Below are positions 1 to 64,000 of a DNA stretch of 64,000 nucleotides, piece after piece. Origin of the DNA: Brevibacillus brevis (lineage in GTDB: Bacteria > Bacillota > Bacilli > Brevibacillales > Brevibacillaceae). The stretch is taken from contig NZ_CP134050.1 of NCBI RefSeq assembly GCF_031583145.1, positions 4,045,001 through 4,109,000 on the forward strand, given 5' to 3'. The notes below the pieces were generated by a model, which worked only from the letters and a program-made list of their open reading frames with translations, was not told the origin of the DNA and did no database searches. A program made the position numbers and the translations under genes. Every line of letters begins with the position of its first letter. Within the stretch, counting starts at the first letter, position 1.

Positions 1-106
1 ACTGTTTTGCCGCCTCCGCGCAAGTGGCTTGGAACGCCTCTTTTACGCTGCGCTCGTCCCACAAGAGCGTATCATCCAAATCAAAAAGAACCGCTTTGAT
101 CGACAT
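1..106 (-). CDS. HAD-superfamily hydrolase, N-terminal end only (runs off the window)
   Basis: The complement from 106 downward reads [18 protein letters not shown], which contains the HAD motif I (DxDxT; here D-L-D-D-T) whose first Asp is the catalytic nucleophile of phosphatases and dehalogenases. An aaaaGGAGAA ribosome site lies 8-13 nt upstream of the ATG. Only about 35 residues are inside the window, so cap type and substrate cannot be judged. Confidence 0.8.
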
Positions 107-317
107 CTGTTGTATTCTCCTTTTTCCCTCGTATGGTCTCTCTACGTTCTATGATCAAGGAATCAGGGCGTTTTTTCAAGATCCGTGTGGAATATTCACC
201 GCGTATTTTGGGCAACCATGCTTCGTACTCATTACCTATAGATGTTTCACGGAGAAACTGATTGAAGAAGCATCCGTAAACAATCTTGTCAGAGACGAAT
301 GAAGGAGTTGGTTGTCC

Positions 318-476
318 GTGACGATCAAGACTTTGATTCTGTGGATCATCGCCATTGTTGCCTTGGCGCTTGTGGCAGCTTTTGTGTCCAGCGGTCCGAT
401 CCGCCTGATTGCCATCATCGGGATTTTGTTGATCAGTTTTGTGCTGCAGGGGACGATCATTCGATATAAAAAATAA
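318..476 (+). CDS. small two-helix membrane protein, 52 aa
   Basis: A GTG start at 318 is preceded by AAGGAG at 302-307 with 10 nt spacing. The product is MTIKTLILW..., with one hydrophobic helix at about residues 5-23, a Ser-Ser-Gly-Pro turn, a second helix at about 30-44, and a basic RYKK end. I do not recognise a family; it should sit in the cytoplasmic membrane as a hairpin. It is divergent from the HAD gene on its left and convergent with the sigma-factor operon on its right. Confidence 0.55.
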   Translation: MTIKTLILWIIAIVALALVAAFVSSGPIRLIAIIGILLISFVLQGTIIRYKK

Positions 477-511
477 AATTCGGAATCCGCATCCATTGCA
501 AATAACAGCAA

Positions 512-544
512 GGTGTTCCACAGCCCTATTGGCTATGGAACACC
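512..544 (-). terminator. hairpin terminator of the sigma/anti-sigma operon
   Basis: GGTGTTCCA at 512-520 pairs with TGGAACACC at 536-544, with a further AGCC/GGCT pairing inside. On the minus strand it is followed by a moderately T-rich run, TTGCTGTTATTTGC. It lies 27 nt past the anti-sigma stop codon and could also serve the small + strand gene that ends at 476. Confidence 0.6.
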
Positions 545-570
545 CATTCCCGCAAGCGAACGGATTCGCT

Positions 571-1428
571 TCATTTCCCTTCGGCAGGAGCTGGAGCAGG
601 TCCTGCTTTTTGGGTTTGTGTCAAGCTGTCCCATTTCGTTTGCGCCTTATCGATTTCCTCCTGCGTCAACGCCTTACCGACCGCAAAGCTGCTTATGATT
701 TTCCCGAGCGTTGCCTTGTCAAAATCCTCTCGCGCATACAGCTCTACCGTAAAGCCTTCCTCTTCCCAAATCACGATGCCATTCGCGAAATAGACCTTCT
801 TCCCTTCGATCATCTCTGTTTTCACAGGGTCCGTGGTTCCAATGCCATTTTCCCCACCTTGCGAGATCAGGAAATTCACCGTCTTCTCGCCTTGGCGATA
901 TTGTGCTTCCACCATGGTTTTTCCGTGAATGACCGTATTCACGTATGCAAAATCCGCTACCCAGGTAGGCGCAGGGAAATTCATTCCTGTTGCGGCGCGA
1001 GCCTCTTGCAGAGTGAGTTGGGGAACAGCTGGCAATTCCCTCACCGCGGATTGCGCACCACTCTTCTCCCCGGCCGAAACAATGTTTGTTTCTGAAACCG
1101 GCACTTCCTTGTCATACTGGACAATTTCCATATTGCCCACTTGAAAACGCGCCAGGATGGATTGGATCATTTCTTGCGCATAGGAGGTTGTCGAAAGCGC
1201 ACCTCCAATAAGAATTACTACGGCTGCCGCTGCTGTGGCCGTTTTCCATTTTCTGTTCATCTTCTCGATCCCATCCTTCTTCGTATTTTGGGGTTGAATG
1301 CTTCCCGTCTCGATTTTGTTTACCAGACGCTTGAAAATGCGTTCTTTGGCCAGCGTGTTATCGATCTCCATACGTTCAAGCAGCTCAGCGACTTTGCCAT
1401 ATGCTTTCGGGTCCTGTTTTTCACTCAT
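571..1428 (-). CDS. probable membrane-anchored anti-sigma factor partner of the ECF sigma gene
   Basis: 285 aa. The first ~60 residues are charged and probably cytosolic (the usual sigma-binding side). A single transmembrane helix lies at about 62-80 (ATAAAAVVILIGGALSTT), followed by an extracytoplasmic region of ~200 residues resembling the DUF4367/DUF4179-type C-terminal domain of Bacillota anti-sigma factors (the FPAPTWVADFAY... stretch). Its ATG overlaps the end of the sigma-factor gene by 8 nt (GGATGAGTGA), so the two are translationally coupled. By family logic it holds the sigma factor at the membrane until an envelope signal. The exact domain family is an inference. Confidence 0.75.
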   Translation of the reverse strand: MSEKQDPKAYGKVAELLERMEIDNTLAKERIFKRLVNKIETGSIQPQNTKKDGIEKMNRKWKTATAAAAVVILIGGALSTTSYAQEMIQSILARFQVGNMEIVQYDKEVPVSETNIVSAGEKSGAQSAVRELPAVPQLTLQEARAATGMNFPAPTWVADFAYVNTVIHGKTMVEAQYRQGEKTVNFLISQGGENGIGTTDPVKTEMIEGKKVYFANGIVIWEEEGFTVELYAREDFDKATLGKIISSFAVGKALTQEEIDKAQTKWDSLTQTQKAGPAPAPAEGK

Positions 1429-1981
1429 CCGCGAACCTACCTGCCTTCAAGATTTTTTGCAGCTTTTTTAAACTACGGTAGACGACGACTCCGATGTTGG
1501 ACTCGCTTACCCCCATCAGTTGGGCAATCTCTGAATTCTTCAGACCAGCCGCGAATTTCATGGCGATGATGTTGCGCTCTTTATCACGAAGTTTTGCCAA
1601 CGCCTGAAACAGCGCCTGATGATCATCATCCCGGATCGCCAGTTCTTCTGGCGACGGCTTCAACAGCACGAAGTTCGTGATGGAATCCAGCGAAAAATGA
1701 AATCTTTTTTTCCGGGCGCGAAAGTAATCGGTCACCGCATTTCTTGCAATGGCAAACAGCCACACGTCAAACTTGGCTTTATCCTCCGAGAAGCTGCGGT
1801 ATTTGGAAATGACCGTTTCAAATACCTGACTGCAAATATCCTCCGCTTCATGCTGGTTTTGAATCCGGTAACAAATGTACTTGTACACCCGATCGAAGTA
1901 CTGCTCGTACATCTGCGAGAATTGCTCTGCCGATAAAACCTCTTCGCAAAGCTCTTCTTTCCGATTGTGGTAAATTTCCAT
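1421..1981 (-). CDS. RNA polymerase sigma factor, ECF (sigma-70) family
   Basis: 186 aa from the ATG at 1981 (MEIYHNRKEEL). Region 2 is visible at about 22-90 (DRVYKYICYRI...DICSQVFETV...FDVWLFAIARN). Region 4 lies at about 125-180 (LRDKERNIIAMKF...SEIAQLMGVSESNIGVVVYRSLKKL), a typical sigma-4 helix-turn-helix. The length is normal for an ECF factor. A GA-rich Shine-Dalgarno tract (GGAGGGGAG) lies ~20 nt upstream, and an in-frame TTG just after it would add seven residues, so the exact start is uncertain. It directs polymerase to an envelope-stress-type regulon with the overlapping downstream anti-sigma gene; such pairs are usually autoregulated. Confidence 0.92.
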   Translation of the reverse strand: MEIYHNRKEELCEEVLSAEQFSQMYEQYFDRVYKYICYRIQNQHEAEDICSQVFETVISKYRSFSEDKAKFDVWLFAIARNAVTDYFRARKKRFHFSLDSITNFVLLKPSPEELAIRDDDHQALFQALAKLRDKERNIIAMKFAAGLKNSEIAQLMGVSESNIGVVVYRSLKKLQKILKAGRFADE

Positions 1982-2100
1982 GTTTACTCGAACACTCTCC
2001 AACTCCCCTCCTCCTTTCTTCTCCATTCGTCGTGCTGGTGAAGGAAATTTACGTATGTTAATACGTGGTGACGAGAAAAGCATTAACAAAATGGGTCAAC

Positions 2101-2140
2101 AAAAAAACCTCCCCGGTTGGTTCCGTTTGAGGTTTGCCCC
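2101..2140 (-). terminator. rho-independent hairpin, minus strand
   Basis: On the minus strand AACCTC...CGG/CCG...GAGGTT forms a stem followed by TTTTTTTG. It lies between the sigma operon and the yoaP-like gene and may end a short leftward transcript from about 2,260 in which I see no convincing gene. Confidence 0.5.
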
Positions 2141-2274
2141 ATCAAGGCTTTTATCTGTGATCCAGGTGTATCGATCTGTATCTGGCCAAACTTGCGATCG
2201 TTCTCAACATCCGCCGTTGTGTTCTCCTATGTAAATCGTTTCATCGATCCGTTTCCCAATTGGAAATTAAAAAA

Positions 2275-2296
2275 TCCTCGACAAACAAGTCGAGGA
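2275..2296 (-). terminator. terminator of the yoaP-like gene
   Basis: TCCTCGAC (2275-2282) and GTCGAGGA (2289-2296) form an 8-bp perfect stem. On the minus strand it is followed by TTTTTTAATTT, so it ends leftward transcription from the acetyltransferase gene whose stop is at 2429. Confidence 0.75.
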
Positions 2297-2428
2297 GCAA
2301 AAGTGAGGTTATGATGGTCGTATCTATATTATAGTATACACCAGATGATATACTCAATTTATATATTTTGGCAATTCACGAATGAGTTTCCGCTTTCTTT
2401 TTGCCACTCATGTGGAATTCCAAATCGC

Positions 2429-3181
2429 TCATAACAGGCTCGAGAGCAGCTTCTCAAATTTACTAGGGCTCAAGATTTCATGGGTAACAAATTGTCCATT
2501 GAAAAACACCCCAAAAGTGGTCCAGATGAGAGGGGCGTTTTGCGCTTCTTCTCTCGTGGAAATCCGGTGGATATGAATGGGGACTTGCTTGTCCTCCGCT
2601 ACTTTTCTTAGTTCCTCCAACACACCGACTGCAAAAGGACACTGGGCTGTGTAATAAATGGAGATTCCTTTTTCTCCTGGAGCAGGTTTTCTCTGTTTTT
2701 TAAAAGTAGGCCGGGCAGTTTGGTCGTTCCACTTTAGCGCGACCAGTTGAAAATAGGGTTCTGCTTGATCCGCCACGTGAAATCCCATGTGTTCAAAGAA
2801 ACGTTTCTCGCTTAAATACGGGTATTTGTCCTTGCCGACCACATGCACGATCCCATCCATTCCGCGCTTTATCGCATCCTCTTTGCAGTAGTCCAGCAAT
2901 TGTCTAGCATACCCGCTATTTTTGTATCGCCCCGACACCCACAGGCAATTGATGTACAGATAATTCGGGGCATCTAGGGGAACCCACGCCATTTCGGCAG
3001 GCAAGTATTCAATAAAGACTTTCGCTCGTTCATCCAAACGGTAAAAAACCAGCCCATCCTCCATGCGTTCTTTCAGCCATTGCTTCTTTTCATTCACGGC
3101 GTGCTCATATTGTTTGGCTCCCAATGCGCAGCATATATGTTGCGAATCGATGTTGTCCTTTGTTAATTGGATGAAGCCCAT
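2429..3181 (-). CDS. yoaP: YoaP-like GNAT N-acetyltransferase
   Basis: 250 aa from the ATG at 3181 (MGFIQLTKDNIDSQHICCAL); an in-frame start 19 codons upstream is less likely because the family begins with this LTKDNIDS motif. A GNAT fold occupies about residues 1-150: LYINCLWVSGRYKNSGYARQLL is the beta4/acetyl-CoA-binding stretch. The C-terminal YoaP domain (about 175-250) is thioredoxin-like, with ISIYYTAQCPFA and TTFGVFFNGQFVTHE. A weak GGCAGG ribosome site is 5 nt upstream. The acetyl acceptor is unknown in the family. It is monocistronic, with a terminator at 2275-2296. Confidence 0.85.
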   Translation of the reverse strand: MGFIQLTKDNIDSQHICCALGAKQYEHAVNEKKQWLKERMEDGLVFYRLDERAKVFIEYLPAEMAWVPLDAPNYLYINCLWVSGRYKNSGYARQLLDYCKEDAIKRGMDGIVHVVGKDKYPYLSEKRFFEHMGFHVADQAEPYFQLVALKWNDQTARPTFKKQRKPAPGEKGISIYYTAQCPFAVGVLEELRKVAEDKQVPIHIHRISTREEAQNAPLIWTTFGVFFNGQFVTHEILSPSKFEKLLSSLL

Positions 3182-3648
3182 TGACCTGCCACCACCAAGT
3201 TTATCCAAAATTGGGTACCTCTGAATAGATACGTTCAAACTAGTTCCTTGGTTTCACTCAACAAAAGATTCGTCGCTCCCGCCCTTCCTTCTTCGCCACA
3301 TTTCTCGCGTCGCTAGTTCAAAGGTAGAAGCAAAATCATTTTGGGCACGACCAGCGGGACCTATCAAGGGGCGCTTTGTTGAAGGTATACATATTTTGGT
3401 TGATAGACTATGATAGCTGTATCTGTTTCACAATTCTGTCATCTCTTTTTCTTCGCAAACCGAATCTGCGAGATTGATAGGATAGAGCATCATCGTTTGG
3501 CGAAGCCATACGGTTGTCCGCGTGCTGAAAGACGAACAGGATGAAACTGTGTTCCGAGGGAGCCAACAGATTGCAACTTGTCCGTACCTCCTCTGGAACT
3601 TCAACGAAACGTATCACGACCTCACGTCATTGGAAAGGATGTGCCCTT
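3182..3648. other. 467-bp intergenic region, no recognised gene
   Basis: It lies between the divergent yoaP-like and glycosylase-like genes and must hold both promoters. I see no RNA gene, repeat or conserved protein. GGAAAGGA at 3632-3639 is the ribosome site of the gene starting at 3649. Confidence 0.4.
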
Positions 3649-4887
3649 ATGAAATCAGGTTCCCGGCAACCACTTGTCATCAGCAAAACAGAGGCTCGGC
3701 GGTTGGCCATTGTTCGTCAGCATCTGGCTGCCCCTCGCGAGGTCGCAGATGAGGAAAATCTGATGAAGGTCTTGCGGTCATTGCGGTATTTGCAGCTGGA
3801 CCCGGTCAGTGTCGTGGCACCGAGCCATGAATTGGTGCTGTGGAGCCGTTTCGGAGCCGGCGCTGTCCCACTGCTCGATGACCTATTGTGGCGCCAACGG
3901 TCGTTATTCGAGTATTGGGTCAGCTGTGCAGCGATTGTCCTGACAGAAGACTATCCGTTGCACCGGGCATTTATGAACGCCTACCCGCCAAGCCGCATCG
4001 CGGAATGGATGAACGCGAATGCTTCCTTGCGTGAGCACATCTTACAACGCCTCCAGGAAGATGAGGCGCTGCCTACGAGCGCTTTTGAGGACCTCTCCAC
4101 CGTGCCCTGGAAGTCAAGCGGCTGGACGGCCGATCGAAATGTCGAGCGCATGCTGCAGTTTTTGTGGCTGGGAGGCTCAGTAATGGTGACCGGTCGCGCG
4201 GCTGGCCAGCGCCTGTGGGCCCTGACCGAAGCTCACCTGCCGCCGGAGACCGATCGCGCGGCGTTGCCGATGGACATGGCGATCAACGCTGCCGTCGAAC
4301 ACAGTGTACGCGCCCTCGGCGTAGCGCGCGAGGCTGACGTGAAACAATACTTCTTCCGGCTCGAATCGCGAGTACCACTTCGTTCGGCACTCGATCGGCT
4401 GCAAAACGAGCGGAAGGTGATTCCCGTAGAAATCGATGGAGAGGCTTCGCGGCAAACCTGGTTCGTCCATGTTGACTCGCTTCAAGAGGTCGACGCCATC
4501 CGGGCAGGGAACTGGGAAGGGCGTACGACACTGCTGTCCCCCTTCGACAACCTGATAAGCGATCGGGACCGCACCGAGCGACTATGGGGCTTCTCCTTCC
4601 GCAACGAAATGTACGTTCCCAAGGCCAAACGGCAGTACGGCTACTACCTGTTGCCGATCCTGCATGGCGATCAACTGGTTGGACGGATTTCACCCAAAGT
4701 CGATCGCCGCCGCAATGTGCTCACAATTGAGGGACTTTACTTGGAACCCGACGTCCGCCCAACCGAAGACTTGTATCACGCGGTCACGGAGCAGATCAAC
4801 GACCTCGCAGCCTTTGCTGGTGCCGAAACGGTCGAGTACAGCAGCCAGGTGCCGGAGTCTTGGCTGGCCAAGCTGCGTCGGGCTTGA
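3649..4887 (+). CDS. YcaQ/AlkX-type winged-helix DNA glycosylase (HTH_42 family)
   Basis: 412 aa from the ATG at 3649, which is preceded by GGAAAGGA at 9-nt spacing; an upstream in-frame ATG at 3541 lacks a ribosome site. The family is PF06224, tandem winged helices. The segment RYLQLDPVSVVAPSHELVLWSRFG (about 46-69) carries Q49-x-D51, the QxD catalytic signature of the E. coli YcaQ/AlkX interstrand-crosslink glycosylases (AlkZ has QxQ). The C-terminal part (TLLSPFDNLISDRDRTERLWGF, then YGYYLLPILHGDQLVGRISPKVDR) is the conserved end of the family. Expected role: unhooking bulky or crosslinked alkylated bases. GC is higher than in the flanking genes. Substrate range is inferred. Confidence 0.85.
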   Translation: MKSGSRQPLVISKTEARRLAIVRQHLAAPREVADEENLMKVLRSLRYLQLDPVSVVAPSHELVLWSRFGAGAVPLLDDLLWRQRSLFEYWVSCAAIVLTEDYPLHRAFMNAYPPSRIAEWMNANASLREHILQRLQEDEALPTSAFEDLSTVPWKSSGWTADRNVERMLQFLWLGGSVMVTGRAAGQRLWALTEAHLPPETDRAALPMDMAINAAVEHSVRALGVAREADVKQYFFRLESRVPLRSALDRLQNERKVIPVEIDGEASRQTWFVHVDSLQEVDAIRAGNWEGRTTLLSPFDNLISDRDRTERLWGFSFRNEMYVPKAKRQYGYYLLPILHGDQLVGRISPKVDRRRNVLTIEGLYLEPDVRPTEDLYHAVTEQINDLAAFAGAETVEYSSQVPESWLAKLRRA

Positions 4888-4969
4888 ACGACTAGTAGGC
4901 GATAGGATGCTGTTGGTTTGTAATGGACCAAGAGTTAAGTTGCGCTAGCAATATTCCAATAAACAAAAG

Positions 4970-4995
4970 CGGCACTCAGAATCATTGGAGTGCCG
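4970..4995 (-). terminator. terminator downstream of the repeat membrane protein gene
   Basis: CGGCACTC (4970-4977) pairs with GAGTGCCG (4988-4995). On the minus strand it continues into CTTTTGTTTATT. It lies between two convergent genes and may also serve the + strand glycosylase-like gene. Confidence 0.65.
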
Positions 4996-5093
4996 TTGCT
5001 GGTTGGACATTCTGCTACCGGAAATATACTGGGTAATACGAGGTACAGAGCGCTTGCCCAAATCTCCCTTGAAAACCTAACACCGTGGTCGGG

Positions 5094-5501
5094 TCAGCCC
5101 GTGCGGCGGGAGCGGGCCAAAGTTAGCCCAGCGAGCACCATGCTGGTGAGGCCCATCACGATGGCAATGATGGCCCCGGCTCGCCCGCTTCCTGTGCCGA
5201 AATCACCTGTGAAAATGGTCAGATGCAGCATCGCATAGGCGATAACGATCAGTCCCACCACCACGGCTATCATAGCCCCACGTCGCCCGCTGCCTGTACC
5301 GAAACGACCTGCGGAGCGAGCCAGAGACAGACCAGCCAGAACCGTGTTGATCAGCCCCACCAGCGCGTCTATCGTAGCCCAGATTCGCCCCGTGGTGATG
5401 ATTTCATAACCGCCATTGCCGTAGGTCGCTGCAGCAGAGGCAATCGTTGGCACAAGCAGTTGTGTACCGAGTATGACGAATGAAACTAGCTTCATTTTCA
5501 T
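5094..5501 (-). CDS. small integral membrane protein with an internal repeat (DUF6223-like)
   Basis: 135 aa. The N-terminal MKMKLVSFVILGTQLLVPTIASAA looks like a cleavable signal peptide or first helix. Then come helices at about 43-58, 72-92 and 108-126. Two segments repeat each other: GRFGTGSGRRGAMIAVVVGL and GDFGTGSGRAGAIIAIVMGL, each followed by another hydrophobic stretch, so the core is a tandem duplication of a glycine-rich loop plus helix. The layout resembles the DUF6223 family, of unknown function; that match is from memory. The ribosome site GGGGAA lies 7 nt upstream of the ATG. Confidence 0.65.
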   Translation of the reverse strand: MKMKLVSFVILGTQLLVPTIASAAATYGNGGYEIITTGRIWATIDALVGLINTVLAGLSLARSAGRFGTGSGRRGAMIAVVVGLIVIAYAMLHLTIFTGDFGTGSGRAGAIIAIVMGLTSMVLAGLTLARSRRTG

Positions 5502-5719
5502 TTGTGATTTCCCCTTTTTATGTGGATGTTCCCACTTTCACAACACTCGTCCGTAAGCAATCACTGTGCAGAACTCAGCTAACAAACGTTCCTTGAAATC
5601 CACCCCCCCTTACGCTCGCTTTCGATTACACCTATCCTCCAGTTCCTCTCCCTTCACAGCCACTTTACACAATAAATGTCGAGAACTGATGCAGATCCTC
5701 CTCTCATTGTGTGGATTCC

Positions 5720-5748
5720 TTCTTGTGCCGGTGAAATCACGGTATAAT
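5720..5748 (+). promoter_or_regulatory. sigma-A-type promoter of the two-component operon
   Basis: A consensus -10 TATAAT at 5743-5748 has a weak -35 (TTCTTG, 5720-5725) at 17-bp spacing. It lies 62 nt upstream of the response-regulator start codon. Confidence 0.5.
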
Positions 5749-5809
5749 CTCGGTAAGCCGTATCATTTTGTCAACGAAGGCAGCTACAATTGGAAAAGAG
5801 GTGATTGGA

Positions 5810-6496
5810 ATGGAACCGAAGTTGTTGCTTGTGGAGGACGAAACGGGCATGCTTGAGGAGATGCAGACCTATCTGCAGCGTGAAGGGTTTCGTGTATTGA
5901 CCGCCCGCACCGGCACGGAAGCGCTCGCGATTGCCCGGTCTGAACGGCCTGATCTTGTCGTGCTTGATTGGATGCTTCCCGAGAAAAGTGGTCTCGACGT
6001 CTGTCGTGAAATCAGGCTAACTTCGCAATGCGGCATTATTATGGTCACGGCTCGATCGGATGAATCGGATAAAATCGTCGGACTGGAAATCGGCGCGGAC
6101 GATTATTTGACGAAACCGTTCAGCTTGCGTGAACTCGCTTCACGTATCCGAGCGTTGCTTCGCCGCTTGCGCGGAGCTGAGGACAGGTCCATGTACTTGG
6201 AAAGAGATAACTTGATCATTTCCGAGGCCAAATGCCAGGTATTAAAAGACGGCCAGGAAATCCAACTGACTCCGACCGAATTCAAAGTTTTGTACACGCT
6301 GGCGGCTCGTCCCGGCATTGTCTTCAGCCGTCTGCAATTGCTAAAAGTGGCTTTGGAGGATGAGTACATGGGATACGAAAGAACGATGGATTCCCATATC
6401 CGGAATCTTCGCCGCAAGCTGGGAGACGATCCGGCCAATCCCCGTTATATTCAAACGGTATACGGTTTCGGTTACCGATTCGGTGAACAACCATGA
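5810..6496 (+). CDS. OmpR/PhoB-family response regulator
   Basis: 228 aa from the ATG at 5810, preceded by GAGGTG (5799-5804). The receiver domain (1-~118) has the acidic pair E9-D10, phospho-acceptor D53 (LVVLDWML) and the lysine of DYLTKPF. The C-terminal winged helix (about 128-225) shows LTPTEFKVLYTLA, MDSHIRNLRRKLGDDPANPRYIQTVYGFGYRF, the classic OmpR DNA-binding end. It overlaps the kinase gene by 4 nt (ATGA). The regulated genes are unknown; the adjacent small winged-helix gene is part of the same transcript. Confidence 0.96.
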   Translation: MEPKLLLVEDETGMLEEMQTYLQREGFRVLTARTGTEALAIARSERPDLVVLDWMLPEKSGLDVCREIRLTSQCGIIMVTARSDESDKIVGLEIGADDYLTKPFSLRELASRIRALLRRLRGAEDRSMYLERDNLIISEAKCQVLKDGQEIQLTPTEFKVLYTLAARPGIVFSRLQLLKVALEDEYMGYERTMDSHIRNLRRKLGDDPANPRYIQTVYGFGYRFGEQP

Positions 6497-7662
6497 CATT
6501 GACGGTACGCCAAAAAATATTTGTCTACATGGGACTGATCGTTCTTATTATCGGCGGCTCTCATGCCGTAACCAATCTGGCCTATATGGAGTTTTTGTTC
6601 GATCAATTTCGTAAGGAAGAGCTCCGTGCTTCTTTTTTGAACGCTCCCCCCGGGGAACAAATCGAGTTGTTGAAAACGTACGTGATGGGCAAGATGAAGT
6701 TGTTTTGGCTCGGAAAATGGGGCTTTTTCCTGGCAATCGGCCTTTTCTTCAGTTTATGGATTTCAGGAGTACTGACTCTCCCGCTTCGAAAGCTCATTGC
6801 CGCGATCGAACGCGTTGCAAAGGGGGATCTGGAGGTGAGCGTTCCTGTACAATCCAAAGACGAATACGGGAAAGTCATCCAGACGTTCAACGATATGACA
6901 CTTCGCCTGCGGGAAGCGGAGGACGCCCGAAAGCGGTTGGTGGCCGACATCACTCACGAGCTTCGTACACCGCTGTCCATTATGCAGCTGAAGCTGGAAA
7001 ATTATCAGCAGGCCGGTCATCATGTCCCGCCGGAAATGCTTCGGATTCATGATGAAGTGATCCGATTGAGCCTGCTTGTGGATGATCTTCATGTCTTGTC
7101 GTTGGCAGAAGCTGGCCGGTTGCCGCTCGATTGCAAACCGCTCGATCTGACGGCACACCTGGAACGAATTGTGGATGACGTAAAATACGAAGCGGAAGAA
7201 AACGGATTGGAAATTCGCCTCAATTCGATTTCACGGCCGGTTACCGTAATGGCCGATGCGAGACGAATTACGCAGGTTTTCATTAATTTGCTGACCAATG
7301 CGATTCGTTACACGGCTAGCGGAGGTACGATTACCGTTGAAATCGAAGAACGGGTCGTTGAGCGGAATGCGTTATTTGCATGTGTATCCGTGATCGACAC
7401 CGGCATCGGAATACCGGCGGAAGAGCTCCTACACCTATTCGATCGGTTTTACCGCGTAGAAGAAGCGCGCTCGCGGCACACAGGCGGTACGGGGCTCGGA
7501 TTATCCATCGCCCATCATTTTGTAAGAGCCCATGGCGGCTTCATCCAAGTGTCAAGTCAGCCTGATGAAGGCACTGTATTTACCGTTAATCTACCTATTG
7601 GCAGTAGTACATGCGCGGCTGACACTGCCATTCAAATCGTACAATGGAGGAAAAACGTATGA
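6493..7662 (+). CDS. sensor histidine kinase
   Basis: 389 aa. TM1 is at about 9-27; a short ~45-residue external loop is followed by TM2 at about 73-95, HAMP at 92-145, HisKA with phospho-acceptor H155 in ADITHELRTPL, and a C-terminal HATPase_c with N box NLLTNAIRY, G1 DTGIGIP and G2 GGTGLGLSIAHHF. The organisation is that of BaeS/ResE-type kinases. The small loop suggests it senses membrane state or a partner protein, which is inference. The stop codon overlaps the ATG of the next gene. Confidence 0.95.
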   Translation: MTLTVRQKIFVYMGLIVLIIGGSHAVTNLAYMEFLFDQFRKEELRASFLNAPPGEQIELLKTYVMGKMKLFWLGKWGFFLAIGLFFSLWISGVLTLPLRKLIAAIERVAKGDLEVSVPVQSKDEYGKVIQTFNDMTLRLREAEDARKRLVADITHELRTPLSIMQLKLENYQQAGHHVPPEMLRIHDEVIRLSLLVDDLHVLSLAEAGRLPLDCKPLDLTAHLERIVDDVKYEAEENGLEIRLNSISRPVTVMADARRITQVFINLLTNAIRYTASGGTITVEIEERVVERNALFACVSVIDTGIGIPAEELLHLFDRFYRVEEARSRHTGGTGLGLSIAHHFVRAHGGFIQVSSQPDEGTVFTVNLPIGSSTCAADTAIQIVQWRKNV

Positions 7663-7898
7663 ACTTTACCCCACAACAACAAGCTGTATTACTGGCATTA
7701 ACCACGGAATGGCAGACACCGGTGCAGATTGCTAGTCATCTTTCGGATGCATGGGGGAATCCATCCCACCTAAATGAGCGGCTCAAGGAACTGATGAGTG
7801 AAGGATTGGTGCAGGCCAATCCGGTCGTGCCAGGCCTGTATCGATTAACAACCGAAGGCATGGCCAGAAAGACGTTGGAATTGGGTGAGAACCGATAA
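7659..7898 (+). CDS. small winged-helix protein, third gene of the two-component operon
   Basis: 79 aa from the ATG at 7659, which overlaps the kinase stop (ATGA) and has GGAGG 8 nt upstream. The sequence NFTPQQQAVLLALTTEWQTPVQIASHL...LNERLKELMSEGLVQANPVVPGLYRLTTEGM is a compact MarR/PadR-like winged helix: recognition helix, then a wing ending in a TTEG motif. It has no dimerisation extension. Translational coupling to a histidine kinase suggests an accessory transcription factor or an inhibitor of the circuit; the function is unknown. Confidence 0.75.
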   Translation: MNFTPQQQAVLLALTTEWQTPVQIASHLSDAWGNPSHLNERLKELMSEGLVQANPVVPGLYRLTTEGMARKTLELGENR

Positions 7899-7934
7899 AA
7901 CAAAACGATTCGCAGCAACGGCATAGAACATCGA

Positions 7935-8096
7935 ATGGAGGACCTTCGATCATTTATTGAAAACTCGTCATCGCTGCAAGATCCTACGATCCAAAAATGG
8001 GTTTCGCGGTCACAAGAGCTTGTGAAGAACCCTGAATTATTCGACTACGATAAATCGTGTAATGGAGAATGGATCTTCGTTTTTTGGGACGACTAA
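7935..8096 (+). CDS. hypothetical 53-aa protein
   Basis: ATG at 7935; product MEDLRSFIENSSSLQDPTIQ... ending EWIFVFWDD. Acidic, with a helical look and an aromatic C-terminus. It follows the winged-helix gene by 36 nt. The ribosome site is poor, so this may be a remnant or the end of an older, larger gene. No family recognised. Confidence 0.3.
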   Translation: MEDLRSFIENSSSLQDPTIQKWVSRSQELVKNPELFDYDKSCNGEWIFVFWDD

Positions 8097-8476
8097 TTAC
8101 CGCTGCTAGTCTCCTGGAATGCTTTGTTATGTAGGCAACCAGAGTTAGAAGTTTGTCGGAAAGAATATATGTAGACTTTGACATCTTGGTTGTACGATTA
8201 AATGACCCGCTGTAAGTAGTCCTCTCTTTCTTATCCGTTGATGGAACGCAGTGTGCGCTGCAAGTCGTCTGCACGGTGTAGGCTCGAATGAAAAACCTAG
8301 CTGTCGGCATCAACCACCGAACCTCGTCTACTACTCGGGGGCTTACATGCTTCCTTTGACTGCGGCAGCACTCCACACGCCCATTTCGCAAGATTTCCAT
8401 ATCTGTCATATTCACCACACGGGAGAAAAACATATCCTATCTGGAAAGTCGCTCTGGCCGACCTGTTCAGACACCT
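8097..8476. other. 380-bp stretch without a recognised gene
   Basis: Open frames exist on both strands but none has a ribosome site together with protein-like composition. I see no RNA gene or repeat. It may be a remnant of decayed DNA between the two-component operon and the glycosyltransferase. Confidence 0.3.
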
Positions 8477-9325
8477 ATGCTGGAAACTGCTTTGCGAATA
8501 GGAGTGGAGAAGTTGACACGTTCAGCGATTGGCGCCTTCAGCAGCTCTATCAAAATTGATGTCCTGATCCCCGCTATTGAGAAAGACCTCGGCACTCTTC
8601 CCTATGTCATTGACAGTATTCGTAAGCAAGTGAAGCATCCCATCGGCAAGATCATGGTGGTATCGCCACCAAGCAAGCGAATCCAGGCCCTTTGCCGGCG
8701 TAAAAACTGCGTCTTCATCAATGAAAAAAGCGTCCTGCCGATTACAAAAAAAGACATTCGCTACCAAACCAAACGCGCCAATCGCTCAGGCTGGCTGCTC
8801 CAGCAATTGTTGAAGCTGGCAGGAGGAAACTTGACCGGGCAAAGGTATTATCTCGTGATGGATGCCGACACCATTCTCATCCGCCCTCATGTCTTTCTCG
8901 TCAACGGGAAAACCGTTTTTTACTGCCGTAACTGGAGTCGTCCCGAGTATTTTCGTACCTACAAGAAATTATTGGGGACCAAGCCAACCGCGAAGCGCTC
9001 TTTTGTTGCCCACTATATGCTGTTCGACAAATCGAAGCTCTCCCAACTGAAGTCTAAGATGGAGGCCAGACATAAGACCAGGTGGTACTGGGCGATTATC
9101 AAGAAAACCAACAAACAGAGTTATGCCGGCTTCTCCGAGTTCGAAACTTACGGTAACTTCGTGAAAGCTCACTACCCCGGTCAAATGGTTGTAAGAAGCT
9201 CCCTGAACAAAAGCCTCTCTTCCAAACCGGGATCACTTACTCGCAAACAGATCATCAGACTGGCCCGGAAATATCGGTCCCTCTCCTTTCATAAACGCAG
9301 GTGGTATATCCGGAAGAAGGGGTAG
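8477..9325 (+). CDS. DUF6492-type glycosyltransferase-like protein
   Basis: 282 aa if started at the ATG at 8477. A TTG at 8513 with GGAG 8 nt upstream (8501-8504) is the better supported start and gives 270 aa. From IDVLIPAIEKDLGTLPYVIDSIRKQVKHPIGKIMVVSP the sequence follows the DUF6492 family, a GT-A-like fold. YYLVMDADTILIRP contains a DxD motif expected to bind the metal and nucleotide sugar. The C-terminal ~50 residues are very basic. Cytosolic; substrate unknown. Likely role in cell-surface glycan synthesis is inference from the fold. Confidence 0.75.
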   Translation: MLETALRIGVEKLTRSAIGAFSSSIKIDVLIPAIEKDLGTLPYVIDSIRKQVKHPIGKIMVVSPPSKRIQALCRRKNCVFINEKSVLPITKKDIRYQTKRANRSGWLLQQLLKLAGGNLTGQRYYLVMDADTILIRPHVFLVNGKTVFYCRNWSRPEYFRTYKKLLGTKPTAKRSFVAHYMLFDKSKLSQLKSKMEARHKTRWYWAIIKKTNKQSYAGFSEFETYGNFVKAHYPGQMVVRSSLNKSLSSKPGSLTRKQIIRLARKYRSLSFHKRRWYIRKKG

Positions 9326-9751
9326 GAAAATAACGAGCTGCCGAGCCCTACTGCTTGCGGTGTAAGGTAGTCTCCAAACCTGGTTGAATGTGTCTGGGGC
9401 AATCTTGGACTCGTGAACAGGGGGATGAAGAGGGATCATGCGTGCAGGAAGGCTTCCTCATCCACTTCTGAAACACATGGCACGAAACGCATCATTTGAC
9501 CCGCAATCGGCAACTCCGAGGTCCTTGCAGCATCCTTTCCGGCAGCTGCAAATTTTGGCGATTTTCAAAAGGAAACAAGAGTGCTTCTCCTTCCTACTCA
9601 AAAAGAAATCCAGTCCGTACCAACGCACGCTCCCACGTCATTTGCTTTGCCATCATTGATCATTCTCTCTTGTCTGTTCTTTACTATGAGCGATTGTAAG
9701 ATCCGCACCGTACCATCATGTAACGGGGACAGCTGGACAGCATGTTCGGGC
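9326..9751. other. 425-bp intergenic stretch, nothing recognised
   Basis: Convergent region between the glycosyltransferase and the leftward DUF262 operon. Short frames here have neither ribosome sites nor protein-like composition. Confidence 0.35.
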
Positions 9752-9782
9752 AAAAGTAAAGCCACGGGGGCTGCCCGTGGCT
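9752..9782 (-). terminator. terminator of the DUF262 operon
   Basis: AGCCACGGG (9760-9768) pairs with CCCGTGGCT (9774-9782). On the minus strand it is followed by TTTACTTTTG. It lies 26 nt after the stop of the small gene at 9808. Confidence 0.75.
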
Positions 9783-9807
9783 GTCGTGTCATCCGTGATC
9801 CAAAATG

Positions 9808-10011
9808 TCAGTCAGGAACAAATCGCAGAAGGTCCAGTCGGTTATCGGAAAGCCCCCGTTCGGCCTGTCGCTCGATCACCTCGTCCTTGTTCAAATGCAG
9901 GACCTTGCAGATCTGAATGCCGTCCATCCACCAACGGCCGAGATCACCGGCATCCTCCTGGCGTTCCCGGAGCAGTTTTTTCAGGAGTTGTGCCAGGGTT
10001 GGCGGGGGCAT
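9808..10011 (-). CDS. hypothetical 67-aa protein downstream of the DUF262 nuclease gene
   Basis: ATG at 10011 with an AGGTAGGA ribosome site about 11 nt upstream. The product MPPPTLAQLLKKLLRERQ... is acidic and helical with normal protein composition. It starts 43 nt after the DUF262 stop and ends before a terminator, so the two form an operon. No family recognised; in this context an accessory or modulator of the nuclease is possible, which is inference. Confidence 0.6.
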   Translation of the reverse strand: MPPPTLAQLLKKLLRERQEDAGDLGRWWMDGIQICKVLHLNKDEVIERQAERGLSDNRLDLLRFVPD

Positions 10012-10054
10012 GCGTTGTTATCCTACCTTTTCAATCAGGATGCAAAAGCAAGAG

Positions 10055-11851
10055 CTACAAGGAGTAATAGAAGTTGCGAATTTTGTTCGCCATGAGTATG
10101 CGGCGCTCCTGCAAGAAATCCTCATAGTGATCGGCGTTCATCGCAAAGATGCCGGATGGGATGCAGCAGGCTTCCAGGTTGGCCAGTACTTCATTCATGT
10201 CCTGAATTTCACCGTATTTCGATGTTTTCTGCTGGCATTGCTCTTCGATCTTTTTCATGTAGGCTTCCGGTGCCTGATCTTTGATGACGATGTTAATCTC
10301 TTGCTGCATGTACACATAATTTGCGATTTGGTTGTACTGATTGCGATTTGTATATCCTTTTGACTGCAAGTATTTCTTCGGGAAAATATGGTGAATATCT
10401 CCCCGCTCCTCGATCAGGTGCTTCACTTCCGTCGCTTTGGATAGGAAACCTTTGTCGCCGCTCTTGATTTGCGCCATCAGGAATAGGTGAAAGTACGGGC
10501 TGCTGGACACGGAGGTATTCAGCCGGGTGACGAGGATATTCGACCAAAACGCATCAGACAGTTCCCCTTCTTCCGTATGCTTCAAATACTCCTCCACATC
10601 AGACGCCTGGTGGAAACGACGCACATCATACTCAAACGTCGATTCAGCGGAGCCCGAGTATCTGCTCGTCAGAATGGACAAGACAATCCAGCGCCGGACG
10701 ACCCTATTGATTTTTGCCTGCTCCACTCCTTGGTCTTTCAAAAGCAGGTACAGGATGTAGCCAAAGTTCAGTACGTTCTGGGAGCGAATCAAGCTTTCAT
10801 GGATCATCCCCGTGGACTTGACAATCATCAGATAGCGCTTGAAGTTGGTCTCATTCACAAAAGCCAGCACGCCTGCCTCCAGTTTCCGGAAAGAGGCCTC
10901 CGTGATTTCTTCCTTGTACTCCCTCGTTTCAAAGTCCCGACCGGATAACAGACTGACCAAATTCGCCAGTTTCCCCCGCAAAAACTTGAAGGTAAACGCA
11001 ACCCGAAGCAAATCGGAGTAAGTCGGGACATACAGTGAATCCGTGTGGTCTTTCACCCACATGATCTTTTGGAAATAGGGGGTGCCGGAAAAGGAAGTGT
11101 CGTTCTCCTTGATCGCATGATAATCCGCCGGGTTAATGGCCAAATGGCAAAAATAGTCGATCATCTTGCGGATGTCGACGCCATTGTATTCTTCGTTGAC
11201 GGCAATCTTGGACATGGCGAAGTCTGCCTGGCTGAGCACGACTCCCTGGGAGTTGATTCGGATGAAAATTTCGGTAACCGTTTCGATGTCCAGGTCGTGG
11301 GACAACTCGATCATGCCCAGGCTGCTGAATCGGATGTTCACCAAATGGTTCACGATATTTCCGATCCGGCTCGTGTCCGCCCCCTCATTTTTTGTGCAAT
11401 ACTGATGAACAAATTCAAATAGGTTGAATTGCTTCTGAAAAAAGGCAGAAATATCCGGGATCCACGCCGCATCCTTCTCGATAGCCGGGTTGGCCACCTC
11501 GAACCTTTCTTCCAATGGATTGAATGCGATGCGGATTCGCTTCTTTTTATAATCCGCCCCGACGACTTCTTTTCCCAGCAACGCAGCGGTCATGGCCGTG
11601 ATGCGTTGCTGGCCGTCGATCAGAATCTTTTTTCCCATAGCATGGGTGCCATCCTTCAGTTTCGTATCCGGATTGCGCCATGTGATGATGTAGCCGACGG
11701 GAAAGCCTTGGTACAGGGAGTCCATTAGATCCCGTACTTTTGAAGCTTCCCATACAAACGGACGCTGGATTTCCGGGATGGCAATTTCTCCCCCGTGAAT
11801 CCATCCGAGGATCGTTTCGATTGTGCTGTTGTTTACGATGTATTTGGACAT
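10055..11851 (-). CDS. DUF262 / HNH (DUF1524-like) nuclease, GmrSD type
   Basis: 598 aa from the ATG at 11851, which has AAAGGAG 10 nt upstream; a longer in-frame start lacks one. The N-terminal DUF262 domain (about 8-230) has the family signature IPEIQRPFVW and the NTP-dependent DGQQR motif at 79-83. A helical middle follows. Near residue 500 DIHHIFPKKYL...NQYNQIANY resembles the HNH active site of DUF1524. This architecture is that of GmrS-GmrD fused proteins and of SspE, which cut modified or foreign DNA using nucleotide-hydrolysis energy. Neighbours are a WYL regulator and two HNH proteins, which fits a defence role. The modification recognised is not visible. Confidence 0.82.
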   Translation of the reverse strand: MSKYIVNNSTIETILGWIHGGEIAIPEIQRPFVWEASKVRDLMDSLYQGFPVGYIITWRNPDTKLKDGTHAMGKKILIDGQQRITAMTAALLGKEVVGADYKKKRIRIAFNPLEERFEVANPAIEKDAAWIPDISAFFQKQFNLFEFVHQYCTKNEGADTSRIGNIVNHLVNIRFSSLGMIELSHDLDIETVTEIFIRINSQGVVLSQADFAMSKIAVNEEYNGVDIRKMIDYFCHLAINPADYHAIKENDTSFSGTPYFQKIMWVKDHTDSLYVPTYSDLLRVAFTFKFLRGKLANLVSLLSGRDFETREYKEEITEASFRKLEAGVLAFVNETNFKRYLMIVKSTGMIHESLIRSQNVLNFGYILYLLLKDQGVEQAKINRVVRRWIVLSILTSRYSGSAESTFEYDVRRFHQASDVEEYLKHTEEGELSDAFWSNILVTRLNTSVSSSPYFHLFLMAQIKSGDKGFLSKATEVKHLIEERGDIHHIFPKKYLQSKGYTNRNQYNQIANYVYMQQEINIVIKDQAPEAYMKKIEEQCQQKTSKYGEIQDMNEVLANLEACCIPSGIFAMNADHYEDFLQERRILMANKIRNFYYSL

Positions 11852-12056
11852 GGTGTTTGCTCCTTTAACGAAATGCGCTTCTTCTCGTTCAAGGGTAGAA
11901 TGGTAGTTCTTATGAATCTTCGCCGCTATTTTTTTCCTAAAAGGCATCGATGGTGTTGGACTTCCTACGATTGTTTGGTCATAAGCTGCCGTTTGGATAT
12001 TTTCCCCATCAATACCGCATATACCGATCGTACATACCCATTAAAAGACGAAACCG

Positions 12057-13025
12057 TCAGAGAACCTGAGCTCCCTGACAGTATCTTTCCGCCATTTCCC
12101 GATATTCTTCATACAGTCTCTGCCGGTATTCCACAGGCTCCAGCAGCTCCGCGTCTTTCCCGTACTGCTTCATCCAGCGCATGAATTCTTCTGCCCCGCG
12201 GGTCGTGACCGTGACGATGAGGGAGCCGTCTTCCTGATCCGTAAAGCGCGGCTTCGAGTCGTATTTGTGCTCTTTGATATAGCGGGCGACTTCCCGCGAG
12301 AATCTCACGATGAATGTCGTCTCGTCGCTCTCCGCCTTGATCCCCCACAGCTTGTCCAAAAAGGAATCAATATCGAAGTCGTCCTCGATGAAAAACTTCT
12401 TGCGAGTCAGCTCGATGGAATGAAAACGGCTCAAGCGGAACGTGAGAACCTCTTCGCGCAGATGGCAATATCCGATGAGATACAGATAACCGCCGCGCGG
12501 GACCAAGTAATACGGATCGATCATCCTTTTCGTCAAATCTTCCCGATACATCGAGTAATACTCGCACTCGATCGTCACGTCTTCCACAATCGCCTGAATC
12601 ATCCGCTGCATGAGCAGGTCTTGCTCTGAATTCATCTGCTCTGTATGGATGCGGATTCGCTTCCCCAATTGCAGAAGGTTGTCGTTTACCTTGAAACGGG
12701 TCAGGATCTTCTCCATGGCGGACTGAAAGGACTTTTGGAAGAGCTGCCCCTTCAGTCGGGATTGGCTTGCCAGCATCGGGTACAGAGAGATGGCGAGATA
12801 TTCGTCTACACCGAGCTTTCCCGGAGTCTGTATGTAGTTGTCCACGATGAAATATCCCTTGCTGCCCTCCAGCATGACTTGAATCCCGCATTTATCCAGA
12901 TCCTTGATATCCCTGTAAATGCTTCGCACCGAGGTTCCCGTCAGCTCGGCAAGCTGTGGCGCGGTTATTCCCGGCCGCTGCTGGATCGTCGTGAGGATGT
13001 AGAATAATCGCTGTGTTTTGTCCAC
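12057..13025 (-). CDS. YafY-type transcriptional regulator, HTH + WYL
   Basis: 322 aa from the GTG at 13025, which has GGAG exactly 8 nt upstream; a GTG at 13034 overlaps that site and is unlikely. The N-terminal HTH_11 domain (ITAPQLAELTGTSVRSIYRDIKDLDKCGIQV) is followed by a WYL domain at about 145-225 (DPYYLVPRGGYLYLIGYCHLREEVLTFRLSRFHSIEL) and the WCX extension. WYL proteins sense ligands, possibly oligonucleotides or nucleic acid, and often control defence islands. It sits between the DUF262 operon and the exonuclease-HNH gene on the same strand, so it plausibly regulates them. Confidence 0.88.
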   Translation of the reverse strand: MDKTQRLFYILTTIQQRPGITAPQLAELTGTSVRSIYRDIKDLDKCGIQVMLEGSKGYFIVDNYIQTPGKLGVDEYLAISLYPMLASQSRLKGQLFQKSFQSAMEKILTRFKVNDNLLQLGKRIRIHTEQMNSEQDLLMQRMIQAIVEDVTIECEYYSMYREDLTKRMIDPYYLVPRGGYLYLIGYCHLREEVLTFRLSRFHSIELTRKKFFIEDDFDIDSFLDKLWGIKAESDETTFIVRFSREVARYIKEHKYDSKPRFTDQEDGSLIVTVTTRGAEEFMRWMKQYGKDAELLEPVEYRQRLYEEYREMAERYCQGAQVL

Positions 13026-13163
13026 GTTGTTCACTCCAGAAAAGGTAAAAATCTCCTAGGAGTTATTCTCGATGAATGAGACTAAATCCTCTTCCCAGCG
13101 AAAAACAGCTCGCTTCCTTCTCTATGAAAATAGCTCGCCCATGAGGGGAGGTTTCTCTTTCCG

Positions 13164-14468
13164 TCACGAGGAGACTGCTTCCGTTCTTTTGCTGATAAAG
13201 GAAAAGTCATGGCTGTATTGAATCATGCGGGCAATATCCTCTACTTCACGCTTGGAAATGCCAATCGAACTTTGAAAGCCAACCACCAGCGGATTTCCCT
13301 TCTCGTCTTTTGTACATTTCACTCGGACCTGATCGGCTTTTCCTGCCTTTTCGATGGAAAGCTTGAAAAAGAAATGATGGCCTCTTCTCGTGTAATACCG
13401 GACCTCTTTTATTTGCATGCCGCTCCGTCTCCATAATTCAATGGATGAAAGCCCCGGATTGCTTTGAATCTCTTCCTTCGTCCGAGGATTTGCGAAGCAC
13501 CAATACACATAATTGATGAATGCGCCTACGCCCAGTCCGTTCAACTCGGCCAGATAATTGACAAGCCTGTCCCAATTGCCGGCAATTTCGGGGTCATTCA
13601 TCGACTGTATCCATTCAAAGGGATTTTGGTCTGCTTTCCATCCGTTTAATTCCTTCTGTAACGGATAGACATTGCCTGCGTACGTGCCGCCATGACCGAT
13701 CGCTAACGGAATAAAATGATCGATGCTCAGATCCGAACAGTTCTGTGTGAGCGCACAGCGATGATCGAATGTGGCTAAAGTCTGTTGAAATTCACTCACG
13801 AGAAGGCTCGATTCCAAGCCTTTTTCCCTCGATCTTTTTATATGATAGGGGATTTTCTTCCATAACAGCCCATTCTTCTTTTTCCGCTTGAGATTGGCTT
13901 TGCCTGCTTTCGGTTTCATGAGCAGGTTGTCCTTGCCTGTGAAGGTCGAAAAGAATTTCATAAACATCTCGCAGGCGTGCTTCGCATGGTCAACCGCACT
14001 ATGCTGTTTGCCTTGAAAGGGGATATTCGCTCTTTGTAGCGCCTGCTGGAAACCCAATTGTCTTTTTGCTCGAACGGCTCTCATGAATTCTTGCTGCAGA
14101 TCTTTATGCGGGCCGAGCCAGCTTGTGCCGATGCGGTGCACTTTGCAATTTTGCTCGAGCACTTGCTGGTCTTGCTGTCCCCACGTGTACAGCACATACC
14201 TTTCCTTTCCCAGCCATTTAAAAAAGGCCTCCATGGTTCTTGGAAAGGAATCGCAGTAATAGAGATGGGAATGTTTCACTCCTGTCAGATGAACGGTTTT
14301 CCCGTTCACTTTCCGAAACGAGGGACGAATGAACCGGTGGAACTCTCCCCCTTTCAACACGAAACCATCCACTTCTTTTACCTTCACAGCGGCAATCTCC
14401 ATAATTTCCGGCAAGTCATCGGGAGACGATGGCACAATCCATTCGATATCTAAAATGACGCAGTTCAT
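13164..14468 (-). CDS. DEDD 3'-5' exonuclease fused to an HNH endonuclease
   Basis: 434 aa from the ATG at 14468, with an AAGGAGGGGG ribosome site. The first ~175 residues look like an ERI-1/KapD-type DEDDh exonuclease: motif I is D7-x-E9 (VILDIEW), motif II is D100 (YTWGQQDQQVL), and motif III is H156-x3-D160 (HSAVDHA). After a basic linker (185-215, KRKKKNG) an HNH-like nuclease follows: HRCALTQ...SIDHFIPLAIGHGGTYAGNVYPL...NGWKADQNPFEW, with D250-H251 and N266. The last ~130 residues are unassigned. Both active sites look complete. The pairing of a structure-trimming exonuclease with an HNH domain in a defence context is unusual; the substrate (DNA or RNA) is not determined. Confidence 0.78.
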   Translation of the reverse strand: MNCVILDIEWIVPSSPDDLPEIMEIAAVKVKEVDGFVLKGGEFHRFIRPSFRKVNGKTVHLTGVKHSHLYYCDSFPRTMEAFFKWLGKERYVLYTWGQQDQQVLEQNCKVHRIGTSWLGPHKDLQQEFMRAVRAKRQLGFQQALQRANIPFQGKQHSAVDHAKHACEMFMKFFSTFTGKDNLLMKPKAGKANLKRKKKNGLLWKKIPYHIKRSREKGLESSLLVSEFQQTLATFDHRCALTQNCSDLSIDHFIPLAIGHGGTYAGNVYPLQKELNGWKADQNPFEWIQSMNDPEIAGNWDRLVNYLAELNGLGVGAFINYVYWCFANPRTKEEIQSNPGLSSIELWRRSGMQIKEVRYYTRRGHHFFFKLSIEKAGKADQVRVKCTKDEKGNPLVVGFQSSIGISKREVEDIARMIQYSHDFSFISKRTEAVSS

Positions 14469-14559
14469 GGGACCCCCTCCTTGCTGAACAGTGTAACGCT
14501 CGGCGTGACAAAGGCTGTCAGGGAACGTGCGTTCTTTTATCCGCGAAGAAGTAGGGTCA

Positions 14560-15426
14560 TCATAGATACCTGGCCGTCCCCTTGAAAACCTCCCGTACGT
14601 GCCAATGTTTAAAAGAATCGTTCGGGGCATAATCAGGACGGATGGGCTTTCGCAGCGTTTCGCCGTGAAATCGCATTAACCACTCCTCAAAGCCGTTTGT
14701 TCCATGCGCATCCTCCGAGACGAGCAAGCGATCATCGGCCGAGATCGTAAATACGCCTCGATCAAACAATTTATGGTGAAGCGAACATAGCGCAATCCCG
14801 TTTTCTTCACAATCCGGTCCGCCTACTTGATGCCATTTGATATGAGCTGCCTCGATTGCGACCAGGTTCCTCCCCAGCCGGACGTTAAAGCCGCATACCG
14901 CACAGCTGTATTCATACGCCCGCAGAACTCTTTCTCGAAAATGATGATCCCGCTGTTTCTTTTGGAAAGAATGAAAGGCCAGTCCCGTTTCCTCGAGGAT
15001 ATCCTCGTGCATCGTATCGGGAAAATGCTCGTTTAAAAGCTGCGCTGCAAGCTCCTGAACGAGCTGACCGTCACCCTTCAGGAGAGCGATCACTTCCGGC
15101 GTGAACCCTCCTGCGATTCTATCGTTTAGGAGCTGTCTGTCACTAAAGCTCTTCTTGTCCACCGCCGAGGACAGTTGCCATAGCCCATCCCCTACAAGGC
15201 GAACAAACGGTTCCTCCGGGTGATACGATTTCCTTGCAGGCCCAAATTCGATCAGCAGTTGTTTCAGCTTATCTCTCACTTCCTCATAGGGTAGTTCTAC
15301 TCTGGCTGCGTTTTGGAACTGCCCGAGGGCGTAGAGGATCAACAGGGGCTTGTGAGGCGCTCGCTGTCCGTTCTTTTTCCAGATGGACATCGAAGAGATT
15401 TTCTTTTTCAGTTCTGGTACGTTCAT
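14560..15426 (-). CDS. HNH restriction endonuclease with N-terminal DNA-recognition domain (phosphorothioate-DNA-binding type)
   Basis: 288 aa; ATG at 15426 with AGGTGATC upstream. Residues 1-~150 (ISSMSIWKKNGQRAPHKPLLILYALG...FGPARKSYHPEEPFVRL...LWQL) match the sulfur-binding (SBD) region of ScoMcrA/SprMcrA-like enzymes. Residues ~185-245 are a Cys-containing HNH domain: CAVCGFN...AIEAAHIKWHQVGGPDCEENGIALCSLHHKLFDRG. Enzymes of this class cut DNA carrying phosphorothioate or other modifications. There are no dnd or ssp modification genes in the window, so it would act as a type IV-like restriction system against modified incoming DNA. The start of the neighbouring exonuclease-HNH gene is 92 nt downstream. 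Confidence 0.82.
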   Translation of the reverse strand: MNVPELKKKISSMSIWKKNGQRAPHKPLLILYALGQFQNAARVELPYEEVRDKLKQLLIEFGPARKSYHPEEPFVRLVGDGLWQLSSAVDKKSFSDRQLLNDRIAGGFTPEVIALLKGDGQLVQELAAQLLNEHFPDTMHEDILEETGLAFHSFQKKQRDHHFRERVLRAYEYSCAVCGFNVRLGRNLVAIEAAHIKWHQVGGPDCEENGIALCSLHHKLFDRGVFTISADDRLLVSEDAHGTNGFEEWLMRFHGETLRKPIRPDYAPNDSFKHWHVREVFKGTARYL

Positions 15427-15572
15427 GGGTTGATCACCTGTTTTGGATGTGATTCACTTTTCTATCAAATTCGCGATTACCATATTATACCGGACAATCA
15501 CGACTGGTGGTCAAAGCAAAGTGAGGCAGCAGGATGTCAGCCAGCCAGATCTGGGGCTGAACAGCAAAATAT

Positions 15573-15595
15573 CCTATCTACTTAATTGAGATAGG
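15573..15595 (-). repeat. hairpin upstream of the HNH gene
   Basis: CCTATCT (15573-15579) and AGATAGG (15589-15595) form a 7-bp stem. On the minus strand it is followed by ATATTTTG. It may be a weak terminator for upstream leftward RNA or an operator for the defence genes. The rest of 15,427-15,917 holds nothing I recognise. Confidence 0.35.
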
Positions 15596-15917
15596 CTCCC
15601 ACAAGGACTCAATAACCAACTGAGATTCCCGTAGACTCGTAAATTCATGACTCGGTACAATATCGCTGGTGCGAGAGGCTAGGCGTATCGATTGATCCAC
15701 CTATTGCACATGCTGACAAAATACGATCCCAGAATGTCCGTTGTCAGTTTACCAAGATATACCTGTAATTTTTTTGTAATAGGCGCACAGAGAATTTCCA
15801 TCTATGTAAGAATCAATTGATATAGGATCAATCCTTAGCGATATAAAACACACAAGTAGATCCATCTCGCTTGAGAAGGGCTGTACTTTCGGAATTTCCT
15901 TGCCTTATTCGGAAATA

Positions 15918-15952
15918 TAAAAACCCGTCCTGCGTGCAATAGTAGGACGGGT
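15918..15952 (-). terminator. terminator of the small membrane protein gene
   Basis: ACCCGTCCT (15923-15931) pairs with AGGACGGGT (15944-15952), followed on the minus strand by TTTTTATATTT. Confidence 0.75.
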
Positions 15953-16003
15953 AAATTCTTGGGTAATCTGTGGGCTCGATCTTTGCCAAAAAGGACGAGT
16001 TGC

Positions 16004-16204
16004 TCACTTATTTCTCAAGAGCTTGATAGCCCTGATTAATGTTAAGCATCCAAATATTATCATGATTACTAATCCGATAAGATTCAGAATAATAACAGGT
16101 AATTCCAGAAAATCAAGATCGCTCCCTACCTTCAACAGTGTGAATACAAAACCTATTAGAAAGGTTAGGAAGACTGCTACTGTTTTTTCCAAAATCGACA
16201 CCAC
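16004..16204 (-). CDS. small two-helix membrane protein, ~62-66 aa
   Basis: The product has two hydrophobic helices: EKTVAVFLTFLIGFVFTLL, then a short polar SDLDFLE loop, then LPVIILNLIGLVIMIIFGCLTL, and a basic IRAIKLLRNK end. A strong AAAGGTGGT site overlaps two GTG codons at 16199-16204, so the TTG at 16192, 8 nt beyond it, is a likely real start. The gene stands alone with its own terminator. Function unknown. Confidence 0.6.
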   Translation of the reverse strand: MVSILEKTVAVFLTFLIGFVFTLLKVGSDLDFLELPVIILNLIGLVIMIIFGCLTLIRAIKLLRNK

Positions 16205-16263
16205 CTTTTTTTAATATAAAGGTGTGTCTATTATATTCCGCGATTCCATATGTTGCCAGTTGA

Positions 16264-16558
16264 TTAAAATTCTTTCATCGATGGCTTTTCTATTGATTCA
16301 TCGTACCGTTTGGATTGGAATCGCTGCATCGTCATTTGGTAGTCCGGAATACCGGTTTCCGGATCAAATGACTGCGAGCCCTCGGGGCCATCTGCAATCT
16401 GCTCAGGATATTTTGTAGTAACATCCTTAGTGTGCCTTCGTAACACGTTTACTTCGTGAAAACAGGAAGCGGTGCCCGTCGATTTTCGGTTCAAAAATGC
16501 AACGGCCGCCCGATAACGGTTTGTCGACTTGTTCCAGCAGCAGCGGTGGTATAAACAT
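16264..16558 (-). pseudogene. ATP-dependent DNA ligase, frameshifted 5' remnant
   Basis: From the ATG at 16558 (GGAGG ribosome site) the frame reads MFIPPLLLEQVDKPLSGGRC, then IFEPKIDGHRFLFSRSKRVTKAH and a stop. EPKIDGHR is the ligase motif I (KxDG) whose Lys takes the AMP. A second frame then continues the same family, RRHTKDVTTKYPE...DPETGIPDYQMTMQRFQSKR, and stops at 16264. So one shift or small deletion near residue 45, and truncation after ~100 residues, have destroyed a LigD-type/bacteriophage-type ligase of normally ~270-320 residues. Confidence 0.75.
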
Positions 16559-16572
16559 TCCTCCCCCTCCAT

Positions 16573-16608
16573 AAAAAAAAGCCCCCAACTGCACTTGGCA
16601 AGTGGGGG
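16573..16608 (-). terminator. terminator directly upstream of the ligase remnant
   Basis: The stem CCCCCA...TGGGGG (16582-16608) is followed on the minus strand by CTTTTTTTT. It would end a leftward transcript from the right, but no minus-strand gene remains there, which supports local decay. Confidence 0.6.
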
Positions 16609-16941
16609 TATTCGAGAAGTAATACGTGAATAAAAAAGTAGTTACGGATATATTACGCTATCCGAAGAATATTGAATACAAGTATATGCAGGAAAGCGTC
16701 CCTTATCTTGCCACAAAAAAATAGCGCCGATTCGTCTGCACAAATGGAGTCGTACGCTTATCCCCAAGTGAATCTATACTAGGTTACACAATTATTATCG
16801 ACTTGCTATTGCTTTGATTTCATGCGTAAATACTGGTAATTGCTTCGACAGTGCAAACCGCTAAACGAACGGACAGGATAATAGAGCGATAAACAGATTG
16901 CATGATTAGCGAAACCGAATTGAACAGATGCCTCTAGTCTT

Positions 16942-16965
16942 CCAACAAACGCCCCAGTTTGTTGG
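16942..16965. promoter_or_regulatory. perfect inverted repeat before the VOC gene
   Basis: CCAACAAAC (16942-16950), a 6-nt spacer and GTTTGTTGG (16957-16965). It has no T-run, so an operator is more likely than a terminator. It lies about 85 nt upstream of the VOC start. The remainder of 16,609-17,049 shows no gene. Confidence 0.45.
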
Positions 16966-17049
16966 ATAAAGAGGAAAAACTATGTGCAATCGTGAAGAAG
17001 TCTTTTGAATACATGTTTGTTAATTTTATGTACTGGGAGGTACGGGGAT

Positions 17050-17487
17050 ATGAAGATCCAGCGATTAGATCATGTGAGTATAAACGTAAATGATCTTTCC
17101 GCAGCTAAAGCGTTTTTTCTCGATTTGGGACTTGAGGTACACGGGGAATGGGAAATGGAAGGAGAGTGGTTGGGTCAGGTAGTTGGGCTTACTAACGTTA
17201 AAACAGCATGTGTAGGATTGCGAGCGCCAGACGGTCAGGCATGGATAGAGCTAGTCAAATATTATACGCCGTCAGATGAAGTAGATTTTCAGAAACCCTT
17301 TGCAAATACGCTGGGTATCCGGCATATTGCATTTGCTGTTGATGATATTGAAGCTATTATTGCCAAATTGAAAAAGAAGGGCACGGAAATCTTTAGTGAG
17401 ATTCAGCAATATGAAGAAAGTTATAAGTTATGTTATGTTCGTGGGCCAGAAGGCATTATTTTGGAATTGGCTGAGAAAATCAAATAA
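17050..17487 (+). CDS. VOC/glyoxalase-fold protein
   Basis: 145 aa from the ATG at 17050, with a GGGAGG site about 9 nt upstream. Two beta-alpha-beta3 modules are visible: IQRLDHVSINVNDLSAAKAFFLDLGLEV and IRHIAFAVDDIEAIIAKLKKKG...CYVRGPEGIILELAEKI. Metal ligands are H8 and the C-terminal Glu of ILELAE plus the central IELV. The family includes glyoxalase I, methylmalonyl-CoA epimerase and fosfomycin or bleomycin resistance proteins; the substrate cannot be told. Single gene with its own terminator. Confidence 0.85.
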   Translation: MKIQRLDHVSINVNDLSAAKAFFLDLGLEVHGEWEMEGEWLGQVVGLTNVKTACVGLRAPDGQAWIELVKYYTPSDEVDFQKPFANTLGIRHIAFAVDDIEAIIAKLKKKGTEIFSEIQQYEESYKLCYVRGPEGIILELAEKIK

Positions 17488-17528
17488 CTATTGAGGGTTA
17501 AGCTGACAAGATTGATAGTGTAATTATT

Positions 17529-17572
17529 AAAACCAGTCTAACACATGAATTTCGTGTTATTGACTGGTTTTT
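17529..17572 (+). terminator. terminator of the VOC gene
   Basis: AAAACCAGTC at 17529-17538 pairs with GACTGGTTTTT at 17562-17572, with an inner ACAC/GTGT pairing. It is followed by a T-rich run on the + strand. Confidence 0.75.
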
Positions 17573-17736
17573 GCTTATGAAGTTCGCATAGTCTACAGCT
17601 TATTGTTCAAAGGCAAACGATTATCCGCGTTAAGAATGAGAAGAAATTTATTTAGTCCCTCACGAGTATGTGAAAAACGAAAGCTTTTCCCCTATGGCTG
17701 TTCCTTATGTAAAAATGCTTGAACTTGGCGTTCCCC

Positions 17737-17763
17737 GTGGATTCCGTATTCAACGGAATCCAC
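17737..17763. repeat. 27-bp perfect inverted repeat
   Basis: GTGGATTCCGT (17737-17747) and ACGGAATCCAC (17753-17763) with a 5-nt loop. There is no T-run on either side. It is located between the VOC gene and the imine-reductase-like gene, where the other sequence shows no gene. Function unknown. Confidence 0.5.
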
Positions 17764-17815
17764 CAAGCTCCACACCGAAGCTCCTTCCTTTTATTGCCGA
17801 AGTCATCGTTTTTTC

Positions 17816-17847
17816 TTGACTTTGACACTAATGTCATACATTAAAGT
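17816..17847 (+). promoter_or_regulatory. promoter with a MerR-type operator
   Basis: TTGACT begins at 17816 and a TTAAAG/TACATT -10-like element follows at an extended spacing of about 15-19 bp depending on the hexamer chosen. The spacer contains the perfect inverted repeat TGACA-CTAA-TGTCA (17823-17836). An inverted repeat inside an overlong spacer is typical of MerR-family targets. No MerR gene is adjacent. Confidence 0.45.
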
Positions 17848-17880
17848 TAATTCCAGTTCGTATGGAAGGGAGCTTTTACA

Positions 17881-18774
17881 TTGAAAAGTAATAACAGGTC
17901 ACCGGTGACGGTCATCGGACTCGGACCGATGGGCGTTGCGCTCGCCGAGGCATTTCTGGCCCAGGGTCACCCTACGACCGTTTGGAACCGTACTCCCAAG
18001 AAGGGGGACGGTCTGGTTGCCAAAGGAGCCAGACGCGTGGATACCATTTCCGAAGCTGTCTCTGCTAGCAAGTTTGTCGTTGTCTGTCTCAAGGATTACG
18101 ACGCCATGTACGCCGTGCTCGATCCTGCCGACGAGGCTCTGTCCGGCCGTGTCCTGGTGAACCACAGTTCCGGTATACCGGAACAGGCTCGAAACGCCGC
18201 CATTTGGGCTGCCCACAAGGGTGTTGACTACCTCGACGGGGCTATCATGGTGCCTCCGCAGGCTGTCGGACATCCCGACTCCGTGTTTCTCTACAGCGGG
18301 CCGCAGTCTCTCTTCGAGGCCCACGAGAAGACGCTACTGAGCATGGGTGGTACCCGCTATCTCGGCACTGACCCGAGCCTCGCGGTACTCTACAACACGG
18401 CGCTGCTCAGCCTGATGTACTCGTCCCTGCAGGGATTCCTTCATGCCGCAGCCCTGGTTGGGTCGGCGAACGTCAGGGTGACAACTTTCGCTGAGATCGC
18501 AATTGGGTGGTTCCTGCCGTCCGTCGTGAACCCCTACTTACTTATGGAGGCACCCGACATTGACAAGGGCAACTACCCCGGAGACAGAGGCAACATGGTA
18601 ATGAATATGACCGCGCTGGACCACATCTTCCACACTAGCAAAGAGCAGGGTATCAGTTCCGACTTGCCTGAGCAGTTGAAGAAGCTCGCCGAGAACGCGA
18701 TCTCCGCCGGTTATGGCGACCGCAACTTCATGGCCGTTATCGAATTGCTCAAGAATCCATCGAAGGAGTCGTGA
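17881..18774 (+). CDS. NAD(P)-dependent imine-reductase-like oxidoreductase
   Basis: 297 aa from a TTG at 17881 with GGGAG upstream. The Rossmann nucleotide site VTVIGLGPMGVALAEAFLAQGH has the GLGPMG motif typical of the beta-hydroxyacid dehydrogenase/imine reductase superfamily. TVWNRTP follows, where the Arg suggests NADPH preference. HSSGIPEQARN... and the all-helical C-terminal domain with ALDHIFHTSKEQGI fit the imine-reductase branch. GC content and codon use (many GCC, CTC, GAC) are higher than in neighbours, and a GC-rich hairpin follows (18807-18830), suggesting acquisition from an actinobacterium-like donor (inference). Confidence 0.8.
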   Translation: MKSNNRSPVTVIGLGPMGVALAEAFLAQGHPTTVWNRTPKKGDGLVAKGARRVDTISEAVSASKFVVVCLKDYDAMYAVLDPADEALSGRVLVNHSSGIPEQARNAAIWAAHKGVDYLDGAIMVPPQAVGHPDSVFLYSGPQSLFEAHEKTLLSMGGTRYLGTDPSLAVLYNTALLSLMYSSLQGFLHAAALVGSANVRVTTFAEIAIGWFLPSVVNPYLLMEAPDIDKGNYPGDRGNMVMNMTALDHIFHTSKEQGISSDLPEQLKKLAENAISAGYGDRNFMAVIELLKNPSKES

Positions 18775-18806
18775 CTGTTCCATAAGAGTAAGGAGAACTG
18801 AAGCCG

Positions 18807-18830
18807 CCCCGGCGCGTGCATCGGCCGGGG
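18807..18830 (+). terminator. GC-rich hairpin after the imine-reductase gene
   Basis: CCCCGGC (18807-18813) pairs with GCCGGGG (18824-18830). It has no T-run, as in high-GC organisms, and supports foreign origin of the gene. Confidence 0.45.
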
Positions 18831-19323
18831 CCACCTCGCTTCTCGTTCGATAGCACAATAAAAGCAGCGGCAGTCTAGGTCTGATATGCCTCCCTTACAG
18901 TAGACAGGTGAAACATATAAACCTATGAAATATCGTTGTGACGCTGTAAATGATAAACCTCCCTTTTCACTTACTATTCGTTTGGATAGCTCCCCTTTAA
19001 AAAAGGAACGCTTCTGTGCGATACTCGTTCTTGATGAATACGAAACAACCATCGTTTACAATTGTAAAACCATTCCCCTGAACGTAGAGATTTCACCATT
19101 GCACATAAATCGGGACATTACTGATTTACATAAAGACAAACGATCCCACTTTGTTGATAGGGCTGAACAACAAGCTAATAGCTTTTGCAGCAAAATTATT
19201 ATTACGAGAATCAGTAATGAATCTAAACGTTTTATATAACTTTAGTTGAATAAAGGTTGTCAAAATGTTGTCAAACAACAACGAAGTGGGGCTTACGTTG
19301 TCAGGGTGGATGATCGAAGGCAT
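18831..19323. other. ~490-bp stretch with only a doubtful ORF
   Basis: A 104-codon frame at 18925-19239 has no ribosome site and a poor composition, so I do not call it a gene. This AT-rich stretch lies next to the tRNA remnant and probably belongs to an old integration border. Confidence 0.3.
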
Positions 19324-19352
19324 AAGAAAAGCCCTTGATTCCTCAAGGACTT
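19324..19352 (-). terminator. terminator next to the tRNA remnant
   Basis: GTCCTTGA/TCAAGGGC stem followed on the minus strand by TTTTCTTATG. It lies just past the 3' end of the tRNA fragment in its reading direction. Confidence 0.6.
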
Positions 19353-19366
19353 CAGGTTCATATGTA

Positions 19367-19413
19367 TGGTGATCCGGACTGGGTTCGAACCAGCGACCCC
19401 CACCCTGTCAAAG
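19367..19413 (-). tRNA. 3' half of a tRNA-Val(GAC) gene, probable attachment-site remnant
   Basis: On the minus strand the sequence starts in the anticodon loop (TTTGACAG, anticodon GAC) and continues with the 3' anticodon stem GGTGG and variable loop. The T arm follows (GCTGG-TTCGAAC-CCAGT), then the acceptor strand CCGGATCA and the encoded CCA end. The 5' half (acceptor, D arm, 5' anticodon stem) is absent; unrelated sequence begins right at the anticodon. This is the structure left when an integrative element recombines into the 3' end of a tRNA gene. Confidence 0.75.
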
Positions 19414-19622
19414 GGAAACAACGCTTTGGCTGCAACCTGTTATAGTCTGATGAAAGCTTATTTTATTAGGCTTTCGAGCGATACCCTTCGGTTTTGTTAG
19501 GAACCGTTATGATGATTGGGGACGAATTTCGTCCCCAATTCGTCCCCAAGTGTCCGTCGGATTTCTTACAGATATTGAAAGCAAAGACCCTTCTCCGATT
19601 AATGCAGCGGGTCTACAGCTTC

Positions 19623-19931
19623 TTATTTGTTGAGCCACTCCATATACGAAATCATCTGTCCGGAATCAAGCCTTGATTCTTTGGTGTAAATTTTATCTGG
19701 GGGCCCTATCTGAGATGTCAAAAATACGAGTAAGTTGTCGAACTGTTGGTAATCACCGTTACCAACCGAAATTTTCAATATTTTTCGGTTGTAAGTAACA
19801 ACGTACGTGGTCCCAGTACTCTCATCTACAAATTGTGCTATCGCTTCTGGTTTTTTAAAAACAACAAAAATAGCTCCAATGATCCTACTTCTTACATCCA
19901 TTGAATCAAATGAGGTAAGTACATTTGACAC
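19623..19931 (-). CDS. hypothetical 102-aa protein
   Basis: The ATG at 19931 is preceded by AAAGGGGAG. The product (MSNVLTSFDSMDVRSRIIGAIFVVFKKPEAI...) has an alternating beta/helix look and a YVVTYNRKILKISVG beta hairpin. It lies 13 nt after the YolD-like gene and is co-directional. No family recognised. Confidence 0.6.
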   Translation of the reverse strand: MSNVLTSFDSMDVRSRIIGAIFVVFKKPEAIAQFVDESTGTTYVVTYNRKILKISVGNGDYQQFDNLLVFLTSQIGPPDKIYTKESRLDSGQMISYMEWLNK

Positions 19932-19944
19932 GTTGCTCTCCCCT

Positions 19945-20310
19945 TTATGGAATTACGTTAATGATTGCATCCATCTGAATCCACCGGCTCTCCTCATCGT
20001 TCACCAGTTTAACCCGCCGGCTGTTTTGATCCATCCACTTGATCACGCCCCACATGCTGCAGGTTTTGCCCAAGTCCTCTTTGACTGGTTGCCACCAGGT
20101 GATGGTGATTGCATAGTCCTCGCGGGCTGAGTCTCGGATCAGGTAATGAAATGACTCAAGCTCGTCTTGCTCGAGTTCCGGCATCTTTACCAGCTTCATA
20201 TCCTCCCTGTGCTGCAGATACAGCTCCCGCTGTTCGGGCAGGACAAAACGGGACGCAGCCCACATATTTTCTATCTTACTTGCCGTGGATGATGTACTCC
20301 CCTTTCCCAT
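19945..20310 (-). CDS. yolD: YolD-like protein
   Basis: 121 aa from the ATG at 20310. The N-terminal MGKGSTSSTASKIENMWAASRFVLPEQRE matches the start of Bacillota YolD-like proteins, and the core YAITITWWQPVKEDLGKTCSMWGVIKWMDQNSRRVKLVNDEESRWIQMDAIINV is the conserved YolD beta domain. In Bacillus such genes pair with the UvrX Y-family polymerase under LexA control on phages and plasmids. Here the partner polymerase is missing, another sign of decay. Its start overlaps the preceding gene by 40 nt. Confidence 0.85.
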   Translation of the reverse strand: MGKGSTSSTASKIENMWAASRFVLPEQRELYLQHREDMKLVKMPELEQDELESFHYLIRDSAREDYAITITWWQPVKEDLGKTCSMWGVIKWMDQNSRRVKLVNDEESRWIQMDAIINVIP

Positions 20311-20546
20311 GCTTCCAACAGCTCGATCTTGTCCGGCTGCATGCGGTCCCACTCGATGTATGGTAAAGTCACAAGGCGCTCTTCGGGTGAGCAGTATGCT
20401 ATCAGTCGATCACCCACGATCTCACGCGGCCGCAAAGTACGCTGCGTTGTATTGCCGTTGCTGTCAAGGTACATGATCTGGGTGAGATGCTGCTGGATTA
20501 TAGCTCGCTGTTGAAAGGAATACACTATGAATTCAAAACTAACCAT
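20271..20546 (-). CDS. small protein of the YolD/UvrX operon
   Basis: About 91 aa from a likely ATG at 20546 (MVSFEFIVYSFQQRAIIQQHLTQIMYLD). The segment QQRAIIQQHLTQIMYLDSNGNTTQRTLRPREIVGDRLIAYCS resembles a small beta-rich protein that accompanies yolD in Bacillales, partly WYL-like; this association is from memory. Exact start uncertain: a GTG a few codons later is possible. Confidence 0.55.
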   Translation of the reverse strand: MVSFEFIVYSFQQRAIIQQHLTQIMYLDSNGNTTQRTLRPREIVGDRLIAYCSPEERLVTLPYIEWDRMQPDKIELLEAWERGVHHPRQVR

Positions 20547-20641
20547 TATAGGCAGCATACTCCAACCCTGTGCGTACGGAAGCAATTCTGTTGTACCACA
20601 TAGATAATGACGTATTGCCCCTTTTTTAGGAGGAATACTAA

Positions 20642-20805
20642 ATGGACGAAGACAATGATTTAGATAGATATGATTATTGTAAAAAAATCCATTTATGGGA
20701 ACTAAACAAACTAACCCAACAGCAGTGCTCCATTCTCCGTGAAGAAGATACTTATTTCGTTTGCAAATATTGTACTGGTAAAATTCAAGCGTTAGGAGAA
20801 GGGAG
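20642..20805 (+). pseudogene. truncated small gene joined to a YifB remnant
   Basis: A good start (AGGAGGA, 7 nt, ATG at 20642) opens MDEDNDLDRYDYCKKIHLWE... with a CKYC motif (possible zinc site) near residue 43. After about 55 codons the frame runs into sequence that is the antisense of the YifB fragment, so the natural 3' end is lost at about 20,805. Confidence 0.45.
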
Positions 20806-20816
20806 GAGCCAATCAC

Positions 20817-21312
20817 TCATTCCCCCATCCTCCCGCGATCCAGTGCCCGGTAGCGGATCGCTTCCGCTACGTGGGCTGCTTCCACCCGTTCGGACTGATC
20901 CAAGTCGGCGATGGTGCGGGCCACCTTGACGATCCGGTCGTAACCACGCGCGCTTAAACCGAGCGTCTCAAAAGCGAGGCGAAGCAGTTCCTGCCCTTCC
21001 TTGTCCACCTGAGCATAGAGGCGCAGTTCCTGGCCATTCATGGCACTGTTGAACGGGCAAACCGGACGATCGCGGTAGCGTTCCAACTGAATCTCCCTCG
21101 CCCTCTCCACCCGCTTGCGGATCGTCTCCGACGCCTCTCCCGCCGCTCGTTCGTGAAGGAGTTGGACCGGCACCCGAGGGACTTCCAGATGCAGGTCGAT
21201 CCGGTCAAGCAGCGGACCTGACAATTTGGAGCGGTATTTTTGGATTTGCTGTGGCGTGCAGGTGCATTCGCGCTGGTCACGTGTGCCATAGAAGCCGCAG
21301 GGACAAGCGTGA
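20817..21312 (-). pseudogene. YifB/ComM-family Mg-chelatase-like AAA ATPase, C-terminal fragment
   Basis: Reading leftward from about 21,312 the frame is CPCGFYGTRDQRECTCTPQQ, then a stretch including RSKLSGPLLDRIDLHLEV, and ends RALDRGRMGE. This is the C-terminal third of YifB (sensor-2/lid region). The N-terminal ~350 residues with the Lon-like and Walker motifs are missing: sequence upstream of CPCG does not continue the family. The break coincides with the start of the XRE gene region. Confidence 0.8.
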
Positions 21313-21352
21313 AGATAACAACCTAGAAATTTCGATTCACAAGGAAACGTCG

Positions 21353-21760
21353 ATGTCTCCTACATTGCCGGAAGATGATACCCCTGGAGGGCGCATCAGA
21401 CGTGCACGTTTAGAGAAAAACATGTTGCTTGTCGATCTTGCTGCTGCAACCGGTCTTAGTGTCGTGTCTCTTCGTCTGGCCGAACAGAACAAGACAACAG
21501 TAAGCCCGCCTAACCTCAGAAAGTTGTCTGAGGCATTGGGGGTGTCAATCGCTTACCTCGGTTGTTTCGAAAACCTTCCGGAACATACACTAGGCCAGCG
21601 GATCAAAAAGGCTCGTCTGTATCATGGATATAACAAAAGAGAATTTGGAGAAATTCTTGGATTGAGTCCGCGGATGATATTAGGATGGGAAAAAGACGAG
21701 TACCAGCCTTCCGAAAAATATATGGAGCATCTTGATACTTTCCTAGCTGTTTTGCATTAA
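21353..21760 (+). CDS. XRE-family protein with two helix-turn-helix domains
   Basis: 135 aa from the ATG at 21353 with AAGGAAA 8 nt upstream. The first HTH (about 12-60: GGRIRRARLEKNMLLVDLAAATGLSVVSLRLAEQN) and second HTH (about 84-130: GQRIKKARLYHGYNKREFGEILGLSPRMILGWEKD) are tandem Cro/C1-type domains. Such double-HTH proteins are typical phage or ICE regulators. It stands between two gene fragments (YifB and SRAP). A short 22-codon frame follows at 21,762-21,830. Confidence 0.75.
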   Translation: MSPTLPEDDTPGGRIRRARLEKNMLLVDLAAATGLSVVSLRLAEQNKTTVSPPNLRKLSEALGVSIAYLGCFENLPEHTLGQRIKKARLYHGYNKREFGEILGLSPRMILGWEKDEYQPSEKYMEHLDTFLAVLH

Positions 21761-21844
21761 CATGAAAGCCCTCCTCGGTCGAGAAGAGCTTGATTCATTA
21801 CTCGCACGCGATTCAATCTTAGACGAATAGACAGGAGGTTGTGG

Positions 21845-22050
21845 CTACTGCCAAGCAATCTCCTCAATGCATTCAGGGAAATCATTTTTCGGGTTTCCAA
21901 CAATCGTTGATACTGGATACACTCGCATCTGTCCGGGGTCAAATGGAACGAGCAGCAACTGTAACAAGTCGGGATCAAATTTCTCCCGGTCGAGCCATAG
22001 GTCTTCATCCTCCCGCCGTAGAATCACCGGCATCCGGTCGTTTATATTAA
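21845..22050 (-). pseudogene. SRAP (SOS response-associated peptidase, HMCES/YedK) C-terminal fragment
   Basis: Frame ...NDRMPVILRREDEDLWLD, REKFDPDLLQLLLVPFDPGQ, MRVYPVS...VGNPKNDFPECIEEI. The HxRMPVIL region carries the conserved His/Glu side of the SRAP active site, here with N-D replacing the usual H-N-R context at the break. The catalytic Cys2 N-terminal half, which forms the abasic-site crosslink, is gone. The break is at about 22,050, where AT-rich DNA begins. Confidence 0.75.
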
Positions 22051-22247
22051 ATGTCAACATTCATGTGAAGTTAATCGAATTTTGTGGAATTTTAATATGA
22101 TGTGTCACATTTCTTTTGATTGCGAAAATAATAGTGCATTCTGAATGATATATTTACATTCGCTGGATATCATTTTCCACAGATAATAAAGTTTTAGACT
22201 GAAGATTTCCAAGACTTTCACACAAGAAAATCAAATAAAACAAAGGA

Positions 22248-22279
22248 CCACACATTATATTTATGTCTAATATGTGTGG
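22248..22279. terminator. bidirectional hairpin terminator after the TetR gene
   Basis: CCACACAT...ATGTGTGG stem. It is followed by a T-rich tract (TTTGTTTTATTTG) on the minus strand and by GTGTTTTTAAAC on the + strand. The surrounding 22,061-22,373 is AT-rich and shows no gene. Confidence 0.65.
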
Positions 22280-22373
22280 CCGTGTTTTTAAACTTATTTA
22301 ATAATCAAGTCATTCCGTATTACCATCACTCAAGAAATCCTCTGAGGATTATTCATGTGTTAATGTTGGCCCT

Positions 22374-22970
22374 CTATCGACTGGTAAATCTATAGAAATA
22401 GTGATCTATAAATAAATCAATCTGCTGCTCGATGGACATATTCGTGCTATCAAGTGTCGTGTTGCTGGCTGTGTTAATTTCTTCATGCAGGTTTCTCCTA
22501 ATAACTGACGGGAATAATACAGCAGCTAACATTTGTTGAATCATGAACATAATCTTGTCTTGATTCAGGTTGCCAACAATTTCAGTTATCGTGCCCACCA
22601 ACTTATCGAAACCTTGACTCTTTAAGAAATCAAGATATTCGTAATGTGATTTAAACAATTGTTCCTGTGATATCGCATGTTTTGCCAGTTCCGGGTGCTC
22701 CGCCAATCTTGACGCATACATAATCAAGAACTTTTTTAACCGCTCAAGCGGAGGAGATTCTTTTTCATCAAGAATATTGAAACATTCTCGGAAAGATTCA
22801 AATTGATTCTTTAATATTTCATTGATTAGATTTTCTTTTGAACCAAAGTGATAATTGAGCAACGCCACATTAGTGCCGGCAAGTTCAGCTACTTTACGGA
22901 TTGTTATGCCTTCGAGACCTACAGTCTTAATCAGTTGGGCCGTTGCTTCCAATATTCTTTCTCTAGACAT
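22374..22970 (-). CDS. TetR-family transcriptional regulator
   Basis: 198 aa from the ATG at 22970 (MSRERILEATAQLIKTVG), with GAGGTG 6-7 nt upstream; an in-frame GTG at 22979 overlaps that site. The N-terminal HTH EGITIRKVAELAGTNVALLNYHFGSKENLINEILKNQF is diagnostic. The C-terminal ligand domain has no recognised subfamily. No obvious divergent target gene remains, since the next region is a transposase remnant. Confidence 0.9.
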   Translation of the reverse strand: MSRERILEATAQLIKTVGLEGITIRKVAELAGTNVALLNYHFGSKENLINEILKNQFESFRECFNILDEKESPPLERLKKFLIMYASRLAEHPELAKHAISQEQLFKSHYEYLDFLKSQGFDKLVGTITEIVGNLNQDKIMFMIQQMLAAVLFPSVIRRNLHEEINTASNTTLDSTNMSIEQQIDLFIDHYFYRFTSR

Positions 22971-23058
22971 TAGGTTCACCTCAAGCTTCAGTCTATCGTC
23001 TCTGTTAAAATGGATTTTTTAATCAAAAGTATTTAAGTGATTGATGGATGTTTGAGAC

Positions 23059-23570
23059 TTAGGAGACAACGTACTCGAATAACAAGCGAAGTATGCATGT
23101 CTCCAGAAAATTAGGAACTGGCATGACGACTTTCTCTGGATCAACGTCATTCTCGTCGACAAAAACTAGACGTAGGTGAACCTTAATGCCTGCCTTTGTC
23201 TTTCGAAAGACAGCCAAATTGTACTTCTCCAAACAAAGTCCGCTGGTAGTCGAATCGATGATTTTGAAGTCTTTTCGGCACCTCCTGGTATTAGCTTGTT
23301 TTAGAATTTGGGCAACGAGTTCTGCAAAGATCTGCTCCAGTAAAGCAGTCTCTACCTGAATATGTTTGCGACTTAACTGCGCTGCCGAGATCGATTCAAG
23401 CCCTAGTTCCTTTTGAAATTCTTCCGAAAGAACGTCATCTGCAACTTCTCGCAATCCATCGCACTGCTGCAGTTGAGCGCATGAAGAAACAATTTTAGGT
23501 AGGCTGGAGTCGTCAGCTTTTTCACATACTTATCTTGCTTTACTTCAGCAATGCGTTCTTTGAAGTCCAT
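23059..23570 (-). pseudogene. IS4-family transposase, frameshifted 5' remnant
   Basis: From the ATG at 23570 one frame reads MDFKERIAEVKQDKYVKKL, then TTPAYLKLFLHAL. A shift near 23,465 moves to the frame DGLREVADDVLSEEFQKELGLESISAAQLSRKH...ILKQANTRRCRKDFKIIDSTTSGLCLEKY...TKAGIKVHLRLV. IIDSTT is the first catalytic Asp motif of IS4 transposases. The rest, including the YREK motif, is missing; only ~170 of ~380 residues remain. Confidence 0.8.
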
Positions 23571-23801
23571 GTACTGAATCCTTTCGATGGATTATGGACA
23601 GGAACTACCTGCCAATCCATTGTAAAGGAATTTTTTGTTAATGGACTAAGAAAAGGCAGGAGATTATGCACATTCAGAGAAGATTAATGCAACGCTTGCA
23701 CTGTAGTGCCTGAACTTTTTATTATGCTGTCCACTTCTGTAATAACCAATCACCTGAGGCATCGTAGCGAATATAAGTCACTTGAATGCTAAACTGATTC
23801 T

Positions 23802-24593
23802 TTAATTTTTATTTGCTAACTCAGCTGCATAATGCAATACATTGTTAAATTCAACTGCAAAATGCCATTTATGCCCTTCAATCATTTCTTTTGGTGCTGC
23901 CTCTGGTAAAAACGCGCCTAATTTGATTTTTAGTCCATCTTCTGTAGGTTTGAATTGGTGCATTGCAATTAATTTTGTATCTGTACCATCAGACGCTAAT
24001 TTAATTGCAGCGCAGAGGGTCATTGCCGTATCAGCATCTAGCTCAATAGGTTTATAGCCATCATTCGAAATCTCTAATCTCCAATATGATGGTTCTTTAT
24101 ACATACCAAATGTTTCAATAATAGTTTGCACACCAGGTACTATATCACCATAATAATGTTCCGGATGGATTCTTGAAGCCATTGCTAATCCACCTTTTTC
24201 TTCTATTTGTTTGAAATAAACTGCAAATTCCTGAATAGAAAGACCTTTTGCCTCAACCTCTATAATACAAGGCTGTAAATTTTCCCTTGCAGGTGACTTT
24301 TCTGCAATTTCACGCCACATTGCATCGCTTAATTCTAACTTTTCTTTATAAAGTTCTTTTATGGCGTCATTCCCAAGTCTCTCTTTTGTTTCTGCCAATG
24401 CTTCTTTTGCCTTTTCCAAGTCAATATTGTCAATTTCTTCTCTAGTCAAAGGAATTCCTTCGTATGTTACGCTTTCTCCTAATGAAATTAATTCGTCAAT
24501 TACTTTTTTAGATCTACTATATTCCACTGCACGAATTTCTTCTTGTGATACTTCTTTACCGTCAATAATAAATTTAATATCTACATTACTCAT
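23802..24593 (-). CDS. hypothetical 263-aa protein
   Basis: ATG at 24593 with a strong TTAGGAGGA site. The product begins MSNVDIKFIIDGKEVSQEEI, has a charged helical region at 30-90, and a mixed region with IIEVEAKGLSIQEFAVYFKQIEEKGG and PSYWRLEISNDGYKPIELDADTAMTLCAAIKLASDGT. No signal or transmembrane segment, so cytosolic. AT-rich compared with neighbours, suggesting separate origin. I do not recognise the family. An IS21-family element begins 90 bp upstream of its start. Confidence 0.7.
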   Translation of the reverse strand: MSNVDIKFIIDGKEVSQEEIRAVEYSRSKKVIDELISLGESVTYEGIPLTREEIDNIDLEKAKEALAETKERLGNDAIKELYKEKLELSDAMWREIAEKSPARENLQPCIIEVEAKGLSIQEFAVYFKQIEEKGGLAMASRIHPEHYYGDIVPGVQTIIETFGMYKEPSYWRLEISNDGYKPIELDADTAMTLCAAIKLASDGTDTKLIAMHQFKPTEDGLKIKLGAFLPEAAPKEMIEGHKWHFAVEFNNVLHYAAELANKN

Positions 24594-24792
24594 ATTTAAT
24601 CCTCCTAATACACATTCTTACAAACAATCTTCCAGCATCTATTGTTTATCCGATATGTGTTGTTTATGCTTCATAAATGGTTTGTCACCGCCGGGATATA
24701 ATTGACCCAGGTTCGCCGGAATGAAAATGACCCACCCCTGTAGAATACTCTCTCTGAAATTACCGACCAAAGTAGCTTCAGAGGGGAGACAT

Positions 24793-26816
<2,024 letters not shown>

Positions 26817-26830
26817 TTCCGGCGTTGACA

Positions 26831-27573
26831 CTGCATCTATTGATATGACTGTAACTGGTGATGCTGATGCACTGGATACCGCAGCTCTTGCAGCAGCAAT
26901 CACTGCGGCACAAGCTAAGCATGATGCTGCTGTTGAAGGCGACGCAGATGGTCAATACGCTGTTGGTTCCAAAGCAGCTTTCCAAGCAGCAATTGATGCA
27001 GCAGTGACAGTACTGAATGATCCAGCATCTTCCCAAGCGGATATTGATCAAGCTGTAACGGATCTTGCGGCTGCTGAAGCAACGTTTGACGCAGCAGAAG
27101 TAAACGTAGATACCGCAGCTCTTGCAGCAGCAATCACTGCGGCACAAGCTAAGCATGATGCTGCTGTTGAAGGCGACGCAGATGGTCAATACGCTGTTGG
27201 TTCCAAAGCAGCTTTCCAAGCAGCAATTGATGCAGCAGTGACAGTACTGAATGATCCAGCATCTTCCCAAGCGGATATTGATCAAGCTGTAACGGATCTT
27301 GCGGCTGCTGAAGCAACGTTTGACGCAGCAGAAGTAAACGTAGATACCGCAGCTCTTGCAGCAGCAATCACTGCGGCACAAGCTAAGCATGATGCTGCTG
27401 TTGAAGGACCGAACACAGGTGAGTATGCAGCTGGTTCTAAAGCTACCTTCCAAGCAGCAATTGATGCAGCAGTGACAGTACTGAATGATCCATTATCTTC
27501 CCAAGCGGATGTTGATCAAGCTGTAACGGATCTTGCGGCTGCTGAAGCAACATTTGACGCAGCTCAAAACTAA
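26831..27573 (+). pseudogene. FIVAR-repeat surface-type protein, C-terminal part cut by IS21
   Basis: The open frame continues out of the IS end and reads three 78-residue FIVAR-like repeats: DTAALAAAITAAQAKHDAAV, then ...VGSKAAFQAAIDAAVTVLND, then ...QADIDQAVTDLAAAEATFDA. They start at 26875, 27109 and 27343. The protein ends directly after repeat three, without a cell-wall anchor. The N-terminal part, including any secretion signal, is absent from both sides of the IS in this window. FIVAR domains are extracellular sugar or matrix binding helical modules. Confidence 0.8.
26875..27573 (+). repeat. three tandem 234-bp coding repeats
   Basis: Units start at 26875, 27109 and 27343, each beginning GATACCGCAGCTCTTGC. 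By eye the first two are identical over the whole 234 bp, while the third diverges in its middle (GAAGGACCGAACACAGGT...). Identity of units one and two indicates very recent duplication or gene conversion. Confidence 0.9.
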
Positions 27574-27613
27574 TTCTCAAGGGATCGGTGCCTGTCACCA
27601 CCCGAAAAATGTC

Positions 27614-27655
27614 GAAAGGGTCTGTCTCGAAAGAGGCAGGCTCTTTCATTTTGTT
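27614..27655 (+). terminator. terminator after the FIVAR gene
   Basis: A 15-bp stem with a GAAA tetraloop, GAAAGGGTCTGTCTC / GAGGCAGGCTCTTTC (27614-27647), followed by ATTTTGTT. Confidence 0.75.
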
Positions 27656-27858
27656 AAGGAACTCACTGAAAAAAGCTCTACAAACTCGCTGAATTACTTT
27701 TGGGATCAATCTCCTAGATAGCTAAATCTAGACAAGTCAAGTTATTAAACCAACTCTCGGAAACTGAAAATTATAAAAACTGCAGTTAATTCGACATAAT
27801 TCAACAAAAATCGGCACCAACAGCCGATAACTATAATAGACGTTCGATTCACCTCGTT

Positions 27859-27894
27859 CCCCTTAGCACTTAGCTGAGGGGCCTTTTCTTTTTT
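27859..27894 (+). terminator. rho-independent terminator
   Basis: CCCCTTAGC (27859-27867) pairs with GCTGAGGGG (27873-27881), followed by CCTTTTCTTTTTT. No intact gene lies immediately upstream (27,660-27,858), so it belongs to a lost transcript or insulates the following operon. Confidence 0.65.
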
Positions 27895-28002
27895 GCGTAA
27901 TAACTCAAAACTCAAACATATATTATTTCCCTGATCCCCCACCCGAAAGGAGGCAGAGAAACCGGCTCGCGTCCACTCCGCCGCTTGCAAAACAATTACA
28001 TA

Positions 28003-28060
28003 AACGTAAACATCTACGCACACGTAGTCGTAGGCGTTGACGTAACCAAAGCATCAGAGC
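28003..28060 (+). promoter_or_regulatory. promoter/operator region of the plasmid-type module
   Basis: A dense set of short repeats: CTACGcacACGTAG is an inverted repeat, followed by TCGTAGG and TTGACG (a possible -35) upstream of the first ribbon-helix-helix-like gene at 28074. The layout fits autoregulation by that protein, which is inference. Confidence 0.4.
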
Positions 28061-28073
28061 AGGAGTGGACGAG

Positions 28074-28559
28074 ATGAACGACACGAAATCAATCCTTGCT
28101 AGAGTACTTGCCCAGCAGGAGGCGAAAAAGGCCGCACAAGCAGCCGAAAACCAGCAGCAGGGAGCTTCCACAGAGAGAGCAAATGTAGTACCTCTCGAGG
28201 AAGCGCAACAAAAAATCCAGGAAAGGAGGAACCATGCACCGAAACCACCGGAAAGTCAACAAGCCAAGCCGCTGAGAGTAAGGCCACGGCAAACAATCAA
28301 GGCAGAAGGAACAGACAAAGCTGTTAAAGCGGAAACTGTACTGCCACCGTCAGAGCAGCAGTCTACGACAAAGATCCCAAAGAGACAACCCCCGTTCGAG
28401 AAACGGTGCCGTAGAGTCACGACGTACCTGGAGAACGGCGTGTACGACAAGGTACAGCAGCTGTACGAGTCGGGAGAGATCGACCGGATCAGCAATCTGG
28501 TCAACACGGCTGTCAGGCTGTACCTCATGAAACACTACGGGTACGGCAGCAAAGAGTAG
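28074..28559 (+). CDS. ribbon-helix-helix-like protein with a long disordered N-terminus
   Basis: 161 aa from the ATG at 28074 (GGAG 8 nt upstream; a GTG at 28065 overlaps this site). The first ~105 residues are Gln/Lys/Pro-rich and probably disordered. The C-terminal ~45 residues, RRVTTYLENGVYDKVQQLYESGEIDRISNLVNTAVRLYLMKHYG, fit a CopG/ParD-type ribbon-helix-helix: a beta strand, helix A, and helix B with NLVNTAVRLYL. Likely a DNA-binding partition or transfer regulator. It is the first gene of the module and is followed by a terminator. Confidence 0.65.
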   Translation: MNDTKSILARVLAQQEAKKAAQAAENQQQGASTERANVVPLEEAQQKIQERRNHAPKPPESQQAKPLRVRPRQTIKAEGTDKAVKAETVLPPSEQQSTTKIPKRQPPFEKRCRRVTTYLENGVYDKVQQLYESGEIDRISNLVNTAVRLYLMKHYGYGSKE

Positions 28560-28622
28560 CCCGAAATCCCGCGCAGAACGTCTTGTACGCAAGAAAAAAC
28601 GAAAAAGTGATGCAACCCACAG

Positions 28623-28658
28623 CCCTACGTCCCTGAGCGGATGTAGGGCCTTTTGCGT
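28623..28658 (+). terminator. terminator between the RHH-like gene and the recombinase gene
   Basis: CCCTACGTCC / GGATGTAGGG stem (28623-28648), followed by CCTTTTGCGTTG. The recombinase ribosome site follows within 15 nt. Confidence 0.7.
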
Positions 28659-28683
28659 TGTGTTTGGAAAGGAGGAAGGAAAC

Positions 28684-29559
28684 GTGGACGAGATCACGCA
28701 GTTTGAGCAGTACCTTTTGGAAAACGGCATCGCGCCAAAAACCATTGAGTCCTACGTGGGGGACGTAAGAGGATTCTGCGAGTACCTACGGCAGATGGGC
28801 GTGGAAAGCGAGACAGACCTGAAACGATTCTACGTAGTCAGCTACAAGAACCATCTCGTCGAAAACAAGTACGCCGTCGCGACGATCAACAAAAAAATCA
28901 ACTCTCTGCAGGCGTACAACCTGTACCTCATCGAAAAAGGCATCCTAACGGAACAGGTCGTCACCCTTCAGCGAGATCGCATCAAGGTGGCCGCTGGCAG
29001 CGAAGGAGAAGTGGACGTGTTCACCGAGCAGGAAGTCAACCAGCTGCTCTTTTTCGTTCAGGACAGAAGCAAGGTCAGCCTGCGGAACCACCTCATCGTT
29101 TGGCTGCTGCTCTACACGGGAGTACGGGTGAGTGAGCTGTGCGGAATTCAGTTGGCAGACATCGACTACCTCACCAACACACTCAGGGTCACAGGCAAGG
29201 GAGGGAAGTACCGTGAGATTCCGCTTCGGCCTGACCTAGCGGAACTCATCCGTGAGTACGTCCGGACAGAACGGCAGGAGAACAAGTACAAGGACAGTCC
29301 CTACCTGCTACTCAGCCAGCGTGCGCCCAAACTACACAAAGACGCGGTCAACACCATGCTGGAAGGACTGGAGAAGCAGCTCGGCTTCAAGATGTACCCG
29401 CACAAGTTCCGGCACACGTTCTGCACCATGCTCCTGAAGAGAGGGGTGCCGCTGACGACGGTGAGCAAGCTTGCCGGACACGCCCACATCCAGACGACGG
29501 CGCACTACTACATCAACACCAGCAAGGAAGAGAAGGAAAAGGCGGTCGCGCTGCTTTAG
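28684..29559 (+). CDS. tyrosine recombinase/integrase (XerC/XerD-like)
   Basis: 291 aa from the GTG at 28684 with AAGGAGG 8 nt upstream. The SAM-like core-binding domain (about 5-90: QFEQYLLENGIAPKTIESYVGDVRGFCEYL) precedes the catalytic domain: R in YTGVRVSELCG, K in GKGGKYREIPL, H-x-x-R in PHKFRHTFCT, H in AGHAHIQTT, and the nucleophile Tyr in HYYINTS. All residues are present. Candidate for resolving plasmid multimers or moving the element; it is not adjacent to the tRNA scar at 19.4 kb. Confidence 0.93.
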   Translation: MDEITQFEQYLLENGIAPKTIESYVGDVRGFCEYLRQMGVESETDLKRFYVVSYKNHLVENKYAVATINKKINSLQAYNLYLIEKGILTEQVVTLQRDRIKVAAGSEGEVDVFTEQEVNQLLFFVQDRSKVSLRNHLIVWLLLYTGVRVSELCGIQLADIDYLTNTLRVTGKGGKYREIPLRPDLAELIREYVRTERQENKYKDSPYLLLSQRAPKLHKDAVNTMLEGLEKQLGFKMYPHKFRHTFCTMLLKRGVPLTTVSKLAGHAHIQTTAHYYINTSKEEKEKAVALL

Positions 29560-29593
29560 GGCAATTTGAATCAATTGCTGACAATCAATCAAA

Positions 29594-29630
29594 GGCATCT
29601 TCCCGACGCAATGGGAAGGTGCCTCTTTTC
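29594..29630 (+). terminator. terminator after the recombinase gene
   Basis: GGCATCTTCCC (29594-29604) pairs with GGGAAGGTGCC (29613-29623), followed by TCTTTTCG. A gene with a strong ribosome site starts 19 nt later. Confidence 0.8.
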
Positions 29631-29648
29631 GTGTGAGGAGGAAAAACG

Positions 29649-30062
29649 ATGAGAACGATCAAGACTCAAGCCGATTTGCGGTGCCTGCGGAAGGCCCAGG
29701 TGTTTTCGGAGCCGTTCACTTCCTACCTGGAAGAGGAATTTCTTCAGCTGAAAGAGGCGTTCGATTTCGACGGCGCTGACGAACAGTTCACCTTAGACAT
29801 GTACGGCTACATGGTCGTGCTGGAGAAGGGGGATAACCTACGTGACCTGAGCACCGTCGGCTTGAGAAGGGAAGAAGGCGGCCTGCTCGGAAGCCTTCCG
29901 GAATTCGTCGAGAAGGTGGAACGAAACGGCGAGTGCTGGTACAAGGTGGTCGTGATCTACACCAACGAGTACGGGATGGCTTTCTACGTTCCGGCGGAAG
30001 CCATAGCAGACGACGAGCAAGTCGCGTCCTGGCTGGAGGAACAGGCGGACAACCAAGCGTAA
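29649..30062 (+). CDS. hypothetical 137-aa acidic protein
   Basis: GAGGAGG precedes the ATG at 29649. The product MRTIKTQADLRCLRKAQVFSEPFTSYLEEEFLQLKEAF... contains GECWYKVVVIYTNEYGMAFYVPAEAIADDEQVASWLEEQ and is acidic and cytosolic. The family is unknown to me, but it sits in a plasmid/phage-like gene row. Confidence 0.75.
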   Translation: MRTIKTQADLRCLRKAQVFSEPFTSYLEEEFLQLKEAFDFDGADEQFTLDMYGYMVVLEKGDNLRDLSTVGLRREEGGLLGSLPEFVEKVERNGECWYKVVVIYTNEYGMAFYVPAEAIADDEQVASWLEEQADNQA

Positions 30063-30075
30063 GGAGGAAGAGCAC

Positions 30076-30318
30076 ATGAACAAAGAAGAACTGATCAGAC
30101 AATACAAGCAGGAACTGAAAGAGGGCAAAGTGGTCCTCGTTGAAGAGAACCGGGAATTGTTCGTCAAAAACGGACTGCTGTACATGAGGCGTACGGACGG
30201 AACGCGGGAAATCCAAGTCCACGTCGATCAGGCTAGGGCGGCTCTTGAAGAGCTGGCGAAAAAACGCATCCGGGAAATGGAGCAGGCCATCGAAGTGCAG
30301 CGGTTTCTCGACGAGTAG
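30076..30318 (+). CDS. hypothetical 80-aa protein
   Basis: AGGAGG upstream of the ATG at 30076. The product MNKEELIRQYKQELKEGKVVLVEENRELFVKNGLLYMRRTDGT... forms beta hairpins followed by an acidic/basic C-terminal helix (QARAALEELAKKRIREMEQAIEVQRFLDE). Unknown function; 13 nt after the previous gene, so the two are cotranscribed. Confidence 0.7.
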   Translation: MNKEELIRQYKQELKEGKVVLVEENRELFVKNGLLYMRRTDGTREIQVHVDQARAALEELAKKRIREMEQAIEVQRFLDE

Positions 30319-30340
30319 GGATGTGCTGGACAAAGGACAG

Positions 30341-30375
30341 GGGACTTCCTTGCAATGGGGAAGTCCCTTTCGATT
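30341..30375 (+). terminator. terminator before radC
   Basis: GGGACTTCC (30341-30349) pairs with GGAAGTCCC (30359-30367), followed by TTTCGATTTTT. The third terminator in this gene row, again placed just before a strong ribosome site. Confidence 0.75.
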
Positions 30376-30396
30376 TTTGACGGGAGGGGAATCAAA

Positions 30397-30876
30397 ATGA
30401 AGGACATATTGGCTACCAAAACGAGCCGTACACCGGCGAAACGGGTGAACATCGTGCGGATTCAGATGGTGAAGGAGGCGAGCCTGCTGTACCCGGCGAG
30501 GCGGGTCAGAATGGCGAGGGACGTGGTGGAACTGTTCCGTGAGTTTCTGCAGGAAACCGATAGGGAGCAGTTCTTCCTGCTGTGCCTGAACACGAAAAAC
30601 GAGCCGACGGCGATCCACACGGTGTCGATCGGCTCTCTTGACGCAAGCATCGTACACCCGAGGGAAGTGTTCAAGGCGGCGATTCTCGCCAATTCCGCTT
30701 CGGTGATCGTGGCCCATAACCATCCTTCGGGCGATCCGACGCCAAGCCGGGAGGACATCAGCGTGACAAGGAATCTCCAAAAGGCCGGAGAGCTTTTGGG
30801 GATTACCGTTCTCGATCATATCATCGTCGGATCGGAAGGGGCCTACTATAGCCTGAAAGAGAGAGGAGACATGTGA
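30397..30876 (+). CDS. radC: RadC-family JAB/MPN domain protein
   Basis: 159 aa from the ATG at 30397 with GGGAGGGGA upstream. The JAMM metal site is complete: HPREVF, then HNHPSGDPTPSREDI (H-x-H...S-x-x-D), preceded by the conserved FFLLCLNTKNEP. It lacks the N-terminal helix-hairpin-helix region of chromosomal RadC, like many plasmid- and ICE-borne RadC proteins thought to act in DNA transfer or recombination. The function of the family remains unsettled. It overlaps or abuts the next gene. Confidence 0.9.
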   Translation: MKDILATKTSRTPAKRVNIVRIQMVKEASLLYPARRVRMARDVVELFREFLQETDREQFFLLCLNTKNEPTAIHTVSIGSLDASIVHPREVFKAAILANSASVIVAHNHPSGDPTPSREDISVTRNLQKAGELLGITVLDHIIVGSEGAYYSLKERGDM

Positions 30877-30878
30877 GC

Positions 30879-31205
30879 ATGGGAAACAGAGCGACGTTTT
30901 CGGGGGACAGGTACGCCACCAGAGGGATCGTGGATCGGATCGAACCGACCATTCAGATGGCGCTCTGGCGGGCGATTGAGATGCGCAAGGCGAGAGGCGA
31001 CGTGCTGGACTACCTGCAGGTGTTCGAACTGTCGGTGGAGATGGTGGACGGGGAGCCGCTGCAGAAGGTGCTGAATCGGCAGGAGCAGCCGGAGCATCGG
31101 GAGTCGTTCTACGTGGATGGCGTCCAGGAGCCGTTCGGCGGCGTGACGATCTGGGTGATGGATTCCGGTTCGTACTGCACGATGCTTTTTCCGGATGAGT
31201 ACTGA
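30879..31205 (+). CDS. DUF960-like protein
   Basis: 108 aa from the ATG at 30879; a GTG at 30873 overlapping the radC stop is an alternative, with AGGAG at 30864-30868 serving either. The RYATRGIVDRIEPTIQMALWRAIEMRK start, DYLQVFELSVEMVDG, and VLNRQEQPEH are the conserved segments of DUF960, a family of small proteins on mobile elements of Bacillota. Function unknown. Confidence 0.7.
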   Translation: MGNRATFSGDRYATRGIVDRIEPTIQMALWRAIEMRKARGDVLDYLQVFELSVEMVDGEPLQKVLNRQEQPEHRESFYVDGVQEPFGGVTIWVMDSGSYCTMLFPDEY

Positions 31206-31216
31206 GGGGTGATGAC

Positions 31217-31273
31217 GTGATCATCACGATCATTCATGCCATCCTGCAGATTCGTTTGGGAGCGAAAAGATGA
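31217..31273 (+). CDS. possible 18-aa hydrophobic peptide
   Basis: GTG at 31217 behind GGGGTGATGAC; product MIITIIHAILQIRLGAKR, an amphipathic helix with a basic end. It resembles a short membrane-active or leader peptide, but a frame this short may be chance. Confidence 0.22.
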   Translation: MIITIIHAILQIRLGAKR

Positions 31274-31295
31274 CAAGGGAAAGGGGGCATTTTCC

Positions 31296-31433
31296 GTGAA
31301 TCCGATCTTGAAAGAAGTGATCTGGATCATCGCGAAACTGGTTCTGGACGGAATGAGTCGAGAGCAGGCGATTGCCACAGTAGCAAAAGAGCGAGGGATA
31401 GATCAAGAGGAGCTACCTGCGAAACTGCTGTAG
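31296..31433 (+). CDS. hypothetical 45-aa protein
   Basis: GTG at 31296 with AAGGGGGC about 8-10 nt upstream. Product MNPILKEVIWIIAKLVLDGMSREQAIATVAKERGIDQEELPAKLL: two short helices with an HTH-like spacing. No family recognised. Confidence 0.5.
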   Translation: MNPILKEVIWIIAKLVLDGMSREQAIATVAKERGIDQEELPAKLL

Positions 31434-31504
31434 TGTGGTCATGCAGGGACGCCTCCTACATCCAAGGGCAGACGCTTGGTTTGCCCACTTTTTTTCTTTC
31501 GCAT

Positions 31505-31560
31505 ACAGACAGAAACATTCTGATAAAATCGACGCGTCCGACGACGTCGATGTCGACTCA
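31505..31560 (+). promoter_or_regulatory. promoter and operator-like repeats before the second RHH-like gene
   Basis: TGATAAAAT at about 31,520 is a good -10-type element. It is followed by TCGACGCG, CGACGACGTCG and GATGTCGA, an overlapping palindromic set ending just before the gene's ribosome site. The arrangement suits autorepression by a ribbon-helix-helix protein (inference). Confidence 0.45.
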
Positions 31561-31581
31561 CAAAGAAGCGGAGGGATCGGG

Positions 31582-32058
31582 ATGTTTGAACGGCGTAAAC
31601 GTAACTTGAATCTATCAGGGACAAGGGAACCTACCAGGCAAGAGGAAACGACGCACGGTATCAACTGGGGCCGGGATCAGAGGCAAGAAATGAGCATCGC
31701 AAACGAGTCAACACACGACATGGAGTTGGAATACGGCTGGGAAGAAGTAGGCGAAGAGACAGGCATGGAACCACGTGAAAATTTCAGACAGCACCCACCG
31801 ATCGGCCAGCCAGGACTGGCCTTTTCGGATCGGCAAAACGCAAAAATCGCTTCTTTCAGGCAGCCCGATCCTTCCTACCCTGGTCTGCAAAGGAGACCGG
31901 ATTTCTACGAGCAGCACAAGAAATTGACGGTCTACGTGGAAAAGGATCTGCTGGAGACCATCGAGACACTGAAAAAGAGAAGGTACATCCCGAGCTACAG
32001 TTGGCTGGTAGCGGAAGCTATACGCTGCTATCTCCAAGGCAAGAAGAGCGATCAATGA
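31582..32058 (+). CDS. second ribbon-helix-helix-like protein
   Basis: 158 aa from the ATG at 31582 (GGAGGGATCGGG upstream). The N-terminal ~110 residues are polar and probably disordered. The C-terminus HKKLTVYVEKDLLETIETLKKRRYIPSYSWLVAEAIRCYLQGKK is a CopG-like ribbon-helix-helix. Same overall design as the protein at 28074, so both may be paralogous DNA-binding proteins of a partition, transfer or copy-control system. Confidence 0.65.
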   Translation: MFERRKRNLNLSGTREPTRQEETTHGINWGRDQRQEMSIANESTHDMELEYGWEEVGEETGMEPRENFRQHPPIGQPGLAFSDRQNAKIASFRQPDPSYPGLQRRPDFYEQHKKLTVYVEKDLLETIETLKKRRYIPSYSWLVAEAIRCYLQGKKSDQ

Positions 32059-32067
32059 AGTGATGAT

Positions 32068-32094
32068 GTTCCATCCCTAGTAAAGGGATGGAAC
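32068..32094. repeat. hairpin after the second RHH-like gene
   Basis: GTTCCATCCC (32068-32077) pairs with GGGATGGAAC (32085-32094), followed by AAAAAA rather than Ts on the + strand. It is a 10-bp perfect stem, with no T-run on either strand, and probably a transcript-stabilising or operator element. Confidence 0.45.
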
Positions 32095-32216
32095 AAAAAA
32101 TCATTGAGAAGTTAACAAAAAAGGATTGATAGATGAAAGAGTATGTGATAAATTATTAATCACAGTTGAATACCTCGACCATGGAAGCAATTGCAGGGTT
32201 AACCCTCTGGGAGGGC

Positions 32217-33783
32217 CGGATCAAGTCCATATTTGTGTGTAAATTCGCCCTTGGTTAGAATGAGCCCCCTTCCGTCCCCCGGAGGGGGAGACGCAGGGGG
32301 CACGCCCCCTGCACCCCGTCACTCGCCGTGTGGCAGCCCCAGCAACGGATTGCTGGGCCTATCAAAAGTTTGTTGAAAAGAGCCTGTCAAGGCTACATGG
32401 AACGCTTCGCGGCCTTGACAGGCTACGACAGGCGTCGGTCAACCGATGCGCGTCACTTTGGCACTCATGTTAGCGGCCTGTGATTCACGCCACTCCAGAT
32501 ACTCGGCCATATCCAGATACCTTCTCCCGCTTGCCCACTTCTCATCGATTTCCATGAGCAAAGCACCGATCAGCCGCAGAGCCGATTCACGGTTCGGAAA
32601 AATCCGAATCACCCGTTCACGGCGGCGGATTTCCTCGTTCAGACGCTCCAGGCCGTTTGTCGTGCGAAGCCGTTTCCGATATGGTTGGGGCAGCAGCAAT
32701 ACAGCCGTAGCATCTTCGAAGCCCGCCTCCAGAACGGCCATCGCTTTTGGTGCTTTCGTTTCGTACATTTCAATCGTCTGGTTTAGGAGCAACCGTGCTG
32801 TATCCATATCCGGGGCATCCAACATGGCCCGAACCCGACTATACACCTCGTCTTGCAGTGCTTTCGGCGTGGCGTCCAGAATATTGCGCAGGAAGTGCGT
32901 TTGGCACCGCTGCCAGGTGACTCCTTGGAATTGCTTGCGAATGGCTCGAACCAATCCACCATGGTCATCGGACACCACGAGATCAACGCCTCGCAACCCG
33001 CGGCTTTTTAGCCAGCCAAAAAACTCACTCCAACTGGCTTCTGACTCACTGTCACCAAGCATCACACCCAATACCTCCCGGTAGCCATCGGTGTTGACAC
33101 CCATGCCAATGAGAGCACCTCGTGACCGCACCCGACCGTCTTCGCGCACCTTGAGTACCAAGGCATCAACGATGACAAAGGGAAACGAAGTGTCATGAAG
33201 CGGACGGTTGTTCCATGCCGTTACGACAGGATCGAGCTGTTTGCACAGTTCTGACACCGTGGATTTCGAAAACTCCGTGCCACACAACTCCTCGGTGATC
33301 TGGGCCACCTTACGGGTCGACACTCCGTTGACCACCATCTCCATCAAGGCGAGCACCAAAGCCTGTTCGCTGCGTTGGTAACGGGCAAACAACTCTGTCG
33401 AGAACTTCCCACCGCGAATCCGGGGGACTCGAAGCGTAATCGTTCCTACGCGAGTCGTCAACTGGTGGGGATATGAGCCGTTCCGATAACCTTGGCGATT
33501 TTCCGTCCGTTCGTAGGGTTCCGCCCTCAGTTGTTCTGTAGCCTGGGCTTCCAGCACTTGGTTCAATACGGATTCCAGCAGTTTGGCCACTCCCGCATCC
33601 TGAGAATTCCCTAAAAAAAGCTGATGCAAAAGCTTGGAATCTACGCTAATCTGGTATTGAGCCATAACAAAAACTCCTCTCTTAAGAATGGTGTCTGCAA
33701 ACTTCATTCTAACCGAGGGTTTTTGAAATGGCTCTCTTATTTTTAAGAGACTCCATTTTTACACAATTATACGGACTCAACTC
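32217..33783 (-). mobile_element. IS256-family insertion sequence, copy 1
   Basis: The transposase is flanked by imperfect inverted ends: left GGATCAAGTCCATATTTGTG and right, read inward, GAGTTGAGTCCGTATAATTG. The ~215 bp between the left end and the transposase stop is GC-rich and contains a strong stem (CCTGTCAAGGC/GCCTTGACAGG near 32,375-32,425) that may stop the transposase transcript. Flanks show no 8-9 bp duplication. The right end abuts, and has removed the 5' part of, an ABC-F gene. Confidence 0.8.
32439..33665 (-). CDS. IS256-family transposase
   Basis: 408 aa from the ATG at 33665 with a GAGAGGAG site. Mutator-type DDE transposase: D in PFVIVDALVLKVREDG, D in VDLVVSDDHGGLVRAI, CQTHFLRNILD, and E in NEEIRRRERVIRIFPN. 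Complete. About 80% similar by eye to the truncated copy at 38,908-40,085. Confidence 0.95.
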   Translation of the reverse strand: MAQYQISVDSKLLHQLFLGNSQDAGVAKLLESVLNQVLEAQATEQLRAEPYERTENRQGYRNGSYPHQLTTRVGTITLRVPRIRGGKFSTELFARYQRSEQALVLALMEMVVNGVSTRKVAQITEELCGTEFSKSTVSELCKQLDPVVTAWNNRPLHDTSFPFVIVDALVLKVREDGRVRSRGALIGMGVNTDGYREVLGVMLGDSESEASWSEFFGWLKSRGLRGVDLVVSDDHGGLVRAIRKQFQGVTWQRCQTHFLRNILDATPKALQDEVYSRVRAMLDAPDMDTARLLLNQTIEMYETKAPKAMAVLEAGFEDATAVLLLPQPYRKRLRTTNGLERLNEEIRRRERVIRIFPNRESALRLIGALLMEIDEKWASGRRYLDMAEYLEWRESQAANMSAKVTRIG

Positions 33784-35082
33784 ATTTCTGCCCATGTCCA
33801 GTTTGAATACTTTCCTTTCCCTGTCGCAAACAAGGAAAACAATACCATCCACGTCATCAACGAGATGATTCCCGACCATGTTCAATGGGAATTGATGCGT
33901 GAACTATCCTTGCTACAGGTCTCCGAGGATGTGCTGTATCGTCCCTTTGCCACATTGTCCAACGGCGAGCAGACCAAGGTGTTGTTGGCAGCGCTGTTTC
34001 TGAAGGAAAATCATTTCCTGCTCATTGACGAACCAACCAACCACCTGGACATGAATGCCAGAAAGCTCGTCAGTAATTACCTCAGGACCAAAAGCGGATT
34101 TATTCTCGTGTCGCACGACAGAGCATTTCTGGACAACTGCGTCGACCACATCCTTTCCATCAACAAGACCAACATCGAAATCCAAAAAGGCAATTTCTCT
34201 GCTTGGTGGGAAAACAAGCAACGACAAGATCAGTTTGAACTGGCCGAGAACGACAAGTTGAAAAAAGACATCAAACGCTTGTCAGAAGCCGCCAAGCGAA
34301 CCAGCAACTGGTCGCATGAAGTGGAAAAAACAAAAAACGGAACGCGGAATTCCGGTTCCAAGGTAGACAAAGGATATATCGGCCACAAGGCGGCCAAAAT
34401 GATGAAACGCTCGAAATCCATGGAGCATAGACAGCAATCCGCGATCGAGGAAAAGGCCAAGCTGCTCAAAAATTTGGAAAGCCACGAGAGCCTCAAGATT
34501 GCGCAGCTCCCGTATCATAAAAAGCAACTGGTCGAGCTTGACCGTGTTTCGATTTATTACGGCGAGAAGATCGCATGCCAAGATATCAGTTTTACGATTG
34601 AACAAGGGGAGCGGATTGCCGTTTCAGGGAAAAACGGCTCGGGAAAATCGAGCTTGCTCAAGCTGATCTGCGGGGAGGAAATACAGCATACAGGGACGTT
34701 CAGAAGGGGAAGTCAGCTGAAAATATCGTATGTATCCCAGGATACCTCGCATTTGCAAGGAAACCTGACGGACTACGCGAGAAACAACGGGATTGATGAA
34801 AGTCTGTTTAAATCGATTTTGCGAAAACTTGATTTCTCCCGTGTTCAATTCGAAAAGGATATGTCCGCTTTTAGCGGCGGCCAAAAGAAAAAGGTGCTGA
34901 TTGCAAAAAGCCTTTGCGAGAAAGTTCATTTGCATGTCTGGGATGAGCCGCTTAATTTTATCGATGTCATCTCCCGCATGCAATTGGAAGAGCTGCTGTT
35001 GGAGTACCAACCAACGATATTGTTTGTGGAGCATGACAGCGAATTTTGCAAAAATATCGCGACAAAGACCGTGGAGCTCTAA
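33784..35082 (+). pseudogene. Lsa-type ABC-F ribosomal protection protein, 5' end removed by IS256
   Basis: The frame is open from the IS junction at 33784 (ISAHVQFEYFPFPVANKENN...). It includes the first NBD's signature and Walker B (LSNGEQTKVLLAALFLKENHFLLIDEPTNHLDM), the linker with KVEKTKNGTRNSG-like and GYIGHKAAKMMKRSK segments typical of the Lsa/Vga group, and a complete second NBD (SGKNGSGKSSLLKLICG, FSGGQKKKVLIAKSL, VWDEPLNFIDV). About 85 N-terminal residues with the first Walker A are missing. An internal ATG at 33865 could still make a fragment, but not a working ATPase pair. Ancestral role: resistance to lincosamides, pleuromutilins or streptogramin A. Confidence 0.85.
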
Positions 35083-35130
35083 AACGTTGACATCGCGAAA
35101 TCGAAGCCTGTGGGTACAGGTACATGCTGA

Positions 35131-35158
35131 AAAAGGAGGGGGCCAGTCCCCTCCTTTT
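35131..35158. terminator. bidirectional terminator between ABC-F remnant and P450
   Basis: AAAAGGAGGGG (35131-35141) pairs with CCCCTCCTTTT (35148-35158), giving T-tracts on both strands between two convergent genes. Confidence 0.8.
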
Positions 35159-35179
35159 CGCGTCTTCGCAACGTCACTT

Positions 35180-36412
35180 TTAGCGCCATACCTTCATCGG
35201 CAAGCTGGAGAGAGACTGACCGGGAGCAGATGGCTGCAAATTTGCCTCCAGATCGAAGCCAGGAACCGGTTCAATCCGGGAAAATGTCTCGACAAACGTT
35301 TTGATCGCAATCGTGGATTCCAGCCGTGCCAGAGGTGCTCCCAAGCAAAAATGCGGTCCGTTGCCAAACGTTTGATGGCGGTTGCTGTTTTCCCGGTGGA
35401 TATTGAGCGTGAAAGGGTCTTCGAAAACATCTTTGTCCATGTTTGCCGCGCTCATCCACGCGATGACCAGATCGCCTTTTTTTAGCTCGACTCCGAGCAC
35501 GTCGTTGTCTTCCGTCACCATACGGTCCATTTTGCTGATGTGGAAACGGTAACGAAGCATCTCCTCCACGAGATTGGGGACAAGGTCGATGTTGTTTCGT
35601 ACTTCCGCGTAAAGGGCGGGGTCGTCATATAAAAAGGAATAGAAAGAGCTGGCCAAGAAATGACTGGTTGTCTCAATCCCCGCCCCCAGAATAAACATGG
35701 TCATGCTCACGATTTCCTCATCCGTAAACCGCTCGCCCTCATATTCAGCCTGGATCAGGTCTGAAATGATGTCGTCTGCAGGCTGGGATCGTTTGGCGAC
35801 CACGAAAGGATATAAGTATTGAAAATACGCTAGCGCCGCTTCTCCTTTCCGTTTGTTGACCTCCTCGGCATTTTCCGCATGGAACGGAAGGAACAAAATA
35901 TCGACCCATTCCTTGAACAGCAGCTTGTCTCGATGCGGAACGCCAAGCAGGTCAGCCATGATGATGATCGGCAGGGGAGTGGTAAATTCCTTGACAATAT
36001 CAAGCTCCGACTTGTCTCCCATGTCGCGGATCAAATCATGTACGACTTGTTGAATACGCGGCTCCCAGGCCTTGAGGCTTCTTGGGGTAAAAGCAGCCGA
36101 TAACAGCGAACGTGCCTTTCGGTGTTCGGGCGGATCGGTGTTGATAATATTGATGCGGTTGGGTATGTTCGCCTCCTCGGTTCCGACTCCCACGTTAATC
36201 AGCGTCCGTGTACGTCGATTTGAAAACAAATGGTAGTCAGTGAGCACCCGTTTGACATCTTCGTATTTGAAGACATTCCAGGTGTCCGTGCCCGGATGGT
36301 AATAAATCGGGTTTTCCGCCAGCATTTTTTGATACCAGGCATATGGACTGAATTCCTCGGATTTGGTTGTAAAGCCTGTAATCTCGGAAAGGGGAACAAT
36401 TTGTTGTTTCAT
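35180..36412 (-). CDS. cytochrome P450
   Basis: 410 aa from the ATG at 36412. I-helix oxygen-binding motif FILGAGIETTSHF (here GIET for the usual A-G-x-x-T), K-helix ExxR in EEMLRYR, and heme loop FGNGPHFCLGAPLARLE with the thiolate Cys. Soluble, class I-type bacterial P450 that would need a ferredoxin or flavodoxin partner, not seen nearby. Similar in overall pattern to secondary-metabolism P450s of the CYP107 type (inference). An IS21-family copy lies 42 bp upstream of its start codon, so its native promoter is probably lost. Confidence 0.92.
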   Translation of the reverse strand: MKQQIVPLSEITGFTTKSEEFSPYAWYQKMLAENPIYYHPGTDTWNVFKYEDVKRVLTDYHLFSNRRTRTLINVGVGTEEANIPNRINIINTDPPEHRKARSLLSAAFTPRSLKAWEPRIQQVVHDLIRDMGDKSELDIVKEFTTPLPIIIMADLLGVPHRDKLLFKEWVDILFLPFHAENAEEVNKRKGEAALAYFQYLYPFVVAKRSQPADDIISDLIQAEYEGERFTDEEIVSMTMFILGAGIETTSHFLASSFYSFLYDDPALYAEVRNNIDLVPNLVEEMLRYRFHISKMDRMVTEDNDVLGVELKKGDLVIAWMSAANMDKDVFEDPFTLNIHRENSNRHQTFGNGPHFCLGAPLARLESTIAIKTFVETFSRIEPVPGFDLEANLQPSAPGQSLSSLPMKVWR

Positions 36413-36529
36413 TGCCTTACACTCCCTTGTAATCATGTACAGCCAGTAGTATGTGTATTTTGCAACTCAAAAATGCAGAGTTTGGCGGCCAATTTATGCA
36501 GAACACTGCCAACATCAATACAAAAGAAT

Positions 36530-38760
<2,231 letters not shown>

Positions 38761-38907
38761 TCCTCTCACTCCCTCAGATTTTCGCCAAATCCAAGGGTAG
38801 ATTTTGTAGGGGGATGTTGGCAAGTGCCTTTTTCATGGCCTCAGAATTGCGGTGGAACTCTGCAGTTTTCCGCCGCAATTCTCTGCACTTTTATCCTGCC
38901 ATAAACA

Positions 38908-40085
38908 TCTCGCCATTCCAAATACTCTGCCATATCGAGATACTTTTTGCTTGCCCATTTTTCGTCTATCTCTATAAGCAAAGCTCCGATCAGGCGAATA
39001 ACCGATTCACGGTTAGGAAAAATGCGAATGACACGTTCTCGTCGGCGAATTTCTTCGTTGAGTCGCTCCATGCCATTTGTTGTCCGAAGACGTTTACGGT
39101 ACTTTTCGGGGAGCAGAAGAACGGCTGTGGCATCATCAAAACCATTCTCCAAAACGGAAGTCGCCTTTGTAGCTTTGGACTCGTACGTTTCCACCGTTTG
39201 TTGCAACAATAACCGTGCCGTCTCTAGATCAGGAGCATCCAAAATCGCACGAACACGGGGATACAATTCCTCCTGCAGTTGCTTGGGCGTGGCATCGAGG
39301 ATATTTCGCATAAAATGAGTCTGACACCGTTGCCACGTCACCCCTTGAAAATGGGTTCGAATGGCTCGTACGAGCCCGCCATGTTGATCGGACACAATGA
39401 GTTCTACGCCTCGCAAGCCTCGATCTTTCAGCCAGCTAAAAAACTCACTCCAACTGGCCTCTGATTCACTATCTCCAAGCATCAGTCCTAGGACTTCTCG
39501 GTAGCCTTCCGTGTTGACCCCGTAGGCCAACATTACGCCACGAGAGCGTACACGCCCCTCTTCACGAACCTTTAAAACGAGGGCATCTACAATGAGAAAT
39601 GGATAGAAGCTCTCTCGTAAATTTCGGTTGTTCCAAGCCGTTACAATCGGATCCAGGCGTTTACACAGATCGGAAACAGTTGACTTAGAGAACTCGGTTC
39701 CACACAGTTCCTCCGTGATTTGCGAAACTTTTCGAGTTGATACCCCATTCACCACCATTTCCATGAGGGCTAAAACCAAGGCTTGTTCACTTCGCTGATA
39801 GCGAGCAAACATTTCTGTCGAGAACTTTCCATTTCGAATCCGTGGCACCCGAAGGGTGATCGTTCCCACCCGCGTTGTCAGTTGATGGGGATATGTACCG
39901 TTTCGATAACCTTGGCGTTCATCTGTACGTTCGTACGGTTCCGCAGACAGTTGTTCCGTAGCCTGGGCCTGCAACACCTGATTCAATACCGATTCCAACA
40001 GTTTGGCCACCCCCGAATCCTTCGAATTTCCGAGAAAAAGTTGCTGCAAAAGCTGCGAATCTACAGTAATCTGATATTGAGCCAT
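38908..40085 (-). pseudogene. IS256-family transposase, C-terminally truncated
   Basis: ATG at 40085. 392 codons match the copy at 32439-33665 up to DMAEYLEWRD; the frame then enters the IS21 end and stops at 38841 after unrelated residues. All three catalytic acidic residues remain (LIVDALVLKVREEG, VELIVSDQHGG, NEEIRRRERV), so partial activity cannot be excluded, but the element has lost one end. Confidence 0.85.
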
Positions 40086-40206
40086 AACAAAAACTCCTCT
40101 CCAGGAATGGTGTCCGCAAACTTCATTCTAACCGAGGGTTTTTGAAATGGCTCTCTTAATTTTTTAAAAGAGATTCCGTTTTTACACAATTATACGGACT
40201 CAACTC
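38908..40206 (-). mobile_element. IS256-family insertion sequence, copy 2, truncated by IS21
   Basis: The right end shares the sequence TTTTTACACAATTATACGG plus ACTCAACTC with copy 1 and ends at 40206. The left ~230 bp with the transposase C-terminus and left end have been removed where IS21 copy 1 begins at 38907. The right end cuts into a trxB gene. Confidence 0.85.
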
Positions 40207-40286
40207 GGATTCATGTTTGCACGAGCAAGATAAATAGCAGCAGTGAGTCCTGCAGGACCAGTTCCAAGGACAACGACTTTTTGCAT
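40207..40286 (-). pseudogene. trxB: thioredoxin reductase-like gene, N-terminal stub
   Basis: The ATG at 40286, with CAGGAGG upstream, reads MQKVVVLGTGPAGLTAAIYL and then ARANMN, the FAD-binding GxGPAG start of TrxB, and is cut by the IS256 end at 40206. A trxB-like gene after arsC is common in ars operons, where it recycles thioredoxin for ArsC. Confidence 0.8.
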
Positions 40287-40309
40287 GATTATTCCTCCTG
40301 AGGTGTTTA

Positions 40310-40520
40310 GTAAAATACCCCTCATCTGACGGAGCCTTTTGCCTCATTGCAACCACATCTTCCGTGTTTTCTACTTGGAAGCCCAAGTGGTTTAGTACAC
40401 CTTTTTTCTCAAAAAGGACGTACATTCAGGGAAAAATGCAGGGCTGGCAAGTCCAGTTCAAATTTGGCGTAGTTCTCTTTTACCTTTGTCAGTTCCTCAC
40501 TGAAGAAGATACGTTAAAAC
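40310..40520 (-). pseudogene. arsI: ArsI/CadI-type VOC protein, internal fragment with frameshift
   Basis: On the minus strand the frame FSEELTKVKENYAKFELDLP plus ALHFSLNVRPF stops at TGA. The adjacent frame continues EKKGVLNHLGFQVENTEDVV plus AMRQK. One extra T near 40,415 in a T-run separates the two. This is the middle of the ArsI C-As lyase/CadI family (ALHFSLN and NHLGFQVE are conserved; the His is a metal ligand). The start and the Cys-pair C-terminus are gone. Confidence 0.75.
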
Positions 40521-40549
40521 TGTAATGATGCTTCTAATGTTGTTCCTCT

Positions 40550-40975
40550 TTATTTGCCTTCAGCAAGGAACTGTTCGATTCGGGCTTTAATGGAATCACG
40601 AACGGTACGGAATTTTGCCATGATTTCATCCTCGGTTCCCGTAGCTTTCGCGGGATCATCAAAACCCCAGTGCCATTTTACTGCGTTCTTGTTGGGGATC
40701 ATCGGGCAATGCTCATCGGCATGACCGCAAAGCGTAATCACATAATCAGCACGAGCGAGGGTTTCTGGATCAATCACATCGGATGTTTGACTGCTGATGT
40801 CTACACCGGCTTCTTTCATCACCTGTACGGCGCGGGGATTCAGCCCATGTGCTTCAAGACCGGCACTTTTTACTTCGTAACGGTCACTGCCTAATGCTTT
40901 CAGGAAGCCTTCTGCAATCTGGCTGCGGCAAGAGTTTCCCGTGCACAAAAAGTAGACGAGTGGTTTTTTTTCCAT
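40550..40975 (-). CDS. arsC: arsenate reductase, thioredoxin-coupled
   Basis: 141 aa. Low-molecular-weight phosphatase fold: P-loop C11-TGNSC-R17, then the redox relay Cys83 and Cys90 in [11 protein letters not shown], and the DP motif [11 protein letters not shown]. Reduces As(V) to As(III), which the adjacent ArsB exports. The third gene of a leftward ars operon; the stop is 40 nt before the broken arsI. Confidence 0.95.
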
Positions 40976-41009
40976 GTATCTCCTTTTACGATGTTATCGA
41001 TGTCGGTTA

Positions 41010-42308
41010 TTAGGCAACAATTTGCAACCACATATAGAGTCCCACCAGCGTGATAAACAGCGTCGGGATCGTCAGAACGATACCGGTTTTGAAGTATTGT
41101 CCCCAGGTAATGGTTACATCTTTACGGGATAAGACATGTAGCCAGAGCAGTGTCGCCAGCGAGCCGATGGGGGTAATTTTCGGACCCAAGTCGCTGCCGA
41201 TAACGTTGGCGTACACCAATGCTTCCCGGATGACGCCGGACGTCTGTGTCCCCTGAATGGCCAGTGCGTCAATCATGACGGTCGGCATGTTGTTCATGAT
41301 GGAAGACAGGACTGCGGACAAGAAACCCATGCCGACCGTTGCGGCAAACAGTCCCTGATTGGCAAACGTTTGGATCAACTGCCCCAACATGTCGGTTAGA
41401 CCGACATTACGCAAGCCATACACGACAACGTACATCCCGATAGAAAAAACAACAATCGCCCAAGGCGCTTCTTTAACGATACGTCTTGTCTCAATGGCCT
41501 TACTCCTTTGTGCAGCCAACATAAAGATGATGGCTGCCACTCCTGCTGTAACCGAAACCGGAATGGCGACGATTTCGTTCATCAGGTAGCCTGCAAGTAG
41601 GATAGCCAGAATGACCCAGGACAACCGGAACAGGCGAACGTCTTTTAACGCTTCATGGGGTTGTTTCAGTTGGGATAGATCGTACTGCTTGGGAATATCT
41701 TTTCGGAAGTACAAGTACAGGACAAGTAAACTGGCTCCCAGTGAGAAGAAGTTAGGAACAATCATGCGTGACGCATATTCAACGAATCCAATGTCAAAGT
41801 AATCGGCAGAAACGATGTTGACCAGATTGCTGACGATAAGCGGTAACGAAGTGGTATCCGCAATAAACCCACTGGCCATGATAAAGGGAAGAATCATCTT
41901 GTCTGGAAACTTCAATGCCCTCACTTGCGCAAGAACAATCGGCGTAAGAATCAGCGCTGCTCCATCATTGGCGAAAAAGGCTGCAACGGCGGCTCCCAAG
42001 AGAACCACATACACGAACATCAGTCGGCCGTTTCCTTTTGCTAACCGCGCCATATGCAAGGCTGACCACTCAAAAAAGCCGATGTCGTCTAAAATCAACG
42101 AAATCAAGATAATAGCCACAAAGGCAAGCGTCGCGTTCCATACAATGCCGGTTACCGTAACAACATCTGTAATACTTACCACGCCAAACAACAAAGCCAA
42201 GATCGCTCCGCCCGTTGCGGACCAACCAATGTTCAGTCCCTTCGGTTGCCAAATGACGAAGGTCAACGTCACGGCGAAGATCAGAAAGGCACTCCAGATG
42301 GCAAACAT
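41010..42308 (-). CDS. arsB: ArsB-type arsenite efflux permease
   Basis: 432 aa with about 11-12 hydrophobic helices from [24 protein letters not shown] onward. [19 protein letters not shown] and [15 protein letters not shown] are the conserved half-helix motifs of the ArsB/NhaD ion-transporter superfamily. Exports As(III) or Sb(III) using proton motive force. Lies 34 nt upstream of arsC and 21 nt downstream of arsR. Confidence 0.93.
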
Positions 42309-42329
42309 GATCTCTCTCCCATCTTTTTT

Positions 42330-42659
42330 CTATTCGCAGGTCACCAGGAGACCCTGCTCTCCCAGTTTCTCAAATTCATGGGAGTAATCGGGCAGGTTGC
42401 CCAATGCATGACATACTTGTTCATACCGTTCTTGGTTGATAGAATAAAAGACCCATTGCCCCTTTCTTGTTTCAATCACCAGGTCTGCACTTTTTAGACG
42501 GCTCATGTGTTTAGACACAGCCGGTTGGGAAATCCCAAAGATGGGGACCAGTTCGCAGACACAACAGCTGCGGGTATTTAACAAGGCGATGATTTTTAGC
42601 CTTGTCGGGTCAGCTAATGCTTTCAATGCATTGACTAATTGCTTTGTGTCCATGTCCAA
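42330..42659 (-). CDS. arsR: ArsR-family repressor of the ars operon
   Basis: About 109 aa; TTG at 42659 has AGGAGGG 8 nt upstream, and an ATG at 42653 is an alternative. Winged helix with LADPTRLKIIALLN, the metalloid-binding SCCVCELV motif in the recognition helix region, and ISQPAVSKHMSRLKSADLV. Represses the operon until As(III) binds the cysteine cluster. Confidence 0.93.
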   Translation of the reverse strand: MDMDTKQLVNALKALADPTRLKIIALLNTRSCCVCELVPIFGISQPAVSKHMSRLKSADLVIETRKGQWVFYSINQERYEQVCHALGNLPDYSHEFEKLGEQGLLVTCE

Positions 42660-42693
42660 TTCCACACCCTCCTCTCTCGACATCATATTATTA

Positions 42694-42709
42694 TAACCAT
42701 ATGGTTATT
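42694..42709. promoter_or_regulatory. ArsR operator, perfect 16-bp palindrome
   Basis: ATAACCATATGGTTAT at 42694-42709 lies about 35 nt upstream of the arsR start in the promoter region. Perfect symmetric sites of this kind are typical of ArsR/SmtB repressors. Confidence 0.65.
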
Positions 42710-42810
42710 TCAATATAAAAAATGGCTTTCCCCCACATTTGGGCATTTTTGATTCCAAGTTCACTTTATTATGTGATATCGATCAAATTTTTTTCGTGAT
42801 AATTTTTTAG

Positions 42811-42823
42811 TTGCATTTTGCAA
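42811..42823 (+). promoter_or_regulatory. MarR operator candidate, site 1
   Basis: TTGCA-TTT-TGCAA is a perfect inverted repeat 36 nt upstream of the MarR-type gene. A near copy lies before the permease gene at 43329. Confidence 0.6.
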
Positions 42824-42859
42824 ACAAAACGTATATAACTGTAGCAGAGGTGATTTTCC

Positions 42860-43309
42860 ATGGAAAACCTTCGAGAACTATTCCAAATCATGACCCGCCG
42901 TTTCGGATTTCTCAATAAATACTGCTGCATCTCAGGCGGCCGGGAGATTTCCTTGATTCAAAGCCACATTTTATATGAAATCGAACGGCAGCACAAACCA
43001 TCCATGCAACAAGTATCAGAAGCGTTGGGGACAGACATTACAACGTTTAGCCGGCAGATCCAAACGTTGATGAAAATGAATCTGGTGAAAAAAACACCCG
43101 ATCCGGAAGATAGACGGGTACATATCCTTTCCCTTACACCAGAGGGAAAAGAAGTGGCCGCGACAATCGACCGGCAGATGAACGCTTACTTGGATGAAAT
43201 CTTTTCGCATATGAACGAGTTTGAAAAAGAGACTGTCATCCGTTCCATTAAGCTGTTGAATGAGGCGATGGCCAAAACCGACAAGTGTTGTACTACTCCC
43301 TTGGGGTAG
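42860..43309 (+). CDS. MarR-family regulator with cysteine pairs
   Basis: 149 aa; AGAGGTGAT upstream of the ATG at 42860. Winged helix: LIQSHILYEIERQHKPSMQQVSEALGTDITTFSRQIQTLMKMNLVKKTPDPEDRRVHILSLTPEGK (DRR wing typical of MarR). Unusual cysteine pairs, CC at 22-23 (NKYCCISGG) and CC near the C-terminus (DKCCTTPLG), suggest sensing of metalloid or thiol-reactive compounds. Divergent from the ars operon and upstream of a permease with the same operator sequence. Confidence 0.9.
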   Translation: MENLRELFQIMTRRFGFLNKYCCISGGREISLIQSHILYEIERQHKPSMQQVSEALGTDITTFSRQIQTLMKMNLVKKTPDPEDRRVHILSLTPEGKEVAATIDRQMNAYLDEIFSHMNEFEKETVIRSIKLLNEAMAKTDKCCTTPLG

Positions 43310-43328
43310 TTTCTTTTCAGCTTAATAC

Positions 43329-43341
43329 TTGCATTTTACAA
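43329..43341 (+). promoter_or_regulatory. MarR operator candidate, site 2
   Basis: TTGCATTTTACAA at 43329-43341 differs from site 1 by one base and keeps the flanking AATAAAA-like tract. It lies 20 nt after the MarR gene stop and upstream of the permease. Confidence 0.55.
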
Positions 43342-43365
43342 ATAAAAAAGACAAGGGTGATGTTC

Positions 43366-44232
43366 ATGTTTTGGGATGTGTTGCAAAGTTTCTTCTCTAT
43401 TGCCATTGAGTTAACCCTTTTATTTGTGGTTATTTCGCTCCTGATTAATCTAATTCAAGGATTTATTCCTTATGACAAATTGAATCAGTACCTATCAGGC
43501 AAAAACACTGTCTTGGGAGCGCTGGCAGCTCTGCTTTTTGCTTTTGTCACACCGTTTTGCTCTTGCTCCACCATTCCCGTTGTCGTGAACTTGTTGAACA
43601 AGAAAGTTCGTTTTGGCATCGTGATGGTGTTCTTGTTCTCCTCCCCTGTCCTTGACCCGACCATTATCACGCTGATGGGCGCCATGCTAGGTGTCAAAGT
43701 AGCTGTAGCCTATACCGTGATTACCTCTGTATTGTCGGTCATGATCGGTTTTACCCTTGAAAAGCTTGGATTCGAAAAGGCTGTGAAGCAAGTGGTTATG
43801 ACCGGTTTTGAAGAAAAAACGAACACATTCAGTTGGAAAGCAGCTTGGTCGGAGACGGTAGGGCTAATGAAAACCGTCTACCCCTATCTGATCATTGGCG
43901 CCGCTATTGGATCGGTCATTCATGGCGTGGTTCCAACTGAATGGATCTCCTCTATGTTTGGCGGTAACCAGTGGTGGTTGGTTCCTGTGGCTGCAGCCAT
44001 TGGAATTCCGTTATACGTTCGTCTGTCGATGATGATTCCCATGTCCCAGATCCTGATTGCCAAAGGCATGGCAATTGCACCGGTCATGGCCTTGATGATC
44101 AGTTCTGCCGGAGCCAGTTTGCCTGAAGTAACACTGTTGAATACCATCTTTCAGAAGCGATTGGTTGCTGCTTTCGTGGCTTCTGTTATGATGATGGCTA
44201 CCCTATCCGGCTTCCTGTTTTACTTCATTTAA
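43366..44232 (+). CDS. ArsP/DUF318-type permease
   Basis: 288 aa from the ATG at 43366 (AAGGGTG 9 nt upstream). Two repeats of four to five helices around a charged cytosolic loop (FEKAVKQVVMTGFEEKTN). The hallmark VTPFCSCSTIPVVVNLL in the first half and AIGIPLYVRLSMMIPMSQILIAKGM in the second are family features of PF03773 permeases; members include ArsP exporters of trivalent organoarsenicals, which rely on a conserved Cys. Neighbour genes support a role in arsenical efflux; the precise substrate is inferred. Confidence 0.87.
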   Translation: MFWDVLQSFFSIAIELTLLFVVISLLINLIQGFIPYDKLNQYLSGKNTVLGALAALLFAFVTPFCSCSTIPVVVNLLNKKVRFGIVMVFLFSSPVLDPTIITLMGAMLGVKVAVAYTVITSVLSVMIGFTLEKLGFEKAVKQVVMTGFEEKTNTFSWKAAWSETVGLMKTVYPYLIIGAAIGSVIHGVVPTEWISSMFGGNQWWLVPVAAAIGIPLYVRLSMMIPMSQILIAKGMAIAPVMALMISSAGASLPEVTLLNTIFQKRLVAAFVASVMMMATLSGFLFYFI

Positions 44233-44246
44233 AGGAGGTGATATCT

Positions 44247-44393
44247 ATGGGTTTGTTGAAAAAAATCTTTGGTAAGCAAGGATCTTGCTGCGATGTGAAG
44301 ATTGAAGAAGTGAAAAGCGACAAAGAATCGTGCTGTAATGTAAATATTGAAGAAGTGAAGAACGACAAAGAGAACTGCTGTGATCAAAAATAA
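44247..44393 (+). CDS. 48-aa cysteine-pair repeat peptide, putative metal-binding
   Basis: ATG at 44247 behind a perfect AAAGGAGGTGAT. Product MGLLKKIFGKQGSCCDVKIE..., with two near-identical 15-residue units (SCCDVKIEEVKSDKE, SCCNVNIEEVKNDKE) and a third truncated unit NCCDQK, so three CC pairs. Short amphipathic basic start. It lies 14 nt after the permease in the same operon. It resembles small CC-motif putative metal-binding peptides seen next to DUF318 permeases (from memory); a metallochaperone or sensor for arsenic is likely. Confidence 0.8.
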   Translation: MGLLKKIFGKQGSCCDVKIEEVKSDKESCCNVNIEEVKNDKENCCDQK

Positions 44394-44419
44394 AGAAACA
44401 GGATTTTGGGGGAAAGGCC

Positions 44420-44914
44420 ATGAAACAGGTTACGATTCGGAAAGCTCAGCATCACGATCTGGGGTCCATCCTTCACATCTATAACCAGGGAATTGAGGAC
44501 CGGATTGCCACGTTGGAGTTGGATACAAAAGACTTAACTTATATGGACAACTGGTTTCAAGAACATCAAGGTCGATATACCGTACTTGTTGCTGAAGTGG
44601 AGGGATCAGTTGTAGGATGGGCCTCCTTGAACCGTTATTCTCATCGTTGTGCCTATAACGGCGTAGCTGACCTTTCCGTCTATGTAGATCGCCGTGTACG
44701 AGGCCGTGGGGTGGGTAACCATTTACTCGAAGCATTAGAAACAGAGGCGAAAAACAACGGATTCTATAAAATCGTTCTCTTTACATTCCCCTTCAATGGC
44801 CTCGGGCAGGGACTATATCGAAAGAGGGGCTTCCGGGAAGTCGGCGTGTTTGAAAAGCAGGGCATTCTGGACGGCCAGTTCGTTGACGTGATGGCGATGG
44901 AAAAAATCTTATAG
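44420..44914 (+). CDS. arsN1: GNAT acetyltransferase, ArsN1/phosphinothricin acetyltransferase type
   Basis: 164 aa. GNAT motifs: IRKAQHHDLGSILHIYNQGIEDRIATLE at the start, VGWASLNRYSHRCAYNGVADLSVYVDRRVRGRGVGNHLLEALE (Q/RxxGxG acetyl-CoA loop as RGRGVG), and LYRKRGFREVGVFEKQGILDGQFVDVMAMEK. The PAT-like family includes ArsN1 that acetylates the amino group of arsinothricin. Last gene of the MarR-controlled operon, so an organoarsenical role is likely. Confidence 0.85.
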   Translation: MKQVTIRKAQHHDLGSILHIYNQGIEDRIATLELDTKDLTYMDNWFQEHQGRYTVLVAEVEGSVVGWASLNRYSHRCAYNGVADLSVYVDRRVRGRGVGNHLLEALETEAKNNGFYKIVLFTFPFNGLGQGLYRKRGFREVGVFEKQGILDGQFVDVMAMEKIL

Positions 44915-44928
44915 CTCCTAATGCTATC

Positions 44929-44959
44929 GGCTCTTCATGTTGAGGAGCCTTCTTTTTTT
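44929..44959 (+). terminator. terminator of the MarR/ArsP/ArsN1 operon
   Basis: GGCTCTTCA (44929-44937) pairs with TGAGGAGCC (44941-44949), followed by TTCTTTTTTT. Confidence 0.8.
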
Positions 44960-45144
44960 ACTAATCAAATGGATAGAAATTTTCCAGTTAGAAGTTTCGT
45001 ATCAAAAACATCCCCCCAATAATAACATGCAAGTCCGGATATCAAGGTCTACACGCTGAATCGCCTTGAAATAAGGGCGCTTTTTACCATTCCCTTTTAC
45101 TTTTCTTCAACCCCATCTTTTCTGCAACCATCGTTCCAAACAAA

Positions 45145-45191
45145 AAGAGGTTACCCTTCGGATCAAACTCATTGTCCCGACGTAACCTCTT
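45145..45191 (-). terminator. terminator of cadA
   Basis: AAGAGGTTAC (45145-45154) and GTAACCTCTT (45182-45191) form a 10-bp stem with a 27-nt loop, followed on the minus strand by TTTTTGTTTG. The intergenic 44,960-45,144 shows no gene. Confidence 0.7.
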
Positions 45192-45206
45192 AGTCACTTT
45201 ACACAG

Positions 45207-47324
45207 TTATTCTTTTACCCTTAGTAAGCGTAATCCGTTCAACGTAACGATAAGAGTCGCTCCCATGTCGGCAAAGATGGCAAGCCACAGTGTGAGCCAT
45301 CCTGGAACAATTAACAGTAGTGCTACCAGCTTAATTAAAAGCGAGAAAGCAATGTTTTGTTTGATGATACTGAGTGTTTTTCGACTCAAATTAATTGTAA
45401 ACGGCAGTTTGGTCAAGTCGTCGGCCATTAGTGCGATATCGGCTGTTTCTAGAGCCGTATCGGTTCCGGCACCACCCATGGCGATCCCTACATCAGCAGT
45501 GGCAAGTGCCGGCGCGTCGTTGACACCATCGCCCACCATTGCTACTTTCCCATGTGCTTTCAGCTGTTTAATGGCCTCCAGCTTATGCTCAGGCATCAGT
45601 TCCGCCTTTACCTCATGAATTCCAATCCGTTTTCCAATTGCCTCCCCGGTTGCACGGTTATCCCCTGTAAGCATAACGGTTTTCGTTATACCCAACTCTC
45701 GAAGTTTTTGAATTACGTTTTTACTGCTTTCCCGGACTTCGTCGGCAACGGCAATTAGGGCAAGTATCTCATTTTCCGTTCCGAGTACCATAACCGTTTT
45801 TCCTTGTTTTTGCAAACCTTCGATTTCGGCTTTTATTTTTTCGGTTAGGTTCGACGTATTCAACTCGGAAAACAAATTCGGACTGCCGATGTAGTACAGT
45901 TCCCCTTTTACTTTTGCCTTTACCCCTTTACCAGTAATGGATCGGAACTCTTCTACTTCGGATGACAAATCGACGTTTTCGTTTTCAGCTTTGCGGATAA
46001 TTGCTGAAGCCAGTGGATGTTGGGACCCTTTTTCGATGACGGCTGCAATAGCCAACAATTCATTTTTCTCTTGACCACCATAGGTGATAAAGTCCGTAAC
46101 CACTGGTACCCCTTTCGTCAAAGTTCCTGTTTTATCAAAAGCGATTGCAGACAATCGTCCTGCTTCCTCCAAATGAATGCCACCCTTAATCAAGACACCG
46201 TTCTTTGCGGCATTCCCAATGGCAGTGACAATCGATACAGGTGTGGAGATCACCAGCGCGCACGGACATCCTACCACTAGTAACGCCAATCCTCGGTAGA
46301 TCCACTCACCCCAACCGCCTCCAAGTAGAAGCGGAGGAACAACAGCAATGCCCAGTGCTAAGATCATAATCGCTGGCGTGTAATACTTTGCAAATCGGTC
46401 AACGAATGCTTGAGACGGAGCGCGTTCCGCTTGCGCTTCTTCCACCAAATGAATAATCTTGGAGATCGTCGTATCCTCAACCCGTTTTGTTACTTTGACT
46501 TCAAGAAGCCCCTCTTCGTTTAGCGTACCTGCGAACACTTCATCACCAACGGTTTTTGTGACAGGTACAGATTCCCCTGTAATAGCAGCTTGATTGATGG
46601 TGGATGTTCCTTTGATTACAACCCCATCCATGGCAAGTTTCTGCCCTGGTTTGACGATCATAATGTCGCCCACTTGGATGTCGTCCACATGAACCATTAG
46701 CTCTTCGCTACCACGACGGATTAACGCTTCTTTCGGAGCGATGTCCATCAACGAACGAATGGATTGTCGAGCTTTTTCCATGGAGTAACGCTCCAATACT
46801 TCACTGATCGCAAAGAGGATGACTACTGTTGCTCCTTCACCCCATTCACCAATCGCCGCCGCCCCTAATATGGCTACGGTCATGAGAGTGTTCATATCGA
46901 ACTGGAGACGGAACAAGTTTTTAATCCCTTTAATGAAAAGCTCATAGCCGCCGATGAGAATGGAAGCAGCATAGACTACAGCAGTAAGGACATGTTCTTC
47001 CCCGAATTGCTGACCCAACAGGTATCCAAAGAGTAGAAGGACAGCTGAAAGCACTACTTTACCGTGCGCTTTCCAGAACGGTTCTTTCTTTTCTTCAACC
47101 CGTTCACTTTCGGATATAATCTTCAGATTTTCAAATGCCCCTGCTTTTTCTAGTTCCTCGACAGTTGCTTCTCCAAAAACAGTTACCTTCGAAGCTCCAA
47201 AGTTCACTTGTGCCTCTTGAACGCCAGGCAGGTTTTTGACGTTCTTCTCGAAGATGGCTGCACAGTTGGTGCAGGTAAAACCTTGAACCCGATAGACCTT
47301 TTTTTGCTCTGCATTACTTCCCAT
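45207..47324 (-). CDS. cadA: cadmium/zinc-transporting P1B-type ATPase
   Basis: 705 aa. One N-terminal HMA domain with [15 protein letters not shown] (CxxC at 18-21), membrane helices, TGES phosphatase motif ([10 protein letters not shown]), CPC metal site in [15 protein letters not shown], phosphorylation site [10 protein letters not shown], and hinge [22 protein letters not shown]. Length and CPC type match CadA exporters of Cd(II), Zn(II) and Pb(II). Overlaps cadC by 11 nt, so translation is coupled. Confidence 0.97.
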
Positions 47325-47685
47325 GGGTCACGACCTCCTGACTATGTGTCGAAGCAATTTGAACAAGCTGTCGTACATGTTCATCTTCCAACGAGTAGAA
47401 AACCAATTTCCCTTCCTTGCGATATTTTGCTAATCCCAATTCTTTTAACATCCGCAAATGATGGGAAGCCGTTGCCATCGAAGACCCGATGATGTTGGCT
47501 ACATCACATACGCAGAGTTCATCTTCTTGGCATAACGCGAACGCTATCTTCATGCGTGTTTCATCCGCTAATACCTTAAACATCTTTGCCATAGTTGGGA
47601 TGTCTTGTTGACCAAGAGTCTCTTGGACACGACGAACCTTGGATTCGTCATAACAATAAATTTCACATGTATCTTTTTCTTTCAT
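47314..47685 (-). CDS. cadC: CadC-type ArsR/SmtB repressor
   Basis: 123 aa from the ATG at 47685 with GGAGGTGATTTC upstream. N-terminal [11 protein letters not shown] supplies the two Cys of the alpha3N metal site, and [25 protein letters not shown] supplies the second pair and the recognition helix; both are CadC hallmarks. Represses cadCA until Cd, Pb or Zn binds. Confidence 0.96.
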
Positions 47686-47701
47686 GAAATCACCTCCGAC
47701 A

Positions 47702-47719
47702 ATCAAACCATCGTTTGAT
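47702..47719 (-). promoter_or_regulatory. operator candidate 1 of cadC
   Basis: ATCAAAC-CATC-GTTTGAT, a perfect 7-bp inverted repeat, 16 nt before the cadC start codon. Confidence 0.55.
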
Positions 47720-47745
47720 CATTATTATCATAAACCATTATCCTT

Positions 47746-47773
47746 ATACATTCAAATGAACTTTTGAATGTAT
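47746..47773 (-). promoter_or_regulatory. operator candidate 2 of cadC
   Basis: ATACATTCAAA (47746-47756), 5-6 nt spacer, TTTGAATGTAT (47763-47773): a perfect 11-bp inverted repeat containing the TTCAAA...TTTGAA core typical of cad operators. Confidence 0.65.
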
Positions 47774-47793
47774 GTGTGCATAAATTAAAAAGT

Positions 47794-47812
47794 TGTTAGG
47801 ATTTACCTAACA
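47794..47812. repeat. short hairpin upstream of the cad region
   Basis: TGTTAGG-ATTTA-CCTAACA. It may be a weak terminator for the leftward genes from the right or an additional operator. Confidence 0.35.
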
Positions 47813-47894
47813 GCATCTAATTACTTTTAAGTGAATTATGTACAATCTCATCAAGATATAGGCAGAACAAATCGACTTGCAGCAAACATGTTAT

Positions 47895-48143
47895 CTATCC
47901 TATCTTACTCTCCAGCTTATTGACTCCCTTCTTTCCCACGCCTCCAGCAATGTGATGTCGTCCGGGGCTGGATCGCATCCACTCGATACTCTTTTCCCGA
48001 GCCAACGCGGCCAGTACCTCCATCACGCCGCTACGACTGCGCCCGGTTTTTACGCACAGCTCATCCACTGTCGGCGTGCGCCGACGACCAACGGAAAAGT
48101 TGGCGATAATGCGCAAAACCTTTCGCTCGATGTCAGACAGCAT
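47895..48143 (-). CDS. small winged-helix protein under a LexA-type box
   Basis: 82 aa from the ATG at 48143 (GGGAG 9 nt upstream). LSDIERKVLRIIANFSVGRRRTPTVDELCVKTGRSRSGVMEVLAALAREKSIEWMRSSPGRHHI resembles the N-terminal winged helix of LexA-like or plasmid regulators (PTVDEL...SRSGVMEVLAAL). It lacks a C-terminal protease domain. Likely a compact transcription regulator of the module to its right. Confidence 0.7.
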   Translation of the reverse strand: MLSDIERKVLRIIANFSVGRRRTPTVDELCVKTGRSRSGVMEVLAALAREKSIEWMRSSPGRHHIAGGVGKKGVNKLESKIG

Positions 48144-48164
48144 GGAAGCTCACTCCCAATGATA

Positions 48165-48178
48165 CGAACATTTGTTTG
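48165..48178 (-). promoter_or_regulatory. LexA (SOS) box candidate
   Basis: CGAACATTTGTTTG matches the Bacillota SOS consensus CGAACRNRYGTTCG at 12 of 14 positions, with one change in each defined half-site. It lies 22 nt upstream of the start of the small winged-helix gene. Two further CGAAC/GAAC motifs follow at 48188-48201. Confidence 0.6.
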
Positions 48179-48210
48179 TATTATATGCGAACAAGGACGA
48201 ACATGCAAAT

Positions 48211-48233
48211 AAAAAATCTCCACATTAGTGGAG
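48211..48233 (-). terminator. terminator at the end of the small-ORF row
   Basis: CTCCAC-ATTA-GTGGAG stem (48218-48233) followed on the minus strand by ATTTTTTATTT. It shows that leftward transcription does pass through 48,240-48,600. Confidence 0.75.
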
Positions 48234-48302
48234 CATCGGTAAGTTATTTTCCCTGGGGTCTAACAGTTTTGGAGACCATCCAGGTCCACCGTCAAGAAAC
48301 AT
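48225..48302 (-). CDS. possible 25-aa peptide
   Basis: ATG at 48302 overlaps the stop of the preceding 45-aa frame (TGATG). Product MFLDGGPGWSPKLLDPRENN plus LPMLH. The stop codon lies inside the terminator loop. Coupling and position support translation, but the size makes this tentative. Confidence 0.35.
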   Translation of the reverse strand: MFLDGGPGWSPKLLDPRENNLPMLH

Positions 48303-48439
48303 CAGCGTGCCTCTTTCTCCCCAATCGAATTGAACTCATCCGGCGCAGCTGTCTGCTTTCCAGTCTGGGCCGCTTTCGGCAACGAGAAGGACACCACTCC
48401 GTCTCGATCTGGCCGAGGTCGCCTTTTATTGGTTGCCAC
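48302..48439 (-). CDS. possible 45-aa basic peptide
   Basis: GTG at 48439. Product MATNKRRPRPDRDGVVSFSL plus PKAAQTGKQTAAPDEFNSIG plus EKEAR, polar and probably disordered. No clear ribosome site, but the frame is followed by a TGATG overlap with the next frame and a terminator. Three smaller overlapping frames lie upstream at 48,452-48,590. Confidence 0.35.
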   Translation of the reverse strand: MATNKRRPRPDRDGVVSFSLPKAAQTGKQTAAPDEFNSIGEKEAR

Positions 48440-48600
48440 GCGCTGTCGTTATCAACCGATCAAAGAGCAGACGCCCTTCTTCATTCCTCGGGTCCTGCGT
48501 CGCCCGTTTCCGTTACCAGCGATCCGCCCGCAACTGTCATCCAGGCGACGAACTACATGCAGTCTTTCCGGTGCCCTGGCAAGGCCTCATATCAGAGAAT

Positions 48601-49083
48601 TTACCGAATCGAAAACACCAGTTTTCTGCCTTCCTTCTCGATCTTGACTCTCTCTGAATGCTTCAGCGCCTTTTGGAGAATCATGTACGGATTCGCCCAT
48701 TCGACTGCCCGACGTTTTTGCAGTTCCCCGTAAAGTTCTGTCAGTGTCAGCGGTGCTGCCGCTTCCTCCAAAATCGTTTCTACCTCCCTGGCTATTCCCG
48801 GATAATCATGATGCTGATACGGTTTTCGGGCTTTACCCGCTCGCTGTGCCTGTATCTCATGGGGAACCGCCGATCCACTTGTTGTTTCTCCTTGCTGATC
48901 ATCCGTGCCAGAAGGTACACCATACCGCTCGTCCAACTCACGGATTCGGTGTAAGATCTGCTTGATCTCCTCCCTCAGTTCTTTGTCTCGTTCCATATAC
49001 TCTCTTCTTAGAGATAGTCGTTGCTCAAGCAGAGATTGCAATGTCATATGTAGTGCCTGACGTTCGTTAAATGTTGTAGACAT
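48601..49083 (-). CDS. coiled-coil protein with C-terminal winged helix
   Basis: 160 aa from the ATG at 49083 with AAAAGGAG upstream. The N-terminal 55 residues (LQSLLEQRLSLRREYMERDKELREEIKQILHRIRELDERYG) form a heptad-like coiled coil, then a polar linker, then a winged helix at 95-160 (DYPGIAREVETILEEAAAPLTLTELYGELQKRRAVEW...ILQKALKHSERVKIEKEGRKLVFSI). Probably a DNA-binding protein of the element. It follows the E1-like gene but is separated by a terminator. Confidence 0.72.
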   Translation of the reverse strand: MSTTFNERQALHMTLQSLLEQRLSLRREYMERDKELREEIKQILHRIRELDERYGVPSGTDDQQGETTSGSAVPHEIQAQRAGKARKPYQHHDYPGIAREVETILEEAAAPLTLTELYGELQKRRAVEWANPYMILQKALKHSERVKIEKEGRKLVFSIR

Positions 49084-49246
49084 ATTCGACTCCTTTTTGA
49101 TTGTTTTTTTTTGAGTAATTTGATATCTTCAATATTTTTTCCTGCGATTCTTACCACAACAACCATCCATACACTGACGTGTAACAGTCAGGTGAACCGA
49201 AACAGTATCCGAATAGTACTACGTTTTCGCAGCAAAAACAAAAATC

Positions 49247-49269
49247 GAGTGCCCATTTCCTGGACACTC
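49247..49269 (-). terminator. terminator after the E1/ThiF-like gene
   Basis: GAGTGCCCA (49247-49255) pairs with TGGACACTC (49261-49269), followed on the minus strand by GATTTTTGTTTTTG. It directly abuts the stop codon. Confidence 0.75.
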
Positions 49270-50103
49270 TCAACCTTCTTGAATCCTTTCCCCACGCATG
49301 TACATTTTTTTCGCGTGGAAGAACGTTACGTGTGTAGACAAGGTTCGCTCCCCAAACAGTTCGTTCAAATAACCAGCCACCGCCTGCGCAGCAAACCGAT
49401 TGGTAATTAACCTCTGTGGCTCAGACGCGATCACCTGTGAGCAGGCCATTTCAGAGGGAGCGATCTCGTCCTCATCCTCCAATATGTCCGGAAAGCGGCC
49501 GGCCACCGGTTCCAGAAACGTTTTTCCGTTCAATCTCAATCCGGCTACTACTTGTCCTGTCCATCCAGTATTCGCGTGACGCTGCTTCTCCTCCTCCGTC
49601 CACTCTTCTCGTGGCCGGCGGTCACGAGGAACCCAGGCAGCTTCCACTCCCACATCGATGTAGAGCAGCTTTTCTTGACTGAGAAAGTAACTGTGCATGA
49701 CCTGGCGTATGTAGTTGTTATCCACTGCGCCGATCAAAATCGGAAGAAAAAACGTGTCCCAACTGTAACAGCCTCGATAATCCGTAAACTGAAACAATCG
49801 GTCTAACGTTCTTTCATCCTCAATGTACCGTTCATCAAACGCAGCGATCGGCACTTGATAATGGCTGCGGTAGCGGTTAGCCAGTACCGCAGCTTTCTTC
49901 TGTCCGACATCCTTTGGTATAAAGAGTTGATTGGCCAAATTCTTTTGTTCTACCGTATCCGGATCGGCCACCAGGTAAAACCCCTGTACCTTGAATATAT
50001 TCATCATTTGAGCGCATTGCTGCAGAATATATCCGCCATTTGCGCCTGCGCCGATCTGAACGATATAGTAAAAGATCTTCTTCCGTTCGTTAAACCGTAT
50101 CAT
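49270..50103 (-). CDS. E1-like adenylyltransferase (ThiF family, PRTRC type)
   Basis: 277 aa. ATP site IVQIGAGANGGYILQQ (GxGxNG), then ADPDTVEQKNLANQLF (the D-x-D-x-V...NL-x-x-Q signature of E1/ThiF/MoeB), LIGAVDNNYIRQV, and the conserved C-terminal PSEMACSQVIASEPQRLITNRFAAQAVAGYLN. The Cys there sits where PRTRC ThiF proteins carry CS...Q...N and is the candidate thioester Cys. Adenylates the C-terminus of a ubiquitin-like protein. Overlaps the end of the Ub-JAB gene by 14 nt, so the two are translationally coupled. Confidence 0.85.
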   Translation of the reverse strand: MIRFNERKKIFYYIVQIGAGANGGYILQQCAQMMNIFKVQGFYLVADPDTVEQKNLANQLFIPKDVGQKKAAVLANRYRSHYQVPIAAFDERYIEDERTLDRLFQFTDYRGCYSWDTFFLPILIGAVDNNYIRQVMHSYFLSQEKLLYIDVGVEAAWVPRDRRPREEWTEEEKQRHANTGWTGQVVAGLRLNGKTFLEPVAGRFPDILEDEDEIAPSEMACSQVIASEPQRLITNRFAAQAVAGYLNELFGERTLSTHVTFFHAKKMYMRGERIQEG

Positions 50104-51205
50104 CGTCTCCCGCTCCTTTCACGGACACTTGAGGAAAGTCCAGGTTCGTCGGAGACTCCAACGGTGATTCAAAGACAATATGGGGATTGATGATCAGATA
50201 CTCCCCGTCCAGACACGTCCTCACCAGAATTTGCGGGAAGAAATCCAGCACCCTTCCCACAACCGCATAGAGGATCGGCGCCTGCTCAGATCGATCATCT
50301 TGGGAAGAAAAGTAGGCTTCCATCGTATGGTGAGAGTGGATTTCCATCACTTTCACGACGTTTTCCACGTAAGCTACTTGCTCAGTTGGTTCACACATGT
50401 CTCTGCTCACAATCTGTGCCGGTATCACCAGTCGATACCCTTCTTCTCCCCAGTAAATCTCTCCATGAACCTCAGCGCCATATGTCCGGGCGAAGTGGCG
50501 GGCGACAACCAAAAACTGCGTCAGAATCCCCCAGGGAATCCTGGGGTATTTTAGACGCACACCTTCTACCAACGTCGGAACACTAGGAACCTTCCGAGCC
50601 CTTTTGCAGATCGTTAACGCTTCTGTTTCGCGGATATGGTACATATGACCATCAGCTCCGGGAACGTACATGTTGGACCGGCGGTTTGCCACAGCATCCT
50701 CCAGCTTCAGATAGATACCATGTCGGCGTTCCAAGAGCATGCCGCTTCCTTTCTTTCGTGCGGTTAGAACAGGGATAATCATATTCTTTTCCTTAATGAA
50801 TGTCATCGTTGTTAACTCTTCAGTTAGTTCGCCAAAGTCGTTCTCCAACCGCTTCCGCACGTCTTCACCAGTAATGTTCCTCAATTTCACTTCGGCGTTG
50901 TCTCCTGTAGTTTGTTCATCAGTTGGAGAACTGTCTGGAAGACCATTCGTGATTTCTTCCGGTGTAAAGTAATCGGTCAGAGGAATGTTCTCCCCGCCAT
51001 ACCGGATGATCGTCTCGGTGTTTAGTTCCCATGTTTCCGGTTCACTTTTCGTGACAGATACAGCCGTTTTCTTTTGGTCCTTGGAAGCTACCCGTGATTT
51101 CGTGGATGCCGTCGTCTTTTTGCCTTTTCCTGTGTCCTGGATGGCCTCCGGTTCCTCTTCTCCTAAAAAGCTGAACAAAGTTTCTTGAAACAGTTTGTCA
51201 GTCAT
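50090..51205 (-). CDS. ubiquitin-like domain fused to a JAB/JAMM peptidase (PRTRC A/C-like)
   Basis: 371 aa from the ATG at 51205 with GAGGAGG 10 nt upstream. Residues 1-55 are a charged, disordered tail. Residues ~57-153 (WELNTETIIRYGGENIPLTDYFTPEEI..., ITGEDVRKRLENDFGELTEEL..., IIPVLTARKKGSG) follow the pattern of the PRTRC protein C / Prok_Ub family and end in a GSG-like tail. Residues ~200-371 form an MPN domain: E246/E249 in AEVHGEIYWGEEG and the JAMM site MEIHSHHTMEAYFSSQDD (H290, H292, S301, D304). This would be a ubiquitin-like unit joined to its own processing protease. It is cotranscribed with the E1-like gene. The Ub assignment is weaker than the JAB one. Confidence 0.72.
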   Translation of the reverse strand: MTDKLFQETLFSFLGEEEPEAIQDTGKGKKTTASTKSRVASKDQKKTAVSVTKSEPETWELNTETIIRYGGENIPLTDYFTPEEITNGLPDSSPTDEQTTGDNAEVKLRNITGEDVRKRLENDFGELTEELTTMTFIKEKNMIIPVLTARKKGSGMLLERRHGIYLKLEDAVANRRSNMYVPGADGHMYHIRETEALTICKRARKVPSVPTLVEGVRLKYPRIPWGILTQFLVVARHFARTYGAEVHGEIYWGEEGYRLVIPAQIVSRDMCEPTEQVAYVENVVKVMEIHSHHTMEAYFSSQDDRSEQAPILYAVVGRVLDFFPQILVRTCLDGEYLIINPHIVFESPLESPTNLDFPQVSVKGAGDDDTV

Positions 51206-51236
51206 GCTTTCCATGCCTCCTCTTGGATTCATTTCA

Positions 51237-53183
51237 GTAGAGTAGAGAACTGAAACTTTTGGGCGACCATATGGTCGCCTTACTCATTTCAGCTCCCCCT
51301 CATCAAACCGTACGTGAGGTTTTCCCTCATACGGCTTTCCGATGCTCTTCTTTCTTTGGCATTCGGTAGTCCTCTCCGGCAAGTTTCACCAATGATCCCC
51401 GTGTGGCTTTCATTACCTCCCCGACCCTGGAATGCTTGTTTCGCACATTCCTTTTCTTGTTAACGAATAGCGTCAGCCTTTCTATTACATACCAATCAAT
51501 TCTGTTTAACCATCTTGCTGCCATAGTTGAAATTGAATAGTAGTTCTTGAATCCCTTAAGCTTTCGATTAAGCCCTTGTACCACCTCATGCAGCGACCAG
51601 TACAACTTGCTGCGCGGTTCGGTGTACATCTTAATTTTCCGTCTCATTTCTTTCATTGCTTTCTTGCTTGGAATATGTGACATGGCATATATCCTTTTTC
51701 CACCTTTAATGAGAACGGGAAATTTTCGATGATGAAAACCGAGGAAGTCAAAGCCTGCGGTATTGTCCCAGATATTGACCAATCGAGACTTTTCCTTGCT
51801 AAGAGTAAGGTCAAGTTTGCTCATAATGGCCCTTATAACCTGGATGCTTTCCAAGGCATCCTTTTTCGTCTTGCACATGACCACGAAATCATCGGCGTAT
51901 CGAACTAATTCGCCAAGATGAGAAAATTGTTTCTCCCAGATTGTATCCATGTAGTTGAGGTAAATGTTCGCAAGTAGCGGCGAAATTACTCCTCCTTGCG
52001 GAGTTCCCCAATCCGTTTCATGGAACTGTACACCTTCCATGACACCTGCTTGCAGCCATTTTCGAATCAGTTTTAGTACTCTGCGGTCAGAAATCCTTTG
52101 CTCAACCAGTTTCATCAACTTCTCCTGGTTGATGTTGTCAAAGTACCCCTTGATGTCTACATCAACTACCCAATACGCCTGTTTGCTCGCTTTTCTGATT
52201 TGTGCAATCGCCTGGTGGGCATTTCGTTTCGGTCGGAATCCATATGAACAATCTTTAAAGTCCGCCTCAAAAATTGGCTCAATGACCATTTTGGTTGCCA
52301 TTTGGACAACTCGATCTCGTATCGTCGGGATGCCAAGCGGTCTTTGCTTCCCATCCGCTTTCGGAATGTACGTGCGTCGAACTGGTGCTGGATGGTACCG
52401 TTTTCTCTTTAGGTCGAGGTAGATTTCATTGAGGAATTTACTCTCTCCGTATTCATGTACAATTCTTCCGATTGTCTGTCCGTCCACTCCGCCGCTTCCT
52501 TTGTTGGCACGCACTCTGCGCCATGCTTCGGCAAGGATGTCAGGACGATACACCTTGTCATACAGAGCATGAAATCGCCGTTTTGGGTGTTCCTTGGCAC
52601 AAAGATATAGGGTTGTCCAAAGTTGTCGAGCTTTTACATCGGTGTAGTTAGCAAGTTTACTTGCATTCACTCACTCTTACCTCCTTTCAACCCATGAACA
52701 AAGCAGGGCTCCTTTCCTCCATGGAGTTTTGTTGTCTCCACTTCTCTGGTACTATGAGCCCCTCCGACTCCCTCTCTGCCGTCCACCACTTCCCTTACGG
52801 TTATAGGTTTCCGCTTTACACTCCCACGGAGTGTGCAAAGTAGGGTCTCCCCAGTTCCGTTCCTTACTTTCTCAGCATACCGTTCCCCTTACCCCGAGAG
52901 GTTCTTGAGTGCTGCGATCCAAGTTCTACACACCTTCCATGGCCTTCGCCCATTTCCACCAGGCTCGGCTCCTCCTTGTCCATCTTACAATGGTCTTTCT
53001 TAACGAGGCGGCAGGATTCACTTTATGTTACGGTCTGCTGATTTGCTTGCACCCTTTCGGGTTACTTTGTCACAGGGCTTCAACCTTAGGATCTCTCCAC
53101 CAGTTGCCTGTCAGCTACGAGGCGACTTGGCTCTTACCTCGGTTGGACTTTCACCAACTAGCAATTAACGGCTCGCTGGGCAC
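51237..53183 (-). mobile_element. group II intron, class C-type, with encoded reverse transcriptase
   Basis: 1,947 bp. The 5' end, on the minus strand, begins GTGCCCAGCGAGCC at 53183, and ~500 nt of ribozyme RNA precedes the RT gene. After the RT come domain V (GAGCATCGGAAAGCCGTATG... with a GAAA loop and ACGTACGG partner, about 51,300-51,345), a domain VI-like stem containing GGCGACCATATGGTCGCC (51,264-51,281), and the end CTCTACTCTACT at about 51,237. It is inserted immediately after the T-tract of a terminator, the preferred site of class C introns. Boundaries are accurate to a few bases. Confidence 0.85.
51327..52670 (-). CDS. ltrA: group II intron reverse transcriptase/maturase
   Basis: 447 aa. 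RT domains: RRTYIPKADGKQRPLGIPTIRDRVVQMA, DIKGYFDNINQEKL, GTPQGGVISPLLANIYLN, and the polymerase active site RYADDFVVMCKTK (YADD). The maturase X domain follows (RLTLFVNKKRNVRNKHSRVGEV). No HNH endonuclease domain, as in class C introns. Complete and probably active. Confidence 0.96.
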   Translation of the reverse strand: MNASKLANYTDVKARQLWTTLYLCAKEHPKRRFHALYDKVYRPDILAEAWRRVRANKGSGGVDGQTIGRIVHEYGESKFLNEIYLDLKRKRYHPAPVRRTYIPKADGKQRPLGIPTIRDRVVQMATKMVIEPIFEADFKDCSYGFRPKRNAHQAIAQIRKASKQAYWVVDVDIKGYFDNINQEKLMKLVEQRISDRRVLKLIRKWLQAGVMEGVQFHETDWGTPQGGVISPLLANIYLNYMDTIWEKQFSHLGELVRYADDFVVMCKTKKDALESIQVIRAIMSKLDLTLSKEKSRLVNIWDNTAGFDFLGFHHRKFPVLIKGGKRIYAMSHIPSKKAMKEMRRKIKMYTEPRSKLYWSLHEVVQGLNRKLKGFKNYYSISTMAARWLNRIDWYVIERLTLFVNKKRNVRNKHSRVGEVMKATRGSLVKLAGEDYRMPKKEEHRKAV

Positions 53184-53185
53184 GC

Positions 53186-53223
53186 AAAAAAAAATAAAGA
53201 CTATAGCTTTCGCTAAAGTCTTT
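53186..53223 (-). terminator. terminator of the E2-like gene, target of the intron
   Basis: AAAGACTATAGC (53196-53207) pairs with GCTAAAGTCTTT (53212-53223), followed on the minus strand by ATTTTTTTTTGC and then the intron 5' end. Confidence 0.85.
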
Positions 53224-53226
53224 GAT

Positions 53227-53988
53227 CTACAGTTCTTGGCAGTATTGTCCAAACGTTCGTTGCTTGGATGTTAACCATTCCTCTGGAAAATCCTGCCCTT
53301 GCATGCGATTGTATAGCTCCCGCAAATCACTGATCCCGGATTCGTTCCGGTTCGTGTTGTAATAGCAGGTAGAACTGGGAGCCGCAAAAAAGACCTGGTG
53401 CATAGTAGCAAGTTGAGCCAAGTCTTTGATAACCGGCAACGTATTTCCCCCCATACAAACCACACCATTCGATACATTCGCGTAAGGAAACTTGTATAGT
53501 TCGGTGTCCTCGCGAATCCTCCCCTTGTCCTTGACGGCCAAGATGTGCAGCTGTTGAATGCGACCATCCCGGATTCGGTACCCAAACAACATCCGCGGGA
53601 ATCCCACCTGTTCAAAAGTGGTGTTGTAATAGGCAATGTCCCATTTTCCTTTAGGCACCTCGATAAATACCATCTGGATCTTCTGCGCTCGATTAATCCA
53701 AATGTGTTTGACACAGTTGACGGGCAAGGTAGGAGTCTCGATACGTATCGCCGGATTTTTCATCCGTTTTCTTCCGATGATTTTTCGTAGTCGTTTCCGT
53801 TTCTGAACCCCCAGGATTCTCATTGGCTTTAAATTCTCCGATTCAGAATTTCGGATGGACTCGACAAAATCATCAAAACTCATCACGTATTCGTCTACCT
53901 TTACGCCCTCCGATGAGGTAACCTGGACAGTACAGTATGGTGTGTGCTGCGTAAAATCATCACTAAACTTCACAGTAAAATGCAGCAT
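53227..53988 (-). CDS. E2-like ubiquitin-conjugating protein (PRTRC protein B type)
   Basis: 253 aa from the ATG at 53988 (GAGGTG 7 nt upstream; a GTG at 53997 overlaps that site). The C-terminal half matches the Prok-E2_D/PRTRC_B pattern: KGKWDIAYYNTTFEQ, GRIQQLHILAVKDKGRIREDTELYKFPYANVSNGVVCMGGNTLP, where C178 takes the place of the E2 active-site Cys, and FFAAPSSTCYYN. The N-terminal ~100 residues carry a basic helical stretch. Expected to receive the ubiquitin-like protein from the E1 as a thioester. Overlaps the preceding gene by 26 nt. Confidence 0.78.
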   Translation of the reverse strand: MLHFTVKFSDDFTQHTPYCTVQVTSSEGVKVDEYVMSFDDFVESIRNSESENLKPMRILGVQKRKRLRKIIGRKRMKNPAIRIETPTLPVNCVKHIWINRAQKIQMVFIEVPKGKWDIAYYNTTFEQVGFPRMLFGYRIRDGRIQQLHILAVKDKGRIREDTELYKFPYANVSNGVVCMGGNTLPVIKDLAQLATMHQVFFAAPSSTCYYNTNRNESGISDLRELYNRMQGQDFPEEWLTSKQRTFGQYCQEL

Positions 53989-54484
53989 ACCTCGCACCTC
54001 TATTTCCTTTTAAGTATTGGGCATACACCAACAACCTATCGAGTAACTTCCTGATCTGGATGAGCTCTTGAATGAACTGATTGAAATAGGACGGACTTTC
54101 GTGGATCTCGATGATAAAGCCCATTTTCTTCAGTTCGATGATCATCTCAGCTCCCGTCCAGTCGCAGACAACTCTCTTATTCCATCGGAGCTGTCTTTCG
54201 ACCCATTCTTTTGTAAACACCCCAAGAAGTTCTTCGACGTCTGGACATAGGATGACAAACTTCCGGATGTCATATGACCCGTCTTCCTCTTCTTCCTCAG
54301 CGCAAGCACCAAACAGTCGCTCCGTTGCCTTCATAAAGATATCTCCCCCCATGTTTTCAAACGCATAATCCGTTACCCAGCACCCCATGTCGGATACCCG
54401 ATACCCAGCATCGTGAAGGAGCTTTAACGAAAGCAAATTATCCAAGGACGACTGAATGACTTGGCAATCCTCGATACTAAACAT
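53963..54484 (-). CDS. hypothetical 173-aa protein of the ubiquitin-like cassette
   Basis: ATG at 54484 with GGGAGAG upstream. Predominantly helical; acidic run CAEEEEEDGSYD at about 60-72; WNKRVVCDWTGAEMIIELKKMGF in the middle; helical C-terminus IQELIQIRKLLDRLLVYAQYLKG. Overlaps the E2-like gene. Position recalls the poorly characterised PRTRC proteins E/F, but I cannot assign it. Confidence 0.7.
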   Translation of the reverse strand: MFSIEDCQVIQSSLDNLLSLKLLHDAGYRVSDMGCWVTDYAFENMGGDIFMKATERLFGACAEEEEEDGSYDIRKFVILCPDVEELLGVFTKEWVERQLRWNKRVVCDWTGAEMIIELKKMGFIIEIHESPSYFNQFIQELIQIRKLLDRLLVYAQYLKGNRGARYAAFYCEV

Positions 54485-54498
54485 ATCAATGCTCTCCC

Positions 54499-54849
54499 TC
54501 AGATAAAATCGTCTTCTTCTGCATACTGTTTCTTCCTAGAATGAAGCAGTGTGTAAATGTTCTGCGTGCTCCTGACATACTCATAGATTACGTTGTACCA
54601 ATTGGCCCGCTCAGTTTCTTCATCATAGATGTCTTCCATCGAATAAAGAGAATGGGCTTCATTGTACACGTAATCCAGTTCGTCCAATGTAAAGCTGTCG
54701 AAATCGACTTCCGATGCATCGGCGCCGGCATACAGGTATTCGACGATGCGAAACATACCTGGAGTTTGCCTACGTGGACTATTTGATGAGATGCTGCGAA
54801 CCTGAAGTTGTTTTAGGAACTCATTGGTTGAAAATCTCCTTTTCTTCAT
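54499..54849 (-). CDS. hypothetical 116-aa acidic protein
   Basis: ATG at 54849 with AAAGGA about 12 nt upstream. Basic first 30 residues (MKKRRFSTNEFLKQLQVRS), then a strongly acidic helical body (GADASEVDFDSFTLDELDYVYNEAHSLYSMEDIYDEETERANWYNVIYEYV). No family recognised; first gene of the transcript that runs into the E2-like gene. Confidence 0.68.
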   Translation of the reverse strand: MKKRRFSTNEFLKQLQVRSISSNSPRRQTPGMFRIVEYLYAGADASEVDFDSFTLDELDYVYNEAHSLYSMEDIYDEETERANWYNVIYEYVRSTQNIYTLLHSRKKQYAEEDDFI

Positions 54850-54864
54850 CGCTAATGCATCCTT

Positions 54865-54899
54865 TCAAAAACACAGAAGGGGAATGAAATCCCCTTCTG
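54865..54899 (-). terminator. terminator of the clamp-like gene
   Basis: CAGAAGGGGA (54874-54883) pairs with TCCCCTTCTG (54890-54899), followed on the minus strand by TGTTTTTG. It separates the replication genes from the cassette genes. Confidence 0.82.
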
Positions 54900-54908
54900 C
54901 TCTGTAAA

Positions 54909-56033
54909 TTATGCCGATCGCACAGGTAGTATTAAGGCAAACCCTGGTTCATTACCTGTTGGCCGGATGATAATCGGTGCATTTGCTCCTGATGCTTGAA
55001 ACATGACTTCTTTGGCCTTCATATGGCGTAACGCTTCCAGAAGATACTTCGTGCTGAACTTCATCTCCAAAATATCGCCTTCGAGATCCGAGATAAACAC
55101 TTCCTCCTGCACTTTTCCCATTCCCTCCTGACTGGCCGAAATGAGAAGAGAAGGCATTGCGGATGGTATCACCTGTAAGCGACACATATTGGCTTTTCCT
55201 TCTTTGGAGACGATACTCACCCGTTCCATTACCTTGACTAATTCATCCCGATTTGCCACAAATGTTGTTGAAAAATTTGTCGGGACTACCCTGGATGTTT
55301 CCGGGTAGGTACCAGAAATCAGTCGTGATATATATGTCACGTTTTGGTGCGTCAATCGCATCGAGTTTTCTGTGCAGTGGATGGTGACCTTATCGGCAGC
55401 ATCTTCAATTAGCTTTATCATCTCTACTGCAGCGCTCGCAGGCAAAATCATCTTCGGTAACTTCAGTTCTTGATCCAGTTGCACTGTCCAAGAGCTCAGC
55501 CTATGAGAATCCGTTGCGACAAACGTTACTCCCTTTTCCTTGCTAAAGATATGGATGCCCTGCAGGGTGGGTCGCATTGACAATACCGAGCAGGCGTACT
55601 CCAAACGTAACCCGTTTGCCAAATCCGCTGCTTGTAACTCAACACAAACGCCGGTATCGTCCAACGAAAAGGATGGGTACTCATCAGCTTTCATCGTCTT
55701 TAGCTCGAAAGTCGATTTCCCCGCGGCAATGGAGATTTCATTCTCACCCATTTTCAGTTGGATCTCACCCGCCGGCAGCTTACGCACAATGTCCAGGAAT
55801 ATTCTTGCCGGTACGACGACCGCACATGATTGAGACGATGAGCAATTGTTTTCCTCCGTTATCCGGATGGTGTTATCCGTATCCGAACCGGTAATGGTCA
55901 AAGATTCTCCCGTGAAATGGAGATGAAAACCGGTTAGAATCGGAATCGTCGTCTGTTTTGCAACTGCTCGGTACGCTTTCGACAGATCAGCAACTAAACG
56001 GTCTGAATCCTTGATCACGATTTTCTTCTTCAT
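54909..56033 (-). CDS. dnaN: DNA polymerase III beta-clamp homologue (element-encoded)
   Basis: 374 aa from the ATG at 56033 with TAGGAGGAAGC upstream. Three clamp domains: AYRAVAKQTTIPILTGFHLHFTGESLTITGSDTDNTI; then LEYACSVLSMRPTLQGIHIFSKEKGVTFVATDSHRLSSW; then MERVSIVSKE...FSTKYLLEALRHMKAKEVMFQ...PIIIRPTG...FALILPVRSA. The TLQGIHI and ATDSHRL motifs are DnaN-specific. An accessory clamp on a mobile element may recruit host polymerase or mismatch factors. Its leader contains a structured RNA repeated before radC. Confidence 0.92.
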   Translation of the reverse strand: MKKKIVIKDSDRLVADLSKAYRAVAKQTTIPILTGFHLHFTGESLTITGSDTDNTIRITEENNCSSSQSCAVVVPARIFLDIVRKLPAGEIQLKMGENEISIAAGKSTFELKTMKADEYPSFSLDDTGVCVELQAADLANGLRLEYACSVLSMRPTLQGIHIFSKEKGVTFVATDSHRLSSWTVQLDQELKLPKMILPASAAVEMIKLIEDAADKVTIHCTENSMRLTHQNVTYISRLISGTYPETSRVVPTNFSTTFVANRDELVKVMERVSIVSKEGKANMCRLQVIPSAMPSLLISASQEGMGKVQEEVFISDLEGDILEMKFSTKYLLEALRHMKAKEVMFQASGANAPIIIRPTGNEPGFALILPVRSA

Positions 56034-56034
56034 G

Positions 56035-56112
56035 CTTCCTCCTACTCGAACCGGGGCCGAGTGGCCCCATAGTTCGAGCCACACGTTTTCTTACCCCGGT
56101 GGTAGGTAGAAT
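56035..56112 (-). ncRNA. structured leader element before dnaN (copy 1)
   Basis: On the minus strand: ACCACCGGGGTAAGAAAACG, then TGTGGCTCGAAC, a TAT bulge, GGGGCC-ACTC-GGCCCC, then GGTTCGAGTAGGAGG. The outer stem CTCGAAC/GTTCGAG and inner stem GGGGCC/GGCCCC form one long hairpin ending directly at the Shine-Dalgarno site. A second copy precedes radC with compensatory changes. Confidence 0.65.
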
Positions 56113-56141
56113 CATTTTGGCAAATACGTTACCTTACCGTA

Positions 56142-56825
56142 CTAAAAGTACCTCTGTTCTTTTAAACTAATATACTTTCCATCCCCGATAATGACGTGAT
56201 CAAGCAGGCTAATACCAACCACCTCTCCTGCTTGCCGCAAAATTTGCGTGATCGAAATGTCTTCCTTACTTGGGGTTGGATCTCCGCTCGGATGATTGTG
56301 CAGACAAATAATCGATGCCGCGCTCCTCTTGATCGCCTCTTTAAAAATCTCACGGGGATGCACAACCGATGAATCCAAACTTCCTATAAAGATCGTCTGC
56401 TTACCGATTACACGATTTTTTGTATTCAGAAACAGACATATAAAATGTTCCTGCGTTAAGTACCTCATTTCAGGCATCATAAGTTCCGCTACATCACGCG
56501 GGAGACGAATGGAAATCCTTTTCTCTCTTGGGCTGGTTACATATTTGTGTGCCAATCCAAAGGAGGCGACGATCCGCTGTGCTGCCATTTCACTGATAGA
56601 CGCAAGTTCCATGATTTCTTGGGCAGACATCGAAGCGAGTTGTTGAATCCCGATGCCAGTTAACTTTTGAATGTTTGCAGCATCTGCTTCGTTTCCAATA
56701 ATGATCGTCAACAGATCGTTCAAATTCGCTTCCTTCGTCCCGTAGAACGTGATGCTTTCTTTGGCTTTTTTGACAAATTCAGTTACGATGAAATCGTATT
56801 GAAACATTTCGATTTGCTTCACCAT
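56142..56825 (-). CDS. radC: RadC family protein
   Basis: 227 aa from the ATG at 56825; the ribosome site GGGAGGA is very close, so the GTG next to it may be used. N-terminal helix-hairpin-helix (DLLTIIIGNEADAANIQKLTGIGIQQLASMSAQEIMELASISEMAAQRIVASFGL) and a C-terminal JAB/MPN with HPREIFKEAIKRSAASIICLHNHPSGDPTPSKEDIS (complete JAMM). This is the second radC in the window and, unlike the one at 30397, full-length. Confidence 0.92.
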   Translation of the reverse strand: MVKQIEMFQYDFIVTEFVKKAKESITFYGTKEANLNDLLTIIIGNEADAANIQKLTGIGIQQLASMSAQEIMELASISEMAAQRIVASFGLAHKYVTSPREKRISIRLPRDVAELMMPEMRYLTQEHFICLFLNTKNRVIGKQTIFIGSLDSSVVHPREIFKEAIKRSAASIICLHNHPSGDPTPSKEDISITQILRQAGEVVGISLLDHVIIGDGKYISLKEQRYF

Positions 56826-56903
56826 TCCTCCCTACTCAAACCGGGCCGTGTGGCCCAAAGTTTGAGCCACACGTTTTATCGCCTCGGTGGTAGGCGAAAT
56901 GTA
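56826..56903 (-). ncRNA. structured leader element before radC (copy 2)
   Basis: Same layout as copy 1: ACCACCGAGGCGATAAAACG, TGTGGCTCAAAC, a TTT bulge, GGGCC-ACAC-GGCCC, then GGTTTGAGTAGGGAGG. The outer stem CTCAAAC/GTTTGAG differs from copy 1 by a paired G-C to A-T change, and the inner stem is shorter by one pair, so base pairing rather than sequence is kept. Confidence 0.65.
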
Positions 56904-56925
56904 ATGTTTTTTCATGCCAGTTAGC

Positions 56926-57365
56926 TCATCTACATTCGATGTAACTTTCTGGCTTTGTTTCGAGATACAATGTAAACCTACACTCCCTGCAAAAGTATTT
57001 TCTGTCAGGATTGTTTTGTTCAGCTTCATCCTCCAACATGATCTGAATGAATGACTTCCTTTCTGCGGTTTTCCGAATGATCGCCTTAAGGGTTGACATG
57101 GTAAGGACTCCATTGATTACGAAATGAACCTGATACTGAACCATGAGAGAAGAGCTATCGTCGAACGGTTTCATCCCGCTTTTTAGGGTTGAAAGCAGTA
57201 AACTAATCACATTCCAGATTCGTTCGTTTGTTGATTGTCCTACTGTAATCGACTCTTCGGGTTCAATATAGGTTTTCCATAAGGCAGAAGAGACCGCTAC
57301 CGGAATTCTGATCCCAATCTCTTTAGCCGTATCCGATACGTCGACTAATCTTCCTTCGCATATGG
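56926..57365 (-). pseudogene. DUF6573-like gene, 3' part (interrupted by IS21)
   Basis: From the IS junction the frame reads EGRLVDVSDTAKEIGIRIPV then AVSSALWKTYIEPEE..., a pattern (G-x-LVDV-x...G-x-x-x-PVA-x-x-x-x-LW) I recall from the DUF6573 family of plasmid proteins. Then MVQYQVHFVINGVLTMSTLKAIIRKTAERKS, DRKYFCRECRFTLYLETKPE and stop. Joined with the 43-nt 5' part at 59820-59862 it makes one unbroken frame of about 157 residues (MKLETFEDFQRAIC + EGRLVDV...). Confidence 0.8.
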
Positions 57366-57512
57366 TGTTTATGGCAGGATAAAAGTGCAGAGAATTGCGG
57401 CGGAAAACTGCAGAGTTCCACCGCAATTCTGAGGCCATGAAAAAGGCACTTGCCAACATCCCCCTACAAAATCTACCCTTGGATTTGGCGAAAATCTGAG
57501 GGAGTGAGAGGA

Positions 57513-59743
<2,231 letters not shown>

Positions 59744-59819
59744 ATTCTTTTGTATTGATGTTGGCAGTGTTCTGCATAAATTGGCCGCCAAACTCTGCAT
59801 TTTTGAGTTGCAAAATACA

Positions 59820-59862
59820 CGCATATGGCTCGTTGGAAATCCTCAAACGTTTCCAATTTCAT
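59820..59862 (-). pseudogene. DUF6573-like gene, 5' part (interrupted by IS21)
   Basis: The ATG at 59862 is preceded by GGGGGAGG and reads MKLETFEDFQRAIC up to the IS end. It rejoins 56926-57365 in frame when the IS and one copy of the target duplication are removed. Confidence 0.78.
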
Positions 59863-59894
59863 GACTGGCAATCCTCCCCCTCGGATAAATAAAA

Positions 59895-59926
59895 TAAGCC
59901 AGCACCTCCTTTGAGATACTGGCTTA
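59895..59926 (-). terminator. terminator between the 154-aa gene and the DUF6573-like gene
   Basis: TAAGCCAG (59895-59902) pairs with CTGGCTTA (59919-59926), followed on the minus strand by TTTTATTTAT. Its loop contains an AAGGAGGTG sequence. Confidence 0.7.
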
Positions 59927-59986
59927 CGGTCCTTTGCAGTTTCCGCTGCAATTAATATACAAGCTCTTCTGGTATTCCCTTCTCCG

Positions 59987-60451
59987 TTATTTCACCTTAG
60001 AGGAACGGAATTGCTTACCGGACATGACACGAAAGACACCGTGTTCTTTCATCTGCTCTTCATCCCATCCCGTCTTTTTCATGAGCTTCGTTGCCTCAGT
60101 TGATCCCAGCTTGAAGAAATCAAACGGATTCAACCCTTTTTCCCGTATATGTCGGGCAAGAGCTTCCCAATTCCCTTCCCACGAATACGACGGAACAAAA
60201 TCAAATTGGGTGTCTCCCACTACGACTTTTCCATTTTGCTCAACATACTGCTTTAGCTCTTCCTTCTTGGCTTTCAATATCGCTTCCAAATGTAGAATCT
60301 CAGCCGCCAATTGTTGAGCCTGGTTGTGATTTTCTTCTTTGTTTTCTTCCGGAAGATCCACTGGGATTGTTCCTTCATCAACCAACGCTGCCGCTTCGAT
60401 ATCCATCGGTTCATCCCATGGAAAAATCACCGTTTGACCGTTCATGTTCAT
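59987..60451 (-). CDS. hypothetical 154-aa protein with central coiled coil
   Basis: Start ATG at 60451 with GGAGGAGG upstream. N-terminal acidic MNMNGQTVIFPWDEPMDIEA, coiled coil QAQQLAAEILHLEAILKAKKEELKQYVEQNG (about 48-80), then VVVGDTQFDFVPSYSWEGNWEALARHIREKGLNPFDFFKLGSTEATKLMKKTGWDEEQM. It has the look of a phage/plasmid host-nuclease or recombination accessory protein. No family assigned. Confidence 0.7.
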   Translation of the reverse strand: MNMNGQTVIFPWDEPMDIEAAALVDEGTIPVDLPEENKEENHNQAQQLAAEILHLEAILKAKKEELKQYVEQNGKVVVGDTQFDFVPSYSWEGNWEALARHIREKGLNPFDFFKLGSTEATKLMKKTGWDEEQMKEHGVFRVMSGKQFRSSKVK

Positions 60452-60523
60452 GCAATATTCCTCCTCCATTTTGATCATGGGAGAAGCCGACCCATGCAGA
60501 TCGGCTTCTTCGTTTTCGTTCTG

Positions 60524-61537
60524 TTAGACAGCCACCTTGGTAAGCAGTTCGCCGGCATCTTGTTCCAGCTCCACCCGAGCATCCCCTTGAAGAGTTTGGG
60601 CGGCACGGGTCATGGCCTGCATGACGTAGAACAGGTTGTCACCAGGTTCTACCATGTAATTACTGGTGATGGTATCCGTCACGGATTGACTGTATTTTTT
60701 GTCCTTGGCGAGCGTTTTGATGAAATCCAGCGGGTTTTCCACCTTGACCTCTTTGGCAGCCAAAGCCCGTTCCAACATGTCATCCCCGGCTTTGACGGCA
60801 GACGTAAACGCTTCTGCTACCCGGGCGTACATCTCCTTCTCCCGCAGGTGAATGTGGCGCTGCTTGAACACGTCCCCGTCATTGGTCCAGCGCATCAAGC
60901 CATTCGAGCAAACCAGGCGGTATACCATCGGTTGGATCGTAACCGAGCGAGCCCCCACTTCGGAGTTGGACAAATGGACCCCTACCATGTGGACATCCGG
61001 TCGACCCTCCAGTGTTCTCCCGATATTTCTTGTCAGATCAGGGAACACAATACGCAGGTGCATGCCGCGCTCATCGCGGTACCAGTATGAAATCCGATGG
61101 TCTTCCTCTGTCCCAATCATGGATTCGATCATGCCGAGGAACTGATCATCATCAAACCGACTATAATCCTTGGACAAGGCACCACGAATCATGGGGCCCA
61201 GTTGTTCGGACCGAGACCGATACGTACGCAACATCCATTCCTCGTCCCCTGGCAGCCGCTCTGCGAAGTAGTTAAAGTTCGTTGCCCTCAAATCACTTGG
61301 GCAGCGGCGCATGAAGCGAGCCGGCAGCTCCAGTTTTTGATACATCTGGTTTTCCGCCCATTCGGTTGCCGGGCTGGTGGCCTCATTCGTAAAGAGTGTC
61401 TGGAACGTAAAGTTTCCATCGTCACGCATCCGAATCTGATTGGCCGGTACAACGAAATCTTCCTTTTGCTGTGCTTGACGGTTCAGTTCGTCTAAAATCC
61501 GCTTGAAATTTTCTCCTGCATTGTGCATGTAATTCAT
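60524..61537 (-). CDS. DUF932-family plasmid/phage protein
   Basis: 337 aa; AGGAGG 8 nt upstream of the ATG at 61537. DUF932 features: AENQMYQKLELPARFMRRCP, YRSRSEQLGPMIRGALSKDYSRFDDDQFLGMIES, MHLRIVFPDLT, GVHLSNSEVGARSVTIQPMVYRLVCSNGLMRW, the last being the most conserved stretch of the family. Common on plasmids and phages next to recombination or nuclease genes; molecular function unknown. Confidence 0.88.
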   Translation of the reverse strand: MNYMHNAGENFKRILDELNRQAQQKEDFVVPANQIRMRDDGNFTFQTLFTNEATSPATEWAENQMYQKLELPARFMRRCPSDLRATNFNYFAERLPGDEEWMLRTYRSRSEQLGPMIRGALSKDYSRFDDDQFLGMIESMIGTEEDHRISYWYRDERGMHLRIVFPDLTRNIGRTLEGRPDVHMVGVHLSNSEVGARSVTIQPMVYRLVCSNGLMRWTNDGDVFKQRHIHLREKEMYARVAEAFTSAVKAGDDMLERALAAKEVKVENPLDFIKTLAKDKKYSQSVTDTITSNYMVEPGDNLFYVMQAMTRAAQTLQGDARVELEQDAGELLTKVAV

Positions 61538-61550
61538 GATTCATTCCTCC

Positions 61551-62243
61551 TCAATGAACTTGGTATTTTTTCGTCATGGGACATTCGCGGATATAGCTGC
61601 AGTTGGTGCAGCCACTTCCTAATTTGGGCGGGAATGCTATCTCCGGTGGGGTCCCTTTTTTTAGTTCCTGATAAGCGTGTCTCGCCTGATGAATCTGCGT
61701 CTTGGCCCAATCAAGGGTTTCCGCAATCGCTTCAGGCGTTACCTGTGCTGTTTTGATTTCATTCTTTCTCGGAAACAGATAAGCGACCTCCGAAGCGTAA
61801 AGGCCGGATTGCCATGCGCTCCAAGCATAGAGAAGCAGTTGTTTGGGCTTTTGCATGACCTCATAAACTGCCCAGGATGTTTTCCAGTCGTAAATTGAGA
61901 GGGAAAACATATCGTATTGGACAATGAGATCAATCACCACATGGAACAGATCCGTTTCCGTAATGGGAGTGATGATTTCACGCTCGACCGCGACAATTTC
62001 CCCTTTGAAAATGTGGGTCTGCAACAGTCGATACGCCTTTATCGCCAACTCCTGCACGTCTTTCGGAATTCCCGTCGGCGGAGGCTGCCGTAAAACAGAA
62101 GAAGCAATGACTTCGTGGAATTGCTTCCCGATCGCCATTGCTTCCGTTTCCTTCTCCGGCATCCCCAACACGTACCGGAAATAGTACGCGTGGGGGCAGG
62201 AGTCATATTTGAAGAGTCGGCTATAACTCCATTTCCAGGTCAC
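61551..62243 (-). CDS. PD-(D/E)XK superfamily nuclease (Cas4/RecB-like)
   Basis: 230 aa from the GTG at 62243 (AAGGAG 9 nt upstream), overlapping the previous stop (GTGA). Motifs: SYSRLFKYDSCPHAYYFRYVLG, GKQFHEVIAS, catalytic VVIDLIVQYD...LSIYDWKTSW (D, then D-x-K), QLLLYAWSAW, and a C-terminal iron-sulfur-like cluster GSGCTNCSYIRECPM with three Cys plus an early Cys. This is the single-domain PD-(D/E)XK fold with a 4Fe-4S site, as in Cas4 or AddB; a single-strand exonuclease role in recombination is likely. Confidence 0.88.
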   Translation of the reverse strand: MTWKWSYSRLFKYDSCPHAYYFRYVLGMPEKETEAMAIGKQFHEVIASSVLRQPPPTGIPKDVQELAIKAYRLLQTHIFKGEIVAVEREIITPITETDLFHVVIDLIVQYDMFSLSIYDWKTSWAVYEVMQKPKQLLLYAWSAWQSGLYASEVAYLFPRKNEIKTAQVTPEAIAETLDWAKTQIHQARHAYQELKKGTPPEIAFPPKLGSGCTNCSYIRECPMTKKYQVH

Positions 62244-62992
62244 GCCGTTCTCTCCTTCATGTTTTGCAACTCTCGCTGAATGGTCCCTTCCAAATCCGCC
62301 GCTTTCTCTTCGTTCCGAATTGCTTCTACAAGTTCGCGAACGATGACATCCGCTCGTTTGGCCCATTCCGCCCACAAATCCTTGGGGAGCTGATGCATCT
62401 TCACGGCTCGCTCCCAAAGGCTTTCAATGCCGGTATCTCTCTCGGTTTTCCTGACGAAATCCTCCGCGGCTTTTTCATTCGCCAGGTATTTGCCAAGCAG
62501 AAGGACATGGAACGCTTCCTTTGATTTCTCAGACGTGAATAGTTGCCACTCCCGCCATGCCCACTGAAGAACAGCACGTGCATAATTCGGGCTGGTGTGA
62601 AACATTTTCCCGTCGATCTTCCCGAGAAAGCCCATCAATTTCCATTGGTGTGCGGAAAGCTTCATTGCAGGATGATCTTCCCATGTCTTTTTCTTCCGCT
62701 TTTTCCTTCGGGCGGCTTCATGTTTGGCCTTGTATTCATCGATCACTTCTTGTTCGCCTTTTCCCTCCAGAAGACCGATGAATTTGGCTACACCCCCTTT
62801 TTCCTGGCAGCGAAAGCAGTGATACGTATTCTTGACCGGATTCAGGTAAAGATGGAACCCGCGATCTGCTGTACCGACAATCTCTGCGCAAAACGGGCAA
62901 TGGATGCGAATCTCACCTCTCGGCGCAGCCTTTTGCTGTGCCAAGAGATTAAAACGATCTGCAACGTCAAGGATTTCAGGAAAAATGCTCAT
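62240..62992 (-). CDS. CHC2-type zinc-finger primase-like protein
   Basis: 250 aa; ATG at 62992 overlaps the preceding stop. Residues ~30-65 form a DnaG-type zinc ribbon: IHCPFCAEIVGTADRGFHLYLNPVKNTYHCFRCQEKGG (C-x2-C...C-x2-C). No TOPRIM catalytic domain follows; the rest is helical and basic (HEAARRKKRKKKTWED) with WREWQLFTSEKSKEAFHVLLLGKYLANEKAAEDFVRKTERD. So a primase-like DNA recognition protein without its own synthesis domain. Part of a tightly overlapping four-gene row. Confidence 0.85.
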   Translation of the reverse strand: MSIFPEILDVADRFNLLAQQKAAPRGEIRIHCPFCAEIVGTADRGFHLYLNPVKNTYHCFRCQEKGGVAKFIGLLEGKGEQEVIDEYKAKHEAARRKKRKKKTWEDHPAMKLSAHQWKLMGFLGKIDGKMFHTSPNYARAVLQWAWREWQLFTSEKSKEAFHVLLLGKYLANEKAAEDFVRKTERDTGIESLWERAVKMHQLPKDLWAEWAKRADVIVRELVEAIRNEEKAADLEGTIQRELQNMKERTA

Positions 62993-64000
62993 GCACTGCG
63001 CACCTCCTGAATCTCTTGTCCGCTGCGGCCAGCAATTGCCTCAAAATCTCCCATCGTGCGAGTAAGGAACTTTAACAATTGTCCCCCCATCAAGTTGTTT
63101 AAGTCTTGTTGGGCCACCGGATGATCTTCCGGAATCAGGACTTTGCTGCCGTTATGCAGGAACAAAATAAAGCAAGGTGTGTCGTTGATGGCTGTTCCTT
63201 GCACATCCGTTACGGTGCCCGTAATCCAACGGGGCGTATCGGACGGAGTGATGGCAGCGTGTTCCTTGTGAGCACCAGATTGATGTTGTGGCGAATGCTT
63301 CCCTTCTTGTCCTTGCAGCCGGTTTGACGTCCTTCTGCTTTCGTTCCTGTTGTGACCGGGCGTTCCATTCTCACGTCGTTGGTTGGGTTCATCCGATGGA
63401 GCCGCTTCCGCCCAATCTTTCAAGTCCTCAACATCCTGGGTAAAGATACCTGAAGAACGGGTTGCAGAAAGCACAGCGTCAATTAGACCGCGCTTCTTGG
63501 CCATCTTCAAAACGGTGTTCCATAATGAGTGGAGATCCTCATTTTCGATCCGGTATTTGATATAGGTTCCGTTTCCGTTCTTTTTCGGAAAACTCTTCTG
63601 TACCAAGGAGTTTTTATCAATCCCCCTCGGCAACTCGTTTTCGAAGACCCAACGCCAGCGATATTGACTTTCCATGGTATTGGCTTCCCCAACACCATCA
63701 GCAATGGTTACCCCACTGCGACGATGGATCAGGCTAATCGTTACCCGAGCCCGATAGTAGCCGGTATCTCTTTCCGCCGTTTCTTCGATCATTTTTACGA
63801 TCGGTGAGAACCCATACAGTTCGCATAGTTTTTCGGCACCCGCTTTCAATAGCGTTGGTTTCGCAGTACCTTCCAGAACGCCGTAATCTTGCCCCTCAAT
63901 CATGACTTCCTTGAAGAATTGCTGCGTCAGATTGAGTTTTTGTTTCATCTCCTGCAAGACAGCGTGCATCTCTTGGTAACTGTAGCCCTCCATCAAGCGA
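62989..64000 (-). CDS. phage/plasmid-type protein of unknown function (5' end at or beyond the window edge)
   Basis: First Met inside the window is at 63993 (MEGYSYQEMHAVLQEMKQKL). The frame remains open to the edge, so the true start may lie outside. Residues 18-70 carry LTQQFFKEVMIEGQDYGVLEGTAKPTLLKAGAEKLCELYGFSP, a segment common to phage and plasmid proteins linked to recombination; RYRWRWVFENELPR and LHSLWNTVLKMAKKRGLIDAVLSATRSSGIFTQDVEDL follow. The C-terminal ~100 residues (ITGTVTDVQGTAINDTPCFILFLHNGSKVLIPEDH) resemble a small OB-like beta domain. Confidence 0.7.
   Translation of the reverse strand, partial: RLMEGYSYQEMHAVLQEMKQKLNLTQQFFKEVMIEGQDYGVLEGTAKPTLLKAGAEKLCELYGFSPIVKMIEETAERDTGYYRARVTISLIHRRSGVTIADGVGEANTMESQYRWRWVFENELPRGIDKNSLVQKSFPKKNGNGTYIKYRIENEDLHSLWNTVLKMAKKRGLIDAVLSATRSSGIFTQDVEDLKDWAEAAPSDEPNQRRENGTPGHNRNESRRTSNRLQGQEGKHSPQHQSGAHKEHAAITPSDTPRWITGTVTDVQGTAINDTPCFILFLHNGSKVLIPEDHPVAQQDLNNLMGGQLLKFLTRTMGDFEAIAGRSGQEIQEVRSA

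Follow-up and report, generated by a model that had tools for sequence, protein, structure and literature searches.

A PRTRC-like ubiquitin-like conjugation cassette with a modifier–peptidase fusion and a predicted sliding-clamp motif in Brevibacillus brevis

Analysis of a 64,000-nucleotide stretch of Brevibacillus brevis DNA (hereafter the window) revealed a ubiquitin-like conjugation cassette composed of genes encoding an E2-like enzyme, a fusion of a predicted ubiquitin-like modifier with a JAB/JAMM peptidase (Ub-JAB) and a ThiF/E1-like adenylyltransferase. Its best reading is as a PRTRC-type system (type 6d of Iyer) that has diverged and takes its Bacillota form here. The strongest clue to its function is a predicted beta-clamp-binding motif in the modifier tail, and cassette and motif together suggest that bacteria may have an equivalent of the ubiquitin tagging at the replication fork. 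To our knowledge, the bacterial ubiquitin-like systems studied so far have been linked mostly to phage defence or sulfur chemistry, and we know of no established function for the widespread PRTRC/6d plasmid cassettes, which were described in 2006. We consider it probable that this is a self-processing, clamp-docked PRTRC/6d-type cassette, in which the JAB domain would free the modifier, E1 and E2 would conjugate it, the QETLF peptide would dock on the clamp and the JAB domain would reverse the conjugation.

Table 1. Features of the cassette and its surroundings, in window coordinates.
Feature	Position	Strand	Basis or remark
Three cassette ORFs (ThiF, Ub-JAB, E2)	49270-53988	-	
ThiF/E1-like adenylyltransferase, 277 aa	49270..50103	-	Pfam ThiF 32.9 bits (cut-off 28.1)
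Ub-JAB fusion protein, 371 aa, start MTDKLF	50090..51205	-	ORF, Pfam/NCBIfam, AlphaFold model
JAB/JAMM isopeptidase core, residues 216-346	50168..50560	-	Prok-JAB (PF14464) 28.7 bits, cut-off 25
Linker and PRTRC_A N-terminal region, residues 154-215	50561..50746	-	aligns with N-terminal part of PRTRC_A
Predicted ubiquitin-like domain, residues 56-153, PRTRC_C-like, ends TARKKG	50747..51040	-	alignment, model, split relatives
Modifier N-terminal tail, residues 1-55	51041..51205	-	predicted disordered, pLDDT < 50
Predicted beta-clamp-binding motif QETLF, Ub-JAB residues 7-11	51173..51187	-	conserved, disordered tail
Group II intron	51236..53185 (ends approximate to 1-2 nt)	-	RF02003 112.1 bits, RF00029 53.6 bits
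Intron reverse transcriptase/maturase ORF	51327-52670	-	Pfam RVT_1 and GIIM
E2-like enzyme, 253 aa	53227..53988	-	Prok-E2_D (PF14460) 55.2 bits, gathering cut-off 25
p173, conserved cassette protein	53963..54484	-	32 homologous ORFs in loci compared
p116, conserved cassette protein	54499..54849	-	30 homologous ORFs in loci compared
dnaN, DNA polymerase III beta sliding clamp	54909..56084	-	TIGR00663 249.4 bits, cut-off 137.65
RadC-like gene upstream of clamp	56142..56825	-	Pfam RadC 167 bits

The three leftward ORFs named in a preliminary description of this DNA, which had proposed a clustered PRTRC-like E1/E2/JAB cassette, are present (Table 1) and share strand and region, although the JAB and E2 genes are separated by a group II intron. 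The E1, E2 and JAB proteins all score above the Pfam curated cut-offs with their catalytic residues conserved, while their best NCBIfam matches, PRTRC_B for the E2 (52.5 bits, cut-off 131.45), PRTRC_A for the JAB protein (45.3 bits, cut-off 101.8) and PRTRC_ThiF for the E1 (74.6 bits, cut-off 144.75), all fall below the curated cut-offs. The gene order is B-A-ThiF in the window and in relatives, with C fused to A, and the PRTRC-like assignment was supported. The E2-like identity and the candidate Cys178 (codon 53455-53457), which 40 of the 41 homologues in the alignment share, were likewise borne out, and no solved structure was close to this protein by sequence. Regarding the ThiF/E1-like adenylyltransferase, as which the third protein had correctly been described, the motif G-x-G-x-x-G lies at residues 18-23, and the presumed thioester cysteine C221 (codon 49441-49443) is kept in all 40 homologues.

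The Ub-JAB start codon has an AGGAGG sequence approximately 10 nt upstream. The peptidase domain has the JAMM residues E245, H290, H292, S300 and D303 (pattern E..HxHx7SxxD), invariant among the fusions compared; of the residues listed earlier, H290 and H292 stand and the last two, given as S301 and D304, were one position off. The motif is intact in the relatives with a complete JAB ORF, with the exception of the phage contig L034, and in structure comparison the JAB core comes closest to JAMM deubiquitinases (5lda_A and 8tyx_B, Z 13.2).

Regarding the modifier, the assignment of residues 56-153 as ubiquitin-like rests on relatives; the window's own domain has no direct Pfam or NCBIfam match. 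The residues can be aligned with compact ubiquitin-like relatives, for which PRTRC_C (NCBIfam) and Prok_Ub (Pfam) are the top matches, both below cut-off. Comparison of a broader profile with PRTRC_C using hhalign gave P = 2.4e-5 and a probability of 75, and the Bacillota alignment compared with a single PRTRC_C sequence was not significant by the same method. The AlphaFold model of the domain has a beta-beta-alpha-beta-beta arrangement (pLDDT 84.7); its VIA superposition on ubiquitin residues 1-76 gave a modest Z of 4.0-4.6, and the top 50 VIA matches listed were all ubiquitin, ubiquitin variants or ISG15-type modifiers. A Foldseek search with the domain model found no significant PDB match (best E 1.1), a negative result that does not point to a new fold. 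The proposed ubiquitin-like domain inside the JAB polypeptide drew support from the alignment with PRTRC_C-like ubiquitins and from the model; of the comparisons suggested for it, the profile comparison agreed and Foldseek was not significant.

The end of the modifier was placed at Gly153 because split forms and a phage tandem repeat end there. Where modifier and peptidase are encoded separately, the modifier ends in AKKG (L049), AGTKG (L034), TSKGAL (L062) or TSKGGF (L044) directly before the stop codon, that is, at the equivalent of Gly153 or two residues past it, and the huge-phage contig L033 encodes two tandem modifier units that each end in AGTKG. The mature C-terminus is therefore predicted to be Gly153 (TARKKG), so that a processing site near TARKKGSG, as proposed earlier, was retained, with the end lying two residues upstream of that GSG ending. 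It is quite improbable, in our judgment, that the ubiquitin-like domain stays fused to the JAB protease, regulating it or mimicking its substrate, and is not a conjugated modifier. In Bacillota the fused form is indeed the norm, and several Bacillaceae have next to no spacer between the ubiquitin-like and JAB domains; however, the fusion is accompanied by E1 and E2 genes whose cysteines are intact, nearly all relatives retain the K-G ending, the split forms end at or near the same glycine, and low pLDDT at residues 150-168 of the AlphaFold model predicts a flexible linker just past Gly153. Moreover, a search of the DNA surrounding the fusions turned up no further modifier gene, the ubiquitin-like profile matching only the fusion itself there.

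For the self-processing cassette, we infer the following steps from sequence, structure models and comparison. The JAB domain would cut after Gly153, in cis or in trans, releasing a 153-residue modifier and a free protease; ThiF/E1 would activate Gly153 through Cys221, the E2 would take the modifier on Cys178, and the flexible modifier tail would dock on the beta sliding clamp via QETLF. More speculatively, conjugation could thereby take place on, or be aimed at, replication-fork proteins, in the simplest case the clamp encoded by the plasmid or the clients of that clamp, the freed JAB domain could reverse the mark, and the benefit would likely lie in controlling the replication or repair of large plasmids.

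The predicted docking of the modifier tail on the sliding clamp draws on a conserved motif that fits the published clamp consensus QL[S/D]LF / QxxLF (PMC12309361) and lies in a tail predicted to be disordered. Q7 and F11 are invariant in the 11 fusions, and Q-x-x-[LIM]-F occurs within the first 25 residues in 21 of 30 sequence clusters, as against 0.2 in shuffles and a background of 5 of 594 other ORFs; the remaining 9 clusters lack the Q-form in this region, and most of them retain -[LI]F. Such motifs are known to arise as well in unrelated proteins of mobile elements, for example transposases (PMC4549789). The tail peptide bearing Q7 and F11 reads MTDKLFQETLFSFLG. Since the consensus continues past the pentapeptide (QTDIFSMF, QSSLFDLL, QxDLFSYFG), the tail could be a longer amphipathic docking helix for a partner other than the clamp, such as a protease adaptor or the E2. 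This we hold to be rather unlikely, given that the tail matches the clamp consensus in a disordered end, that the motif co-occurs with clamp genes and that in cyanobacteria an exact clamp consensus is found at the end of another protein of the cassette. Four cyanobacterial cassettes have a clamp motif (QLSLF, QLNLF, QLKLF, QMALL) at the C-terminus of their first protein, which is not the modifier. The PRTRC_E C-termini of Pseudomonadota were considered as clamp motifs and rejected, being mostly a poor fit; only that of Ahniella (QASIF) fits well and the rest are degenerate.

The suggested link to DNA maintenance gained support from the QETLF motif and from the sliding-clamp gene dnaN directly upstream of the cassette, whose product is closest to PDB chain 4tr6 (E 1.3e-56) and has peptide-pocket motifs that are kept in most relatives. 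A clamp gene lies within the compared stretch in 18 of 31 clusters, directly upstream in many of these, and none is nearby in the other 13, for some of which the compared stretch is short. The protein encoded by the RadC-like gene has an N-terminus reading QIEMF (56802-56816), a clamp-type motif. No publication linking PRTRC or Ub-JAB to the sliding clamp was found in the literature covered, which is partial, and an earlier mention of the fusion is possible. On a tentative and more specific reading, this would be a plasmid-borne ubiquitin pathway operating on the sliding clamp, in which conjugation would link targets to the clamp or label proteins bound to it, the protease encoded by the same gene would free and later remove the modifier, and the tie to the clamp would persist even as the motif shifts between proteins, lying on the modifier in Bacillota and on the first cassette protein in cyanobacteria.

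Regarding distribution, the block p116–p173–E2–Ub-JAB–ThiF is found on plasmids across numerous genera of Bacilli, B. laterosporus and Cytobacillus plasmids among them, and commonly follows directly on a dnaN gene carried by the plasmid. The cassette was present in 15 of 399 genomes drawn at class level, and in a phylum-wide draw of 398 genomes the window itself was the sole match. The preliminary description had placed these families as separate genes on plasmids of other phyla; the cassette is not confined to those phyla, as Bacilli plasmids carry it widely with the Ub-JAB fusion as its usual form. The absence of a ParB-like gene, also described, was confirmed among the cassette genes scanned with Pfam and NCBIfam. 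In B. brevis, the cassette is located in a chromosome-sized replicon, since the window belongs to a 6.15-Mb contig, and the approximately 90-kb stretch around it is largely common to a 107-kb contig of a relative.

An anti-phage or anti-plasmid ubiquitin-like defence of the BIL/CBASS kind, carried on plasmids, with the clamp motif serving only for recruitment to invading forks, appears unlikely to us. Known bacterial ubiquitin-like E1/E2/JAB pathways do act in phage defence (PMC10097602; BIL, PMC11354881), clamp docking could sense foreign replication, and PADLOC E1-E2 models match the ThiF protein weakly; yet PADLOC recognised none of the E2, JAB, p173 and p116 proteins, many plasmids have clamp and Rad52-type genes, and not defence genes, next to the cassette, and neither a CD-NTase, an effector nor a fused E1-E2 protein is present. 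A known defence system was rejected, PADLOC showing nothing beyond the weak E1 similarity.

The group II intron is not part of the conjugation system. It is inserted just behind the terminator of the E2 gene, between the E2 and Ub-JAB genes, and two close relatives (L011 and L012) retain the uninterrupted empty site. We give least credence to the view that the chromosomal copy is a decaying remnant, cut off by the intron behind a terminator with loss of expression. This separation of E2 from Ub-JAB and the stop codons found within the matches in some relatives would fit such decay, but no ORF in the window is disrupted, the catalytic residues are conserved, and the intron retains its RNA domains and reverse transcriptase. 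In intron-less relatives the same terminator precedes Ub-JAB, and thus the Ub-JAB and ThiF genes need not depend on read-through.

Of the two further conserved proteins, p173 has no family match in Pfam or NCBIfam, and p116 has a conserved acidic/hydrophobic C-terminal tip (..EEDDFI). Neither was accepted as a missing ubiquitin, as they have no Prok_Ub or PRTRC_C match and p116 lacks a C-terminal glycine, nor as PRTRC_F or the cyanobacterial helical protein, for which hhalign probabilities were under 1%.

The conserved motif predicted to dock on the clamp and the neighbouring clamp gene offer a concrete and cheaply testable hypothesis of action at replication forks, which, if true, would give bacteria a parallel to PCNA-based ubiquitin signalling, and the modifier–protease fusion offers a compact model for self-processing ubiquitin precursors.

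Among known systems, the closest is the PRTRC cassette (TIGR03735-TIGR03742), operon type 6d of Iyer et al. 2006 (PMC1779556), under which C. necator and A. variabilis are listed (PMC1779556); both carry PRTRC-type cassettes. The shared features are the E2-like B, JAB A and ThiF proteins in the same order, a putatively PRTRC_C-like modifier ending in x-K-G and the location on large plasmids, whereas here C and A form one polypeptide, a clamp gene precedes the cassette, the proteins of the window score below the PRTRC cut-offs, no PRTRC_E, PRTRC_F or ParB-related genes were detected among the cassette genes scanned (Pfam, NCBIfam), and p116 and p173 are not recognisable as PRTRC_F. Similarly, BIL (BilABCD), in which BilC matures the modifier BilA (PMC11354881), and type II CBASS Cap2/Cap3, in which Cap3 reverses conjugation (PMC10097602), combine E1, E2 and a JAMM-type peptidase; unlike in those systems, E1 and E2 are separate proteins here and there is neither a CD-NTase nor an ISG15-like double modifier. 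The JAMM fold is also shared with the archaeal SAMP-JAMM and Caldiarchaeum Ub-Rpn11 systems, PfJAMM1 (5lda) and the Caldiarchaeum Rpn11 homologue being among the closest structures, but the solved complexes of those systems have modifier and protease as two chains, as against a single polypeptide with a clamp-type motif here. In eukaryotic PCNA ubiquitination, ubiquitin chemistry is tied to the sliding clamp with the clamp as the target, whereas in the present cassette the clamp-docking peptide appears to be part of the modifier itself; the analogy is functional only.

Investigation of the cassette revealed that all three leftward genes of the preliminary description, encoding E2-like, JAB and ThiF/E1 proteins, are present where it had placed them, and their products matched Pfam families Prok-E2_D, Prok-JAB and ThiF above the curated cut-offs. 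The top NCBIfam matches were PRTRC_B, PRTRC_A and PRTRC_ThiF, each scoring about half of the cut-off or less; thus, judged by profile scores, the cassette is a relative of PRTRC without formal membership. Cys178 of the E2-like protein was conserved in 40 of 41 sequences and Cys221 of ThiF in 40 of 40. The JAMM set of the fusion consists of E245, H290, H292, S300 and D303; both histidines had been named correctly, while S301 and D304 were one residue off. The Brevibacillus fulvus fusion gene (95% identity) is a few residues shorter owing to an in-frame TGA near its end, and three more Prok-JAB genes were detected in the genome of the window.

Features of the cassette, its surroundings and related loci
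Feature	Location	Remark
ThiF/E1	49270-50103	minus strand
Ub-JAB fusion	50090-51205	minus strand
Group II intron	51236-53185	
E2-like	53227-53988	minus strand
p173	53963-54484	minus strand; conserved cassette protein
p116	54499-54849	minus strand; conserved cassette protein
dnaN	54909-56084	sliding clamp
RadC-like	56142-56825	start motif 56802-56816
IS21-type element	57450-59743	region ~57365-59825
Shared block	40326 to ~genome position 4174650	
Further Prok-JAB genes	G000:C1:2004435, 2177149, 5147723	loci L001-L003
B. fulvus fusion	L022:10001-11113	
Tandem PRTRC_C-like units	L033:7290-7670	244-kb viral contig
pSSII-1 genes	L061:8825-12509	Lysinibacillus sphaericus

Regarding the modifier, the conserved block in fusions of many Bacilli genera and Rubrobacter comprises fusion residues 56-153 and ends in [KT]KG. 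For compact versions (an Alicyclobacillus plasmid, locus L049 and phage contig L033), PRTRC_C was the sole NCBIfam match and Prok_Ub the top Pfam match, with E-values of 4e-5 to 2e-3, all under the cut-off, and the family profile aligned with the PRTRC_C profile (P = 2.4e-5, probability 75). The AlphaFold model of the window's domain has a pLDDT of 84.7 and the order beta-beta-alpha-beta-beta. In VIA-align, all 50 rows listed were ubiquitin, ubiquitin variants or ISG15-type modifiers (Z 4.0-4.6; domain residues 8-97 aligned with ubiquitin 1-76), drawn from a pool that Foldseek had ranked beforehand without any E-value reaching significance. Residues 56-153 are taken to be a ubiquitin-like domain, a reading for which the comparative evidence is good and the structural evidence moderate.

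Unfused relatives settle the end of the modifier better than modelling does. The unfused ORFs of L049 and L034 stop after ..GAKKG and ..AGTKG, respectively, L062 (..TSKGAL) and L044 (..TSKGGF) end ahead of a separate JAB ORF, and phage contig L033 has two tandem units, each with AGTKG at its end. The L033 gene encodes a PRTRC_C-like polyubiquitin of near-identical units, with E2, JAB and ThiF genes nearby. The PRTRC_C-like protein of Pseudanabaena ends in ..AGTKGAT, and other cyanobacterial ones have about 80 more residues past AGTKG. The equivalent of the relatives' terminal glycine in the window is residue 153, after which the fusion would be cleaved; in the full-length model, a low-confidence segment (150-168) immediately past Gly153 is probably flexible, as needed for a cleavage site. 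The JAB part is well modelled, its nearest solved structures being JAMM deubiquitinases (Z 13.2), among them 8tyx, a Ubl-deubiquitinase complex from bacteria, and 5lda, in which P. furiosus JAMM1 is paired with SAMP2.

The disordered tail of the fusion contains QETLF, a predicted clamp-binding motif (consensus QL[S/D]LF, more generally QxxLF; PMC12309361), of which Q and F are invariant in an alignment of 11 fusions. With numbers that are only a guide, because start codons were chosen by us and clusters are not fully independent, Q-x-x-[LIM]-F was present within the first 25 residues in 21/30 clusters (70% identity), against a mean of 0.2 and a maximum of 4 for shuffled tails (5000 shuffles) and 5/594 for the remaining ORFs of 150 aa or more in the same loci, two of these five being copies of the clamp-adjacent RadC gene. 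Most clusters without the Q retain -[LI]F. Clamp motifs often arise in transposases too, which calls for caution (PMC4549789). An independent indication comes from cyanobacterial cassettes, in which a clamp motif ends the first protein instead of the modifier (Gloeothece QLNLF, Trichormus QLSLF, Chroococcidiopsis QLKLF, Pseudanabaena QMALL). That one docking function is seen on more than one protein of the cassette suggests that contact with the clamp has been selected for. The ends of Pseudomonadota PRTRC_E are mostly poor fits, with the exception of Ahniella (QASIF). The RadC-like protein beside the clamp begins MVKQIEMFQYDF, in which QIEMF fits a clamp-type motif, comparable to QADMF of Pol III alpha in E. 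coli. In most genera, p116 homologues end in a conserved tip of acidic followed by hydrophobic residues (..EDDFI, ..DDDFI, ..EVDFF), which resembles the C-terminal tip of SSB (DDDIPF) and could be a second replisome-docking tail.

Gene order, like the tail motif, points to the sliding clamp: dnaN lies directly before p116-p173-E2-UbJAB-ThiF in the window and on plasmids of Cytobacillus, Rossellomorea, Planococcus, Virgibacillus, Niallia, Sutcliffiella, Priestia and Terribacillus, on most of which it is preceded by a Rad52-type gene; on Alicyclobacillus and Rubrobacter plasmids it is also upstream, with other genes intervening. A clamp gene was present within the fetched stretch in 18/31 clusters and was not detected in the fetched Paenibacillus and B. 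laterosporus stretches. The window clamp scores over the TIGR00663 cut-off, and the sequence motifs lining the peptide pocket of beta are retained in most of the plasmid clamps. Plasmid pSSII-1 has clamp-loader genes (dnaX, delta') directly after ThiF, another link of the cassette to the clamp machinery, and a distant clamp homologue downstream.

The group II intron, which has its own reverse transcriptase, is a passenger in the cassette. In two close relatives (L011 and L012) the site is uninterrupted, and comparison with them places the insertion immediately after the E2 gene's rho-independent-type terminator and ahead of the JAB gene's ribosome-binding site. Reverse transcriptase genes likewise lie between these genes on Cytobacillus and Planococcus plasmids, and those of group II introns recur near the junction across genera (window, L016, L035, L062), possibly because the terminator is a favoured target. 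The window sits in a 6.15-Mb contig, and the block starting at 40326 is probably mobile, since its extent is largely common to a relative's 107-kb contig (mostly 88-99% identity). Homology to two relatives begins exactly at this position in both, and the IS21-type element breaks the shared backbone. The fusion was detected in 5/39 genomes of the window's order, source genome included.

The set of genes and their order, the fusion, and the conservation of both the motif and the catalytic residues were observed directly. From these, we propose that the JAB would release a 153-residue modifier, that E1 (Cys221) and E2 (Cys178) would join Gly153 to lysines while the modifier tail keeps the reaction at the sliding clamp, and that the JAB would reverse conjugation. 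Candidate targets are the plasmid clamp, proteins that bind it (RadC, polymerase) and components of the host replisome. As the weakest step, a role in replication or repair of large plasmids is favoured over defence, given the neighbouring genes and the absence of defence signatures, PADLOC having recognised none of E2, JAB, p173 and p116 and matched ThiF only weakly.

Neither a Ub-JAB fusion in this kind of cassette nor a sliding-clamp link was found in the literature searched, which lacked some important later papers, and priority is not established. The kind of cassette is covered by the NCBI PRTRC families and was already known as type 6d, listed for C. necator, A. variabilis, B. cereus and B. 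thuringiensis, and JAB cleavage after the terminal glycine of Ub was proposed for phage tail proteins (Iyer et al., 2006; PMC1779556).
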